Shown here piece by piece: positions 1 through 64,000 of a stretch of DNA of 64,000 bases. The translations under genes and the position numbers were made by a program. The first letter of the stretch is position 1, and every line of letters begins with the position of its first letter. A model generated the notes under the pieces. The model did not search any database. It saw only the letters and a list, made by a program, of their open reading frames with translations, and had not been told where the DNA came from. Source of the stretch: Buchnera aphidicola (Panaphis juglandis) (lineage in GTDB: Bacteria; Pseudomonadota; Gammaproteobacteria; Enterobacterales; Enterobacteriaceae); assembly GCF_964059065.1 (NCBI RefSeq), contig NZ_OZ060378.1, positions 124,001 to 188,000 of the forward strand, given 5' to 3'.

Positions 1-446
1 AAAATGGTTTTCAATTAAAAGCTTGGCAACCAGGTGGTGCGGGAACAGATTTTTTAACTGAGAGTGACCTTGATGTTAAGATGGATTTTGAAAGCATTGC
101 AAAAGCTGGAAGTAGATTTGGTACAGGAATTGCTATGGTTGTTGATCATACGGTTAGCATGGTATCATTGGTATTAAATTTAGAGAAGTTTTTTTCTCGT
201 GAATCTTGTGGTTTATGTACTCCTTGTCGTGAAGGTTTACCTTGGATAGTAAAAATTTTAAAAGAATTTGAATGTGGTCGTGCTCAAAAAAGCGATTTTA
301 AGATTTTAAAAGATCTATGTTATCAATTAGGTCCTGGTAAAACTGTTTGTGCGCATGCACCTGGAGCCATAGAACCGTTACAGAGTGCAATAAGAATATT
401 TAAATCAGAATTCGAAAAAGGAATTTTAAATTTTAGATCATCATAG
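1..446 (+). CDS. nuoF: NADH-quinone oxidoreductase subunit F, 3' part only (NuoF)
   Basis: This is the C-terminal part of the NADH-binding, FMN- and [4Fe-4S]-carrying subunit of complex I, in the peripheral arm on the cytoplasmic side. The reading frame is open from base 3 and enters the window mid-gene, so the FMN and NADH sites lie outside. The visible 147 residues include [12 protein letters not shown] and the N3 cluster motif [12 protein letters not shown], followed by the fourth cysteine in [10 protein letters not shown]. The protein ends about 15 residues before the E. coli one, losing only the C-terminal tail. It is the first gene of a same-strand nuo run; 92 bases separate it from nuoG. 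Identity is very certain; the 5' end is missing only because of the window edge. Confidence 0.97.
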
Positions 447-538
447 TCTTTTATTAAATAATGGATATTTAAATATGATTTTTAATATATAATTTATAAA
501 GTTATTAATAAACTTTCATATCTTTAGGATTAATAGTG

Positions 539-3247
539 ATGAATGTAATACATATTAATGGCAATCAATATCAGGTAGATGTATCAAATAATTTATTACA
601 AACGTGTTTATCATTAGATATTGATGTACCTTATTTTTGTTGGCATCCAGAATTGGGAAGTGTTGGTGTATGTAGATTATGTGCTGTAAAGCAATATAAT
701 GATCGAAATGATAAAACTGGAAAATTGGTAATGTCATGTATGACTCCAGTAATGAATAATTCTATTATTTCTACTATGGATAATGAAGTACAAAAATTTA
801 GAAAAGGAATCATAGAATTATTAATGACAAATCACCCACATGATTGTCCAGTATGTGAAGAAGCTGGAAATTGTCATCTTCAAGATATGACGGTGATGAC
901 AAGACATAATCTTAGAAGATATAAATTTCAAAAACGTGTGCATCATAATCAGTATTTAGGTAATTTTATATCACATAATATGAATCGATGTATTGGATGT
1001 TATAGATGTATAAGATATTATAAAGATTATGCTGGAGGAAGTGATTTTGGTGTATATGGCATTAGTAATAATATTTATTTTGGTAGATTTAAGGATGGTG
1101 ATTTAAAAAGCGAATTTTCTGGAAATTTGATTGAGGTATGTCCTACTGGAGTTTTTGTGGATAAATTATCTCAAAATTATTATAATAGAAAATGGGATTT
1201 GCAGCATTCACCTAGTATTTGTCAACATTGTAGTATTGGATGTAATGTGATTGTTGGTGAAAAGTACGGAATTGTTGGTAAATTAGAAAATAGATATCAT
1301 GAAAGTATTAATCGTTATTTTTTATGCGATTTAGGTCGTTTTGGTTATCATTACATACATGCATCCTCTCGTTGTAAGATTCCATTTTTTATTTCTAAAG
1401 GAAAAAATATTCATCTTGGTGTGAATGATTCTATCCAATTAATATCTAAAATATTAAAAAAATATAAAAATGTTATTGGTATTGGATCTATTAGATCTAG
1501 TATAGAAAATAATTTTGCATTAAGAAAATTAGTTGGTGTAAAAAATTTTTCTAGTGGTCTTTTAGAAATAGAACAACAGTGTTTAAATTTAATCATTGAT
1601 ATTTTAAGTAATAGCGGTATTTATATTCCAACATTATCTGAAATTGAAGATTATGATGTAGTTTTAATTTTAGGTGAAGATATCACTCAAACTGCATCAA
1701 GAATGGCATTAAGTATTCGGCAATTGAACAATAAAAAAAAAATAGATAATAATTTTTTTAATAGTATTCCTAAATGGCATAGTGCAGCATTATTAAATGT
1801 ATCTAATAAAAAAAATTTTGTTTATACTATTTATACACATGAAACTAAATTAGATGATATTTCTGAAATAAAATATCATGCATCAGTTAAGGATCAGGAA
1901 ATATTTGCTTCTGCTATTGAAAATCATATCTCTAATACATCAAATAATTTTAAAAATTTGGATTCTCATGTATTAAAAGATATTTTTAATATTTCTAATC
2001 ATTTATCTTCATGTCGAAAACCATTAATTATTTCTGGATCACATTCTTGTAGTTTAAATTTAATTAAGTCTTCTGTAAATATTGCTCGAATTTTAAAAAA
2101 AAGAAATCAGGATGTTGGATTAGTTCTGTTAACACCTTCTTCAAATAGTATTGGTATTGGAATTATGTCAGATTTTTCAATAGAAAAAATTTTTCATAAA
2201 ATTATGAGTAATAATGTTGATGTGTTAATGATTTTAGAAAATGATTTATATCGTTCATTTTGTAAGGAAAAAATTAATAACATGTTAAAAAAATTAAAAC
2301 ATATTGTTGTTTTTGATCATCAAAATACATCAACTGTTAAAAATAGTACATGTTTTTTACCAATAAAAAATATTTTTGAAAGTAATGGAACTTTGATTAA
2401 TTATGAAGGAAGAGCTCAAAGGTTTTTTTCGGTTTTTGATCCTAAGGTGTATGATAAAAAATCATGCATTTTAGATGGTTGGAAATGGTTATATAAAATT
2501 TATTACAATTTTTATTACATGATTGATATTAATGTTACAGTTGATGATGTAATTCAAGAATACAGTGATTCAATAAAAGTATTAAACAAAGTAAAATATG
2601 TTGCACCAAATTCAAAATATAGAATTAAAAATCAAAAAATTGCAAGATTATCACATCGAGCAAGTAGTAGAACAGCAATATATTCTGCATTAAATATTCA
2701 TGAACCAGGTCAAAAAATCGATCATGATACCATTTTTTCATTTTCTATGGAGGGTATACAACAACCGGATCAAAATTCTTCATATATTCCATTTTCATGG
2801 TCTCCAGGTTGGAATTCTTTACAATCATTAAATAAATATTTATTAAAATCTAGTCGTTTTAATTCTGGAATTCGAATATTTGATCAAGAGCATTCGAATT
2901 GCAAATATTTTCTACATAAAATTTATCATTCTCAGGATTCATCTAAAGAATGGAGAATTGTTCCATATTACTGCCTATTCGGTAGTGAAGAATTAAGTCA
3001 ATATTCAATTATTATTAGAAATAAATGTTCTGTTTTATATGCATTAATAAGTATTAAATATCAAAAAATATTAAATTTAAATCATGATTCATTGATTGAA
3101 TTAAAATTATTTAATCAAAATTTTCAGTTTTATGTTAAATTTTCTCATACATTACCTTTACAACATCTTGGTTTACCGTTAGGATTTCCAAATGTTCCTA
3201 TGGAATTGATTGGAAAAACTATAAATGATATTAGGAGTATAATATAA
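539..3247 (+). CDS. nuoG: NADH-quinone oxidoreductase subunit G (NuoG)
   Basis: Large iron-sulfur subunit of complex I that carries electrons from NuoF towards NuoI in the peripheral arm. The start at ATG 539 gives 902 residues (E. coli about 908) and an N-terminus MNVIHING that aligns without gaps to E. coli MATIHVDG; a GTG directly before it at 536 is the alternative, and the AGGA at 526-529 could serve either. The 2Fe-2S cysteines (Cys34, 45, 48, 67), the HxxxCxxC-type motif [16 protein letters not shown], the [13 protein letters not shown] and EVCPTG cluster motifs, and the extra N7 motif CQHCSIGC...CD near residues 228-265 are all visible. The C-terminal molybdopterin-oxidoreductase-like half is more diverged, as is normal. 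An A10 run lies at 1733-1742 without breaking the frame. Confidence 0.97.
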
Positions 3248-3254
3248 ACGTTTT

Positions 3255-4226
3255 ATGACAATTTCATTTTTTAATATTATTAAGATTTTTCATTGTTGTT
3301 TACGATCGTGTAAGTTTGTTTTTGAAATTATTTTTTTTAGTGCGATGTTAAGTTTTGTGGAGCGTCGGTTATTGGGTTTATTTCAAAATCGTTATGGTCC
3401 TAATCGTGTTGGTTGGTTTGGTTTGTTACAATTATTAGCTGATATGATTAAAATGCTATTTAAAGAAGATTGGGTCCCTGATTTTAGTAGAGCTGCTATG
3501 TTTATTATCGCACCGGTTATTGCTTTTTTATCATTATTATTCGTTATGGTGATAATACCTATCAATAATCATGCTTTAATTATTAATTTAAATATTGGTG
3601 TTTTATTTTTTTTAATTATGGCGTCTCTATCAGTTTATTCTATTTTATTTGCTGGTTGGTCAAGTAATAATAAATATGCTTTATTAGGTGCAATACGTTC
3701 TATTGCGCAAACTTTAAGTTATGAAGTATTTTTAGGTTTATCTTTAATGGGTGTTGTTGCTAGATCTCATTCATTTAATTTAATTGATATTGTAAATTCT
3801 CAAAAACATTTATGGAATGTAATTCCTCAGTTTTTCGGTTGTTTAACATTTTTAGTAGCTATTTTATCCCTATGCCATCGTCATCCATTTGATCAACCAG
3901 AATCTGAACAAGAATTAGCAGATGGATATCATATTGAATATTCTGGTATGAAATTTGGAATGTTTTTTATTGGTCAGTACACATCTATGATTGTTACTGC
4001 ATCATTGATGACTACTTTGTTTTTTGGTGGTTGGTATGGTCCATTTTTTTCGGGATATTTTTGGTTTTTTTTTAAAACACTTTTTTTTATCTTTTTATTT
4101 ATTTTATTAAGAGCATCTTTACCTAGACCAAGATATGATCAAATATTATATTTTGGATGGGTAATATGCCTACCATTAACATTATTAAATTTAGTTATTA
4201 CTGCTTTTGTTATATTATTGAATTAA
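3255..4226 (+). CDS. nuoH: NADH-quinone oxidoreductase subunit H (NuoH)
   Basis: Membrane subunit of complex I that forms much of the quinone chamber and joins the peripheral to the membrane arm. The 323-residue protein has about eight hydrophobic segments. Conserved blocks are [19 protein letters not shown] near residue 35, KEDWVPD, the loop [23 protein letters not shown] read around residues 213-235, and [11 protein letters not shown] near the C-terminus, which are the quinone-site loops of the family. It begins 7 bases after the nuoG stop and is followed 16 bases later by nuoI, so it is co-transcribed. Length is near that of E. coli (325). Nothing is missing. Confidence 0.97.
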
Positions 4227-4242
4227 TTATTTTAGGTGTATT

Positions 4243-4776
4243 ATGTATTTTAAAAAATTTATTTTAAGTTTTTTTACACAAATACGAAGTATTTTTATAA
4301 CATTAAAACATATTTTAGAAAAACGTGAAACTCGATTATATCCAGAACATCCAATATATTTATCTCCAAGATATCGTGGTCGTGTTGTTTTAACAAAAGA
4401 TCCAAATGGTGAAGATAGATGTGTTGCATGTAATCTATGTTCTGCAGTATGTCCTGTTAGTTGTATATCTTTACAAAAATCTCAAAAGGAATCTGGACGT
4501 TGGTTTCCAAGGTTTTTTAGAATTAATTTTTCAAGATGTATTTTTTGTGGATTATGTGAAGAAGCTTGTCCAACTACTGCAATTCAGTTAATTCCTGATT
4601 TTGAGTTAGGTGATTTTAAAAGACAAAATTTAGTATATGAAAAATCTGATTTATCAATTTTAGGAAGTGGAAAAAATGATCGATATAATTTTTATCAACA
4701 GTGTGGAGTATCAATAAATAATACAAAGATTCTTAATTCCAGTACTCCAATTAATGTTAAAGATTTATTACCATAA
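4243..4776 (+). CDS. nuoI: NADH-quinone oxidoreductase subunit I (NuoI)
   Basis: Ferredoxin-like subunit of complex I that holds the two [4Fe-4S] clusters N6a and N6b between NuoG and the terminal cluster. The 177-residue protein (E. coli 180) shows both CxxCxxCxxxCP motifs, [12 protein letters not shown] near residue 61 and [12 protein letters not shown] near residue 100, and the family block [18 protein letters not shown]. The end, INVKDLLP, matches the E. coli end. The gene lies tightly between nuoH and nuoJ. Confidence 0.97.
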
Positions 4777-4790
4777 AGGAATACCATGAA

Positions 4791-5312
4791 ATGTTTTTAA
4801 TATTTAATTTATTATCTTATATAACAATTGTTTTTACGGTTTTTTCAATTATTCAAAAAAATATTATGTATGCTTTATTTTATTTTTCTCTTTCAATGTT
4901 AACTACTTCATGTATTCTTTTTTTATTAGGTAATTATTTTATTGCATCATTACAAATTATTATTTATTCTGGTGCTATTTTGGTATTATTTGTTTTTGTA
5001 GTTATGATGTTAAATTATAGTATATCTAGTAAAAATCGATATAATATTAAAATTAATTATTTTTACATATTTTTATTTTGTTTTTTTATTATTTTAATGT
5101 TATATAGGTTACTATTATTTCTAAAAAATAAATATATTTCTATAAAAGATCTTGATTTAAATGCTATCGGTATTAATTTATTTGAATCTTATATTTTAAT
5201 TGTTGAGTTTGTTTCAATATTATTATTATCGATTTTAATTATTGTATTTTTAGTTTCAAAAAAAAAAAAATTATTTCAGTCATCTATTTGTACTAATAAT
5301 CGGAACGATTAA
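4791..5312 (+). CDS. nuoJ: NADH-quinone oxidoreductase subunit J (NuoJ)
   Basis: Small membrane subunit of complex I next to NuoK. The 173-residue protein has five hydrophobic segments; the conserved SGAILVLFVFVVMMLNY block is at residues 60-76, and the EFVSILLL segment is in the last helix. The charged C-terminal tail is encoded over an A12 tract (5259-5270), which keeps the frame here but is long enough to be prone to slippage. The start at 4791 follows AAGGA in the nuoI stop region. It overlaps nothing and is followed by nuoK after 2 bases. Confidence 0.95.
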   Translation: MFLIFNLLSYITIVFTVFSIIQKNIMYALFYFSLSMLTTSCILFLLGNYFIASLQIIIYSGAILVLFVFVVMMLNYSISSKNRYNIKINYFYIFLFCFFIILMLYRLLLFLKNKYISIKDLDLNAIGINLFESYILIVEFVSILLLSILIIVFLVSKKKKLFQSSICTNNRND

Positions 5313-5314
5313 AT

Positions 5315-5614
5315 ATGATATCTATATTAAATGTTTTTTTTTTATTTTCATGTTTGTTTTTATTGGGTTTAATTTCAGTTATATTACATAAAAATTTATT
5401 TTTTATATTAATTGGTTTAGAAATTATGATTAATTCTATATCTTTATTTCTAGTTTGTATTGGAAATTATTGGAATAATCACGATGGACATATGCTTTAT
5501 ATTTTAATAATTACTATTTCTGCAATTGAAGCTAGTTTAAGTTTATCATTATTAATACAGTATTTTAGAAATACGAATACTTTAAATATTAATAAATTAC
5601 GTGAGATTTTTTAA
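5315..5614 (+). CDS. nuoK: NADH-quinone oxidoreductase subunit K (NuoK)
   Basis: Three-helix membrane subunit of complex I (MrpC/MnhC-like). It has 99 residues against 100 in E. coli. The helix-2 block LFFILIGLEIMINSISL carries the conserved glutamate of the proton pathway, and AIEASLSLSLLIQ carries the second conserved glutamate. The stop codon overlaps the nuoL start (TAATG at 5612-5616), a typical sign of translational coupling. Confidence 0.96.
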   Translation: MISILNVFFLFSCLFLLGLISVILHKNLFFILIGLEIMINSISLFLVCIGNYWNNHDGHMLYILIITISAIEASLSLSLLIQYFRNTNTLNINKLREIF

Positions 5615-7458
5615 TGAATACAGCTTGTTTGGTAGTTTTATTACCTTTAATTAGTTTTTTTATTTTATTTTTTTTTAGATATTTTTTATCATATAGGTTT
5701 GTTGTAATAATTAGTATTATTTCTTCTTTTATTTCTACTTTGTTAGTTTTTTTTTTAGGTCGTATATGTATTTTAAATCATTATTTTATATATTATAAAA
5801 CATTATGGACTTGGTGGTTTTTAGAAAATTGTAGAATTAATATTACTTTTTTAGTAGATAATTTGTCTTATTTATTTATTATGATGATTACATTTGTAAC
5901 ACTACTTGTTTATGTTTTTTCATCTTGGTATATGAAAAAAGATAATTATTATGCACATTTTTTTGCTTTTATGAATTTATTTGTAGCAAATATGCTGATA
6001 TTAGTTTTATCTGATAATTTTTTATTTATGTATCTTGGATGGGAAGGTGTTAGTTTTTGTTCATATCTTTTAATTAATTTTTATTACTATAAGACTTTTG
6101 TTAATTTATCTTCTATGAAGTCATTTCTTATTACCAAAATTGGAGATTTATTTTTTATACTAGCAATTTTGATGATTTATACTCATTATCATACTTTTGG
6201 TTTTTATGAGATACGATTTTTAATTAAAGTTCATTTGATACAGTATCAAAAATTTTTAAATGTAATTACTTTATTATTGTTACTAGGTGCAGTTGGAAAA
6301 TCAGCTCAAATACCTTTACAGGTTTGGTTACCAAAAGCTATGGTTGGTCCTGCTCCAGTTTCAGCTTTAATTCATGCTGCTACAATGGTGACGGCTGGTG
6401 TATATTTGATTTTAAGAAATTATGATATTTTTATTTTAACACCAGATATTTTAATGATAGTTGGTATCATAGGATGTTTGACATTATTTTTATCTAGTTG
6501 TTCAGCATTAGTTCAAAAAGATATAAAATATATATTAGCTTATTCTACAATGAGTCAAATTGGATATATGTTTCTTGCTTTAGGTATTGGAGCGTGGAAT
6601 TGTGCACTGATACATTTATTAACTCATGCATTTTTCAAAGCGTTATTATTTTTATCAATCGGTTCTTTAATTTTTAAATGCCAAAAAGAACAAAATATTT
6701 TTTTGATGGGTAATAAATTATATCGTCAGTTCCCTTTTTTATATATTTTTTGTTTAATTGGAGGTTGTTCTTTATCAGCGTTTCCAATTATTACTTCCGG
6801 ATTTTATAGTAAAGGTGAAATTTTATTGTATGCATATAATAGTCATCATATTTTATTTTTCATTATTGCGATGATATCTTCTTTTTTAACATCTGTATAT
6901 ATTTCAAGGTTATTAATAGTAACATTTCACTCAACATCAAGAATTGTTAGAAAAAATGTTTCAATTTCAAAATTAGAATATGTTCCATTGATAATTTTTT
7001 CTATTTTTTCTACTTATGTTGGTTTTTATATTATACCTGATATATCATGCATGTTTAAAAATATTCCTGTGACGCATCATTTAAATAAAATATATCTAGA
7101 GTTTTTTTCTAGTTTTATGGTATTTTCTGGTTTTTTTGTATCTTATTATTTATATATCATAAATCGTTTTTTTTTATTAAATTTTTTAAAATATAAATTT
7201 ATGCGTTATTTTTATATTATTTTAACTAGAGGTTTTGGTTTTTTTGATTTTTATCATGTTTTTTTTATTAAACCATATTTTTGTTTTATAAATTTTTTAT
7301 CTAATAAACCCTTTAAATATTCAATAGATTTTTCAGTATTGGTTTTAAAAAAATTAAATTATATATTTTTGTATACTGAGAATCGAATTTTGAGTTTATA
7401 TATTATGATGATTATAATATATACTATATTTTTAACTTGTATGATTATTTTATATTAA
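5614..7458 (+). CDS. nuoL: NADH-quinone oxidoreductase subunit L (NuoL)
   Basis: Largest antiporter-like proton-pumping subunit at the distal end of the complex I membrane arm, with the long lateral helix at its C-terminus. The 614-residue protein (E. coli 613) is hydrophobic throughout. Key blocks are LGWEGVSFCSYLL (the helix-5 Glu), GAVGKSAQIPLQVWL (the helix-7 Lys) and GPAPVSALIHAATMVTAG, the family signature with the conserved His. The start overlaps the nuoK stop by one base. All expected charged residues of the pump are present, so it looks functional. Confidence 0.97.
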   Translation: MNTACLVVLLPLISFFILFFFRYFLSYRFVVIISIISSFISTLLVFFLGRICILNHYFIYYKTLWTWWFLENCRINITFLVDNLSYLFIMMITFVTLLVYVFSSWYMKKDNYYAHFFAFMNLFVANMLILVLSDNFLFMYLGWEGVSFCSYLLINFYYYKTFVNLSSMKSFLITKIGDLFFILAILMIYTHYHTFGFYEIRFLIKVHLIQYQKFLNVITLLLLLGAVGKSAQIPLQVWLPKAMVGPAPVSALIHAATMVTAGVYLILRNYDIFILTPDILMIVGIIGCLTLFLSSCSALVQKDIKYILAYSTMSQIGYMFLALGIGAWNCALIHLLTHAFFKALLFLSIGSLIFKCQKEQNIFLMGNKLYRQFPFLYIFCLIGGCSLSAFPIITSGFYSKGEILLYAYNSHHILFFIIAMISSFLTSVYISRLLIVTFHSTSRIVRKNVSISKLEYVPLIIFSIFSTYVGFYIIPDISCMFKNIPVTHHLNKIYLEFFSSFMVFSGFFVSYYLYIINRFFLLNFLKYKFMRYFYIILTRGFGFFDFYHVFFIKPYFCFINFLSNKPFKYSIDFSVLVLKKLNYIFLYTENRILSLYIMMIIIYTIFLTCMIILY

Positions 7459-7574
7459 GATTCATGTAGATTTAAAATATGAAAAATTTTAGTTAATATT
7501 GGTATTAATTTGCTATATTTTATATTATTTATGTGAATTTTTTAAATATTTATTATGTATATAGGGTTTATTTT

Positions 7575-9068
7575 ATGTTACTAATGTTATTTATTATAAT
7601 TCCAATTATGAGTTCTATTTTTTGTGGAATATGTAGAGATAGGCATATTTTTTTTGTAAGGTTTTTTTCTTTATTTTCTTTATTATTAGTTTTTTTATTA
7701 TCAATTTTTTTCTGGATAAAGGATTTTTATTTTCATAGTATTCATTTATATCATGGATATTGGAAAGAGGAAATCATATTACCATGGATATCAATATTAG
7801 GCATAGATTTCCATTTAGGTATGGATGGTTTATCTTTAATGATGATTTCTTTATCAAGTATTTTAGGAATAATATCCATTTTATCATCATGGAAATATAA
7901 GAGTTACAATGGTTTTTTTTATATGAATTTATTTTTATTATTTACAGGAACTATTGGAACTCTTTTGTCTATAGATTTATTTTTGTTTTTTTGTTTCTGG
8001 GAAATGATGATTATACCTGTATATTTTATAATGATTTTTTGGGGTAATAAAAAATATCAAGAGAGAAAAAGGATATTTACATCCAATAAATTTTTATTAT
8101 ATACACAAATTTCTAGTATTTTAATGTTGTTTTCTATTATATTACTTTCTTTAAATTTTTATCATGAGACAAATATTTTTACATTTAATTATAATTATTT
8201 AATACATGGTAGAATTAGTTTTCCTATAGAATGTTTAATAATGCTTGGTTTTTTTGTTGCTTTTGCTGTTAAATTACCTATTTTACCTTTTCATGGTTGG
8301 TTACCAGATTTTCATAATCAATCTCCAGTAGATAGTTCTATTGATTTATCTGGTCTTTTAATTAAAGTAGGAGCGTATGGTTTATTACGATTTAACATAA
8401 GTTTATTTCAAAAATCTTCACACTATTTTCTTCCATTAATTATAGCATTAAGTTTGATGACTGCTTTTTATGGTGCTTTTATGGCTTTTTCTGAAAAACA
8501 GATAAAAAAAATTATTTCCTATAGTTCAATTTCTCATATGGGTTTTATATTAATGGCTATATATTGTGAAAATGTTGTTGGACATCAAGGGGCAATAATT
8601 CAAATAGTTTTTAGTGCATTGTCAACATCAGCTTTATTTATAATATTTAGTCATATATATCATTGTTTTAAAATATCTTCCATTGATCATTTAAGTGGTA
8701 TATATACGAGTATAAAATGGATTCCTGGTTTTTTTATGTTTTTTATTTTTACAAATTTGAATTTTCCAGGTACAATTAATTTTATTGGTGAAATCATGAT
8801 GCTGACTGGGATTTTCTATAAATTTCAATACGTAGCATGTATTTTAATTTTTAGTTTATTTTTTTCTTTTATATATTCAATAAATATAATTCATAAAATA
8901 TTTTATGGTATTCAAAAAAATATCATCATTAAAGTTTGTCAACAGATTAATAATTATGAGTTTTTTTTATTTATTTTTTTTATTTTCATAATTGTTTTTT
9001 TAGGTCTTTTTCCAAACATAATTTTAAGTACTATACATGATTTTAATAAAACAATATATATATGTTGA
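7575..9068 (+). CDS. nuoM: NADH-quinone oxidoreductase subunit M (NuoM)
   Basis: Antiporter-like proton-pumping subunit of complex I. I place the start at ATG 7575 (MLLMLFIIIP), which aligns with the E. coli N-terminus MLLPWLILIP and follows a GGGT at 7564-7567; an in-frame GTG at 7533 would add 14 residues without homology. This gives 497 residues (E. coli 509). The key Glu is in FCFWEMMIIP, the helix-7 Lys in AVKLPILPFHGWLPD, the next Lys in LIKVGAYGLL, and the C-terminal Glu in NFIGEIMML. Unlike its neighbours it is separated from nuoL by a 116-base spacer in which no gene is visible. Confidence 0.95.
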   Translation: MLLMLFIIIPIMSSIFCGICRDRHIFFVRFFSLFSLLLVFLLSIFFWIKDFYFHSIHLYHGYWKEEIILPWISILGIDFHLGMDGLSLMMISLSSILGIISILSSWKYKSYNGFFYMNLFLLFTGTIGTLLSIDLFLFFCFWEMMIIPVYFIMIFWGNKKYQERKRIFTSNKFLLYTQISSILMLFSIILLSLNFYHETNIFTFNYNYLIHGRISFPIECLIMLGFFVAFAVKLPILPFHGWLPDFHNQSPVDSSIDLSGLLIKVGAYGLLRFNISLFQKSSHYFLPLIIALSLMTAFYGAFMAFSEKQIKKIISYSSISHMGFILMAIYCENVVGHQGAIIQIVFSALSTSALFIIFSHIYHCFKISSIDHLSGIYTSIKWIPGFFMFFIFTNLNFPGTINFIGEIMMLTGIFYKFQYVACILIFSLFFSFIYSINIIHKIFYGIQKNIIIKVCQQINNYEFFLFIFFIFIIVFLGLFPNIILSTIHDFNKTIYIC

Positions 9069-9090
9069 TTTTTAAAAGGTTATTTTAAAT

Positions 9091-10524
9091 ATGTTTATGT
9101 CGATTTCAAAAATAATGGTTTTAGTTCCTTTTTTTGTATTAACAATGAGTATTGTAAGCATTATATGTTCTATAATTATAAAAAGAAATCATTTTTTTGT
9201 GTTTTTTTTAACTTTTTTTAGTATAGTATTGATTTTTATTTTATTATTATTTTTAAATTATGTAAATCCAATATATGTATCAAATTTGTTGTGTTTTGAT
9301 TTTTATTCTATGAAATATATTGATATGATAATTTTTTCAAGTTTATGTATGATTTTTATTTCATATTTTTATTTAAAAGATTTATTTTTATATAGAGAAG
9401 AATTTTATATATTAATATTATCTTCTATTATGGGTTCAATGTTATTAACAATTGCTCATCATATGTTTTCTGTTTTTATTGGTTTGGAGTTAATGTCATT
9501 ACCTATATATGGTTTGATGATGTATTCTATGCAAAAAAAAAAAATAGTAGGTGTGGTATTAAAATATTTCATACAATCCAGTATAATAACTATTTTGATG
9601 TTATTTGGTATTACTTTAATATATTTAATGTGTGGAAGCTTGGGTTTTGATGTTATCAAAATTTCATTATTAGTGAATAGTAAACGAGATAATATAGTTT
9701 TATTAATTGGTTTATTTTTTGTATTGACGGCATTTTTTTTTAAGTTATCATTGTTTCCTTTACATTTTTGGATATCTGATATTTATATTAATGTATCTCC
9801 TGTAGTTTTATTATATTCTACAACTGTTATTAAAATTGCAGTTTTTTCTGCATTAATGAATCTATTCATGTATTTTCCATATGAAAAATCTCAAATATTA
9901 TATTTTATTATGGAATCAATATCAGTTAGTTCAATTATTTTTGGTAGTATCATGTCAGTTTTTCAAAAAAATATTTTAAATTTTTTGGGGTACGCATCTG
10001 TAGTTCATATGGGTTATCTTGCTACAACATTATTTATGATTCATGATTCTTACATATCTCATAAATTGTCGGTAATATATTTTATAAACTACATTATCAG
10101 TAATATTGGTATTTTTAGTATATTAAATATATTACATTATTTATATTTAATTCAAATTAATAAAATATCTTTTTATTCAAATATATTTTTTGAGAATCCT
10201 GTTTTTGGAATTTCCATAATTATTATTTTGTTTTCCTTTTTGGGTATACCATTTACATTTGGTTTTATTACAAAATTTTTAATAATTATGATATCGATTT
10301 GTAAAGGTTATTTTTTGTTGAATTTTTCAATATTATTCAATTCTGGTTTAGGAATATATTATTACTTAAAAGTTTTGATAAATATATATATTAAAAGAAA
10401 TCATAATAATAATTTTTTACATGGAATAATTTCATATAAATTCATTAAAATTTTTGTTTTATTTTTCAGTATTATGATTTTAATATTTGGAATATTTCCT
10501 AATTTGATATTAAATATCGTATAA
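9091..10524 (+). CDS. nuoN: NADH-quinone oxidoreductase subunit N (NuoN)
   Basis: Third antiporter-like proton-pumping subunit of complex I and last gene of the nuo run. It has 477 residues (E. coli 485) in about 14 hydrophobic segments. The family blocks FIGLELMSLPIYGL (Glu), FFKLSLFPLHFW (Lys) and GIPFTFGFITKF (Lys) are present. The Ala-Pro-rich loop after helix 7 (YQGAPAPV in E. coli) is replaced by YINVSPVV, a mild divergence. An A12 tract at 9533-9544 stays in frame. A 549-base gene-free stretch follows. Confidence 0.96.
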   Translation: MFMSISKIMVLVPFFVLTMSIVSIICSIIIKRNHFFVFFLTFFSIVLIFILLLFLNYVNPIYVSNLLCFDFYSMKYIDMIIFSSLCMIFISYFYLKDLFLYREEFYILILSSIMGSMLLTIAHHMFSVFIGLELMSLPIYGLMMYSMQKKKIVGVVLKYFIQSSIITILMLFGITLIYLMCGSLGFDVIKISLLVNSKRDNIVLLIGLFFVLTAFFFKLSLFPLHFWISDIYINVSPVVLLYSTTVIKIAVFSALMNLFMYFPYEKSQILYFIMESISVSSIIFGSIMSVFQKNILNFLGYASVVHMGYLATTLFMIHDSYISHKLSVIYFINYIISNIGIFSILNILHYLYLIQINKISFYSNIFFENPVFGISIIIILFSFLGIPFTFGFITKFLIIMISICKGYFLLNFSILFNSGLGIYYYLKVLINIYIKRNHNNNFLHGIISYKFIKIFVLFFSIMILIFGIFPNLILNIV

Positions 10525-11073
10525 TAAAGACTTATTTTTTATTTTTATGATTCTGATAATAATTTAAGACAGTTGTTGTGTATTCATTAATGAATATCTA
10601 TTGTATTTATTTTTTTAATAATTTTTATAAATATTTTAATGAATACGTTTTTATAATAATATCATTATAAATAATGAATTATATTTATAGTATTGTGATG
10701 ATAATAAAGTACGAATCATACAATATGATTATTAATTGATATAAATCTTGAAAATAATTTTATATTAATTTTCATAATATTGTACATAAGAGTTGATGAT
10801 TGATATTAATAATATTATATTGTATTAAATAAAATTTATAATAGATTTTTAATATTATATTTTTTATTATTTAAAATAATATATTTTAATTTTTAATTTT
10901 ATATTTTTATATAAATATTATTTATTTTTGAAAGATTTAATTGAAAATATAGTTTTGTAAAATGGTTTTTTTATTATTTTTTTCTTTTTTAATGCATTGA
11001 TTATGATACAAACTTATAAGTTTTTATTGATATTGTATTATTAATTGATAAATTTTTTAAAAGTATTATTCTT
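10525..11073. other. Gene-free spacer between nuoN and folC
   Basis: 549 bases of very AT-rich sequence without a recognisable gene, tRNA or terminator. The only structure I note is a perfect 16-base palindrome at 10581-10596 (TATTCATTAATGAATA), which is not remarkable at this base composition. It probably holds the nuo 3' UTR and the folC promoter, or decayed sequence of a lost gene. Confidence 0.6.
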
Positions 11074-12351
11074 ATGAAAAATGATGATTTAAATGAATCA
11101 AAGGTTATGTTATGGTGGTTAAATTATATTAATAAAAAAAATTCAAATCCCATTAACTTTTCTTTAAAAAATGTTATTTTAGTAGCAGAAAAATTAAATA
11201 TATTGAAAACTTCTGCATATGTCATTACGATTACTGGTACTAATGGAAAAGGAAGTACTGCTTATTTTTTAGAAAATTTATTTTTAAAAGCAGGTTATAG
11301 AACTGGATTATATACTTCACCTCATTTATTGAATTATTATGAACGCATTAGAATTAATGGTAAATGTATTACTCAATCTAGTTTTCATATTCATTATTTT
11401 AAAAAAGTTGAATTTAATCAAATCAAGGATCCATTAACATCTTTTGAATTTATTACATTATCTGCACTATTAATATTTAAAAAAATGAATATTGATATAA
11501 TGATTCTAGAAGTTGGGATTGGTGGTAGATTAGATGCAACTAATATTATTAGTCCAAATATCAGCATTATTACTAATATTGATTTTGATCATCAGAATAT
11601 TTTAGGTAATACAAGAGATGAAATAGGTTATGAAAAATCTGGTATTTTTAGACATGGAATTCACGTTATTATTGGTGATAAAAATATTCCATATTCTGTA
11701 TATCAACGTGCTAATACTTTACAAGTATATTTACATCGTTTGGGTTATGAATGGAATTGGGTAAAATATCAAAGTTCCTGGGATTTTTATGATAAATATG
11801 GAATATTGAATAATTTATCAATACCTAAAATATCTTTATGTAATGCGTCTATTGCATTAGTTGCATTACGTATTTCAGGTTTTTCTATTACTAAAAATAT
11901 AATTAAAGAATCTGTAAAAGGTTTTTTTTTAGAAGGTAGATTTCATACTGTTTATAACACTCCTAGGGTAATACTAGATGTTGCCCATAATCCTCATTCT
12001 GCGAATTATTTAAATAAAAAATTAAAACAATTATCACTACGGTCGAAGAAAAATCATAATTTTTATGGAATTATAGGTATGTTAAAAAGAAAAGATATTA
12101 AGAATACCATTTTAATGATGTCTAGAATAATTAATGTATGGCATTATGCTCCTTTAAAAAATTCTATTTGTTTTTCTGAAAACATTTTAAAAAAATATTT
12201 ACCAAAAGATTCTATTTTTTCAACCAGTATACGTAGTATATTATATTATCTCATTCATACGATAAAAAAAACAGATATAATAGTAGTTTTTGGTTCTTTT
12301 TTTACAGTTTCAGAAGCCTTATTTTTCATGAAAAATATATTTTATCATTAA
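11074..12351 (+). CDS. folC: Bifunctional folylpolyglutamate / dihydrofolate synthase (FolC)
   Basis: ATP-dependent Mur-ligase-family enzyme that adds glutamate to dihydropteroate and to reduced folates in the cytoplasm. The 425-residue protein (E. coli 422) has the P-loop GTNGKGST at residues 55-62, YTSPHL, the metal-binding block EVGIGGRLDATN, DHQNILG, EKSGIFR and the C-terminal DVAHNPHSA. All are typical of FolC. It stands alone on this strand; its stop is only 3 bases from the stop of prs on the other strand, so the two transcripts must converge and overlap. Confidence 0.96.
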   Translation: MKNDDLNESKVMLWWLNYINKKNSNPINFSLKNVILVAEKLNILKTSAYVITITGTNGKGSTAYFLENLFLKAGYRTGLYTSPHLLNYYERIRINGKCITQSSFHIHYFKKVEFNQIKDPLTSFEFITLSALLIFKKMNIDIMILEVGIGGRLDATNIISPNISIITNIDFDHQNILGNTRDEIGYEKSGIFRHGIHVIIGDKNIPYSVYQRANTLQVYLHRLGYEWNWVKYQSSWDFYDKYGILNNLSIPKISLCNASIALVALRISGFSITKNIIKESVKGFFLEGRFHTVYNTPRVILDVAHNPHSANYLNKKLKQLSLRSKKNHNFYGIIGMLKRKDIKNTILMMSRIINVWHYAPLKNSICFSENILKKYLPKDSIFSTSIRSILYYLIHTIKKTDIIVVFGSFFTVSEALFFMKNIFYH

Positions 12352-12354
12352 TTT

Positions 12355-13347
12355 TTATAATGAATATTTTTTTTTTTGATGTTGTTTAATTTTTGTATTT
12401 TTGTACTCAAACATAGCTGATATTGATTCTTCATTACTTATTCTTCGTATTGCTTCTGCTAACATAGTAGATAACGTTAATATTCTTATTTTTTTTTGTT
12501 GTTTTATTTCTTTTTTTAATGGTATTGTATCACAAACAATAATTTCATCGATATATGTTTTTTTAATATTATTTAAAATATTTCCTGAAAATACAGGATG
12601 TGTAGCGTATGCTAATACCTTATTAGCTCCTCTTTTTTTTAGAGCTTTTGCAGCCTTACATAAGGTATCACCTGTATCAATCATGTCATCAACTAAAATA
12701 CAATCTCTATTTTTAACATCACCAATAATATTCATAACTTGTGCGACATTGGTTTTTGGTCTTCTTTTGTCTATAATTGCCATATCTGTATCATATAGTA
12801 ATTTTGCAATTGCTCGTGCTCTGATTACTCCACCTATATCTGGTGAGACTACAATTGGATCTTTAAGTTTTGAGTTAATCATATCTTCTAATAATACGAA
12901 ACTTCCAAAAACATTATCTACAGGTACATCAAAAAATCCTTGTATCTGTTCTGCATGTAAATCAACTGTTAAAATACGATCAATACCAACATTAGATAAG
13001 AAATCTGCAACAATTTTTGCTGTAATAGGAACACGTGTTGACCGTACTCTCCGATCTTGACGAGCATATCCAAAATATGGTATTACTGCTGTAATACGTC
13101 CAGCGGAAGCGCGACGTAATGCATCTATTATAACAGCTAATTCAATAATATTATCATTAGTCGGATAACATGTAGATTGTATTATAAAAATGTCATCACC
13201 ACGAACATTTTCGTTAATTTTAACACTAATTTCACCATCACTAAATCGATCTACTGTGGCTTTACCAAGATTACTATATAAATTATTTGCAATTTGTTGT
13301 GCTAATTCTGGAATAGAATTTCCAGAAAATATTTTCATATTTAACAT
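12355..13347 (-). CDS. prs: Ribose-phosphate pyrophosphokinase (PRPP synthetase)
   Basis: Makes PRPP from ribose 5-phosphate and ATP for nucleotide, histidine and tryptophan synthesis. The N-terminus [10 protein letters not shown] aligns with E. coli MPDMKLFAGN, and GAGAT lies before the start. The flexible loop [10 protein letters not shown], the [12 protein letters not shown] block, SPDIGGV and the PRPP-synthase signature are intact. Two oddities: residue 227 in the ribose-5-phosphate loop is Asp (DTGDT), where family members have Gly (DTGGT in E. coli, DTxGT generally), and the protein carries a basic C-terminal extension of about 15 residues beyond the usual EESISAMFE end (330 residues against 315). 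The frame is otherwise clean. Confidence 0.96.
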
Positions 13348-13516
13348 AATGATCTCTTTTATGTTGTATAATTCATTATTTAATTTAAAATTTTATTATA
13401 ATTATAATTTATAAATTATGTTAGTATTATTATGCATTATTTTTAATTATATAAAATAAATGTTATTTGAGTGCTATTCATATTATTTTAATCATTTGAT
13501 GAAGGAATTTGTGCAT

Positions 13517-14593
13517 TTGAAAGATACAATAATAAGTAAATTAGAAAAATTATATTTAGAATTTAAGAGAATTGAATTGTTACTTTCTTCGAAAGAAACT
13601 ATTTCTGATTTGAATAAATATAAAAAATTATCTAAAAAATATTTAAAATTATCAAAATTTATTAATTTTTTTTTAAAATGGAAAACTTTACAAAAAGATA
13701 TCAAATCAACAAAATCATTACTATGTGATATTGAATTTTCAGAAATGGTTCGTGAAGAATTAAAGATATTACGTGAAAAAAATATTGTTATCGAGAAAAA
13801 ATTATATAGTATGCTGATGGAAAAAAATATTTATGACTATAAAAGCTGTTTTGTAGAAATTCGAGCAGCGACTGGTGGTGATGAAGCTGCAATTTTTGCC
13901 GGTGATTTGTTTAAAATGTATGGAAAATATGCAGAAAGTAAAAACTGGAATGTGGAAATTATGAATAGTCATATTGGTGAAAAGGGTGGATTTAAAGAGA
14001 TTATTATTAGAATCATTGGACATGGAGCATCTAGTAAATTACAATTTGAATCTGGAGGTCATCGTGTTCAGAGAGTTCCACAAACAGAATCTCAAGGAAG
14101 AATTCATACATCTACATGTACAGTAGCAGTTATTCCTGAAATTCCACAAGAGGACGCAATTAAAGTTACTGTTTCTGATTTAAAAATTGATACCTTTCGA
14201 TCTTCTGGAGCTGGTGGTCAGCACGTGAATACTACTGATTCAGCGATTAGAATCACTCATATTCCTACAGGTACAGTAGTAGAATGTCAGGATGAGAGAT
14301 CTCAACATAAAAATAAAGCTAAAGCTTTATCTATTTTATCATCTAGAATTCATGCTAGTGAAATGGAAAAGCGTCATCAAAAAAATTCTTTAATTCGGCG
14401 TAATCTTTTGGGAACTGGTGATCGTTCAGATCGTAATCGAACGTATAATTTTCCAAAGAATAGAGTTACTGATCATCGTATTAATTTTACTGTATATTCT
14501 TTACAAACAATATTACATGGTAATTTAGATATTTTAATTGATCCAATTATGCAAGAATATAACTCTAACATTTTATCTCAAGATATTGTATAA
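13517..14593 (+). CDS. prfA: Peptide chain release factor 1 (RF1)
   Basis: Ends translation at UAA and UAG by triggering peptidyl-tRNA hydrolysis. I place the start at TTG 13517: it gives MKDTIISKLE, aligned without gaps to E. coli MKPSIVAKLE, and it sits 9 bases after AAGGAA (13502-13507). An upstream in-frame ATG at 13460 has no such support. The product is 358 residues (E. coli 360). The catalytic GGQ is in SSGAGGQHVNTTDSA, and the codon-recognition tripeptide reads P-Q-T in RVPQTESQG (PAT in E. coli). The gene is followed 6 bases later by prmC, which methylates the GGQ glutamine. Confidence 0.96.
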   Translation: MKDTIISKLEKLYLEFKRIELLLSSKETISDLNKYKKLSKKYLKLSKFINFFLKWKTLQKDIKSTKSLLCDIEFSEMVREELKILREKNIVIEKKLYSMLMEKNIYDYKSCFVEIRAATGGDEAAIFAGDLFKMYGKYAESKNWNVEIMNSHIGEKGGFKEIIIRIIGHGASSKLQFESGGHRVQRVPQTESQGRIHTSTCTVAVIPEIPQEDAIKVTVSDLKIDTFRSSGAGGQHVNTTDSAIRITHIPTGTVVECQDERSQHKNKAKALSILSSRIHASEMEKRHQKNSLIRRNLLGTGDRSDRNRTYNFPKNRVTDHRINFTVYSLQTILHGNLDILIDPIMQEYNSNILSQDIV

Positions 14594-14599
14594 GTAATT

Positions 14600-15430
14600 A
14601 TGAAGATTAGTACGTGGTTAAAATATTCGAAAAAGATATTATCTCATTTAGAGAATCCATTATTAGATTCTGAAGTTTTGTTAAGTCACGTTATTAAAAA
14701 AACAAGAACTTGGATTAATATATTTGATGATTATATATTAAATATTTATGAAATATTTTTATTGAAAAAATTACTTATTCGTCGTTTTTATAGAGAACCA
14801 ATTGCTTATATTATTAAAAAAAAAGAATTTTGGTCATTATCGTTAATAGTAACAAAAGATACGTTAATTCCTAGACCAGAAACAGAAATTTTAGTGGAGC
14901 AAAGTTTATTAAGAATATTAAAATATGATAATGTTTTAGATTTAGGAACAGGTTGTGGTGCAGTATCTTTATCTATTGCTTTTGAAGAAAGATCATGTAA
15001 TGTTTTTGGTATTGATTATAATCGGAAATCAATTCATATTGCTCGAAAGAATGCAAAAAATTTAAATTTAAAAAATGTTTGTTTTTTTTTTAGTAATTGG
15101 TTTTCTACAATACAAAATAAGTTTAATATTATTGTAAGTAACCCTCCGTACATTAGTATAGATGAAATTTATTACTTAAAAAGAGATGTAAAATTTGAAC
15201 CATATTTTTCATTAATTTCTAAAAATTTTGGTATGTCAAGTTTTGAACATATTATTTCACATGCTCCGAATTATTTATTATACGGAGGGTGGTTACTATT
15301 AGAACATAGTCCATGGCAAAAGTTTAAAATTATGAAATTGTTAAAAAAAAACGGTTTTTTTAATATTACAACATATAAAGATTATATAGGATATGATAGA
15401 GTTACAGTAGGTCAAAAATTAAATATATAG
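14600..15430 (+). CDS. prmC: Release factor glutamine methyltransferase (PrmC/HemK)
   Basis: S-adenosylmethionine-dependent enzyme that methylates the Gln of the GGQ motif of release factors. The 276-residue protein (E. coli 277) has the family's LIPRPETEILVE block, the SAM-binding loop VLDLGTGCGAVSLSIA near residue 113-128 and the substrate motif NPPY at residues 181-184. It directly follows prfA with a 6-base gap, the conserved prfA-prmC pair. A 9-base A run near 14816-14824 keeps the frame. Confidence 0.96.
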   Translation: MKISTWLKYSKKILSHLENPLLDSEVLLSHVIKKTRTWINIFDDYILNIYEIFLLKKLLIRRFYREPIAYIIKKKEFWSLSLIVTKDTLIPRPETEILVEQSLLRILKYDNVLDLGTGCGAVSLSIAFEERSCNVFGIDYNRKSIHIARKNAKNLNLKNVCFFFSNWFSTIQNKFNIIVSNPPYISIDEIYYLKRDVKFEPYFSLISKNFGMSSFEHIISHAPNYLLYGGWLLLEHSPWQKFKIMKLLKKNGFFNITTYKDYIGYDRVTVGQKLNI

Positions 15431-15467
15431 ATATTTTTAAATATTTTTATCTTTATGAGGTTACAAA

Positions 15468-16673
15468 ATGTCAAAAACTTTAGTTTTAGTATTAAATTGT
15501 GGTAGTTCTTCATTAAAATTTTCTATTCTTAATACTATTAGTAAAAAAAAAATTTTTTTTGGTACTTTTGAACGTTTATATTTATTAAAATCATTTGTTA
15601 CATGGGAATGTGATCATGATAAAAAAAAAATTATTCTTAATGATTATGAATCACATGAGCAAGCTTTAACATTTATGGTGAAAAATATTTTCACAAAATA
15701 TAAAAATATCATTAATCGTATCAAATTTATTGGTCATCGTGTAGTACACGGGGGATGTGATTTAACTCGTTCATATATTATTAATGATAATATTATTCAA
15801 ATTATTAAAAAAAATATTGTTTTTGCACCATCACATAATCCTTTAAACTTGTTAGGAATTCATTTATCTATGAAATATTTTCCTAATTTGTCTAAAAATA
15901 ATGTCGCTGTCTTTGATACTGCATTTTATAATACTTTACCTGAGTCTGCATATTTATACGCGATTCCTTATTATTTATATAAGGATTATAACATTAGAAG
16001 ATATGGAGCTCATGGGATTAGTCATAGTTATGTTTTACAACAAGCATCTAAAATTTTGGATAAAAGTATTCAATCTTTAAATATTATTACTTGTCATCTA
16101 GGTGGCGGATCATCGATTTCTGCTATTGTTAATGGAAGATGTGTTGATACATCTATGGGTCTAACTCCATTAGAAGGTTTAGTTATGGGAACTAGAAGTG
16201 GTAACTTAGATCCATCTATTATTTTTTTTATGAATGATGTATTAAATATCCCAATAAATACTATTCAAGATATTTTAATAAATAAATCTGGCATTTTAGG
16301 TCTTACCAATGGTATTACGAGTGATTTTCGTTATGTTGAAAAAAATTACTATTCTGAAAATGAATCTTATCGAGCAGTAAATGTTTTTTGTTATAGTTTA
16401 TCAAAATATATTAGTTCTTATGCTTCTGTATTATTTGGTAAAATAGACGCTGTTATTTTTACTGGGGGGATTGGTGAAAATTCTTTTTTAGTCCGAAAAT
16501 TAGCACTATTAAATTTAAAATTCTTAGGATTAGAGTTAGATGATTCACTTAATCAAGATTATGTTTTGCATAAAAGTTCTTTTATTAATAAAAAATCCAC
16601 AATACCAATTTTGGTTATTCCAACTAATGAAGATTTAGTCATTGCTGAGGAAACAATTCAATTATTTTCTTAA
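15468..16673 (+). CDS. ackA: Acetate kinase (AckA)
   Basis: Interconverts acetyl phosphate + ADP and acetate + ATP; with Pta it gives substrate-level ATP from acetyl-CoA. The 401 residues (E. coli 400) include VLNCGSSSLKFS at the N-terminus, GHRVVHGG, FDTAFY, YGAHGISHSYV, ITCHLGGGSS, DTSMGLTPLEG, GTRSGNLDP and FTGGIGENS, all acetokinase signatures. The start follows ATGAGG at a good distance. Two A10 tracts (15543-15552 and 15621-15630) lie inside the frame. Confidence 0.97.
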   Translation: MSKTLVLVLNCGSSSLKFSILNTISKKKIFFGTFERLYLLKSFVTWECDHDKKKIILNDYESHEQALTFMVKNIFTKYKNIINRIKFIGHRVVHGGCDLTRSYIINDNIIQIIKKNIVFAPSHNPLNLLGIHLSMKYFPNLSKNNVAVFDTAFYNTLPESAYLYAIPYYLYKDYNIRRYGAHGISHSYVLQQASKILDKSIQSLNIITCHLGGGSSISAIVNGRCVDTSMGLTPLEGLVMGTRSGNLDPSIIFFMNDVLNIPINTIQDILINKSGILGLTNGITSDFRYVEKNYYSENESYRAVNVFCYSLSKYISSYASVLFGKIDAVIFTGGIGENSFLVRKLALLNLKFLGLELDDSLNQDYVLHKSSFINKKSTIPILVIPTNEDLVIAEETIQLFS

Positions 16674-16832
16674 ATATATAATATTATTTATTTTTATTGG
16701 TTTTATTTCAATTATTTAAATTTTATGTTTAAAATTTAGATATTTTATTATTTATATACATGATTTGTATATAATTGCATTTAATAATGGTTCATATTTT
16801 TACGATTTATTATAGTATATAAGAAAAATTTT

Positions 16833-17888
16833 ATGAAAAATATAAACTCTTTATATCAAGAATTTAAAAAATCGTTAAATTCTAATACCAGCGATATTAT
16901 TTTTAAAAAAAATATTTTGAATAATGCTAAAAAAAATAAAAGACGTATATTACTTCCTGAGGGAAATGAAGTACGTATTATTCAAGCAGCATCAATTATT
17001 TCTAATTTAGATGTTGCAGAATGTATATTATTAGGTGATGAAAAAAAAATAAATTCAATAATTAATAGTTGTAATATTAGTTTTTTAAATAATATTACTA
17101 TTGTTAATCCTGATGAAATACGTGAAAAATATCTTGAAATCTTGTTATCATTATGCCAGGAAAAAAATATTACTGATGATTCTAATATGATATTTAATAT
17201 TAAAAATAATATCACATTATCATCATTAATGTTACATAATAATGAAGTTGACGGTATTGTATGTGGAGTAAAATATCCAACATCTTCGGTTTTACGCGTT
17301 GCTTTAAAAATTATTGGTTCAAAAAAATTGGATAAATATCGATCTTCATTAGTATCCTCATTTTTTTTTATGTTATTTAAAAATCAAATTTTATTATATG
17401 GAGATTGTGCAATGAATATTAATCCAAATGCACAACAATTATCTGAAATTGCAATTTCTTCTGCTAATTTATCCATGATGTTTAATATTAAACCAAAAAT
17501 AGCTATGTTGTCATATTCTACTGGATGTTCAGGATACGGAGATTCTGTGGATAAAGTAAGACAAGCAACACAGTTAGTAAAAAAAATTTGTCCTCATTTA
17601 ATTATTGATGGTCCTATTCAATATGATGCTGCGGTTGATGAATATATTTCAAATATTAAATGTAAATTTTCTCCTTTACGTGGAAAAGCTAATATTTTTA
17701 TTTTTCCTGATTTAAATTCTGGAAATATTACTTATAAAGCAGTTCAAAAATCCTACGATATAAATGCTATTGGTCCAATTTTGCAAGGTTTATCTAAACC
17801 AATTAATGATTTATCAAGAGGAGCAAAAATTGATGATATTGTTTATACAATTGCTATAACATCAATTCAATCACAAAATTTCTTTTAA
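16833..17888 (+). CDS. pta: Phosphate acetyltransferase, catalytic domain only (Pta)
   Basis: Converts acetyl-CoA and phosphate to acetyl phosphate for AckA. The 351-residue product matches only the C-terminal PTA/PTB catalytic domain of the 714-residue E. coli enzyme: RILLPEGNEVR, EVDGIVCG, SLVSSFFFMLF, LYGDCAMNINP, MLSYSTGCSG, DGPIQYDAAV, FIFPDLNSGN and GLSKPINDLSRG follow in order. The N-terminal P-loop-like and DRTGG regulatory domains are absent, and the 159 bases upstream (up to the ackA stop) are too short to hold them. The first 30 residues align with the linker before the catalytic domain. The truncated form resembles naturally short Pta proteins of other bacteria and may be active. 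Confidence 0.94.
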   Translation: MKNINSLYQEFKKSLNSNTSDIIFKKNILNNAKKNKRRILLPEGNEVRIIQAASIISNLDVAECILLGDEKKINSIINSCNISFLNNITIVNPDEIREKYLEILLSLCQEKNITDDSNMIFNIKNNITLSSLMLHNNEVDGIVCGVKYPTSSVLRVALKIIGSKKLDKYRSSLVSSFFFMLFKNQILLYGDCAMNINPNAQQLSEIAISSANLSMMFNIKPKIAMLSYSTGCSGYGDSVDKVRQATQLVKKICPHLIIDGPIQYDAAVDEYISNIKCKFSPLRGKANIFIFPDLNSGNITYKAVQKSYDINAIGPILQGLSKPINDLSRGAKIDDIVYTIAITSIQSQNFF

Positions 17889-17916
17889 AATATATTTTTA
17901 TTTTATATTTTTATAT

Positions 17917-18204
17917 TCATATTAAAATTTTAATGTTACTGATTATTTTGCAACAACATGGTAAGATGTATCCTTTTTTTTTTACAGCAAGAATATCATT
18001 TTTAAAATATTTAATTGATCCTTTCTTTAATTTTATTCTACATATTCCACAATATCCTTCTTGACACTGATATAATAGTTTGACTTTTTCTTTTAATAAT
18101 ATTTGAAGTAAAGAGATTTTTGAATTTTTTTTTTTAATATAAAAAACTTTATTTGGGATATATATTTTATAATATAAATTATAATTTGAAGTTTTTAAAT
18201 TCAT
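17917..18204 (-). CDS. yfaE: 2Fe-2S ferredoxin-like protein, RNR cofactor maintenance (YfaE)
   Basis: Small ferredoxin that in E. coli reduces the diferric centre of NrdB so the tyrosyl radical can be rebuilt. The 95-residue product has the plant-type 2Fe-2S motif [12 protein letters not shown] and the later PCCC at residues 81-84. It begins inside the nrdB 3' end (26-base overlap), the conserved nrdB-yfaE arrangement. The N-terminus is about 10 residues longer than in E. coli, and no other ATG is available. An A11 tract (18125-18135 on the + strand, as T) lies inside the gene. Confidence 0.9.
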
Positions 18205-19312
18205 TTTTTGGAATTTCGCAATCTATTTGATTAGTTAAATATGAACTGATTTCAGATTCTTGAGGAGCAACTTGTACATTGTCTGAAATTAACCAGTTAT
18301 TCATCCAAGGAATTGGATTTTGTGTTTTTGAAAATATTTCTGGTAGATCTAACGCTTGCATTCTGATGTTTGTAATATATTCGATGTATTTACAAAGAAT
18401 TTTTTCATTTAATCCCAACATAGAACCATTTTTAAATAAATATTTTGCCCATATTTTTTCTTGGTTAGCAGATTTTTTAAATATTTTTATGGCTTTTTTT
18501 TTGCATTTTTTTATTATATTTTTCATTTCTTTATCGTTTTCATGTGTTTTTAAAATATTAATAATATGTTGTGTACCAGTTAAATGAAGTGCTTCATCTC
18601 GAGCAATTAGTCTAATGATTTTTGCATTTCCTTCCATGATTTTTTTTTCAGCAAATGCAAAAGAACATGCAAAACTTACATAAAATCGAATGGCTTCTAA
18701 AACATTAACATTAATCAGACATAAGTATAGTGCTTTTTTCATAGTTTTTGAATTTACTTGAATTTTTATTTTTTCAGAATTTAGATATTCTCCTTTTCCA
18801 AATAAATTCCAATAATTAATCATATTAATTAATATATCATAATAACAAGAGATATTTTTTGCTCTATTACAAATATTTTTATTTTCAATAATATTATCAA
18901 AAATGATTGATGGGGAATTAATGATGTTTCTTATAATATGTGTATAAGATCTAGAATGAATAGTTTCAGAAAATGACCATGTTTCTATCCATGTTTCTAG
19001 TTCTGGTAATGATATTATTGGTAAAAAAGCAATATTTGGACTTCTTCCTTGAATGGAATCTAGTAATGTTTGATACTGCAAATTTCTAATGAATATTTTT
19101 TTTTCGTTATTTGGTAATTTTTGAAAATCAATTCTATCTTGTGATAAGTCAATTTCTTCTGGTCTCCAAAAGAATGATAATTGTTTTTCTATTAATTTTT
19201 CAAAAATTAAATACTTTTGTTGATCATATCTTGATATATTTACTGGTTGTCCAAAAAACATTGGTTCAGTTAATTGATTATTATTTTTTTTTGAGAATGT
19301 TGTGTATGACAT
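18179..19312 (-). CDS. nrdB: Ribonucleoside-diphosphate reductase 1 subunit beta (NrdB)
   Basis: Small subunit of the oxygen-dependent class Ia ribonucleotide reductase; it holds the diiron-tyrosyl radical. The 377 residues (E. coli 376) start with MSYTTFS and align throughout. Iron and radical residues are visible in LLDSIQG (Asp84), [12 protein letters not shown] (Glu115, His118, Tyr122), VLEAIRFY (Glu204) and [11 protein letters not shown] (Glu238, His241). The C-terminal tail that docks to NrdA, ending NFKL, is kept (NFQL in E. coli). The gene lies downstream of nrdA with a 49-base gap. Confidence 0.97.
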
Positions 19313-19361
19313 TATTTTCCTAATGCATGAGAGATAAATACAATAAAATATTTCTTACATT

Positions 19362-21635
19362 TTATAGTATACATGATCCATAATAACAACTATTATTATT
19401 TATATCATTTTGACAATCTTTAGAATCATCTCTAGTATTTTGATAATATAGCGTTTTAATACCTAAGTTGTAAGCTCTTAATAGATCTTGTAGAAGTAAT
19501 TTCATTGGTATTTTTTTTTTGGGGAATTTTTTTGGATCGTAATTTGTATTCGTAGAAATGGATTGATCGACGAATTTTTGCATGATAGCTACTAAATGTA
19601 AGTATCCTTTATTATCAGGAATATTCCATAATAGTTCATATTTTTTTTTTAATTTTTTATATTCTGGAACTACTTGTTTTAACATTCCGTCTTTTGATGC
19701 TTTAACAGTAATATATCCTCTTGGTGGCTCAATTCCATTAGTTGCGTTAACAATTTGTGATGACGTTTCTGTTGGCATAATAGCTGATAGTGTAGAATTT
19801 CTTAAACCGTATTTTTTGATTTTTTTTCTTAATTTTTCCCAATTTAATTTTAATGATTGATTACAAATGGTATCAACCGTTTTTTTATATCTATCGATAG
19901 GTAATATTCCTTTTGAATACGTTGTATGCTTGAAAAGCGTGCATGGACCCTTTTCTTTTGCTAGTTTATATGATGCCTGTAGTAAATAATATTGTAAGTG
20001 TTCAAATGTTTGATGAGTTAAGTTATTAGCGCTGCCGTCAGAATATTTTAAATTATTTTTTGCTAAATAGTAAGCAAAGTTTACTACTCCTATTCCTAAT
20101 GGTCTTCTATTGTGTGCACTATTTTTTGCAGAAAAAATAGGGTATGATTGATAATCAATGAGTTCATCTAAAGCTCGTACTATTAAATATGACAGTTCTT
20201 TTAGTTCAGTTAAATTATTGATTTGACCTAAATTTAATGCAGATAATGTACATAATGAAATTTCAGCATTTTTATCATGTAAATCATAAAGAGGTGTAGT
20301 GGGTAGTGTAATTTCTAAACATAAATTGGATTGTTTAACTGGTGCATATTTTGGGTTAAATGCACTATGTTCATTACAGTGATCAATGTTTTGTATATAA
20401 ATTCTTCCAGTTGAAGTTCGTTCTTGCATAATAATCAAAAATAAATCAATAGCTTTAATTCTTTTTTTTCTAATTTTATTATTACTTTCATATTGATTGT
20501 ATAATTTTTTAAATTTTTTTTGATTAGAAACAAAATAGTCATATAATTTTGGTACATCAGAAGGACTAAATAGTGTAATATATGTTTGATTAATCATCCT
20601 TTCATAGAATATTTTGTTAATTTGAACACAATAGTCAACGTGTCGAACTCGATTTTCTTCTATACCTCGGTTATTTTTTAAAACAATTAAATCTTCGATT
20701 TCAAGATGCCAAATTGGATAAAATAAAGTCGCAGCTCCTCCTCTTACTCCACCTTGTGAACATGATTTAACGGCTGTTTGAAAATGTTTATAAAATGGTA
20801 TGCATCCAGTGTGAAAATTTTCTCCATTTCGAATAGGACTTCCAAGTGCACGTATTTGACCAACATTAATACCAATACCAGCTCTTTGAGAGATATATTT
20901 TACAATAGAACTTGTAGTAGCATTAATTGAATCTAGACTATCTGCGCATTCAATCAGTACACATGAACTAAATTGACGAGTTGGAGTACGAACTCCTGAC
21001 ATGATAGGAGTAGGTAAAGAAATTTTGAATGTTGAAATAGCATCATAAAATTTTTTTATGTATTCCATTTTTTTTTTTTTAGGATATTTTGAAAATAAAC
21101 AAGCCGCTATTAAAATATATATAAATTGTGGACTTTCATATATTGTTCCATTGATACGATTTTGTACCAAGTATTTTCCTTCTAATTGTTTTACTGCAGC
21201 GTAAGAAAAATTCATGTCTCTATCATGATTAATAAAACTATCTAATAGATTAATTTCTTTAACAGAAAAATTTTTTAATATCGTACTATCATATTTTTTA
21301 ATTTTAACCATTTTTTTAATATGTATATACAGTTTTGGTGGATAAAATTGGTTATATGCCTTTTTTCTGATTTGAAAAATTGTGAGTCGTGCTGACATGT
21401 ATTGATAATTTGGATATTTTTCAGAAATTAAATCTGCTGCAGATTTAATAATAATATTATGTATTTGTGTTGTTGTTATATTATTATAAAATTGTATCTG
21501 TGAATTTAATAAGACTTTTGATGTTGATACGTTATTTAAATTTTTTACAGATCGATTTAATATAGTAATAATTTTATTTAAATTAATTTTTTCTTTTTCC
21601 CCGTTTCTTTTTTTCACGAATAATATTTTATTCAT
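19362..21635 (-). CDS. nrdA: Ribonucleoside-diphosphate reductase 1 subunit alpha (NrdA)
   Basis: Catalytic subunit of class Ia ribonucleotide reductase, reducing NDPs to dNDPs. The 757 residues (E. coli 761) have an N-terminal ATP-cone (KRNGEKEKINLNKI). The active-site cysteines are in FSSCVLIEC, SNLCLEI and SLCTLSALNLG, and the C-terminal shuttle pair is kept as SCYYGSC with the same spacing as in E. coli. It is followed by nrdB and yfaE and preceded by gyrA on the same strand; the ubiG gene that separates gyrA and nrdA in E. coli is missing. An A12 tract (T run at 21068-21079) is read in frame. Confidence 0.97.
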   Translation of the reverse strand: MNKILFVKKRNGEKEKINLNKIITILNRSVKNLNNVSTSKVLLNSQIQFYNNITTTQIHNIIIKSAADLISEKYPNYQYMSARLTIFQIRKKAYNQFYPPKLYIHIKKMVKIKKYDSTILKNFSVKEINLLDSFINHDRDMNFSYAAVKQLEGKYLVQNRINGTIYESPQFIYILIAACLFSKYPKKKKMEYIKKFYDAISTFKISLPTPIMSGVRTPTRQFSSCVLIECADSLDSINATTSSIVKYISQRAGIGINVGQIRALGSPIRNGENFHTGCIPFYKHFQTAVKSCSQGGVRGGAATLFYPIWHLEIEDLIVLKNNRGIEENRVRHVDYCVQINKIFYERMINQTYITLFSPSDVPKLYDYFVSNQKKFKKLYNQYESNNKIRKKRIKAIDLFLIIMQERTSTGRIYIQNIDHCNEHSAFNPKYAPVKQSNLCLEITLPTTPLYDLHDKNAEISLCTLSALNLGQINNLTELKELSYLIVRALDELIDYQSYPIFSAKNSAHNRRPLGIGVVNFAYYLAKNNLKYSDGSANNLTHQTFEHLQYYLLQASYKLAKEKGPCTLFKHTTYSKGILPIDRYKKTVDTICNQSLKLNWEKLRKKIKKYGLRNSTLSAIMPTETSSQIVNATNGIEPPRGYITVKASKDGMLKQVVPEYKKLKKKYELLWNIPDNKGYLHLVAIMQKFVDQSISTNTNYDPKKFPKKKIPMKLLLQDLLRAYNLGIKTLYYQNTRDDSKDCQNDINNNSCYYGSCIL

Positions 21636-21693
21636 TTTAAATCACCGATATTTTAATGAGTTTTGAATTTTTCAAAAAGATAATGATTGGAAT

Positions 21694-24222
21694 TTAACGT
21701 AATACTTGAAAGTGATTTTTAGAAATTTTTTGTACTGCTACTAATTTTTCGTTTTTTGTTGTTCTTATTAAAATAACACCTTGAGTATTCCTACCTAATG
21801 TTCTGATTTCAGAAACTCGAGTACGAACTAATGTTCCAGCATTAGTAATGAGAATAATCTGATCATTTTCAAGTACTTGTATAGCGCTAATTACAACTCC
21901 ATTTTTTTTAGTGATTTTTATTGATCGAACACCTTTGGTTGCTCTAGATTTAATTGGAAAATGTTGAATTTTTGTTCTTTTACCGTATCCATTTTCTGTT
22001 ACTGTTAAAATTTGACCATTCTCATGTGGTACTAATAAAGATACCACTTGATCATCTGCATCTATGTTGATACCTCTAATACCATATGCTGTTCTTCCCA
22101 TTTTACGCACTTCTTTTTCTGAAAAATGTACAACTTTACCTTTTTTACTGAATAGCATAATATTATCATTATCATTTGTAATTGCTGCTCCAATTAGTTC
22201 ATCCTTTTCTTTTAAGTGAATTGCTATCATTCCTGTAGATCTTGGTTTTTTAAATATGTTGAGTGCAGTTTTTTTTACAATTCCGTTAGCTGTTAGCATG
22301 AATACATTTTTGTTTTCAATATTATTATTTAAATTTAAAATTGCTGTTATTCGTTCTTTTGGATGTAACGGTATTAGATTAATAATAGGTCTTCCTCTAT
22401 TATGTCTACTAGCTTCTGGTAGTTGATATACTTTTATCCTATATAAAGTTCCCTTGTTTGAAAAGCATAAAATAGTATCATGAGTATTAGTAATTAATAA
22501 AGTTTCGATACAATCTTTTTCTTTAATTTTTGCGGCAGATTTTCCCTTACCTCCTCTATGTTGTGCTTCATAATCTGATAGTGGTTGATATTTTACATAT
22601 CCAGAATGTGATAATGTTACAACAACATCTTCTTTGTTTATCATATCTTCAATTTCTACTTCAGTATTATTTTCAATAATTTCTGTTTTACGTTTATCAC
22701 CAAATATTTTTTGAATGCTTATTAATTCTTTTTTAATAATTTGTAGCATTGTATCGTGATGATTTAATATTTTTGATAGTTTTTTGATTTTTATATTGAG
22801 TTTTTGGTATTCATTTAAAATATTTTTATTTTCTAATGTGGTAAGTTTATTTAATCGAAGATCTAAAATTGATTGAATTTGTTTTTCAGTAAATTGGTAT
22901 TTTTGTTTTTCATGATTAAAATTTTCAAAAATATTAAATTTTTGGTTCATATCTTTAATATTTTTTTTATCCACTTCCCATGTTTGAGATAATAGTTTTT
23001 TTTTTGCTATTTTTGTTTGTACAGAGTTTTTTATAATTTGAATAATTTTATCGATGTTATTTAATGCAATAGCTAATCCTTGTAATATGTGAGCTTTTTT
23101 TTTTGCTTGTTTTAATTCAAAAATACTACGTCTTGTAATAATATTTTCACGATGCAATATAAAACATTTTAAAATATTTTTTAATGACATTAATTTTGGT
23201 TGACCATGATACAATGCTACCATATTGATACCAAAAGAAATTTGCATTTGTGTCAATACATATAATTGGTTTAATAATATTTCCTTTATAGTATCTTTTT
23301 TAATTTCAATTACAATACGCATACCATCTTTATCTGATTCATCTCTTAAAGCATGAATGCCTTCTATTTTTTTTTCTTTTACAAGTTCAGCAATTTTTTC
23401 AATTAATAATGATTTGTTTACTTGATATGGTAATTCGTATATGATAATTGATTCTCTTTTATTTTTAATTTGTGTTTCAATTTTATGTTGTGCTCGAATA
23501 TAAATTTTACCTTTTCCAGTTCGATATGCATTTTCTATTCCTTGATACCCACTAATAATACCTGATGTTGGAAAATCTGGTCCTGGTATATAGTTCATTA
23601 GTTCTTTTAATGTAATATCATTATTATCAATGTATGCTAAGCATGCATTAATTACCTCATTTAAATTATGTGGTGGAATATTTGTAGCCATTCCAACAGC
23701 AATTCCAGAAGATCCATTAATAAGTAAATTCGGTATTTTTGTTGGTAGTACTTCTGGTATTTTTTCTGTTTCATCATAGTTTGTTAAAAATTCAACAGTA
23801 TTTTTATCAAGATCTTCTAGTATTTCATGTGCGATTTTTGACATTCTAATTTCTGTATAACGCATAGCAGCTGCTGCATCACCATCAATAGAACCAAAGT
23901 TTCCTTGTCCTTCAATTAAAGTATATCTTAAAGAAAATGGTTGAGCCATTCTTACTATTGCTTCATATACTGCAGAATCTCCATGAGGATGATATTTTCC
24001 TATGACATCTCCTACAACACGAGCGGATTTTTTATAAGGTTTATTCCAATAGTTGTTTAATATTTTCATAGCAAATAATATTCTACGATGTACTGGTTTT
24101 AATCCATCACGTACATCAGGTAATGCTCTACCTACAATTACAGACATCGCATAATCTAAATATGATGTTTTAAGTTCTTTTTCAATATCGACTTGTTGAA
24201 TATTTTTTAAAAAGTCTGTCAT
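21694..24222 (-). CDS. gyrA: DNA gyrase subunit A (GyrA)
   Basis: Breakage-reunion subunit of the type II topoisomerase that introduces negative supercoils. The 842 residues (E. coli 875) show the catalytic Tyr122 in [12 protein letters not shown], the N-terminal helix [20 protein letters not shown], and the GyrA box as QHRGGKGK near the start of the six-bladed C-terminal domain. The protein lacks the acidic C-terminal tail of E. coli. The quinolone-region residues are H80-G81-D82-S83, as in sensitive enzymes. A T10 run at 23095-23104 (A10 in the message) stays in frame. Confidence 0.97.
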
Positions 24223-24373
24223 ATATTTATTTCTCTTGATGGTAATATAATTATAATTAATATAAAATTATATCATATTAAAAAGATATAACTAAAATTT
24301 CTTTTTCATAATTATATTACATTGTTTAAATATACACATGTAATAAAAATTTTTAACAATTATAGGAACATTT

Positions 24374-25096
24374 ATGAAAGATTCAGAAAAAAAATTAATT
24401 ACGGATTTATTTAAAAAATTGAAAAATATTTCTCTTGATACTCCTAATAAAGATACAGAAGCAGAGAAATTTATTAATTATTTATTTCAAAACAGTGATG
24501 ATTCATTATATTATATGGTACAAACGCTTTTAGTTCAGGATATGGTGATTCAAGAATTGAATCGTAAAAATCATCAATTAAAAATGAAATCAGGAGTAAA
24601 TAAAAAAAGTAGTAGTTTTTTATCTAATAATTCTAATAATGGATTTTTGGGTTCCAATACTCGTTATAATACAAATAATATGAATGATGATCATTATGAT
24701 AAACAAAAATATTTTGAAAAAAATAATTTTGATCAGAATTATTCTTATAATCATGGAAAATGTAATAAGAGCGGAGGTATATCAAGTTTTTTAGGTAATA
24801 TTTTACAGACTACTGTTGGAGTTGCAGGAGGAATGGTAGCTGGTAATATGTTAACTAATTTATTGTATCATCATGATTTTGGTTCTAATGCTTCACTGCA
24901 TCATCATAATCATTCTTTAAATTTGAATTCTGATGATAATGTTGACCACACTAATAATAGTATTCATAATACTGATACGAATCAAAATGATGCTCCTGTT
25001 TCTCATCAAGATCATGATGATTACCATGATGATTACCATGATGATGATATGAATGACATGGATGACATGAATGATTTAGATGATAATTTTTTATAA
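24374..25096 (+). CDS. DUF2076 family protein with His/Asp-rich repeat tail
   Basis: Function unknown. Residues 1-75 match the DUF2076 pattern I know (short helical domain with an EAEKFINYLFQ..DSLYYMVQTLLVQ block). Residues 134-158 form a Gly-rich hydrophobic segment (SSFLGNILQTTVGVAGGMVAG), also usual for this family and possibly membrane-inserting. From residue 168 on, the protein is almost only His, Asp, Asn and Ser; it ends in a tandem repeat of HDDY/HDDD and MND/MDD units (25013-25084). The gene starts 151 bases from gyrA (divergent), at ATG after AGGA, and is followed by a strong bidirectional terminator. The base and codon use is like that of the neighbours. The acidic His-rich tail suggests metal binding, but that is inference only. 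Confidence 0.85.
   Translation: MKDSEKKLITDLFKKLKNISLDTPNKDTEAEKFINYLFQNSDDSLYYMVQTLLVQDMVIQELNRKNHQLKMKSGVNKKSSSFLSNNSNNGFLGSNTRYNTNNMNDDHYDKQKYFEKNNFDQNYSYNHGKCNKSGGISSFLGNILQTTVGVAGGMVAGNMLTNLLYHHDFGSNASLHHHNHSLNLNSDDNVDHTNNSIHNTDTNQNDAPVSHQDHDDYHDDYHDDDMNDMDDMNDLDDNFL
25013..25084 (+). repeat. In-gene tandem repeats coding HDDY and MxD units
   Basis: Two full copies and one variant of the 12-base unit CATGATGATTAC (25013-25048) encode HDDY-HDDY-HDDD. They are followed by four 9-base units of the form ATG-xAT-GAY or close variants (25049-25084) encoding MND-MDD-MND-LDD. Copy number could differ between strains through replication slippage. Confidence 0.85.
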
Positions 25097-25134
25097 TGAT
25101 GAATAGTATAGATTTTTAATATTCATTTTTTTAT

Positions 25135-25167
25135 AAAACCAGCATAGATTTTTTATGCTGGTTTTTT
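25135..25167. terminator. Bidirectional intrinsic terminator
   Basis: A perfect 12-bp inverted repeat, AAAACCAGCATA at 25135-25146 and TATGCTGGTTTT at 25154-25165, with a 7-base loop. It has an A run before it and a T run after it. It lies between the convergent DUF2076 gene (+) and peroxiredoxin gene (-), so it can end transcription from both sides. It is the clearest Rho-independent terminator in the window and GC-rich for this genome. Confidence 0.9.
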
Positions 25168-25183
25168 ATGATGAATTTATATT

Positions 25184-25768
25184 TTAATTGTAATATTTTA
25201 TTAATCCATCTTTTGATGGGTGCATAGCATTTTTTCCGGATTTCCAATTCGCTGGGCAAACATCACCGTTTTTTTCATGGAATTGTATAGCATCAATGAT
25301 TCTAAGAATTTCATTAATATTTCTACCAAATGGTAAATCATTTACTATTTGGTGTTTAATAATACCATTAGTATCGATAACAAATGTAGCTCTTAAAGAA
25401 ACTCCTAAAATTGGATGAGCAACATCATAACTATCTTGAATATTACCTTGAATATCTGATATTAATGTATATTGTATTTTTCCAATTCCTCCTTTTTTAA
25501 TTGGAGTATTCTGCCAAGCTTGATGTACAAATACTGAATCTCTTGAAACTCCAATAATTTCTGTATTTTTTTTTTGGAATTCTGGATATTTCTCATTAAA
25601 TGAAATAATTTCTGTTGGACAAACAAACGTAAAATCCATTGGCCAAAAAAATAATACGATATTTTTTTTTTGGGTTTCTTTTTTAAAATTAAAATTATCA
25701 ACAATGGATCCATTTTTTAATAAAGCTGGAGCAATAAAATTTGGTGCATAATGAGTTACTAGATTCAT
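25184..25768 (-). CDS. ahpC: 2-Cys peroxiredoxin (AhpC/Tsa family)
   Basis: Thiol peroxidase that reduces hydrogen peroxide and organic peroxides. The start at 25768 (MNLVTHYAPNF) follows AGAGGGAA and matches the usual N-terminus; an upstream in-frame ATG would add 31 Lys-rich residues with no homology. The 194 residues have the peroxidatic Cys50 in FTFVCPTEI and the resolving Cys171 in GDVCPANW, the pattern of typical 2-Cys enzymes of the Tsa/PrxII-like group; the gene is often named tsaA or ahpC in Buchnera. Two A10 tracts occur in the coding strand (T runs at 25566-25575 and 25662-25671). It is divergent from ung. Confidence 0.92.
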   Translation of the reverse strand: MNLVTHYAPNFIAPALLKNGSIVDNFNFKKETQKKNIVLFFWPMDFTFVCPTEIISFNEKYPEFQKKNTEIIGVSRDSVFVHQAWQNTPIKKGGIGKIQYTLISDIQGNIQDSYDVAHPILGVSLRATFVIDTNGIIKHQIVNDLPFGRNINEILRIIDAIQFHEKNGDVCPANWKSGKNAMHPSKDGLIKYYN

Positions 25769-25850
25769 TTTATTCCCTCTGTAATTTAGAAATTTATTTT
25801 TATTTTTATATTTTTTAATCTTTTTATAATGTATTATTTTTTTACATTCT

Positions 25851-26540
25851 ATGTACTGCAATATGATTTTATGGTGTATTATATTGATTAATTTATTAAA
25901 TTGGAAACATATTTTTCATAAAAATAAATCAAGATTATTAAAAATTTTAAATATTGTATCTCAAGAAAGAAGAAAAAAAACTATTTATCCAAATAAATTC
26001 GATGTATTTAATGCTTTTCGTTTTACACCATTTCATAAAATTAAAATAGTGATTATTGGTCAAGATCCATATTATAATTTTAATCAAGCTCATGGATTAG
26101 CTTTTTCGGTTCAAGAGGGTTGTGTGATTCCACCATCTTTGATTAATATATATAAAGAAATTATAAATGATTTATCATTACCAAAAAATTATTATAATAA
26201 TGGTGATTTAACAAAATGGGCTATTCAAGGTGTGTTTTTGCTGAATACTATTTTAACTGTTGAATCTGGAAAACCTAAATCACATTCAAATATAGGTTGG
26301 CAAGAATTTACCGATAGTGTTATTCAATATATTAATGATTATTTGAATGGAGTAGTATTTCTATTATGGGGTAATTCTGCTCAAATGAAAAAAAGGATTA
26401 TTAATCATAATCATCATCTTGTTTTATGTGCATCACATCCATCTCCATTATCAGCATACTTAGGTTTTTTCGGTTGTTGTCATTTTTCAAAATCAAATAT
26501 TTTTTTAAAGAATCAGAATAGATGTCCTATTCTTTGGTAA
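25851..26540 (+). CDS. ung: Uracil-DNA glycosylase (Ung)
   Basis: Base-excision repair enzyme that removes uracil from DNA. Catalytic and uracil-pocket blocks GQDPYYNFNQAHGLAFS, LLNTILTV and HPSPLSAYLGFFGCCHFS are intact. The start is unsure: ATGs at 25851 and 25863 exist, but a TTG at 25884 gives MINLLNW, aligned without gaps to E. coli MANELTW, so the true protein may be 218 residues (E. coli 229). No convincing ribosome site precedes any of the three. The Tyr after the catalytic block is followed by Y instead of H (DPYY for DPYH), an unusual change in a conserved motif. It is one of few repair genes here. Confidence 0.94.
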   Translation: MYCNMILWCIILINLLNWKHIFHKNKSRLLKILNIVSQERRKKTIYPNKFDVFNAFRFTPFHKIKIVIIGQDPYYNFNQAHGLAFSVQEGCVIPPSLINIYKEIINDLSLPKNYYNNGDLTKWAIQGVFLLNTILTVESGKPKSHSNIGWQEFTDSVIQYINDYLNGVVFLLWGNSAQMKKRIINHNHHLVLCASHPSPLSAYLGFFGCCHFSKSNIFLKNQNRCPILW

Positions 26541-26561
26541 GAATCTTATTTTTATTAATTT

Positions 26562-26894
26562 TTACTTTAAATTTTGAGAATCTTTGATTGTTTTAGATAT
26601 TGATTGCATTGTAAATTTTATTCCTTGAATAATTGAATGTTTTTCTAATGATTTTTTTTTAGAAATTTTAAATATTTTATCGAATTTTTTCATTATTTTC
26701 GAAATTTTATTTACAAAATTTGTTAAGTTTTTTTTTTTAATATTGTGAATGATTTTATTAGATTTTTTTTTAATATTTTGAATATCTTCTTGAAATATTC
26801 TTTTTATTTTTTTTGATTTGTTGATTGTATTTTGCAATTTTTCTTGTAATTGATGTAATTCATGATCATTGATATGATTGTTTTTTTTTTCCAT
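26562..26894 (-). CDS. grpE: Truncated GrpE-like nucleotide-exchange factor
   Basis: Residues 1-110 align with the N-terminal long coiled-coil and four-helix-bundle region of GrpE (a RRxxxDVEKA-like stretch, then a LLPVIDNLER-like one, seen here as diverged NIKKKSNKI...NKISKIMKKFDKI, then GIKFTMQSI matching the GVELTLKSL block). The normal protein continues about 70 residues further into the C-terminal beta domain that contacts DnaK. Here a stop follows and only 21 bases separate it from the ung stop, so that domain is gone. The position between ung and nadK is where Buchnera has a grpE copy. Composition is extremely Lys/Ile/Asn-rich. It may be a decaying paralogue. An A11 tract lies at 26728-26738 (T on + strand). 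Confidence 0.7.
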   Translation of the reverse strand: MEKKNNHINDHELHQLQEKLQNTINKSKKIKRIFQEDIQNIKKKSNKIIHNIKKKNLTNFVNKISKIMKKFDKIFKISKKKSLEKHSIIQGIKFTMQSISKTIKDSQNLK

Positions 26895-27024
26895 ATAATT
26901 ATAATATTGTTGTTTTTTTGAGAGTTGATTCTTTTATTATAAGGATTTTCATGGTTTGTTCAATCAGATAAAATAAATTTTATTATTTTTTTTATTTTTG
27001 TATTCATGAAGGTATATATAAATA

Positions 27025-27912
27025 ATGATAATACAATTTAATTGGATTGCTATTTTAGGATCTCCTCGTAATAAAAGTTCATTTTTGACACATACTATTT
27101 TATACCATTGGTTAATAAAAAAAGGGTATCATGTTGTTATTGAGGATCAAATTTCAAAATTTCTTAATTTAAATAATCCTAATACTGCTACAGTAATTCA
27201 AATTGGAAGAACATGTGATTTAGGAATAGTAATTGGTGGCGATGGAAATATGTTGTGCATGTTAAGAAAATTATCCTGTTATCCCATTAAGATTATTGGA
27301 GTTAATTGTGGAAATTTAGGTTTTTTAACTGATCTTCATCCAGATACTATGTTTTATAATTTATCAAAAATTTTATCTGGAAAATATTCTTTAGAAAAGC
27401 GTTTTCTGTTGGAGGTAAATGTATTAAATCATCAAGTATATAAAAATAATGTTGCTGTAAATGAGATTGTTTTGCGATCTTCAAAAGTTTCTTGTATGGT
27501 TGAATTTGAAGTTTATATTGATAAAAAATTAGCATTTTATCAGAAATCAGATGGTTTGATCATATCTACACCAACGGGTTCAACAGGATATTCTTTATCA
27601 GCTGGTGGACCAATTTTGTCAACAGCATCACCTGTGATTGTTATCGTTTCAATGTTTCCTCATACTTTATCTGCACGTCCATTGGTTATTAATAATAAAG
27701 AAATTATTATGTTAAAGTTATTGAATTTAAATGATACTTTACAGATTATGTGTGATGGTCAAGTTATTTTACCTATTAAAAATGAAAATACCATATTTGT
27801 TTATAAGAGTAAATATCATATTAATTTTATTCATCCTAAAAAATATCATTATTTAAATGTTTTACGAAAAAAATTAAATTGGTCAACAGGTTTTTTTCAA
27901 AAATATATTTGA
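27025..27912 (+). CDS. nadK: NAD kinase (NadK/PpnK)
   Basis: Phosphorylates NAD to NADP using ATP. The 295 residues (E. coli 292) contain GGDGNM at residues 71-76, NCGNLGFLTDL, AVNEIVLR, SDGLIISTPTGSTGYSLSAGGPI and the HTLSARPLV block, all NAD kinase signatures. It is divergent from the shortened grpE, as in E. coli. Downstream lies the tmRNA gene on the opposite strand. Confidence 0.97.
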   Translation: MIIQFNWIAILGSPRNKSSFLTHTILYHWLIKKGYHVVIEDQISKFLNLNNPNTATVIQIGRTCDLGIVIGGDGNMLCMLRKLSCYPIKIIGVNCGNLGFLTDLHPDTMFYNLSKILSGKYSLEKRFLLEVNVLNHQVYKNNVAVNEIVLRSSKVSCMVEFEVYIDKKLAFYQKSDGLIISTPTGSTGYSLSAGGPILSTASPVIVIVSMFPHTLSARPLVINNKEIIMLKLLNLNDTLQIMCDGQVILPIKNENTIFVYKSKYHINFIHPKKYHYLNVLRKKLNWSTGFFQKYI

Positions 27913-27956
27913 ATTACAGCATTATTTTTTAATGTATTTTATTGTCTTAATGTTTT

Positions 27957-28311
27957 TGGAGCTGGCGGGATTTGAACCCGCGTCCAAAATTTCTACAATT
28001 TTAGTAATTACATGCTTATTCTTTTATTTATTTCAGTATTGTAATATAAAAGAAAATATTTTCAATACTTATCTCATATTATAATCATATAAACTATGAG
28101 AATCGTTTATGATGATGATCTCTTTATTTTAACCTTTTATTATATTTCTTTTAAAGAGTAATAAGAATTAAAAGGGCTTTATTAGTTTTTTAAGCTGCTA
28201 AAGCGTATTGTTCTTTTTCTGCATTTATTATTTTTCGGTTTTTATCGAGGCCACCGAACCTCGGCATGAACTAAAACATTGGATAATTTTGTCGAATCCA
28301 AAATCAGCCCC
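27957..28311 (-). ncRNA. ssrA: Transfer-messenger RNA (tmRNA)
   Basis: About 355 nt. The 5' end GGGGCTG pairs with CAGCTCC at the 3' end to form the tRNA-like acceptor, and the T arm GCGGGTTCAAATCCCGC is perfect. The 5' GGATTCGAC block and CATGCCGAGG...GGCCTCG helix match E. coli. The tag frame (28190-28222) encodes AEKEQYALAA and a TAA stop, so the tag added to stalled proteins would be A-AEKEQYALAA. The 3' CCA is not encoded (the sequence after the discriminator A is AAA) and must be added. A sigma70-like promoter lies upstream. Confidence 0.97.
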
Positions 28312-28348
28312 ATATATTTATAATATTTTTATAAATTTAATACTATGT

Positions 28349-28378
28349 ATCATAGTACTGATAAAATATAAATGTCAA
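28349..28378 (-). promoter_or_regulatory. Sigma70-type promoter of ssrA
   Basis: On the minus strand a perfect -35 box TTGACA (28373-28378) is followed after 18 bases by TATGAT (28349-28354). The expected transcript start lies about 30 bases before the mature tmRNA 5' end, which fits RNase P removal of a short leader. Confidence 0.7.
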
Positions 28379-28470
28379 TAAAAATATTGTATTAAAATAA
28401 ATATTATTTTATATTAATATTATTAGTAAATCTTAATCATATTTTTTATACATAGATTTGCGAGGAATAT

Positions 28471-28791
28471 ATGAATGTCATAAAAATAATTCAAAAACAA
28501 ATTCAAGAAAATCCTATTTTAATTTATATGAAAGGTTCACCAGATTCACCAAGTTGTGGTTTTTCTTCTCGTGCGGTAGAAGCAATATCATCTTGTGGGA
28601 TAAAATTTGCATATGTAAATATTTTAGAACATGAAGATATTCGTTCTGAGTTGCCGAAATATTCTAATTGGCCAACATTTCCTCAACTATGGGTTCATGG
28701 AGAGTTAATTGGAGGTTGTGATATTATTTTACAAATGTTAAATAATGGTGAATTAGAAAAACTTTTACAGAAAAAAAAATGTAAGAAATAA
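28471..28791 (+). CDS. grxD: Monothiol glutaredoxin GrxD (iron-sulfur carrier)
   Basis: Monothiol glutaredoxin of the Grx4 type, which binds a glutathione-ligated [2Fe-2S] cluster and helps cluster delivery. The 106-residue protein has the CGFS active site with Cys29 (SPSCGFSSRAVEA), WPTFPQLWV and GELIGGCDI, all family blocks. GAGGA precedes the ATG by a good distance. It is shorter than the E. coli protein (115) by a few residues. It faces rnt across a hairpin terminator. Confidence 0.96.
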   Translation: MNVIKIIQKQIQENPILIYMKGSPDSPSCGFSSRAVEAISSCGIKFAYVNILEHEDIRSELPKYSNWPTFPQLWVHGELIGGCDIILQMLNNGELEKLLQKKKCKK

Positions 28792-28811
28792 ATATCTTAA
28801 TTTTATTAATT

Positions 28812-28846
28812 AATTAGATTAATGTATTTTATTCATTAATCTAATT
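28812..28846. terminator. Probable bidirectional terminator between grxD and rnt
   Basis: A perfect 13-bp inverted repeat (AATTAGATTAATG and its complement) with a 9-base loop, lying between two convergent genes. The stem is AT-rich and the T run after it is short, so strength is uncertain. Confidence 0.6.
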
Positions 28847-28852
28847 TTCATA

Positions 28853-29485
28853 TTAATTTTTTTGAATATTTGGAGGCCAACCACCTAAAGTTTTCCATTT
28901 ATTAATTATTGTACAAAATAAATGAGCAGTTTTTAATGTATCATATAATGCAGAATGAGCATTTTGATTATTAAATTTTAGTCCGAATGCTTTGCATGAT
29001 TTAGCTAATACCGTTTGACCAACTGCTAAACCACTTAAAGTTGCTGTATCAAAAGTTGAAAAATTGTGAAACGGATGATTTTTAATTTTGCATCTTTTTA
29101 TAGCTTGCATAATAAATTTATGATCGAAATGTGCATTATGAGCAACGATAATGCTTTTATTGCATTTATTTTTTTTCATACTTTGTTGTATAATATCACA
29201 AATACATTGTAATGCTTCTAATTCTGTTACTGCTTGTCTTAGTGGATTAAATGGATCAATTTTATTAAATTGTAAAGATTCTGTTTCTATTAATGATCCT
29301 TTGAATGGTTTAATATGAAAATGTATTGTTTTTTCTTTTTTTAACCAACCATGTTTATCCATTTGTAGTGTGATTACTGCAATTTCAAGTAATGCATTTT
29401 TTTTATGATTGAAACCAGTGGTTTCAACATCAATTACTACAGGATAAAATTTACGAAATCTTTCATTTAGATTGTTATGTTTCAT
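28853..29485 (-). CDS. rnt: Ribonuclease T (Rnt)
   Basis: DEDD-family 3'-5' exoribonuclease that trims the 3' ends of tRNAs and other stable RNAs. The 210 residues (E. coli 215) have the catalytic Asp19 and Glu21 in VIDVETTGF, HNAHFDHKF, and HSALYDTLKTAHLF with the last His and Asp. The C-terminus ends with the GGWPPN motif. It matters here because several RNAs of such genomes lack encoded mature 3' ends. Confidence 0.96.
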   Translation of the reverse strand: MKHNNLNERFRKFYPVVIDVETTGFNHKKNALLEIAVITLQMDKHGWLKKEKTIHFHIKPFKGSLIETESLQFNKIDPFNPLRQAVTELEALQCICDIIQQSMKKNKCNKSIIVAHNAHFDHKFIMQAIKRCKIKNHPFHNFSTFDTATLSGLAVGQTVLAKSCKAFGLKFNNQNAHSALYDTLKTAHLFCTIINKWKTLGGWPPNIQKN

Positions 29486-29942
29486 GGGATTCGATCATAC
29501 ATTGAGAACAATTATTTTTCATTCCTTACATTTTAAATTAATATTTTACATAAAATTTTTATTTTTACGGTTTTTTAAAATACTTTTAATAAATTTTATT
29601 TATTTAATTTTATTATTTTTAATTTTTATATTTTAATATTGAGGTTTTGAATTAAAACATGAAAATATTATGATATTTACATTTAAATTATTTATTAATG
29701 ATAATGATTCATATAATTTATTGATTTCTATCACATTATATGAATTTTAATATTTTTTATAATTTTATTTGATCATAATTTTTAATGGTTATTTATTTTT
29801 CGATAAGGATGATTTAGAATTTTAGAATATTTTAATATTATTCGTTGATAATAATTTTCTATATTTTTATTTTCTATAATTAAATTCATAATAATTATTT
29901 GTATTATATTTGAGCATTATTTTTATATTTTAAGGATATATT
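29486..29942. other. Gene-free spacer between rnt and ychF
   Basis: 457 bases with no gene, tRNA or recognisable fragment. In E. coli pth is upstream of ychF; I searched this space by eye for Pth motifs and saw none. An 11-bp inverted repeat (29707-29717 and 29735-29745, loop 17) is the only structure. It probably holds the divergent promoters and decayed sequence. Confidence 0.6.
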
Positions 29943-31016
29943 ATGGGTTTTAAATGCGGGATTATAGGATTACCAAATGTTGGAAAATCTACGTTATTTA
30001 ATATTTTAACTACATCACAAATACCAGCAAAAAATTTTCCTTTTTGTACGATTAAACCAAACATTGGTATGGCTGCAGTATTTGACGATCGATTAAATTC
30101 TTTATCAAAACTTCTTTGTTCAAAGAATATTGTTACTACTTATATGGAATTTGTTGATATTGCTGGATTAGTAAAGGGGGCATCGAAAGGTTTAGGTTTA
30201 GGTAATCGTTTTTTAAATCACATTCGTAATACTGATGTTATTATACATGTCGTACGTTGTTTTAATGATGATAGTATTATTCATGTTAATAATAAAATTG
30301 ATCCAATACATGATATATCAGTCATTAATATGGAATTAATTTTATCGGATTTAAATTTATGTCAATTAGAATTATTAAAATTAAAAAATAATAAAAAGAT
30401 TTTAAATAAAAAAATAAAAATTTTAGAGTTTTGTTTAAATCATTTAGAAAATGGAAATATGATTAAAACTTTGAATCTAACATCTGAAGATTTAATTTTG
30501 ATTCGTGAATATAATTTTATTACACTGAAACCTATTATGTACATAGCAAACATTTCTAATAATATAGAAAATAATGAATCTTTAAAAAAAATGTTAGATT
30601 TTGTTTGTCAAGAAAATAATTCATGCATACCAATAAGAATTTTCGAAGAATCAAAAAAACCGTATTTAAAACTACATAATTGTAATAACGTAAATCTTGT
30701 GAAAAATAAAGAATCTAAAATTAATGATATTATTCAATATGGATATAAATTATTAAAATTACAAACATTTTTTACTGCTGGTAAAAAAGAAATAAGAGCA
30801 TGGACTATAAAAATAGGAACTACAAGCATTGAAGCAGCTAAAAAAATACATACAGATTTTTATAAAGGTTTTATTCGTGCTCAAGTTGTGAGTTATACAG
30901 ATTTTATAAAAAATTATAAAAATAATTCATTAAAATCTTCAGGTAAAATACGTAGTGAAGGAAAAAAATACATTGTACAAGATGGAGATATTATACAATT
31001 TTTATTTAAAATATAA
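29943..31016 (+). CDS. ychF: Redox-regulated ATPase YchF (OLA1 family)
   Basis: Obg-related nucleotide-binding protein that in E. coli prefers ATP and interacts with ribosomes. The 357 residues (E. coli 363) have the P-loop GLPNVGKST at 8-16, the VDIAGLVKGASKGLGLGN switch block, a coiled-coil insert in the middle and a C-terminal TGS domain (FTAGKKEIRAWTI...HTDFYKGFIRAQ). It stands alone, ending at the terminator before thrC. Confidence 0.96.
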   Translation: MGFKCGIIGLPNVGKSTLFNILTTSQIPAKNFPFCTIKPNIGMAAVFDDRLNSLSKLLCSKNIVTTYMEFVDIAGLVKGASKGLGLGNRFLNHIRNTDVIIHVVRCFNDDSIIHVNNKIDPIHDISVINMELILSDLNLCQLELLKLKNNKKILNKKIKILEFCLNHLENGNMIKTLNLTSEDLILIREYNFITLKPIMYIANISNNIENNESLKKMLDFVCQENNSCIPIRIFEESKKPYLKLHNCNNVNLVKNKESKINDIIQYGYKLLKLQTFFTAGKKEIRAWTIKIGTTSIEAAKKIHTDFYKGFIRAQVVSYTDFIKNYKNNSLKSSGKIRSEGKKYIVQDGDIIQFLFKI

Positions 31017-31028
31017 TTTTATTATATT

Positions 31029-31060
31029 TTAGAGAAGAAAATTAATTCTTTCTTCTCTAA
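31029..31060. terminator. Bidirectional terminator between ychF and thrC
   Basis: A perfect 12-bp inverted repeat, TTAGAGAAGAAA and TTTCTTCTCTAA, with an 8-base loop between the convergent ychF and thrC stops. A T-rich flank lies on each side. Confidence 0.75.
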
Positions 31061-31065
31061 TGATT

Positions 31066-32352
31066 TTATGATATTAAAAATTTTTTTAGTTTTTCGAAAC
31101 TTGGTTTCATATCATATGATAAGATTGGAAGTTTTGATGGTTCCTCTAGAGCTTTAGGTAATTTAAGGTTTGTATTTAATATACTATCAACAAGATGTTT
31201 AAATTTAGCAGGATGTGCTGTTCCTAAAAATAATCCAAATTCATTTTCTTTTAGTTGTTCTTGTAATAATTTGTATGCTACAGCGGCATGTGGTTCAGAA
31301 ACATAACCCATATGATTCAGTGTTAATAATGTTTCGATAGTAACACAATCTGATACATTTCCAAATCCTAATTCATTGAGTGACCATTGTTTTCTACGAA
31401 ATAATTCTTCTACTCTTGGCCAGTTATTTGGTCTACTGATATCCATGGCATTAGATATTGTAGAAATAGAATTATATGGATTCCATATTCCAGTTTTTAA
31501 AAATCTTGGTACAGTGTCGTTAACATTAGTAGCAGCAATGAATGATTTAATTGGTAATCCCATAGATTTTGATAAAAGCCCTGCAGTTAAATTTCCAAAA
31601 TTTCCACAAGGTATAGAAATAACTAGATTTTTTCTTTTTATATCAGGAATTAAAGCATAAGCTTCAAAATAATAACATACTTGTGCTAATAATCTACTAA
31701 TGTTAATAGAATTAGCAGAATTTAATCCTGTTTTTATTTTTAGTTGTTTGTCATTAAATGCTTGTTTTACTAAAGTTTGGCACTCATCAAAACTACCTTC
31801 AATAGCAATTGAAGTGATATTTTCTCCTAAAGTACAAAATAGAGCTTCTTGTAATTTACTAATTTTACCTTTTGGATAAAGTATAACTACTTTAACATTT
31901 TTTAATTTATAAAATGCATGTGCTACAGCTGCACCGGTATCTCCAGAAGTAGCTGTTAGAATTGTAAATTTATCATTTTTATCATTAAAATGTGATATAA
32001 TTTGTGCCATGAATCGAGCACCAAAATCTTTAAAAGCCAAAGTGGGTCCATGAAATAATTCACAACAAGATATATTTTTTGTAACTGGTACAATAATGGG
32101 ACCAGAAAATGCAAAGGCATTATGAACATATTTTGTTAAGTCATGTATTTCTATTTCATTTCCTATAAACATAGAAATAATTTTTACACTTCGTGTTAAA
32201 AAATCCATTTCAATTAATTCTTTTAATGCATATTTTGGTATAATTGGTAATTCTGTTGGAAAAAATAATCCTTGGTTATCTCCTAGACCCATTTTTACAG
32301 CTTGTAAAAAATTAACTTCTTCATTATGGTTTTTTAAATTATATAGTTTCAT
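31066..32352 (-). CDS. thrC: Threonine synthase (ThrC)
   Basis: PLP enzyme for the last step of threonine synthesis, from O-phosphohomoserine. The 428 residues equal the E. coli length. The PLP lysine is Lys108 in HGPTLAFKDFGARF, and LTATSGDTGAAVAHAF and the IPCGNFGNLTAG phosphate-binding loop are intact. The ribosome site AGGAGA lies in the end of thrB, 5 bases before the gene. It is the third gene of the operon thrA-thrB-thrC. Confidence 0.97.
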   Translation of the reverse strand: MKLYNLKNHNEEVNFLQAVKMGLGDNQGLFFPTELPIIPKYALKELIEMDFLTRSVKIISMFIGNEIEIHDLTKYVHNAFAFSGPIIVPVTKNISCCELFHGPTLAFKDFGARFMAQIISHFNDKNDKFTILTATSGDTGAAVAHAFYKLKNVKVVILYPKGKISKLQEALFCTLGENITSIAIEGSFDECQTLVKQAFNDKQLKIKTGLNSANSINISRLLAQVCYYFEAYALIPDIKRKNLVISIPCGNFGNLTAGLLSKSMGLPIKSFIAATNVNDTVPRFLKTGIWNPYNSISTISNAMDISRPNNWPRVEELFRRKQWSLNELGFGNVSDCVTIETLLTLNHMGYVSEPHAAVAYKLLQEQLKENEFGLFLGTAHPAKFKHLVDSILNTNLKLPKALEEPSKLPILSYDMKPSFEKLKKFLIS

Positions 32353-32357
32353 AAAAT

Positions 32358-33290
32358 TTATTCTCCTATCTCTCTAGTACCTATGGTATCTAAATTACAT
32401 ATATGTACGAAACCATATTTGTTCTTTAGATAATTTTTTGATAACCATTCAGATATTATGATGGCATTTTTTTGTTTATTGCAAATAACAAAAATAGTTG
32501 GACCAGATCCAGAAATACCGAAATTTATTGCTCCAAGTTTTAATATTTTTTTTTTTATTTGTAGAAAGTTTGGAATTAATTTCATGCGATATGGTTCAGC
32601 AATGATATCTTTCATTAAATTTATAGCTAAACTTTCTTGATTTGTATGTGATGCATGTACAAATCCTGATAATAATCTACTATGTTTAATACATATTTTT
32701 TTATCATATTGTGATGGTAGAATTGATCTTGCAATTGAGGTAGAAATTTTAATACCAGGCCACGCTACTATCCATATCCATTTTTTAAAGAATGGTATTG
32801 GTTGACTAATAAGATTATTTTCATTGATAATTAATTGTAAACCTCCATAATAACAAGGAGCGACATTATCATAATGTGGGTCTCCAGAGATTTCTCCTTC
32901 TATTTTTCCCATAATATGTAATAATTGTTGAGAATTTAATGGTTTATTACAAAATTTATTTATTGCTACTAAAGTTGAAACTACAGAACAAGCGCTTGAA
33001 CCTAATCCAGAACCGATTGGCATATTTTTTTCTAATGTTATTGAAACTAATATTTTTTTACCAATTATTTTACAATAATTATTCCAACACTTCCATACGA
33101 TGTTATTTTTTATATTTTTTGGCAATTGAAATGAAAATTTACCAATATTATTAACATGAAAATGATTATCTGGTTTAATGGTAACGATATCACCTAGAAG
33201 AGATCCATTTTTTGGAGCAATTGCAACTCCTAATACATCAAAACCAACATTGATATTACCGATTGAAGCAGGTGCGTAGATTTTTATCAT
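32358..33290 (-). CDS. thrB: Homoserine kinase (ThrB)
   Basis: GHMP-family kinase that makes O-phosphohomoserine. The 310 residues equal the E. coli length. The N-terminal [17 protein letters not shown], the ATP-binding [19 protein letters not shown] loop and the C-terminal ISGSGPTIF motif are visible. It follows thrA after 18 bases, with AGGAAA before the ATG, and overlaps the thrC ribosome site. Confidence 0.97.
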
Positions 33291-33308
33291 ATTTAAATTT
33301 CCTAACTA

Positions 33309-35756
33309 TTATGATAATATTTTTAGTAAATCAGAAAAAATTCCAGAAGCTGTAACATCATTTCCTGCACCGTAACCTCTTAAAACCAATGGTATTGGAT
33401 TATAATATTTACTGTATATCGTTAATGCATTTTCACCATTTTTAACATTATATAATGGATTTGATTGATCAATTTCTTCTAATTTTACGTGACAACATCC
33501 TTTTTTTGTAATTGTTCCAATGAATCTTAATACTTTATTTTGTTTTTTTGCGTGTTTTACTTTTTGAAAAAAATATTCATTTAATTCAGATAATTTTTCT
33601 ATAAATCTGTCTTCATTATCAATATCAATCATTTTTTTTGGTAATATTGGATTGATTTTAATATCTTTTAATTCTAATTTATATCCTGCTTCTCTAGCTA
33701 GTATTAATAGTTTTCTTGCAACGTCTATTCCTGATAGGTCATCTTTTGGATTTGGTTCAGTAAATCCCATTTTTTTTGCCATAATTGTTGCTTCTACAAT
33801 TGATAATCCTTCTTCTAGTTTTCCAAATATAAATGATAATGATCCTGATAATATTCCTTGAAAATGAATAAGTTTATCACCTGAATTAAATAGGTTTTTT
33901 AATGTATGTATAATTGGTAAACCAGCACTAACATTAGTTTCATAAAGAAATTTTTTATTTTTTTGTATTGATATTTGTCTAATTTTTTGGTATTCGATCC
34001 AATTATTTGAATTAGATTTTTTGTTTGGTGTAATGATATGAATATTGTTTTTTAAAATTGTATAATATGATTCAGAAATTTTTTGATTCGCAGTACAATC
34101 TATAATTACTGGATTAAATAAGCATATATTTTTTGTATATTTGATCATTTTCTTTATACAAAAAATTTCACCATAATAATTCAGTTGATCTTTCCAGTTT
34201 TTTAATTCAATTCCATTTAAGTTAATTAACATTTTTTTAGAATTTGAAATAGCGCAGATTTTAATTTTTATGTTTTGCATTTTTAGTGGTTGGATTTGTT
34301 TTTTTAATTGCTTAATTAATGCTGTTCCAACACCTCCAACTCCAATAATGAATACTTCCACAATTTTTGTATTGTATAATAGCTTATTGTGTATAATGTT
34401 AATATTTTCATTTATATTAACATTATTAGTAATAATTGAAATAGAGTTTTGTGATAATTGATTTTTTATTGCTAGAATATTAAGATTTGTATATTTTATT
34501 ATAGAAAATATTTTTAATTGCTTATCATAATCGTTGTTTAAATTTGTACTAATGATGGATATCATTTTTAATTGATTAATAATACTAACAATTTTAAAGA
34601 TTATTTCTTCTAGTTCATTGCATAATTTATTTTTTATTAATAATGAAACGTCATGGTTGGGTATATTATGAATATAAATAATGAAATGCTTTTTAAAAAC
34701 TCTTTTTTGTATGGATAGTATATGAATATTTTTACTATTTAAAATATTTAAAATTTTTTTTATAATTTTAGAAAAATTTATTTTCTTATATATTTTTATT
34801 GTAATGCATGAAATATTATTAACGTGTGTAATACCCTTAATTTTTTGATTGTTATTTTCTGTTGTCGGTGTAATTTTTGTACCACTATTTTTTGGAAAAA
34901 ATGTATTTTTAATAATACATATAATATTAGATTTTGATAAAGGTAGAATGGTATTTGGGTGTAGTACTTTAGCTCCAAAGTATGATAATTCGATTGCCTC
35001 TTGATACGATATTGAAGTTAATAATTTTGCTTTTGAGTGTATTTTTGGATCTGCTGTATATATTCCATTAACATCAGTCCAAATTTCACATGTTTTAGAA
35101 TTTAAACAAACTGATAATATTGCTGCAGAATAATCAGATCCGTTTCTTCCTAGTGTTACTAGTTCTTGTTTTTTATTCCCGGCAATAAATCCTGGCATAA
35201 ATATAGTGTGTTTTTTTGGTATTTTTAAGTTTTCAATTTTAATTTTTGATTCTTTGATGTTTGCAGTTGCATTAAAATAATTATCATTAGCTATAATGTT
35301 TTTTACTGGATTTAATATAAATATTGGATATTTACGAGCAATAAACAAATTTGTCATAATTTTTATCGATAGGATTTCTCCAGTAGATATAATTTGTGCA
35401 TAAATTTTTTCTTTTTTGGTGTCTTCTTTTTTAATTTTTTTTATTAATTTTTTTATTTTTTTTATTTTTTCATCAATATATTCTATAAGTTTTGTATATG
35501 GAAAGTTTTTTTGAGATTCATTTAATTCATATATTAAAATATAGAATATTTTTCTAATTTTATCAAATATTTCTTTTGATTGTTTTTTTTGTTTTATATT
35601 TTTTATGATTTTTTCAAGATAATTTGTAATTTTTGCAGGAGCAGATAGTACTACTGCTATATCATGATATTGAATTTTTTTTTCAATAATATTTGATACC
35701 AATAAGAACATTTTTGAGTTTGATAAAGAAGTTCCGCCAAATTTAAGTATTTTCAT
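33309..35756 (-). CDS. thrA: Bifunctional aspartokinase I / homoserine dehydrogenase I (ThrA)
   Basis: Fused enzyme for the first and third steps from aspartate to threonine. The 815 residues (E. coli 820) begin with the kinase signature KFGGTSLSN and carry LGRNGSDYSAA, WTDVNGIYTADP and SYFGAKVLHP. The dehydrogenase half starts near residue 465 with VFIIGVGGVG and keeps TPNKKSN and GLPIIHTLKNL. The two ACT repeats between them are degraded: the E. coli threonine-site motif QSSSEYS reads KRVFKKH (residues 351-357) and QGSSERS reads NQLSQNS (432-438). Threonine inhibition is therefore probably weakened or lost. The catalytic residues look intact, and AAGGAC precedes the ATG. Confidence 0.96.
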   Translation of the reverse strand: MKILKFGGTSLSNSKMFLLVSNIIEKKIQYHDIAVVLSAPAKITNYLEKIIKNIKQKKQSKEIFDKIRKIFYILIYELNESQKNFPYTKLIEYIDEKIKKIKKLIKKIKKEDTKKEKIYAQIISTGEILSIKIMTNLFIARKYPIFILNPVKNIIANDNYFNATANIKESKIKIENLKIPKKHTIFMPGFIAGNKKQELVTLGRNGSDYSAAILSVCLNSKTCEIWTDVNGIYTADPKIHSKAKLLTSISYQEAIELSYFGAKVLHPNTILPLSKSNIICIIKNTFFPKNSGTKITPTTENNNQKIKGITHVNNISCITIKIYKKINFSKIIKKILNILNSKNIHILSIQKRVFKKHFIIYIHNIPNHDVSLLIKNKLCNELEEIIFKIVSIINQLKMISIISTNLNNDYDKQLKIFSIIKYTNLNILAIKNQLSQNSISIITNNVNINENINIIHNKLLYNTKIVEVFIIGVGGVGTALIKQLKKQIQPLKMQNIKIKICAISNSKKMLINLNGIELKNWKDQLNYYGEIFCIKKMIKYTKNICLFNPVIIDCTANQKISESYYTILKNNIHIITPNKKSNSNNWIEYQKIRQISIQKNKKFLYETNVSAGLPIIHTLKNLFNSGDKLIHFQGILSGSLSFIFGKLEEGLSIVEATIMAKKMGFTEPNPKDDLSGIDVARKLLILAREAGYKLELKDIKINPILPKKMIDIDNEDRFIEKLSELNEYFFQKVKHAKKQNKVLRFIGTITKKGCCHVKLEEIDQSNPLYNVKNGENALTIYSKYYNPIPLVLRGYGAGNDVTASGIFSDLLKILS

Positions 35757-36176
35757 TTAATTTTTATTGTCCTTTATTAGAAAAAATATAAATACATATT
35801 TTTACTTTATTTTTACCATAAATTTTTCATTTTTATCAATTGTTATTGGTTTTTTTTATTGGTTTTTTATTTTATATTTTTATTTATTTTTTAATTATAT
35901 TATTTTTTATTTTATATGTTATAAAAATTATTAATATAAATATATTATTTATTTTCATTTATTTTATTTAAATATATTTATGTTAATTGGTGTAATTAAT
36001 ATTTTTATATATTATATAATTTATTTTTAGAAATTATATTTTATGTTTTTTTATTTTTCTTGATTTTTATGTATTTTATAATTTTTAAATTCTCAGTATT
36101 ATTTTTAATCATTTTTTATTTTAATGATCTTAATAAGATATTTGTATTATTTATATTTTTATTTTAGGGTTATGTT
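35757..36176. other. Gene-free divergent spacer between thrA and truA
   Basis: 420 bases of very AT-rich sequence. I see no thr leader peptide and no attenuator hairpin before thrA, so the E. coli type of thr operon attenuation is apparently absent. A 13-base direct repeat TTATTGGTTTTTT occurs twice in tandem (35843-35868). No gene remnant is recognisable. Confidence 0.6.
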
Positions 36177-36965
36177 ATGATTTATAATATAAACTTTGTT
36201 AAATTTGCATTAGGAATTGAATATAATGGTAGTAATTATCACGGTTGGCAGAGTCAAAGATCAGGAATATTAAGTATTCAACAATTAGTTGAAGAGGCGG
36301 TATCCAATGTTGCAAATCAATCCATTAAATTAATTTGTGCGGGAAGAACAGATGCTAAAGTACATAGCGTTGGTCAAGTTGCGCATTTTACTACTACTGC
36401 AATTCGTAATAATATTTCATGGATATTAGGTATTAATAGCTATTTACCTCATGATATTTCGATTCAATGGATTAAAAATGTTGATTATAAATTTGATGCT
36501 AGACATAGCGCAATTGCTCGATGTTATCGATATGTCATTTATAATAGCTCTTTTAGGTCTTCTTTATTATACAATTATGTAAGCCATATTTATAGTTTTT
36601 TAAATGTGGAATTAATGTATAAAGCTAGTCAATTACTTGTTGGAGAGCATGATTTTAGTTCATTTAAATCTAGTACCTGTCGGTCTTTCACTCCTTATCG
36701 AAAGATAGTTTATATTAATGTTTTTCAATTTAAAAGATTTATTTTTATTGATATTAAAGCAAATTCTTTTTTACAATACATGGTGAGAAATATTGTAGGT
36801 TGTTTAATTAATATTGGTCAAATGAAAAAAAAACCCGATTGGATAAAATATGTTTTAAAAAAAAGGAATCGTCATTATTGTTCTCCTACAGCTATTTCAA
36901 ATGGTTTGTATTTATTTTCTATTGATTACCCGAAATGTTTTAAAATTCCATCTTTTCTCTTTTAA
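36177..36965 (+). CDS. truA: tRNA pseudouridine(38-40) synthase (TruA)
   Basis: Isomerises uridines 38-40 in the anticodon stem of tRNAs. The 262 residues (E. coli 270) have the catalytic Asp59 in CAGRTDAKVHS, ALGIEYNGSNYHGWQ at the N-terminus, RYRYVIYN-like block, GEHDFSSF and the QYMVRNIVGCL helix. The ATG follows AGGGTT. It is followed by secA after 148 bases. Confidence 0.96.
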   Translation: MIYNINFVKFALGIEYNGSNYHGWQSQRSGILSIQQLVEEAVSNVANQSIKLICAGRTDAKVHSVGQVAHFTTTAIRNNISWILGINSYLPHDISIQWIKNVDYKFDARHSAIARCYRYVIYNSSFRSSLLYNYVSHIYSFLNVELMYKASQLLVGEHDFSSFKSSTCRSFTPYRKIVYINVFQFKRFIFIDIKANSFLQYMVRNIVGCLINIGQMKKKPDWIKYVLKKRNRHYCSPTAISNGLYLFSIDYPKCFKIPSFLF

Positions 36966-37113
36966 ATATAATACTATATTGTATTTATTAATATTATTAA
37001 TGATAAAAACCGTTTTTAATAATTTTATTGGTAAATATTTATAATCATGATATTATATTTTTAATAATTATATTAAAAAATAATATTAATTTTATTATAT
37101 GAGAATCAATTTT

Positions 37114-39599
37114 ATGATTTCAAAGATATTTAAATATTTTTTTGAAAATATTTATGATAATAATTTAAAAAAAATTCAAAATATCATAAATACAATTAAT
37201 AGTTTAGAGAATAAATTTTGTAAATTATCAGATTTACAGTTAAAAAAAAAACTCAGTTTTTTAAATACCAGTTAAAAAAAGGTTTATCATTAGATGATAT
37301 ATTACCTGAAGCGTTTGCTACGATACGTGAAGCTAGTAAAAGAGTTTTTGATATGCGTCATTTTGATGTTCAAATTTTTGGAGGTATTGTACTGCATCAA
37401 AATTGTATTGCAGAAATGAGAACTGGTGAAGGAAAAACTTTAACTTCTACGTTACCAGTATACTTAAATTCTTTAAAGGGTTATGGTGTACATATAATTA
37501 CAATGAATGAATATTTAGCAGATCGTGATTCTAAACATAATTCTGAATTATTTAAATTTTTAGGATTAACAGTTGGACTAAATACGTCTAGTATTTCTAT
37601 TAAAAATAAAAAAAGAGCATATGCATCTGATATTACATATGGAACTAATAATGAATTTTGTTTTGATTATTTACGTGATAATATGGTTCTTTGTTCTGAT
37701 GATCGGGTTCAACGTGGATTATATTATGCAGTAATTGATGAAGTCGACTCTATATTAATTGATGAAGCACGAACACCTTTGGTTATTTCAGGTCCCTTCG
37801 AAGAAAATCTTGAAATATATTCTTTAATTGATAGTGTTGTTCAGAGTTTTTTATATGATCAAAAGAAGAATTTTTTTTTGAAAAAAAATAATTTTTTTGT
37901 AGTTGATAAAAAAAATAAACAAATCTTTTTAACAGAAGATGGTTTTCAAAAATTTGAAAATATTTTGTTGAATCATTCATTGCTAGATAAACGTGAATCA
38001 CTATATTCAGAAAAAAAATTTACATTAATTAAATACATCATTTCTTCTTTACGTGCACATGTAATATTTAAAAAAGATATTGATTATGTTGTTCAAAATA
38101 AAAAAATTATAATTATTGATGAACATACTGGACGAATGATGTTAGATCGCCGTTGGTCAGATGGTTTACATCAATCTGTTGAAGCAAAAGAAAAAGTTAC
38201 TATTTTAAATGAAAATCAAACATTAGCATCGATCACATTTCAAAATTATTTTCGTTTATATGAAAGAATTTGTGGAATGACAGGAACAGCTTATATTTCA
38301 GAGAGAGAATTTAAAATAATTTATAATTTAAAAACAGTGATTATACCCACTAATCGTCCCATGGTTCGAAAGGATTTTTCTGATGTTGTATACATATCTG
38401 AACGTGAAAAAATTAAAGCTATTGTTCAAGATATTAAACAATGTGTTTTAAGAAAACAACCAGTATTAGTTGGTACAACGTCCATTAAAAATTCTGAAAT
38501 AATTTCTAAAAAATTAATTAATATTAATATTAATCATAATGTTTTAAATGCGAAATTATATGAAAAAGAAGCGAATATTATATCGCAAGCTGGGAGATTG
38601 GGAGCGGTAACAATTTCTACTAATATGGCAGGTCGTGGAACAGATATTATTTTAGGTGGATCTATCAAAAAAAATATTAATACTTCTAGATTGCATGATA
38701 TACAGATACTTAAAAAATGGAAAAAAGAACATCAATTGGTGATTGCTTCTGGTGGTTTACATGTGATTGGAACAGAACGTCATGATTCCAGGAGGATTGA
38801 TAATCAATTGAGAGGTCGATCAGGACGTCAAGGTGATCCAGGTTCTTCACGTTTTTATCTTTCTCTTGATGATCCTTTAATACAGATATTTATTTCAAAA
38901 AATATTAAAGATCTTATCAGTAAGTTTAGAATAAATTTTGGTGAACCTTTAAATCATTCTTGGGTAACTCATTCTATTTCATATGCACAAAAAAAAGTTG
39001 AAAATTATAATTTTAAAATTCGTAAAAAATTATTAGAGTACGATAATGTTTTAAATCAACAAAGGATTATCTTTTATTCTATTCGTAATAATGTGTTGGA
39101 ATATCAAAATACTAAACATATATTTTTCAAAAATATATTAATATTTTTATATGAGATCATTAATAAAAATTGCTCTAATTATGTTTCAAGAAAATATTGG
39201 AATGTAGATAATATAGAGAGAATTTGTAAAAATAATTTGTATTGTAAAATAAAAATTTCTATAATTATTAAAAATAATTCAAGTGTTATTTCTAATACAT
39301 GGATTTTAAATAAGGTTTATAAAGTTATTCGAAATAATTATCGAGATTTAGAAAAACGAATCATTTATTTTAATATGCGTAATATAGAAAAAATTATTAT
39401 ATTAAAATGCTTAGATTCTTTTTGGGTAGAACATTTATCTTTTATGGAATACTTAAGAACTGGAATACATTTTAGAGGATATGCACAGAAAAATCCAACA
39501 CAGGAATATATGAAAGAAGCGTTTGATGTATTTTCTAGAATGTTGTGTGAATTAAAAAATGAAATTGTAACTAATATTTGTAAAAAATTCTTTTCATGA
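37114..39599 (+). CDS. secA: Preprotein translocase ATPase SecA, frameshifted at a poly(A) tract
   Basis: Motor ATPase that drives proteins through SecYEG. Frame 1 runs from ATG 37114 (MISKIFKYFF) and stops at 37273-37275; the rest is in another frame, from about 37252 to 39599. The break coincides with an A10 run (37242-37251). With eleven A residues the frame is continuous and reads LKKKTQFFKYQLKKGLSLDD, the expected family sequence, giving 828 residues. All essential motifs follow: MRTGEGKTL (Walker A), VDEVDSILIDEARTP, NMAGRGTDI, IGTERHDSRRIDNQLRGRSGRQGD, and LDSFWVEHLSFMEYLR. The C-terminal linker and zinc-binding SecB-binding tail of E. coli (901 residues) are missing. Because SecA is essential and the rest of the frame is intact, expression by transcriptional slippage at A10 is likely; a sequencing error is the other option. 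Confidence 0.93.
37242..37251 (+). repeat. A10 homopolymer at the secA frameshift
   Basis: Ten A residues in secA. One additional A restores the open reading frame exactly; ten leave a premature stop 21 bases downstream. This is the place where RNA polymerase slippage or a sequencing error would act. Confidence 0.9.
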
Positions 39600-39697
39600 T
39601 AATATTTTATGATTCATGTTGAAAATATATTTTTTTATTTTTTTTATTATTATATATTTATTAATTATTAATTATATAATTTTTTATTAAGGATATT

Positions 39698-40741
39698 ATG
39701 CGTATTGAAGAAAATATTAAATTAGGTTTTAAAGATGTTTTGATTCGACCTAAAAGATCCATGTTAAAAAGTAGATCAGAAGTTAATTTACTCAGAAATA
39801 TATCTTTTAAACATTCTAAAATTATTTGGAAAGGAATTCCAATTATTGCTTCAAATATGGATACAGTTGGTACATTTAGTATGGCTAAATCATTATCACA
39901 TTTTAATATATTTACAATAATAAATAAATATTATAGTATTAGTATGTGGAAAAATTTTATTATTAATAACAAACCAAATGTATTTAATTATATTATGGTA
40001 TCGACAGGAACTTCTAATTCTGATTATTTAAAATTAAAATCGATTTTATCATTATCACCTCTTTTAAAATATATTTGTATAGATGTTGCTAATGGATACT
40101 TAGATCATGTTGTATCTTTTGTTAAAAAAATAAGAATTGTTTTTCCTGATAAAGTTATTTGTGTAGGTAATGTTGTAACATGTGAAATGGTAGAAGAATT
40201 GATCCTTTCTGGTGCTGATATTGTTAAGGTTGGAATTGGTCCTGGTTCAGTATGTACCACTCGTTCTAAAACTGGTATTGGTTATCCTCAATTATCTGCT
40301 ATTATTGAATGTGCAGATGCTGCTCATGGTTTAAAAGGACATATTATTAGTGATGGGGGTTGTACAAATTCTGGTGATATTGCAAAAGCATTTGGAGCTG
40401 GGTCTGATTTTGTAATGCTAGGTGGTATGTTTGCTGGTCATATTGAATGTGAAGGGGAAATTATAATAGAAAATAATAAAAAATTTATGATATTTTATGG
40501 TATGAGTTCTAAACATGCTATGGAATTACATTCTGGTAAAATTGATCATTATAAAACTGATGAAGGTAAAATTGTAAAATTACTTTTTAAGGGTTCTATT
40601 AATAATACAATTTCAGATATTTTGGGTGGTTTAAGATCATCTTGTACCTATGTAGGTGCACAGAATATTAAAGAATTAACAAAACGAACAACGTTTATTC
40701 GTGTTTCAGAACAAGAAAATAAAATTTTTAATGCTTATTAA
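39698..40741 (+). CDS. guaC: GMP reductase (GuaC)
   Basis: NADPH-dependent conversion of GMP to IMP and ammonia, which links the guanine and adenine nucleotide pools. The 347 residues equal the E. coli length. The catalytic Cys186 is in GPGSVCTTR, with [37 protein letters not shown] and [16 protein letters not shown] around it. The ATG follows AAGGAT. It stands between secA and the pyruvate dehydrogenase operon. Confidence 0.96.
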
Positions 40742-40761
40742 ATACAATTTTAATATGTTAC

Positions 40762-40791
40762 TTGACATTTTAAGATATAAGATATTATATA
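40762..40791 (+). promoter_or_regulatory. Probable sigma70 promoter of the pdh operon
   Basis: A perfect -35 TTGACA (40762-40767) is followed after 17-18 bases by an AT-only -10 (TTATAT or TATATA, 40785-40791). The -10 overlaps the hyphenated palindrome GATATTA-TATAT-TAATATC (40781-40799). No PdhR-type operator (ATTGGT-ACCAAT) is visible. Confidence 0.5.
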
Positions 40792-40883
40792 TTAATATCT
40801 TTGTTATTAAATTTTTATTCATTGTGTATATTTTAATATAAATTTTTAATATACATTAGTATATAAAACTAAGGAGTATAAGT

Positions 40884-43547
40884 ATGATGCATTATTCGAG
40901 TTATGATATTGATCCTATTGAAACTATTGAATGGATGGAATCAATTGAAACAATAATCGAAAAAGAAGGATTGCCACGTGCAAAATTTATAATACAGAAT
41001 TTGATAAAAAAGTTTAATCAATATAATGAATTTAATGATATTAATATATTAGTTACAGATTATATTAATACTATACCTTTAAAAAATGAATTTAAGTATC
41101 CTGGGAATTTAAAGATAGAAAGAAAAATCAGATCTGTAGTGCGGTGGAATGCATTAATCATGGTAATACGAGCATCAAATAAAAATTTAGAACTAGGTGG
41201 TCATTTATCATCATTTCAATCTGCTGCCACAATTTATGAAGTATGTTTTAATCATTTTTTTAAAGCTTCTAATGATCAGTGTGATGGAGATTTAGTATAT
41301 TTTCAAGGTCATATTTCTCCAGGTATTTATTCTCGAGCTTTTTTGGAAGGTCGTTTAAGTGAGAATCAGATTAATAATTTTAGACAAGAAACTTTTAGAA
41401 ATGGTTTATCGTCTTATCCTCATCCAAAATTAATGCCAAATTTTTGGCAATTTCCAACAGTATCTATGGGTTTAAGCCCAATTACTGCTATTTATCAAGC
41501 AAAATTTTTGAAATATTTGGAAAATAGAAATTTAAAAGTTACTAAAAATAGGACAGTATATGCTTTTTTAGGTGATGGTGAAATGGATGAACCAGAATCG
41601 AAAGGTGCTATTACTATTGCTTCAAGGGAAAAACTTAATAATTTAATTTATGTTATAAATTGTAATTTACAAAGGTTAGATGGACCAGTCATTGGAAATG
41701 GAAAAATTATTAATGAATTAGAAAGTTTATTTTATGGAGCAGGATGGGAAGTTATTAAGGTGATTTGGGGGGATCGATGGGATGAATTATTAAAAAGAGA
41801 TAATACAGGTAAATTAGTACAATTAATGAATGAAACATTGGATGGTGATTATCAGAATTTTAAGTCTAAAAATGGTGCTTATATTAGAAAACATTTTTTT
41901 GGAAAATATCAAGAAACATTAAATTTAGTAAAAGATATGTCTGATGATGAAATTTTTTCATTGAATAGAGGAGGACATGATCCAAAAAAGATTTTTTCAG
42001 CTTTTACAAAAGCAAAACAGTCAAAAGAAAAACCAGTAGTAATTTTAATGCATACTATAAAAGGTTATGGTATGGGTGACCTTGCAGAAGGTAAAAATAT
42101 TGCTCATCAAATTAAAAAAATGAATTTTAATGAATTGAAATATTTTATCAAACGTTTTGATTTACCGATTTCCTATAATGATATTTCTAATTTACCATAT
42201 ATTACTTTTTCTAAGGATTCCATAGAGTATTCTTATTTACACCAAATGAGAAAAAAACTTGGTGGTTACCTTCCTAGTCGATTATCTAATTTTACTGAAA
42301 AATTAATACTACCAAAAATAGAAGATTTTGATTCTATGTTTAGAATACGAAATAAAAAGATTTCTACTACAATGGCTTTTGTTCGTGTATTAAATATTCT
42401 ATTAAATTTTAAACCTTTAAATGAAAGGATTGTTCCAATTATTGCTGATGAAGCTAGAACATTTGGTATGGAAGGATTATTTAAAAAAATTGGTATTTAC
42501 AATCTAAATGGTCAAAAATATATTCCTCAAGATAAACATCAATTATTGTATTATAAAGAAAATAAAAATGGTCAAATTTTACAGGAAGGCATTAGTGAAT
42601 TAGGTGCTGCTTCATCATGGTTAGCAGCTGCTACGTCATACAGCAATAATAATTTTCCTATGATACCCTTTTATATTTATTATTCGATGTTTGGTTTTCA
42701 AAGGATTGGTGATTTATGTTGGGCTGCTGGAGATCAACAAGCTCGTGGCTTTTTAATTGGAGCAACTTCAGGTCGTACCACTTTGAATGGAGAGGGTTTA
42801 CAACACGAGGATGGACACAGTCACATTCATTTTTTGACTGTACCAAATTGTATTTCATATGATCCATCATATTCTTATGAGATTTCTATCATCATACAGG
42901 ATGGATTAAAAAGAATGTATGGTACTAAACAAGAAAATGTTTATTATTATATTACTACAATGAATGAGAATTATTTAATGCCGGAAATGCCTAAAGGATC
43001 TGAAGAAGGTATTAGGAAAGGAATATATAAATTAGAAGAGTTTCATGGTGATAGTGGTAAAATACAATTGATGGGTTCAGGAGCTATTTTACGTAGTATT
43101 AGAAAAGCAGCAAAAATATTATTAGAACATTACAGTATTGGATCTGATGTATATAGTGTAACATCCTTTACAGAATTAGCTCGTAATGGTCAGGATTGTG
43201 AAAGATGGAATATGTTACATCCTAATGAAATTTCTAAAATTCCTTACATTAAAACTGTAATGAATCATTCTCCAGCAATTGCCGCTACTGATTATATGAA
43301 ATTGTTTGCTGATCAAATTCGTAATTATGTTCCAGCGATTTCATATCGAGTTTTAGGAACTGATGGATTTGGATTATCTGATAGTAGAGAAAATTTACGT
43401 CAGTATTTTGAAGTTAATGCGCATTATATTGTTATTTCTGCTTTAACTGAATTATCAAATTTGTGTATTATTGATAAGAATATTATTTCTGATGCAATAT
43501 TAAAGTTTGGTATTGACACTACAAAAGTTAATCCACGTTTAGTATAA
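40884..43547 (+). CDS. aceE: Pyruvate dehydrogenase E1 component (AceE)
   Basis: Thiamin-diphosphate-dependent, homodimeric E1 of the pyruvate dehydrogenase complex. The 887 residues equal the E. coli length. The ThDP motif starts at GDGEMDEPES (residue 230) and ends in INCNLQRLDGPV; GHISPGIYSRAFLEGR, GQQARGFLIGATSGRTTLNGEGLQHEDGHSH read in shorter blocks, and the C-terminal GTDGFGLSDSRENLR are intact. AAGGAG precedes the ATG. It is co-transcribed with aceF (15 bases later) and lpd. Confidence 0.97.
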   Translation: MMHYSSYDIDPIETIEWMESIETIIEKEGLPRAKFIIQNLIKKFNQYNEFNDINILVTDYINTIPLKNEFKYPGNLKIERKIRSVVRWNALIMVIRASNKNLELGGHLSSFQSAATIYEVCFNHFFKASNDQCDGDLVYFQGHISPGIYSRAFLEGRLSENQINNFRQETFRNGLSSYPHPKLMPNFWQFPTVSMGLSPITAIYQAKFLKYLENRNLKVTKNRTVYAFLGDGEMDEPESKGAITIASREKLNNLIYVINCNLQRLDGPVIGNGKIINELESLFYGAGWEVIKVIWGDRWDELLKRDNTGKLVQLMNETLDGDYQNFKSKNGAYIRKHFFGKYQETLNLVKDMSDDEIFSLNRGGHDPKKIFSAFTKAKQSKEKPVVILMHTIKGYGMGDLAEGKNIAHQIKKMNFNELKYFIKRFDLPISYNDISNLPYITFSKDSIEYSYLHQMRKKLGGYLPSRLSNFTEKLILPKIEDFDSMFRIRNKKISTTMAFVRVLNILLNFKPLNERIVPIIADEARTFGMEGLFKKIGIYNLNGQKYIPQDKHQLLYYKENKNGQILQEGISELGAASSWLAAATSYSNNNFPMIPFYIYYSMFGFQRIGDLCWAAGDQQARGFLIGATSGRTTLNGEGLQHEDGHSHIHFLTVPNCISYDPSYSYEISIIIQDGLKRMYGTKQENVYYYITTMNENYLMPEMPKGSEEGIRKGIYKLEEFHGDSGKIQLMGSGAILRSIRKAAKILLEHYSIGSDVYSVTSFTELARNGQDCERWNMLHPNEISKIPYIKTVMNHSPAIAATDYMKLFADQIRNYVPAISYRVLGTDGFGLSDSRENLRQYFEVNAHYIVISALTELSNLCIIDKNIISDAILKFGIDTTKVNPRLV

Positions 43548-43562
43548 TAAAGGAGTTATATT

Positions 43563-44780
43563 ATGGATAAAAAAATTAAAATTCCAGATATTGGTATTGA
43601 TCAAGCAGAAGTAATAGATATTTTAGTTAAGAAAAACGATTCTGTAAAGAAAGAACAAACTTTGATCATTATCGAAGGTGATAAAGCTTCTATGGAAATC
43701 CCATCACCATTTTCCGGTACAGTGAAAGACATTATAGTTAATATTTCGGATATCATAAAAACTAATTCTGTTATTATGACAATAGATGTTATGGAAGATG
43801 TAAATATTAAAAATAAAAAAAATATTGTTTTTGATGATATTAATCAAGATCATAATATTTATGAAAATAAAAAACATTTAATATATGCTTCACCTTTAAT
43901 ACGTAGGTTAGGTCGTTCTTTAGATATTGATTTAAATAAAATTGTTGGTACTGGTAGAAATAAAAGAATTATTAAAAAAGATATTGATAATTATATTATT
44001 AACACTAATCATAATACTGATGAAAAATTGTTATTTAATAATCACGATTATCGATTGAAAAATATAAGTTATAATCGTTTTGGAGAAATTGAAGAAGTAA
44101 AAATTAATAAAATCAAAAAAGCTTCTGGAGATTTGTTATTTAAAAATTGGTCTACGATACCACATGTTACTCAATTCGATGAAGTGGATATTACCGAATT
44201 AGAAGAATTTAGATTAAAATATAATCAATCAGTACAAAATAAAAAGGATAAGAAGTTAACAGCATTATCTTTTGTAATAAAAGCAGTATCTAAAGGGTTA
44301 GAAAAATTTCCTTATTTTAATAGTTCAATTTCTGAAGATAATGAAAAAATTATTTTAAAAAAATACATTAATATTGGAATAGCCATAGATACTTCTCGTG
44401 GATTAATGGTTCCAGTAATTAATAATATAAACAAAAAAAATTTATCAGATATTGCATATGAAGTATTTTCTATATCTCATAAAGCTCGAGAAGGAAAATT
44501 AAGTATTGCTGATTTACAGGGTGGTTGTTTTACCATTTCAAGTTTAGGTGGGATTGGTGGAACATATTTTTCTCCAATTATTAATTCTTCTGAGTCATCC
44601 ATTTTAGGTATTTCTAAATCTTATTATAAACCATATTGGACTGGAAAACAATTTATACCAAAATTAGTATTACCATTATCTTTATCTTATAACCATCGTA
44701 TTATTGATGGGGCTGAAGGCGCACGCTTTATTTCATATATAAATAGTTTGTTATGTGATATTAGATATTTATTAATATAA
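43563..44780 (+). CDS. aceF: Pyruvate dehydrogenase E2, dihydrolipoyl acetyltransferase with one lipoyl domain (AceF)
   Basis: Core of the pyruvate dehydrogenase complex. The 405 residues hold one lipoyl domain with Lys41 in EGDKASMEIPSP, then a linker, a peripheral-subunit-binding domain at about 108-145 (SPLIRRLGRSLDIDL...VGTGRNKRIIKKDI) and the catalytic domain ending in SLSYNHRIIDGAEGARF (His378, Asp382). E. coli has three lipoyl domains in 630 residues, so two domains are absent, and the Ala/Pro linkers have become Asn/Lys-rich. AAGGAG precedes the ATG. Confidence 0.97.
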   Translation: MDKKIKIPDIGIDQAEVIDILVKKNDSVKKEQTLIIIEGDKASMEIPSPFSGTVKDIIVNISDIIKTNSVIMTIDVMEDVNIKNKKNIVFDDINQDHNIYENKKHLIYASPLIRRLGRSLDIDLNKIVGTGRNKRIIKKDIDNYIINTNHNTDEKLLFNNHDYRLKNISYNRFGEIEEVKINKIKKASGDLLFKNWSTIPHVTQFDEVDITELEEFRLKYNQSVQNKKDKKLTALSFVIKAVSKGLEKFPYFNSSISEDNEKIILKKYINIGIAIDTSRGLMVPVINNINKKNLSDIAYEVFSISHKAREGKLSIADLQGGCFTISSLGGIGGTYFSPIINSSESSILGISKSYYKPYWTGKQFIPKLVLPLSLSYNHRIIDGAEGARFISYINSLLCDIRYLLI

Positions 44781-44845
44781 AATTATTTTATTCATATTGT
44801 AATTAATTTAAAATGGATAAAATATTTTTATTAAGGACAAAAAAC

Positions 44846-46264
44846 ATGGTTCGAGATATTCATGTTCAAGTATTAGTTCTTGGATCTGGTCCTGCAGGAT
44901 ATTCAGCAGCTTTTAGAAGTTCTGATTTGGGATTAAATACAATTTTAGTAGAAAAATATAATGAATTAGGTGGTGTTTGTCTAAATGTTGGTTGTATTCC
45001 TTCTAAATTTTTATTACATATTTCTAAAGTTATTAAAGAATCTAGGGAACTTTCTCAACAAGGAGTAGTTTTTAATCCTCCAACTATTGATTTAAAAAAA
45101 ATTAATGAATCTAAAAATCAAATTTTGAAGAAATTATCTTCTGGTTTGAAATATATGTCTGATTATCGTAAAGTAAAAATATTAAACGGAATTGGTAGTT
45201 TTTTAAATGAAAATACAATATTAGTATCTAATGAAAATGAAAGAATTCATGTACATTTTAAAGATGTTATTATTGCTACTGGTTCAAAATCGATTAAATT
45301 ACCAAATTTTTCTATTGATAATAAATATATTTGGAATTCTACTCAAGCTTTATCTTTAAAAAAAATTCCAAAAAATTTATTAATTATTGGTTCAGGAATT
45401 ATCGGTTTAGAAATGGCAACTTTTTATAGTTCGATTGGTTCCAAAGTAGATTTAATTGATCGATGTGATAAGATTTTACCGTTTTTAGATCAAGATGTGA
45501 TTGATATTTTTATAAAATCTGCAAAACAAGATTTCAATTTTTTATTAAATACTAGAATTGATGATATTGTTTTAGAAAACGATAATATTTTTGCAATCAT
45601 ATCGAATGGAATTGATACAAAAAAAGTGTCGTATGATGCTGTATTGGTTGCAATTGGTCGATCTTCGAATATAGAAAATTTAAATTTAGATCAAATTGGT
45701 GTAAAATTGGATAATAATAATTTTATTATTGTTGATCAACAAATGCGAACAAATATTTCAAACATTTATGCAATTGGTGATGTTGTTGGACAACCAATGT
45801 TAGCCCACAAAGGTATACATCAAGGTCAAATTGTTGCAGAAGTTATATCTGGTCTTAAGCATTATTTTGATCCTATTGCTATTCCTTCTGTTGCATATAC
45901 TGATCCTGAAATTGCATGGGTTGGTATTAGTGAAAATGAAGCAAAAATTAAAAATATAGATTATGAAGTTGCTAGCTTTCATTGGAAGTTATCTGGAAGA
46001 GCAATTGTTACATCTGCTACTAATGGTATAACGAAATTAATTATTCACAAAAAAACAAGAAAAATTATTGGTGGAATTATTGTTGGGAGACAAGCTGGGG
46101 AATTGTTATCAGAAATTACACTTGCAATCGAAATGGGTTGTCATATAGAAGATATATCATTAACTGTTCATCCTCATCCTACTTTATCTGAATCTATAGG
46201 TATTACTTCTCAGAAGATACAAGGAACTGTTACTGATGATATTAATATAAAAAATAATTTTTAA
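44846..46264 (+). CDS. lpd: Dihydrolipoyl dehydrogenase (Lpd, E3)
   Basis: FAD enzyme that reoxidises lipoyl groups of pyruvate (and 2-oxoglutarate) dehydrogenase with NAD. The start at ATG 44846 (MVRDIHVQVLVLGSG) aligns with E. coli MSTEIKTQVVVLGAG and follows AAGGAC; the in-frame ATG at 44813 would add 11 residues. The 472 residues have the redox pair Cys45/Cys50 in GGVCLNVGCIPSK, GSGIIGLEMA, AIGDVVGQPMLAHKG and the C-terminal HPHPTLSE with the active-site His and Glu. It is the third gene of the pdh operon. Confidence 0.97.
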   Translation: MVRDIHVQVLVLGSGPAGYSAAFRSSDLGLNTILVEKYNELGGVCLNVGCIPSKFLLHISKVIKESRELSQQGVVFNPPTIDLKKINESKNQILKKLSSGLKYMSDYRKVKILNGIGSFLNENTILVSNENERIHVHFKDVIIATGSKSIKLPNFSIDNKYIWNSTQALSLKKIPKNLLIIGSGIIGLEMATFYSSIGSKVDLIDRCDKILPFLDQDVIDIFIKSAKQDFNFLLNTRIDDIVLENDNIFAIISNGIDTKKVSYDAVLVAIGRSSNIENLNLDQIGVKLDNNNFIIVDQQMRTNISNIYAIGDVVGQPMLAHKGIHQGQIVAEVISGLKHYFDPIAIPSVAYTDPEIAWVGISENEAKIKNIDYEVASFHWKLSGRAIVTSATNGITKLIIHKKTRKIIGGIIVGRQAGELLSEITLAIEMGCHIEDISLTVHPHPTLSESIGITSQKIQGTVTDDINIKNNF

Positions 46265-46878
46265 ATATAAGTGATTTATTATCAGTAATAAAGTATTATT
46301 TTTTTATTTTCAAATAATTATTTATGATATTTAATTTTAATTTTGTTATTACTATTAATAATATTTTTTCTTTTATTTTTTATTAGATATTTTTATTTTA
46401 TATGATATTACTATTTTATGCGTAAATATATTTATTTATTTTATGATATTTATAATTTTAATTATTATTAATAAATATTGCATTAATAGTTTTTTATTTT
46501 TAATTTTTTTAATACCTGTTTTAGAATATCACAGCATTCGAAAATGGATTTTTACATACAATGCAATTTTTTAAAATTTGATATTAAGTATATTTTATTT
46601 TTATAATATCATGATATTTTTTAAAAATTTAAATTATGGTATTTTTGATAAAATTTTTAATATCTATTTTTTAATTTTTCATTGTATGTAATATAAATTA
46701 TTTACTTTAAATAGATTTTATAATATTTTAAATAATGTCATTAAATCTTTTTATCATTTTTTACTTATAAATTAATGTTTTTAATAATATAAATAAAATT
46801 TATATCATTATTTTTATGATTAAATATTTTACTTGAAGTGTGGTTTATACTATGAATTTAAAAATAAGATGTGTTTTT
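46265..46878. other. Gene-free spacer between lpd and erpA
   Basis: 614 bases, the longest gene-free stretch here. It is extremely AT-rich and holds no recognisable gene or tRNA. Both flanking genes end here (convergent), yet no clear terminator hairpin is seen. Other Buchnera genomes carry speD and speE after lpd; nothing of them is visible by eye, so this may be eroded spermidine-synthesis sequence. A slightly more GC-rich patch lies at about 46510-46565. Confidence 0.55.
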
Positions 46879-47235
46879 TTATATACTAAATGATGTACCA
46901 CAACTACAAGTAGTTTTTGCATTTGGATTGGATATTATAAATTTTGATCCTTCTAATGTTTCTTGGTAATCAATTTTACCACCTTGAATATATTGTAAAC
47001 TGATAGAATCAATAATAATAGGAAAGTTTTTTTTCATTATTATATCATTTTTGTTAATTTTTTGATCCATTTTAAATTTGTATTGAAATCCATTACAACC
47101 ACCACCAATGATATAAATTCTAAATTTTAAATTTTTTTCTTTATTTTTATTTTTATTAATGATTTTTAAAATTTTATTACTTGCATGAATTGTAAATTTT
47201 AATTTTAATTTTTTGTGATCGATGTCGATGTTCAT
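46879..47235 (-). CDS. erpA: Iron-sulfur cluster insertion protein ErpA (A-type carrier)
   Basis: A-type carrier that transfers [4Fe-4S] clusters to target proteins. The 118 residues (E. coli 114) have the three conserved cysteines in [11 protein letters not shown] and TTCSCGTSF, and end [16 protein letters not shown] as in the family. It follows ftsZ on the same strand with a 46-base gap. The N-terminus is Lys-rich. It serves the abundant Fe-S proteins here (NuoF, G, I, YfaE). Confidence 0.95.
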
Positions 47236-47281
47236 ATTTTTGATATTTTTATAAAATTTAATAAATTCAAGGATAGTTATT

Positions 47282-48436
47282 TTATCTTTTTCTTAAAAAA
47301 GTTGGAATATCTAAATAATTAGTTTCTAATTTATTGTTTATTTTTTTTTCTGTTTTTTGATGTATTTTATTTTGATTTGGTCGTTTAATATAAGAGCTAA
47401 AATTTTGATAGCGATAGTCTGTAGATGATGTTTCTTTATTTAAATGTTTTTGTTTAGACAAAATAGAAGTCTTATTTTGATTATCAGAACCAATTCCAGT
47501 TGCAACAACTGTGACACGCAATGCATCATTCATATCTGGATCTAATGATGTTCCAATCACTACAGTAGCATTATCAGAAGCAAAGGATCGAACAGTATTA
47601 CCTACTGTTTCGAATTCATCTAACCTTAAATCGACACCTGCTGTTATATTAACTAATACTCCTCTTGCTCCAGATAAATCAATATCTTCTAATAATGGGC
47701 TAGAAATTGCTATTTCGGCAGCTTCTTCAGCTCTATTTTCACCTGAAGATAAACCAGTTCCCATCATTGCATACCCCATTTCTGACATTACAGTTCTGAC
47801 GTCTGCAAAGTCTACGTTCATTAAACCGGGTTTTGTTATTAATTCTGCTATACCTTGTACTGCACCTCTTAGAACATTGTTTGCTGCACTAAATGCATCA
47901 AGTAAAGAAATTCCTCTATTTAATACTTTCAATAGTTTATCATTAGGTATAATAATTAGAGAATCAACATATTTTGACAATTCTAATATCCCTTGGTCAG
48001 CGAAAATCATTCGTTTTTTACCCTCAAATACGAATGGTTTGGTTATAACTGCTACAGTTAAAATTCCCATTTCTTTTGCAATAGCTGCTACTACTGGAGC
48101 AGCTCCTGTTCCGGTCCCACCACCCATTCCGGCAGCGATAAAAACCATATCTGCGCCTTCTAAAGCATTATTTATAGCTTCTTTATCTTCTTCCGCTGCA
48201 TGTTTTCCAATTTCAGGATTTGATCCTGCACCTAATCCTTTTGTAATATTACTTCCAATTTGAATTGTTTGGTCAACATCAATTTTTTTTAGTGCTTGTG
48301 AATCGGTGTTAATTGCAAAAAATTCTACTCCTTCAATTTTTTCTTTCACCATATGTTCAACAGCATTACCTCCACCTCCACCAATACCTAATACTTTAAT
48401 TATTGCATCATTACTTAATTCAATTTGTTCAAACAT
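47282..48436 (-). CDS. ftsZ: Cell division protein FtsZ
   Basis: Tubulin-like GTPase that forms the division ring. The 384 residues (E. coli 383) have [11 protein letters not shown], the GTP motif [21 protein letters not shown] and the T7-loop NVDFAD. The C-terminal peptide [11 protein letters not shown] that binds FtsA is intact. The acidic/Gln linker is shorter and basic. It follows ftsA after 26 bases, the standard ftsA-ftsZ order. Confidence 0.97.
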
Positions 48437-48462
48437 AACGTCTCCTTTATAATATTTTTAAT

Positions 48463-49725
48463 TTATTGATTGTATAGAATTCTTTGAATCCATCTTTGAA
48501 AATTACATAACCATTTTTTTAAGCTTTTTTTTTTACTATTTTGATTTTTATGATGATATAATTTTGATCCATACTGTATTAGTCCAATAGCTCCTGAATA
48601 TTGAGGTTTCAGAATTTGATCATTGTATGTAGTAATATTTTTTGGATACCCAATTCGTACTGGCATATTAAATATTTTTTTTGCAAAAATCTTTAGAGAT
48701 TTTGTTTTTGATCCTCCACCAGTCAATACAATTCCAGAATCTAACATATATTTTTGTTTATTTTCATATAATTTATTTTGTATATTATTAATAATATTAT
48801 TAATGATGTTAAATAATTCTTCATATCTTGCTTCAATAATTTTTTTTAATATGTTTTTTTGGATATTTTTGCTATTAATTCCATAATTATTAGAAATTTC
48901 AATAATTTTTGTGGTTGATAACGATGATGAGATTGTTGAACCGTATTTTTTTTTAATAATTTCAGCATTTTGAAATGTTGTATTCAGGGCATATGCAATG
49001 TCATTTGTTACAGTATTTCCTGCATATGGAATGACTTGAGTATGATGAATGTATCCATTGATATATATTATAATTGTAATATTGCAACCTCCAATATCAA
49101 CCATACAAACACCAGATTGTTTTTCTTCGGCTGTTAGTATTGCTGTACTTGAAGCAATTCCTGAGAATATGATATTTTTTACTTTTAGATTACATTTTTT
49201 TACCGCTTTTATCAGGTTTTTTTTTATTTTTTTTTTATATGTGATTAAATGAACTTTTGCAGCCATACGAAATCCAGAAAGTCCAATAGGATTTTTTATA
49301 CCAGTTTCTTGATCTATTAAATATTCTTGTGGTATAATGTGTAATATACTGTAATCATTTTTTAATTTTATTGATCTGGCTGTATGTATTGCACGATCTA
49401 CATCAATTTTAGTAACTTCATTATTGTTAATGGGTACAATACCTATTTCATTTTTACACTTAAAATATTTATTTGATAATGATAGATATACGTTTGAAAT
49501 ATTACATTCTGCCATAGTTTCAGCTTCATATATTGCTGTTTTTATGCATAATATAACTGATTCTAGGTTTTTTATATTTCCTTGATCAATTCCCGTTGCA
49601 GGACACTGTCCTATACCAACAATGTTAATTACATTATTGATTAAAAGCTCTCCTACTAATACAACAATTTTAGTAGATCCAATTTCTAATCCTACTATTA
49701 ATTTTTTATTTTTTTTTTTTATCAT
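48463..49725 (-). CDS. ftsA: Cell division protein FtsA
   Basis: Actin-like ATPase that tethers FtsZ to the membrane. The 420 residues equal the E. coli length. GLEIGSTKI, the DIGGCNITI phosphate loop, GGGSKT and a basic C-terminal amphipathic helix (KKWLCNFQRWIQRILYN) are visible. The start codon is followed at once by A12 (T run at 49709-49720 on the + strand), coding for Lys residues 3-5; slippage here would stop translation early. The gene lies only 99 bases from rsmH; the cell-wall genes normally between them are missing. Confidence 0.96.
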   Translation of the reverse strand: MIKKKNKKLIVGLEIGSTKIVVLVGELLINNVINIVGIGQCPATGIDQGNIKNLESVILCIKTAIYEAETMAECNISNVYLSLSNKYFKCKNEIGIVPINNNEVTKIDVDRAIHTARSIKLKNDYSILHIIPQEYLIDQETGIKNPIGLSGFRMAAKVHLITYKKKIKKNLIKAVKKCNLKVKNIIFSGIASSTAILTAEEKQSGVCMVDIGGCNITIIIYINGYIHHTQVIPYAGNTVTNDIAYALNTTFQNAEIIKKKYGSTISSSLSTTKIIEISNNYGINSKNIQKNILKKIIEARYEELFNIINNIINNIQNKLYENKQKYMLDSGIVLTGGGSKTKSLKIFAKKIFNMPVRIGYPKNITTYNDQILKPQYSGAIGLIQYGSKLYHHKNQNSKKKSLKKWLCNFQRWIQRILYNQ

Positions 49726-49824
49726 GATACTTTTAGCCTGTTTCCATGATTCAAAACTGTATAGATTTTGTATGAATAAAAGTTTATGATTTTATATTAT
49801 ATACAATAAAATTTTGATAAATTG

Positions 49825-50757
49825 TTATTGTAATTCTGCTGTTCTTAAAATTGCACTTCTTGATTTAGGATTATTTAAGATTTCTATAATATTTGGGAAA
49901 ATTCTATTTATGATTTTAATTTTTTTCTGATACATGTTTTTGATTTGTTTTTCTGAAATTGGAATTCCCATTGGGATATCATTAATACTACTATTTTTTA
50001 ACATGAATTGTTTTACAATTTTATCTTCTAATGAATGAAAGCTAATTATTGATATTCGTCCTTTTTTATTCAATATATTAAGGATTTTTTTGAGAAAAAT
50101 TTGGAGTTCTTGTAGTTCTTGGTTAATGAAAATTCTAATTGCTTGGAAACTTTTAGTAGCAGGGTGTTTTTTTTGGTTTTTTTTTGTTTTAACTTTCATT
50201 ATAATTTTTGATAATTGTTCGGTTGTTGTAATGGGTTTAATATTTTTATATAGTTCAATTTTTTTAGCTATTTTTTTTGCAAATCGTTCTTCTCCAAATG
50301 TTTTTAAAATATTTGCAATGGTTTTTTTATTATTTGAGTTGATCCATTGTGCTGCTGATATTCCTTGTTTCTGGTTCATTCTCATATCTAATGGTCCATT
50401 TATTTTAAATGAAAATCCACGATTTTTTGACATTAATTGCATTGTTGACATTCCTAGATCTAATATGATTCCATCGATCTTTTTTTTTATTTTATTTTTT
50501 TTAAAAAATAAATCAATATTTGAAAAGTTTCCATGTATAATATGGAATCTAGGATCTGATATTTTTTTTGCAATTTTTACCGCTTCAAGATCCCTATCAA
50601 TTGCATAAAGTTTTCCTTTTGGTCCTAGTTTATTTAGAATATTTAATGAATGTCCTCCAGATCCAAAAGTTCCATCAATGTATGTTCCATTTTTTTTAAT
50701 ATTTAATGATTGTATTGTTTCTTTTAATAAAACACTCTTATGTAATTTTGTATTCAT
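49825..50757 (-). CDS. rsmH: 16S rRNA m4C1402 methyltransferase (RsmH/MraW)
   Basis: SAM-dependent methylation of 16S rRNA C1402. The start at ATG 50757 (MNTKLHKSVLL) fits E. coli MMENYKHTTVLL; a TTG at 50781 would add 8 residues. The 310 residues (E. coli 313) show YIDGTFGSGGHS, AIDRDLEA, DGIILDLGMST, GPLDMRM and the C-terminal ISFHSLEDKIVKQFM and RSAILR motifs. It is the only survivor of the mur-fts part of the dcw cluster besides ftsA and ftsZ. Confidence 0.96.
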   Translation of the reverse strand: MNTKLHKSVLLKETIQSLNIKKNGTYIDGTFGSGGHSLNILNKLGPKGKLYAIDRDLEAVKIAKKISDPRFHIIHGNFSNIDLFFKKNKIKKKIDGIILDLGMSTMQLMSKNRGFSFKINGPLDMRMNQKQGISAAQWINSNNKKTIANILKTFGEERFAKKIAKKIELYKNIKPITTTEQLSKIIMKVKTKKNQKKHPATKSFQAIRIFINQELQELQIFLKKILNILNKKGRISIISFHSLEDKIVKQFMLKNSSINDIPMGIPISEKQIKNMYQKKIKIINRIFPNIIEILNNPKSRSAILRTAELQ

Positions 50758-50806
50758 ATTATGTACATAACTCACATTCAAAGTAGATAATTTATGTATG
50801 AGATTA

Positions 50807-51280
50807 TTATTTTTCTATTCCTATTATTCCTGAACGGGACATTTCAATAATCTTAGATGTTGTTTTTATCATTTTTAAAAATTCATTGATTCTTTTATTT
50901 GTGCCAATAATTTTTACAATATATGTGTTGTAATGTGTGTGTACTATTTTTCCATGAAAAATATCTATTATGATTTTCATATTTTGAATGTCATATCCTG
51001 AATTTTTTATTTTAATTAACATAATTTCACATTCAATATATTTTGTTTGTTGGATTTGTTGTACTTTTAATACATTAATTAATTTACGTAATTGTTTTTC
51101 AATTTGTGAAATGATTTTTTTATCACCATTTGTTTGTATAGTCATACTAGAAATTGTTGTATCTTCAGTAGGTGACACAGTAATACTTTCGATATTATAT
51201 CCTCTTTGTGAAAAGAGTCCTATTACTCGAGATAATGAACCGGATTCATTTTCTAATAATATTAATAATATTTGTTTCAT
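50807..51280 (-). CDS. ilvH: Acetolactate synthase III small (regulatory) subunit (IlvH)
   Basis: Regulatory subunit that activates IlvI and confers valine inhibition. The start at ATG 51280 (MKQILLILLENESG) is preceded by AAGGAA and aligns with E. coli MRRILSVLLENESG; an in-frame start at 51310 would overlap ilvI and add 10 residues. The 157 residues (E. coli 163) keep the N-terminal ACT domain, including Gly14 and Ser17, sites reported for valine-resistant mutants in E. coli. The C-terminal ALS-beta domain is present (MLIKIKNSGYD...RSGIIG). Confidence 0.96.
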   Translation of the reverse strand: MKQILLILLENESGSLSRVIGLFSQRGYNIESITVSPTEDTTISSMTIQTNGDKKIISQIEKQLRKLINVLKVQQIQQTKYIECEIMLIKIKNSGYDIQNMKIIIDIFHGKIVHTHYNTYIVKIIGTNKRINEFLKMIKTTSKIIEMSRSGIIGIEK

Positions 51281-51294
51281 AAATATAGTATTCC

Positions 51295-53007
51295 TTATTT
51301 TCGTAGCCACATTGCATTCATTCCTCCTCCACGTATTTGCATAGGATATACGTTTTCGGAATGATCAATTTTTACATCTACAAATACTAAATTCCCATTT
51401 TTTATTTTTTGTAGTGCATATTTTAGTTTTTCTTTGAGTTCATCACGTTTCATAATTGAGATTCCAATATGACCGTATGATTCAGACAATTTTACAAAAT
51501 TTGGTAATGATTTCATATATGAATGTGAGTGTCTTCCTTCATAAATAATATCCTGCCACTGTTTTACCATTCCTAAAGCATGATTGTTTAAATTTAAGAT
51601 TAGAATCGGTAATTCATATTGCATAGCAGTTGATAACTCTTGTATATTCATTTGTATGCTTCCATCTCCAGTAATACATACTACTGTTTCTTTTGGAAAG
51701 GCTAATTTGACTCCTAGAGCTGCTGGTAAACCAAAACCCATTGTTCCTAAACCTCCGGAATTAATCCATCGTCTTGGTTTATTAAATGGGTAATATAATG
51801 CAGTAAACATTTGATGTTGTCCGACATCAGATGTAATATATGCTTGACCATTTGTTAATTCCCACAATGTTTCTATTGCAAATTGTGGTTTAATTGTGAA
51901 ATTATCGTTTTTATATTTTAAACTTTTTACATTTTTCCATTTATAGATCATATTCCACCATTTTTTCAAACGATGTGATGGTAAAGGGTATATTTGTTTT
52001 TGTAAAATATTTAACATTTTTTTTAATATTTTTTTTGCATCACCGATAATTGCAATATTTGCTGTCACTGTTTTTGATATTGATGTTGGATCAATATCAA
52101 TATGTAATATTTTTGATTTTGGGCAATATTTTTCGAGATTATTGGTAGTTCGATCATCAAATCGTGCACCGATAGCTAAAATAACATCAGAATAATGCAT
52201 TGCCATATTTGATTCGTAGGTTCCATGCATTCCTAACATTTGTAAATTTTGAGGATGTTTTCCTGGAAATGCACCTAGTGCCATTAATGATGTTGTGACT
52301 GGAATATTTAAAATTTCTACTATACTTTTTATTTCTTTTGTGCTATTTGAATTAATGATACCTCCACCTAAATAAATAATTGGATATTTAGCTTTTAATA
52401 AAATATCTAATATTTTTTTTATTTTCCATATTTTTATAGATTTAATTGGTTGGTATGATTTAATATAAAGTTTTTTTGGCCAAATATATTTGTATTTTTT
52501 ATTTTTATTTAGGATATTTTTTGGAAGATCAATAACAATTGGACCTGGTCTCCCAGTCGAAGCTAACCAAAATGCTTTTTTGAAAACTATAGGAATATCT
52601 TCAGTATTTTTTACTAAAAAACTATGTTTTACAATAGGTCTTGAAATACCAATCATGTCGCATTCTTGAAATGCATCATATCCTATTAAAGCAGAGTCTA
52701 CTTGACCAGATATAATAATCATTGGTATAGAATCCATATATGCTGTTGCAATTCCTGTTATTGCATTTGTAGCTCCTGGTCCTGATGTTACTAATACTAC
52801 TCCTATTTTTCCGGTAGATCTCGCATATCCATCTGCCATATGTGTAGCACCTTGTTCATGTCGAACAAGAATATGTTTAATATTATTGTAGTTTTTTAAT
52901 GCATCATAAATATCTAATACGGATCCTCCAGGATATCCAAAAATATATTCTGTTCCTTGATCAATTAATGAACGAATTACCATTTCTGATCCTGATAATA
53001 ATTCCAT
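51295..53007 (-). CDS. ilvI: Acetolactate synthase III large subunit (IlvI)
   Basis: ThDP- and FAD-dependent first common step of isoleucine and valine synthesis. The 570 residues (E. coli 574) have [33 protein letters not shown] read as separate blocks, [10 protein letters not shown], and the ThDP motif [12 protein letters not shown]...[11 protein letters not shown]. The pathway supplies host-essential amino acids. ilvH follows after 14 bases on the same strand. The gene is the first of an ilvI-ilvH-rsmH-ftsA-ftsZ-erpA run, the order seen in E. coli minus many genes. Confidence 0.97.
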
Positions 53008-53191
53008 TATTTTTCCTTAAATTATATTACTGATGGATTTAATGTTGTTTTAAATTAACATTTTTATGATCATTACTACTGATAATTTTAATTTTATAAA
53101 AACAACATAGTTGGGTTTTGTATTTTTTATATTTTATATGTATTTCAGATCCATGAATATTTTATTGGATCTGAATATTTTACTATATTTA

Positions 53192-54016
53192 TTAATCAAT
53201 ATTTCTTAATAATTGATTGATTTCTACTTTTTTTAATGTTTTATAATCAACTTTTTTTACGATTACTACGCAATATAGATTATATTTTTTATTTTTAGAT
53301 GGCAAAGTTCCAGGAACAACAACTGAACCTGAAGGAATTTTTCCATAAGTAATTTCTTCTGTCATACGATTGTAAATTTTTGTACTTTTCCCAATGTATA
53401 CACCCATAGAAAGTACTGAACCTTCTTCTATTAGTACTCCTTCTACAACTTCGGATCTTGCTCCTATAAAACAATTATCTTCAATAATAGTTGGGTTATT
53501 TTGTATTGGTTCTAATACACCTCCAATTCCTACACCTCCAGAAATATGCACATTTTTACCAATATGTGCACATGAACCTATTGTAGACCACGTATCGATC
53601 ATAGTATTGCTGTTAACATATGATCCAATGTTAATGAATGATGGCATAATGATTGTGTTATCTCCAATAAATGCTCCCTTTCGTATTGTTGCTGGTGGAA
53701 CAATTCGAATATTGTTCTTTTTAAATTCTTTTTCTGTTGTTTTTTCATATTTTAATGGAATTTTATCATAAAAATTATTTTTTTTATCTGATATTATTTT
53801 GTTTTTTTTAATGCAAAAATATAATAAAATTGCTTTTTTTAACCATTGATGTGTAATCCAATTCCCGGATATTTTTTCTGATATTTGTAGTATACCTTGA
53901 TTAAGTAAATTAATTGTTTCTTCAATAGCATTTTTTGTTTCATGATTAACATTATAAGAATTAATTTGATTTTTTATTTCAAAAGCTTTATCAATTATTG
54001 TTTTTAGTGTTTTCAT
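53192..54016 (-). CDS. dapD: Tetrahydrodipicolinate N-succinyltransferase (DapD)
   Basis: Acyltransferase of the diaminopimelate-lysine pathway. From ATG 54016 ([13 protein letters not shown]) it has 274 residues, equal to E. coli; a TTG three codons earlier is the alternative. The left-handed beta-helix hexapeptide repeats (residues about 110-235) include [20 protein letters not shown] and [17 protein letters not shown]. With peptidoglycan genes missing in this window, its likely main role is lysine supply to the host. It is followed upstream by map with 61 bases between. Confidence 0.96.
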
Positions 54017-54077
54017 TACTTTCAACTCTGATGATGGATGAATTTTTTATACATATAATATTCATAATGATGAAAAT

Positions 54078-54869
54078 TTATATATTAATATATTTTTTAT
54101 GTATTTTTTCTTGTGTTCTTTTAGTTAAAATTTCGCAACCATTTTTAGTAACTAAAACAGTATGCTCATATTGTGCAGATAATTGATCATCTTTTGTACA
54201 GATTGTCCAATTATCATTCATACAAAATACTTCACAAGTACCAGCATTAATGATTGGTTCAATTGTGAATATCATTCCTTTTTTAAATAAGATTGTGGTG
54301 TCTTGATTTTTATAGTGTAAAATATATGGTTTTTCATGAAAATTTTTTCCAATACCATGACCGCAGTATTCTTTAACAATAGAAAATGGAGTGCTATCAA
54401 TATAGTTTTGTATTGTATTTCCAATGATATTGACAGGTATTCCTGGTTTAATTTTTTTGAATGTGATGTATAAACTTTTTTTAGCTGCATGACAAAGTTG
54501 TTTAGATAATGTATTAGTTTCACCAACAATAAACATTTTAGAAGTGTCAGAGTAATATTTATTTTTTATCACTGCAACATCGATATTAACAATATCACCG
54601 TTTTTTAATATTTGATCTTTTCTTGGAATACCATGACATACGGTATTATTTACAGAAATACAAGTAGATTTTGGAAATCCATGGTATCCTAAACATCCTG
54701 GAATTGCATTTTGTTCATATACTATGTAATCATGACAAATATTATCTAATTGTTCAGTTGTAGTTCCAGGAATAACATATTTAGAAATCATATTCATAAC
54801 ATTACTTGCTAAGTTTCCAGATATTCTCATTTTTTTAATTTCTTTAGTATTTTTTATATAAATATTCAT
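54078..54869 (-). CDS. map: Methionine aminopeptidase, type I (Map)
   Basis: Removes the initiator methionine from nascent proteins. The 263 residues (E. coli 264) carry the metal ligands Asp in NIDVAVIKNKYYSDTSKMF, His in CGHGIGKNFH, Glu in FTIEPI and Glu in AQYEHTVLVT. It is divergent from rpsB, as in E. coli, over a 238-base spacer. Confidence 0.97.
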   Translation of the reverse strand: MNIYIKNTKEIKKMRISGNLASNVMNMISKYVIPGTTTEQLDNICHDYIVYEQNAIPGCLGYHGFPKSTCISVNNTVCHGIPRKDQILKNGDIVNIDVAVIKNKYYSDTSKMFIVGETNTLSKQLCHAAKKSLYITFKKIKPGIPVNIIGNTIQNYIDSTPFSIVKEYCGHGIGKNFHEKPYILHYKNQDTTILFKKGMIFTIEPIINAGTCEVFCMNDNWTICTKDDQLSAQYEHTVLVTKNGCEILTKRTQEKIHKKYINI

Positions 54870-55107
54870 TTTTGAACTTATATTTATTTAATATAAAATG
54901 TTATAATACATTAAATAATATTGTTGAAAGTATTTTTATTGTATATTATTTATCGATTTTTACTATAAAATATTGATTTTTTTGAAATAATTTAATTTTT
55001 ATGAATTTATTGATAATAATACATTATTTATATAGAATACTAATTATTAATTTTAAAATATAATATAATGTTAATATATTTTTATTTTTTTAATGGAGAT
55101 TATTATT
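54870..55107. other. Divergent spacer between map and rpsB
   Basis: 238 bases of AT-rich sequence that must hold the promoters of map and of the rpsB-tsf operon. I see no terminator and no clear -35/-10 pair. TGGAGA at 55094-55099 is the rpsB ribosome binding site. Confidence 0.5.
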
Positions 55108-55779
55108 GTGAAAAGAACGGTTATGAGTGACATGATAAAGGCTGGTGTACATTTTGGTCATCAAACTCGTTATTGGAATCCTAAAATGAAATCTTTTATT
55201 TTTGGAATACGTAATAAAATACATATTATTGATTTAGAAAAAACGATTCCTATGTTTAATACTGCTCTATTAGAATTAAAAAAAGTTTATACAAGACAAG
55301 GAAAAATTTTATTTATAGGAACTAAGAAGTCTGCAAGTAATATTATTAAAATATCAGCTATGAATTGTAATCAATTTTATGTGCATCGGAGATGGTTGGG
55401 AGGCATGTTAACGAATTGGAAAACTGTTCGTCAGTCAATTCATCGATTAAAAAATTTAGAAATGCAAATGCAGGATGGAACTTTATCTAAGCTAACTAAA
55501 AAAGAAGGTTTAATTAGGATGAGGGAATTGTTAAAATTAGAAAATAGTTTAGGAGGTATTAAAAATATGGGTGGTTTACCAGACGTTATTTTTATTATTG
55601 ATGCACAACATGAACGTATTGCTATTAGAGAAGCAAATAATTTAGGAATTCCAGTATTTGCTGTTGTAGATACGAATTCTAGTCCAGATGGTATAGATTT
55701 TATTATTCCTGGTAACGATGATGCGATTCGTGCAATTACTTTATATTTAAAAATTATTGTAGATTATATATCACAATGA
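55108..55779 (+). CDS. rpsB: 30S ribosomal protein S2 (RpsB)
   Basis: Small-subunit protein needed for S1 binding. I place the start at GTG 55108: it lies 8 bases after TGGAGA (55094-55099), and its first nine codons VKRTVMSDM align with E. coli MATVSMRDM; the ATG at 55093 overlaps the ribosome site itself. The 223 residues hold [43 protein letters not shown] and the nearly identical [13 protein letters not shown]. The C-terminal tail is shorter than in E. coli (241). Confidence 0.97.
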
Positions 55780-55891
55780 TACTTTTTATAAAGTATATTT
55801 TTATTACATTATACATATAATTATTTTTAATTATATTTTATATATTTTATTCTTATATGTTTTATATTGTATTTTGAGGAATATTATATTC

Positions 55892-56686
55892 ATGCGTATT
55901 AATATTGATCTTATAAAAAAATTACGATTAAAATCTGGTATTAGTATTATAGAATGTAAAAATGCATTAATAAAATCTAAAGGAAACATTGAAAATGCAA
56001 TAATGATTTTAAAAGAAAATGAAAAAATCAAAGCAAATAATAAAATTAATAATATTGCGATTCGTGGTATTATTTTAACTCACGTTATTAATAATCACGC
56101 TTATTTAATTGAAGTAAATTGTGAAACAGATTTTGTTGAAAAACATGATGATTTTGTAAATTTTGTTCATGATGCTTTAGTTATTGCGCATGATAAGAAT
56201 ATTAAGGATATAGCGTTATTAAAATGTGTTTTAGAAAAAAAACGATTGTTATTAATTTCAAAATTTAATGAAAATATTGTTATTCGTAGGTTTTTTGTAT
56301 TATTTGGAGATAATATTTCAGACTATTTGCATCATGATCGTATTGGTGTGATACTGCATGCAAGTAGTAAAAAAAATGATTTATTAAAAAAAGTTTCGAT
56401 GCACATTGCAGCTTCACGACCAGATTTTATTTCTAGAGATGATATTCCTAATTCTTTAATTGAACAAGAAAAAAAAATACAATTAAATATTGCATTACGA
56501 TCAGGAAAATCTGTATTAATTTCAAAAAAAATTGTTCACGGTCGTATAGAAAAATTTATTAATGATATTTGTTTATTAGAACAAAATTTTATTTTTGATA
56601 TTTCAAAAAAAGTTAAAGATTTTCTGGAAGATAATCACATAAAAATTTTACAGTTTGCTCGTTTTGAACTAGGTGAAGACATTTAA
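55892..56686 (+). CDS. tsf: Elongation factor Ts (EF-Ts)
   Basis: Guanine-nucleotide exchange factor for EF-Tu. The ATG at 55892 (MRINIDLIKKLRLKSG) follows GAGGA (55876-55880) and matches the E. coli start; an upstream TTG at 55874 overlaps that site. The 264 residues (E. coli 283) have the Ts signature LRLKSGISIIECKNAL, VNCETDFVEK and MHIAASRPDF. The Lys/Glu-rich C-terminal tail is shortened. Confidence 0.96.
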   Translation: MRINIDLIKKLRLKSGISIIECKNALIKSKGNIENAIMILKENEKIKANNKINNIAIRGIILTHVINNHAYLIEVNCETDFVEKHDDFVNFVHDALVIAHDKNIKDIALLKCVLEKKRLLLISKFNENIVIRRFFVLFGDNISDYLHHDRIGVILHASSKKNDLLKKVSMHIAASRPDFISRDDIPNSLIEQEKKIQLNIALRSGKSVLISKKIVHGRIEKFINDICLLEQNFIFDISKKVKDFLEDNHIKILQFARFELGEDI

Positions 56687-56745
56687 AATATTTTTTAGTA
56701 TAATATTATTATCATGAATATTATAAAGATTGTGAATGAAAAAGT

Positions 56746-57465
56746 ATGAATTTTATATATAAACGTATCGTTTTTAAAATTAGTGGCGAAGTTATTAAAG
56801 GTATTAATAAATCAAAAATAAATGATGATGTTATTCATGATATTATTCGTGATATTAAATTTATTTTAAATAAAGGAGTAGAAGTTAGTATTGTAATTGG
56901 TGGAGGAAATTTATTTAGAGGAGTTTCGTTATTAAAGTTAGGGATCAATAGAGTTACATGTGATTACATTGGTATGTTATCTACAGTAATTAATGGATTG
57001 TTTTTAAAAGATCTTTTCAATAAATGTAATGTTCCGGTATATCTAATGTCTGCGATTGCTACACATAATATGTGTAATGAATATAATTTAGAGAAGGCAT
57101 TGCATTTATTATCAAAATCAGTTGTTGTAATTTTTTGTGGAGGTCTTGGACAACCGTTTTTTACAACAGATTCTGTAGCGTGTTTACGTGCTATTGAAAC
57201 CAATTCTGATATTATTTTGAAAGGAACAAAAGTAGACGGAGTATATTCCAATGATCCAAATAATTCTAAAAATTCAGTTTTTTTTCATCAGTTGAGTTAT
57301 CAGGATGTTTTGAAAAATGAGTTTAAAATTATGGATTTAACAGCATTTATTTTAGCTCGTGATTATAAGATTCCAATTTGTATTTTTAATATTAATCATA
57401 AAAATGCTTTATTCCGTATTTTAAGAGGCGAGCATGAAGGAACAATTATTAAAGATATTGATTAA
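56746..57465 (+). CDS. pyrH: Uridylate kinase (PyrH)
   Basis: UMP kinase of the amino-acid-kinase fold. The 239 residues (E. coli 241) include FKISGEVIKG, VIGGGNLFRGVSL, DYIGMLSTVINGL, LKGTKVDGVYSNDP, and MDLTAFILARDYKIPICIFNI. No frameshift is visible. It sits in the conserved rpsB-tsf-pyrH-frr order. Confidence 0.97.
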   Translation: MNFIYKRIVFKISGEVIKGINKSKINDDVIHDIIRDIKFILNKGVEVSIVIGGGNLFRGVSLLKLGINRVTCDYIGMLSTVINGLFLKDLFNKCNVPVYLMSAIATHNMCNEYNLEKALHLLSKSVVVIFCGGLGQPFFTTDSVACLRAIETNSDIILKGTKVDGVYSNDPNNSKNSVFFHQLSYQDVLKNEFKIMDLTAFILARDYKIPICIFNINHKNALFRILRGEHEGTIIKDID

Positions 57466-57542
57466 TATTGATACGAGTATTATTAATTTTTATGTTATAT
57501 CATGGATAAATTGTATTTAATTCCATATAATGAGGGAAATAT

Positions 57543-58100
57543 ATGAAAAGTGATATCATAAAAAATATTACAGAACAAATGAATTCTTGTATAGAAAGAT
57601 TTACAAAAAATATTAATAATATAAGGACTAATCGTGTGTCATCAAAAGTATTAGAAGATATTAAGGTGGATTACTATGGTTTAAAAACTCCATTAAAAGA
57701 ATTATCTAATATTACAATCGAAAATTTTAATACATTAAAATTAAGTGTATTTGATCGTAACATGATTCGAATAATCGAAAAAGAGATTTTTCATTCAAAA
57801 TTAGAAATAAATCCCATTGTTCATGATAATGTTATCAGAATAATTATTCCTCCTTTGACTGAAGAAAGAAGAAATAAATTATTTAAATTAATTCAATCCG
57901 AATCTGAAAAGAGTCGTATTAATATACGAATTATAAGACGTGATGCAAATGATAAATTAAAAAGATTTGTAAAAGATAAATTAATTAGTAGTGATGCTGA
58001 ACGCATTATACAGAATGAAATACAAGATTTGACTGATAAATATATTAATAAAATTAATGACATATTATCAAAAAAAAAAATTGTCATGATGAAAATATAA
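57543..58100 (+). CDS. frr: Ribosome recycling factor (Frr)
   Basis: Splits post-termination ribosomes with EF-G. The 185 residues equal the E. coli length and form the two-domain L-shape (triple-helix plus beta/alpha/beta) with the blocks NINNIRTNRVSSKVLEDI, VDYYGLKTPLKELSNI and PPLTEERRNKL. An A11 tract (58070-58080) lies six codons from the end. GAGGGA precedes the ATG. The next genes expected in E. coli (dxr, ispU, cdsA, rseP) are missing; bamA comes 156 bases later. Confidence 0.97.
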   Translation: MKSDIIKNITEQMNSCIERFTKNINNIRTNRVSSKVLEDIKVDYYGLKTPLKELSNITIENFNTLKLSVFDRNMIRIIEKEIFHSKLEINPIVHDNVIRIIIPPLTEERRNKLFKLIQSESEKSRINIRIIRRDANDKLKRFVKDKLISSDAERIIQNEIQDLTDKYINKINDILSKKKIVMMKI

Positions 58101-58256
58101 ATAATTCATAAATTGTCATCATAATATTATAGAATAAATATATAGTGTGATGTAATATAATTATATGTTTTTATAAACCATATTATTAATAATGTAAATT
58201 ATAATTCGCATTATTAATAATGATGATGTTATTTATTATTAAAATTTAAGTAAATT
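58101..58256. other. Spacer between frr and bamA with twin palindromes
   Basis: 156 AT-rich bases. The 13-base element ATTATTAATAATG, itself containing a perfect 12-base palindrome, occurs twice (58182-58194 and 58210-58222), 28 bases apart. It could be coincidence in such AT-rich sequence or an operator or promoter element before bamA. No gene fragment of dxr or ispU is visible. Confidence 0.5.
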
Positions 58257-60662
58257 ATGAAAATATTTTTTATTCGGTATTCTTTATTTTTATTTTTTTG
58301 TTTCTATAGTGTTAGTGTTTTTGCTCAACCATCAGATGATTTTAAAAAAATAGATTTTATTGGTTTAGATAATATTGCTAGAAATGTTATTTTGAATTAT
58401 AAAGTAAATCATCAATATAAAATTAGTGATATTGGTAATACATATCTTAAATTATCAAAAACAGGAATTTTTAATCATATTACAATTTCTGAAATTAATA
58501 AAACTGTATTTTTTATATTAAATACACATCCGATTATTTCAAATATTATTTTCAATGGAAATTATAAGTTAGAATCTATTTCTATTTTAAATGCGTGTCG
58601 ATGTTTTGGAATACAAGTTAATCACGTATTTGATATAAAAAAAATTATACATTTGAAACATATTATACAATGCTTATATCATAATATTGGTATATGTTAT
58701 ACAAAAATTAATATTGATTATAAATTAATAAATGATCATTTTGTTTTAATTAATATAAATTTAATAGAAGGTACTTGTCCAACATTAAAAAATATTAATA
58801 TTATTGGAAATCACGATTTTTTAAATTCTGATCTTATATCCTTATTTCATTCTTATTCTGGATTCTTAAAAAATTTAATTTTTTCTAATAAATATAATGA
58901 TGATACCTTTCGTAAAGATTTAATATTGTTAAAATCTTTTTATTATGAACATGGATATATTGATTTTTTTATTAAGAAAATTACTTTAGTTTTATCAAGT
59001 GATAAAAAGAGTATGAATATATACATTAATATTTTTGAAGGTAAAAAGTTTTATGTATCAAAGGTATTAATTCATGGAAATTTTAGAAGTGATATAATTG
59101 ATTTGAATTCTTTATTTTCAAAAGTTTTTTATCAAGATCCATATAATGTATATCAATTTTTTGAAATACAGAATAAATTACGAACCTTATATTTTAATTT
59201 TGGATTTTTACAATGCAATTGCTATTTTCAAACTGAAATTAATAATATTAAACATAGTGTTGTTGTACATATGTATACCTCTCTTGGTGAGAGGATGGTT
59301 GTAAATTCTATACATATTCAAGGTAATACTTTTACAAAAAATTTTGTATTATACCATCTTTTAAAAAATATTAAAATCGGTTCTTATGCAAATTTAAGTG
59401 TCATAAAACAAGGTAAATATATTCTTGAAAATTCAGGATATGTGAAAAATGTTTTTTTTAATCTTCATATTATTCATAATCGCAATAGAATTGATGTTGT
59501 ATATAAGGTACAGAATAAAAATTCTCATGCTCTTAATATGAAACTTGGTTATGATTTATCTTATGGTCCAAATTGTAATTTTAAAATTAGTAATAATAAT
59601 ATTTTTGGTTACGGTATATTAACAAAACTAAATATTTTTCATAACAATAGAAAAAATAATGTTCTTTATGAATTTAAATATCCAAATGTATTAAATAACG
59701 TAACATGGATGAGTAAGTTTTTTTATAATCATATCATCTATAATACAGATTCTATTTTATCTAGTAATGATATTTATGGCATGAAAGAAAAGATAAATTT
59801 TTATTTTTATAAAAATAGTTTAATTAATTTTTATTTTTATAATTATCATGATTTTTCTATAAAAAAAATACATACATGTTCTTTGTGGAATAATTTTAAA
59901 TTTTTTAATATTCATTTTAATAATCATAATTTAAAAAATTATGATCATTCAAAAATTTCGATTTCTTATTCATTTATTTATAATAGTGTACCAAAAGTTT
60001 TGTTTCCAAATTATGGTAATAAATTATCATTTCATCAAAATATTTATTTTTCTAATGTTATAAATCATTATCATAAAGAGTTATTATTTTTTGAACGATA
60101 TTTTTCTTTTTTTAAATATATTAGATGTGTTTCTCATGAGAGATTAAGAATTGGTTTTATTTCTCCATTTCATCATGTAAACTATCCAGTTTATGAAAAT
60201 TTTTATTTAAAAGATGATAATAATCTTCGTGGTTTTATTAATTTAGGATTAGGACCTAGTAATTTTGATTCTAGAATTTGTAATAATAAATCTTATAAAA
60301 CAAAAAAATTAAATCATGGTTTTCAAAATCATTTTGGTGGAAATATATTTTTTGTTAATAAAATGGATTTTATAATTCCAAATTTTTATATTTTTAATCA
60401 TTATTATGATCGTTTTTTTCATACAACATTTTTTATAGATATTGGTAATATTTGGAATACAGATTGGAAAAATACTATTAAAAATGTGTATTATAAAATT
60501 ACAAATTATAGTCATCCACATTTTGTACATGTTACAACTGGTATTGAATTGACATGGATTTCTCCAATTGGTCCCTTAGTATTCTCTTATGCTTATCCAA
60601 TATTACATTATTGTAGAGATATTTTAGAACCATTTCAATTGAATATTAAAAATAATTGGTGA
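58257..60662 (+). CDS. bamA: Outer membrane protein assembly factor BamA (YaeT)
   Basis: Omp85-family protein that inserts beta-barrels into the outer membrane. The 801 residues (E. coli 810) begin with a signal peptide (hydrophobic core to residue 23, predicted cut after VFA). Five POTRA domains follow (to about residue 420; FIGLDNI and GNTFTKNFVLYHLL-type blocks), then a C-terminal barrel with the RGF motif near residue 660 and the C-terminal end NIKNNW, matching E. coli FNIGKTW. The barrel is Asn/Phe/Tyr-rich and more diverged than the enzymes. It shows that an outer membrane is kept. Confidence 0.96.
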   Translation: MKIFFIRYSLFLFFCFYSVSVFAQPSDDFKKIDFIGLDNIARNVILNYKVNHQYKISDIGNTYLKLSKTGIFNHITISEINKTVFFILNTHPIISNIIFNGNYKLESISILNACRCFGIQVNHVFDIKKIIHLKHIIQCLYHNIGICYTKINIDYKLINDHFVLININLIEGTCPTLKNINIIGNHDFLNSDLISLFHSYSGFLKNLIFSNKYNDDTFRKDLILLKSFYYEHGYIDFFIKKITLVLSSDKKSMNIYINIFEGKKFYVSKVLIHGNFRSDIIDLNSLFSKVFYQDPYNVYQFFEIQNKLRTLYFNFGFLQCNCYFQTEINNIKHSVVVHMYTSLGERMVVNSIHIQGNTFTKNFVLYHLLKNIKIGSYANLSVIKQGKYILENSGYVKNVFFNLHIIHNRNRIDVVYKVQNKNSHALNMKLGYDLSYGPNCNFKISNNNIFGYGILTKLNIFHNNRKNNVLYEFKYPNVLNNVTWMSKFFYNHIIYNTDSILSSNDIYGMKEKINFYFYKNSLINFYFYNYHDFSIKKIHTCSLWNNFKFFNIHFNNHNLKNYDHSKISISYSFIYNSVPKVLFPNYGNKLSFHQNIYFSNVINHYHKELLFFERYFSFFKYIRCVSHERLRIGFISPFHHVNYPVYENFYLKDDNNLRGFINLGLGPSNFDSRICNNKSYKTKKLNHGFQNHFGGNIFFVNKMDFIIPNFYIFNHYYDRFFHTTFFIDIGNIWNTDWKNTIKNVYYKITNYSHPHFVHVTTGIELTWISPIGPLVFSYAYPILHYCRDILEPFQLNIKNNW

Positions 60663-60687
60663 TTCTTTTAAAATAGTTGATGTAAAC

Positions 60688-61116
60688 ATGAAAACACTTT
60701 TTCACTTATTACCTCATCGTTATCCATTTTTATTAATTGATCGTGTCAGATATTTTAAAAATAAAAATATAGTTTTTTGCATTAAAAATATTACTGCAAA
60801 TGATCCTTGGTTACAAGGTCATTTTCCTAATCATTTTATTTTCCCCGCGGTATTAATGATTGAGGCAATAGCACAAGCAGCAATTATTTTATCTCTATTG
60901 AATCATCCTGATCATCAAAATTCTAATGGATATTATTATATTACTGGGATTGATGTTGCTCGATTTAAAAGACGAATAATTCCTGGAGATCAGCTAAAAA
61001 TAGAAGTATTATTAATTAAAGAGATTAGAAATATAATTTTTTTTAAGGGATCAATTTTTGTAAAAAAAAATATTGTGTGTCATGCTAAAATCATGTGTAA
61101 ATATATTTTGAATTGA
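60688..61116 (+). CDS. fabZ: (3R)-hydroxymyristoyl/acyl-ACP dehydratase (FabZ)
   Basis: Dehydratase of fatty-acid elongation with a hot-dog fold. The 142 residues (E. coli 151, which has a longer N-terminus) contain LLPHRYPFLLIDRV, the catalytic His45 in QGHFP and Glu59 in MIEAIAQ, and IDVARFKRRIIPGDQL. It sits between bamA and dnaE; in E. coli lpxD is before it and lpxA, lpxB and rnhB after it, and these are missing. Its role is therefore probably phospholipid fatty-acid synthesis, not lipid A. Confidence 0.95.
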   Translation: MKTLFHLLPHRYPFLLIDRVRYFKNKNIVFCIKNITANDPWLQGHFPNHFIFPAVLMIEAIAQAAIILSLLNHPDHQNSNGYYYITGIDVARFKRRIIPGDQLKIEVLLIKEIRNIIFFKGSIFVKKNIVCHAKIMCKYILN

Positions 61117-61212
61117 TTATTATAATTTTTTATAATATGAAATATTAATAAATATTTTTATGATTATCAATATTTTTCAATTTTTTATTTTTATTATAAG
61201 ATATTAAATAAT

Positions 61213-64000
61213 ATGATGCATCCTAAATTTATTCATTTATGTACTCAAAGTGATTATTCAATCATAAGTGGTTTAAATAAACCGAAAGAATTGATTCAAC
61301 AAGCGTATAAATTAAATATGCCAGCATTGGGAATAACTGATTATGGTAATTTTTATGGTGCAATAAAATTTTATACTTCGGCAATGGAATATGGAATTAA
61401 ACCGATTTTTGGAGTAAAATTCAAAATAAAATTTAATTTTATTTCATCATTAAGTTTAATTAATATTATTGCTTTAGATACCATTGGTTATAGAAATTTA
61501 ATATTACTAATTTCTAAATCGAGAACTAATTTTGATCCAACGTCTTGTATAAAAGAAGATATAATAATATATCAGGACTGGTTATTAGAGTGTAGGAAAG
61601 GATTACTTATTTTGTCTGGTGGTTATAATGGAGATTTTGGAAAATATATTCTTAATAATAATCAAAAAATTATAAATGAGTTTATAAATTTTTATAATAC
61701 ATATTTTTTAGATTTTTATTATTTTGAAATACATCGTACAAATCGAATTTATGAAGAAGAATACATACAAAGTATTTTAAAACTCTCAAAAATTTATGAA
61801 ATTCCGATTGTTGCCACTAATGATGTGTGTTTCATACATAAACGTGATTTTGATATTTATAAAATTAAATTATCTATTCATCAAGGTGTAACACTGAAAA
61901 AATACACTAATCATACTAATTGTAGTCATGAACAATTTATGAAATCTGAGCAAGAAATGTGTTTGTTATTTTCAGATATTCCTGAGGTATTAAGAAATAG
62001 CATTGAGATTGCACAACGCTGTAACGTTAGTATACCTACTGGAAATTATTTTTTGCCTATTTTTTCAAAAGAAAATACTGATGAAAAACAGTTATTAATT
62101 AATATTAGTTTAAATGGTTTAAAAAATCGATTAAATGTTTTATATCCAGATAGTAAGATTAGAAAATTAATGGAAATAAAATATCGAAATCGATTACATG
62201 AAGAGTTAGATGTAATTAATAAAATGAATTTTCCTGGATATTTTTTAATTGTAATGGAGTTTGTAAAATGGGCAAAAAAAAATGATATTCCAGTGGGTCC
62301 AGGTCGAGGTTCTGGAGCTGGATCTTTAGTTGCTTATTCAATAAATATTACCGAATTAGATCCTTTAAGATTTGGTTTAATTTTTGAAAGGTTTTTGAAT
62401 CATGAAAGACGATCTATGCCAGATTTTGATATTGATTTTTGTATGGAAAAAAGAGATTTGGTAATTGAACATGTAGCTCAAGTATATGGAAAAGATCGTG
62501 TTGCACAAATAATTACATTTGGAACAATGTCAGCAAGAGCGGTAATTCGTGATGTTGGTAGAGTTTTGGGTTACCCTTATGGTTTTGTTAATTCAATTTC
62601 AAAATTAATACCTTTAGATATTGGTATTACTTTAAAACAATCTTTATTAAAAGATTTAGATTTTTTTAATTTATATGATAAAAATATTGAAGTAAAAAGA
62701 TTAGTAGATATTTCTCAAAGATTAGAAGGAGTTATTAGGAATACAGGAAAACATGCTGGAGGTATTGTAATTTCTCCAAGTAAATTGAAAAAATTTACAC
62801 CCGTACAATGTGATGATAATATATTCATTACACAATTTGATAAAAATGATATTGATTATATAGGATTATTAAAATTTGATTTTTTAGGATTAAGAACGTT
62901 GACAATTCTTCATTCTGCTGTAAGAATGATTAATAAAAGATTAAAATACAAAAATCAAAAATTAATACATTTGAATCATATTTCTTTGCAGGATAAAAAA
63001 AGTTTTGAATTATTGAATACTGGAAATACAATTGCAGTATTTCAATTGGAATCATATGGCATGAGAAATTTAATTTTACGTTTACAACCAGATTGTTTTG
63101 AGGATATTATTTCTTTGATTGCTTTATTTAGACCAGGTCCATTACAATCAGGTATGGTAGATAATTTTATTAATCGTAAGCATGGAAAGGAACCTATTTC
63201 ATATCCTGATAAAAAATGGCAACATATATCCCTAAAACCAATATTAGAATCTACATATGGTATTATATTATATCAGGAACAAGTTATGAAAATTGCACAA
63301 GTTTTGTCTGGTTATTCATTATCTCAAGCAGATATATTGCAGCGTGCGATGTCTAAAAAAAATTTTAAAGAAATGTCAAACCAACGCATAAAATTTCAAA
63401 AATGTGCTATGATTAATGGAATATCGAATTTATTATCGAGTAAGATATTTGATTTATTAGAAAAATTCTCAGGATACGGTTTTAATAAATCACATTCTTC
63501 TGCTTATGCTTTAATATCATATCAAACATTATGGTTAAAATCTAATTATCCTTCTGAATTTATGGCTTCTGTAATGAGTGCAGATATTGATAATTCAGAT
63601 AAAATTAAAATCTTAATTTACGAATGTCGACGTATGAAAATTAAAATAATTCCTCCAGATATTAATATTAGTGAATATTTTTTTACAGTTAGCAAAAATA
63701 ATCATATCATTTACGGTTTAGGAGCGATTAAAGGTTTAGGTAAAAATGTGGTGAAAGAAATTATTTTATCCAGAAAAAAAGTAAAAATTTTTCATAGTTT
63801 ATTTGAATTTTGTATAAATGTTTCATCACAGTGTATTAATAAACGAGTTTTAGAAAAATTAATTTTTTCTGGATCATTTGATTCATTTAAGGTTTCTAGA
63901 GAAATATTATTTTATTCAATATCTGATGCTATTCAACTTTCAAATCAAAATAAAAAATTAAATAATATTTGTCAATTAACTTTATTAAAACCTTTAGAGA
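61213..64000 (+). CDS. dnaE: DNA polymerase III subunit alpha, 5' part (DnaE)
   Basis: Replicative polymerase. The frame is open from ATG 61213 (a second ATG follows at 61216) to the window end, 929 codons, and continues beyond (full length in E. coli 1160). The N-terminal PHP domain begins FIHLCTQSDYSIISGL and keeps GITDYGN. The polymerase block has GPGRGSGAGSLVAY, the catalytic PDFDIDFCMEKRD, FGTMSARAVIRDVGR, TGKHAGGIVI and LLKFDFLGLRTLTI with the third Asp; FRPGPLQSGMVDNFI and GYGFNKSHSSAYALISYQT follow. No frameshift is seen in the part present. The gap to fabZ is 96 bases. Confidence 0.97.
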   Translation, partial: MMHPKFIHLCTQSDYSIISGLNKPKELIQQAYKLNMPALGITDYGNFYGAIKFYTSAMEYGIKPIFGVKFKIKFNFISSLSLINIIALDTIGYRNLILLISKSRTNFDPTSCIKEDIIIYQDWLLECRKGLLILSGGYNGDFGKYILNNNQKIINEFINFYNTYFLDFYYFEIHRTNRIYEEEYIQSILKLSKIYEIPIVATNDVCFIHKRDFDIYKIKLSIHQGVTLKKYTNHTNCSHEQFMKSEQEMCLLFSDIPEVLRNSIEIAQRCNVSIPTGNYFLPIFSKENTDEKQLLINISLNGLKNRLNVLYPDSKIRKLMEIKYRNRLHEELDVINKMNFPGYFLIVMEFVKWAKKNDIPVGPGRGSGAGSLVAYSINITELDPLRFGLIFERFLNHERRSMPDFDIDFCMEKRDLVIEHVAQVYGKDRVAQIITFGTMSARAVIRDVGRVLGYPYGFVNSISKLIPLDIGITLKQSLLKDLDFFNLYDKNIEVKRLVDISQRLEGVIRNTGKHAGGIVISPSKLKKFTPVQCDDNIFITQFDKNDIDYIGLLKFDFLGLRTLTILHSAVRMINKRLKYKNQKLIHLNHISLQDKKSFELLNTGNTIAVFQLESYGMRNLILRLQPDCFEDIISLIALFRPGPLQSGMVDNFINRKHGKEPISYPDKKWQHISLKPILESTYGIILYQEQVMKIAQVLSGYSLSQADILQRAMSKKNFKEMSNQRIKFQKCAMINGISNLLSSKIFDLLEKFSGYGFNKSHSSAYALISYQTLWLKSNYPSEFMASVMSADIDNSDKIKILIYECRRMKIKIIPPDINISEYFFTVSKNNHIIYGLGAIKGLGKNVVKEIILSRKKVKIFHSLFEFCINVSSQCINKRVLEKLIFSGSFDSFKVSREILFYSISDAIQLSNQNKKLNNICQLTLLKPLE

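Follow-up and report, generated by a model that had tools for sequence, protein, structure and literature searches.

A secA gene split at a ten-adenine run in seven Buchnera-type genomes and probably rescued by slippage

How does a cell obtain SecA when its only secA gene is broken in two at a run of adenines? The question is raised by the window analysed here, a stretch of 64,000 nucleotides (positions 124001-188000 of a single 433,824-base contig; G+C 24%) from a genome that is very probably a Buchnera, given its small size, a gene order common to other small genomes and its place in a SecA tree with one named Buchnera. The neighbours that flank secA are what we take to be truA and guaC. A genome search found one secA locus in the window's genome and no second one. 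The parts of the gene, in window coordinates, are as follows.

37101..37105, plus strand: GAGAA, a Shine-Dalgarno-like sequence before the ATG at 37114, read from the sequence and of presumed function
37114..37251, plus strand: first part of secA, frame 0, 46 codons (NF009538 positions 2-42, E 0.00093)
37224..37272, plus strand: zone of obligatory frame change, bounded by the nearest SecA-frame stop upstream and by the frame-0 stop (49 nt; 34-52 nt across the seven genomes that share the run)
37242..37251, plus strand: A10 run and frame junction, holding A-AAA-AAA in frame-0 phase (exactly ten A's in seven of 11 genomes of the genus)
37251..39599, plus strand: second part of secA, -1 frame, 782 codons plus TGA at 39597-39599 (NF009538 1035.7 bits against a cut-off of 814)
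37252..37275, plus strand: frame-0 continuation LSFLNTS plus TAA (7 codons; TAA at 37273-37275); in all seven genomes, 6-8 codons and then TAA

The original prediction that secA is read in two frames meeting at the A10 run was reproduced in both coordinates and frames. The SecA frame opens with the tenth A (37251), giving 46 + 782 = 828 codons. Because the two parts abut in the NF009538 profile, the second covering positions 43-810, the join is exact and residues are neither lost nor gained; the further claim that one extra A restores SecA over 828 residues with no other change therefore holds. The second part exceeds the Pfam cut-offs for SecA_DEAD, P-loop_SecA, SecA_SW and SecA_PP_bind as well as that of TIGR00963, and thus carries the SecA translocase domains by curated cut-offs. 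The first part alone falls under its Pfam cut-off (15.7 vs 24.6 bits), yet it continues the same profile. A further in-frame ATG is present upstream, at 37099, and 37114 is favoured as the start because the first part is 46 codons long in six of the seven genomes (45 in G007). The gene thus has the properties of a homopolymeric frameshift: its single break falls at an A/T run of the expected length (about nine or more), and the rest of the gene is intact. At its end (window 39540-39599), SecA is without the C-terminal Cys-rich motif CxC...SGKKYKxCHG that is present in G017, G106, G160 and G226; the motif is absent from all 11 genomes of the genus and from some outgroups.

The run was compared in 11 Buchnera-type genomes of the genus (G000-G010, G000 being that of the window). 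Exactly ten A's in TTA-AAA-AAA-AAA-C, with the same codons and the same break, were found in G000, G001, G003, G005, G007, G009 and G010. Eleven A's occupy the site in G008, where the gene is in frame, and in G002, G004 and G006 secA is in frame with no run at the site. In-frame runs also occur elsewhere in the first part of secA (A10 in G004 and A11 in G009). Identity between the second part of the window's SecA and those of the other six A10 genomes is 59-64%. In a family-wide sample of 392 genomes, 379 had a SecA match with an E value no higher than 1e-230. Among the matches listed, those from the six A10 genomes in the sample were open over 781-794 residues, and all others over 821 or more. 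Two order-level genomes, G036 (739 residues) and G052 (452 residues), likewise have shorter SecA open frames. A search of genome contigs returned, among the best 80 loci, the Buchnera from Pemphigus obesinymphae as the only Buchnera title and none tied to this genus, where near records may be absent.

The main tree, for which 7,642 columns from nineteen genes (secA among them, with its second part) were aligned in 17 genomes, united the seven A10 genomes with a bootstrap of 75 and the eight genomes including G008 with a bootstrap of 100, leaving G002, G004 and G006 outside. A SecA tree that includes one named Buchnera, from Pemphigus obesinymphae, gave support of 0.94 for the seven and 0.90 for the eight. 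In an 18-gene tree without secA and without outgroup, G007 paired with G008 (support 62), and an AU test of three topologies preferred G008 as sister (0.77), kept G007 with G008 (0.28) and rejected G007 as outermost (0.029). There is thus moderate support for the arrangement of the best tree, in which the seven A10 genomes form a clade with G008 as their sister. On that tree the simplest history would be an A11 run in the ancestor of the eight and a single loss of one A before the seven split; it is possible that the eleven A's of G008 are instead a reversion. The branch lengths inside the seven total about 2.0 substitutions per site (summed by hand on the main tree), and the frame break is apparently very old.

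Where the frames must be joined can be read from the flanking stops, which confine the change to a few dozen nucleotides in each of the seven. Within that zone, A10 is the only run of five or more common to all seven, and in G003 it is the sole such run. Conservation is seen on both sides of the junction. In the alignment of the seven, the windows starting at columns 35-45, after the join, have ratios of 0.66-0.81 vs a mean of 0.90, and the first 45-column window has a ratio of 0.94, the 49th highest of 152. In four pairs of genomes, dN/dS (NG86) was 0.13/0.44, 0.20/0.60, 0.20/0.53 and 0.27/0.67 more than 35 codons past the join; in the 35 codons past it, 0.07/1.25, 0.23/not computable, 0.20/0.85 and 0.23/0.48; and in the first part, 0.23/0.13, 0.25/1.75, 0.30/0.65 and 0.32/0.66. 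Hence dN is below dS beyond the junction in the four pairs and in the first part in three of four, the remaining pair (0.23/0.13) running against purifying selection but comprising only 46 codons. Residues of the first part such as 28, 29, 32 and 43 are invariant in the seven, and residues 11-18 are relaxed. The FGSRNDR-type N-terminal motif at residues 11-18 (window 37144-37167) is lost in all seven A10 genomes, those outside the window at loci L124, L126, L128, L130, L132 and L133, whereas G008 and most of the other in-frame genomes retain it. Of the 11 in-frame genomes, 10 have Arg at residue 16, vs one of the seven, and all 11 have Leu at residue 18, vs three of the seven. From these patterns we infer that the motif disappeared along the lineage with the break and not in G008. 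We considered wholesale decay of the first part and did not see it, given the ratio of its first window, although the pattern at residues 11-18 has gone.

Taken together, the break in seven genomes, the conservation on both sides and the narrow zone of change support well the original proposal of a rescue at the poly(A) run, and whole SecA probably depends on a slip of copying or reading at A10. We consider it likely that RNA polymerase carries out this rescue, some of the transcripts gaining an A at the run. The agreement of seven genomes indicates that the ten A's are real in the DNA. In the ancestor of the seven species, as the tree suggests, an eleven-A run would have lost one A, and the break would have been retained. 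Judging from slippage reported elsewhere, RNA polymerase would slip on A10 and give some transcripts the extra A from which a complete 828-residue SecA is made, whereas reading of uncorrected mRNA would end about 53 codons past the start. The corrected fraction would be the sole SecA of the cell and would keep the gene under the constraint that is observed. The original suggestions of a slip during transcription, of correction in no more than a fraction of the transcripts and of a SecA level set in this way are plausible.

The premise that slippage rescue has been reported in AT-rich symbionts is borne out for Buchnera and Blochmannia (PMC5009743, PMC6260861, PMC3164680). For poly(A) runs in the symbionts of aphids and ants, the described share of corrected transcripts is 12-50% (PMC5009743), and A10 is the run named for the Buchnera mur genes (PMC6260861). 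In Buchnera transcripts, 151 of 157 insertions lay within homopolymer runs; the same study, which concerns strain LSR1, different from the genome here, and not the secA break, detected no frame-restoring error (PMC5574713). Three of our own observations count against the reading given above as a whole: the one first-part pair with dN above dS, the loss of the motif near residues 11-18 in the seven, and the fact that unbroken runs are to be expected often, 115 of 138 KKK triplets being written entirely as AAA.

The protein itself does not tell the polymerase from the ribosome, since a polymerase slip and a -1 ribosomal slip yield an identical product. A ribosome stepping back one base on A-AAA-AAA within AAA AAA AAA would make the same full-length SecA from unedited mRNA, and the heptamer, which like A-AAA-AAG is a slippery sequence of dnaX-type sites, does lie in the right phase: TTA AAA AAA AAA C is found in the window and in the other six genomes. 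Cassettes of the magnesium chelatase cluster shifted frame in E. coli by 10, 40 and 63% with 7, 9 and 11 A's, ribosome and polymerase not being separated there, and a SecA cluster is named as one with possible programmed frameshifting (PMC3711429); the main text of that paper does not mention Buchnera. The further elements of a dnaX-type site were looked for in the seven and not found. RNAalifold predicted no pairs (0 in seven sequences) and hence no conserved structure downstream, the fold of the window's sequence had a z of +0.61, 143 of 200 shuffled versions folding equally well or better, and inspection of the alignment by eye found no GGAG/AGGA-like, that is Shine-Dalgarno-like, stimulator just upstream. 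Moreover, seven A's suffice for a ribosome, yet ten have been kept, a weak point given that unbroken AAA triplets are common. We regard a ribosomal slip, which would have to occur without a stimulator, as possible but rather unlikely.

It is also conceivable that the frames are never joined, and that the cell makes a short peptide together with a shortened SecA that starts at Met77 or at a rare start codon and is coupled to the frame-0 stop. That stop lies 6-8 codons past the run, residues 11-18 are without their usual pattern in the seven, and a SecA cluster with possible translational coupling is named in PMC3711429. Four of the A10 genomes have a GTG or TTG in the SecA frame from +38 onward and before Met77; in G000, G007 and G010, however, no ATG, GTG or TTG precedes Met77 in that frame, so that these three are without such a codon to translate the residues between the run and Met77, which are conserved. 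The rare starts ATT or ATA occur before Met77 in all seven, which makes separate initiation unlikely rather than impossible. The first part has also retained its start, its length and several residues in the seven, and we hold this explanation to be quite improbable.

How runs and frames behave in other genes was assessed in the 11 genomes with 25 other genes as controls; with the second part of secA this made 26 queries and 286 possible copies. For 273 of these a single frame covered more than 70% of the query; among the 25 other genes, none of the 262 copies found (275 possible) was split, although breaks close to gene ends could escape such a search. The 13 missing copies were those of guaC in G002, G004 and G006, ftsZ and ftsA in G006, pyrH, fabZ and rnt in both G002 and G006, and bamA in G004 and in G006, the latter having only weak pieces in two frames. 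As side observations, the guaC-like gene that adjoins secA (window 39698-40741) is present in eight of the 11 genomes and absent from the fetched stretches of the same three that have no A run at the secA site, and the bamA-like gene (window 58257-60662) is 31-38% identical to its counterparts in eight relatives over nearly its whole length, the lowest identity of the 26 genes. Within the control stretches, 88 A-runs of 10-16 bases sit inside open coding frames. The 14-mer TTAAAAAAAAAACT occurs twice more in the window's genome, at contig positions 222607-222620 (L177) and 266958-266971 (L178), in both cases inside open coding segments (291 and 318 residues long within the retrieved stretches). 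As the run is identical there, slippage at these two copies would make a good internal control.

Buchnera is polyploid, and a minority of chromosomes with eleven A's could in principle supply SecA. Run lengths do shift: of 67 runs of eight or more compared between G001 and G009, 30 were broken by substitutions, 30 had the same length and seven had changed it, that is, seven of the 37 unbroken runs differ. A minority allele that lasts in seven lineages, always beneath a ten-A consensus, is nevertheless unlikely, and mixed genome copies have very little probability as the source of SecA. A sequencing or assembly error that hides a true run of eleven A's, the case that would have undone the original prediction, is very unlikely despite the error-prone nature of long A runs, because seven genomes agree on ten A's, the neighbouring control genes are unsplit and the 88 long A-runs and both further copies of TTAAAAAAAAAACT lie in open frames, while G008 is reported with eleven A's.

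Is the run itself maintained? None of 126 other A/T run sites of nine or more in the 26 genes keeps nine or more in all seven genomes, the best doing so in six; a run of the same length and place, with the same break, in seven of 11 genomes is by this measure beyond chance. Within secA, TTA-A9-C (13 bases, including the whole A10) is the third longest stretch invariant in the seven; since two are longer, we rejected DNA-level invariance, high as it is, as unique to the run. The purity of the run was likewise rejected as a sign of selection, given the frequency of all-AAA KKK triplets. All seven and G008 have Lys as residue 45, vs one of ten genomes without the run, and of columns as variable as this one only nine of 210 are invariant in the seven, a pattern which suggests that the run rather than the residue has been kept. 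That each of the seven species has exactly ten A's is consistent with selection on the run but is no proof of a role in dosage. Selection may have kept the run, either as a requirement for correction or as a means of holding SecA at a level that the cell tolerates. More tentatively, and on comparative sequence evidence, one may imagine that the clade's only SecA is made solely via slippage at a run of fixed length, that selection holds the ten A's as the rate of correction sets a lowered, clade-typical level of SecA, and that the loss of the FGSRNDR-type motif is SecA's adjustment; we think this full scheme possible but doubtful.

Poly(A) breaks in symbiont genes have commonly been taken as recent gene inactivation (PMC3164680). 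Here the break sits in a gene that the cell can hardly lose, across seven genomes in which divergence has brought SecA to about 60% identity with that of the window. If our reading is true, error-prone decoding would be a standing need for protein export. The seven A10 genomes, one A11 sister and three genomes without the run offer natural replicates for comparing the length of the run, the correction of transcripts and the level of SecA. For annotators they are a caution that such genes should not be labelled pseudogenes.

Ancient frameshifts have reportedly been described before, by Wernegreen et al. in 2010. Among the matches listed, we found no report of a Buchnera secA break in the open-licence literature; a paper on Cinara symbionts contains none of the terms secA, slippage and frameshift in its main text (PMC6908640). 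Homopolymeric frameshifts have been counted in Buchnera, three of them in the strain from Cinara cedri, and a regulatory role was considered possible (PMC3164680). The closest precedents are the frameshifts of Buchnera cell-wall (mur) genes and of a Blochmannia histidine gene that, as cited in PMC5009743, PMC6260861 and PMC3164680, are corrected by transcriptional slippage (Tamas et al., 2008). Like them, secA belongs to an AT-rich symbiont and is intact apart from one break at about ten A's; unlike them, with corrected transcripts measured, it is known here from the sequence of seven genomes with exactly ten A's. Some frameshifts are conserved between Blochmannia species, essential functions included, and a dnaX break is common to B. 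vafer and B. floridanus (PMC3017870), two of three species, whereas the secA break is found in seven of 11 genomes of another symbiont and in another gene. In Citrobacter rodentium tssM, transcriptional slippage at A11 restores the full-length protein at about 20-25% (PMC4256274). The A run and the restored full-length protein resemble what is proposed for secA; however, both forms of TssM are reported as needed and tssM is not an essential symbiont gene, whereas the short SecA peptide is without known use. Finally, in nine species dnaX has ten A's that align with the Thermus motif (PMC3711429), and it shares with secA a conserved A10 at the frame transition of an important gene, but it gives two subunits, whereas for secA only the full-length product has a known function. 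The kind of rescue is thus known, and what distinguishes the present case is a gene that is both essential and single-copy, together with how many species share the break and how exactly the run length is the same.
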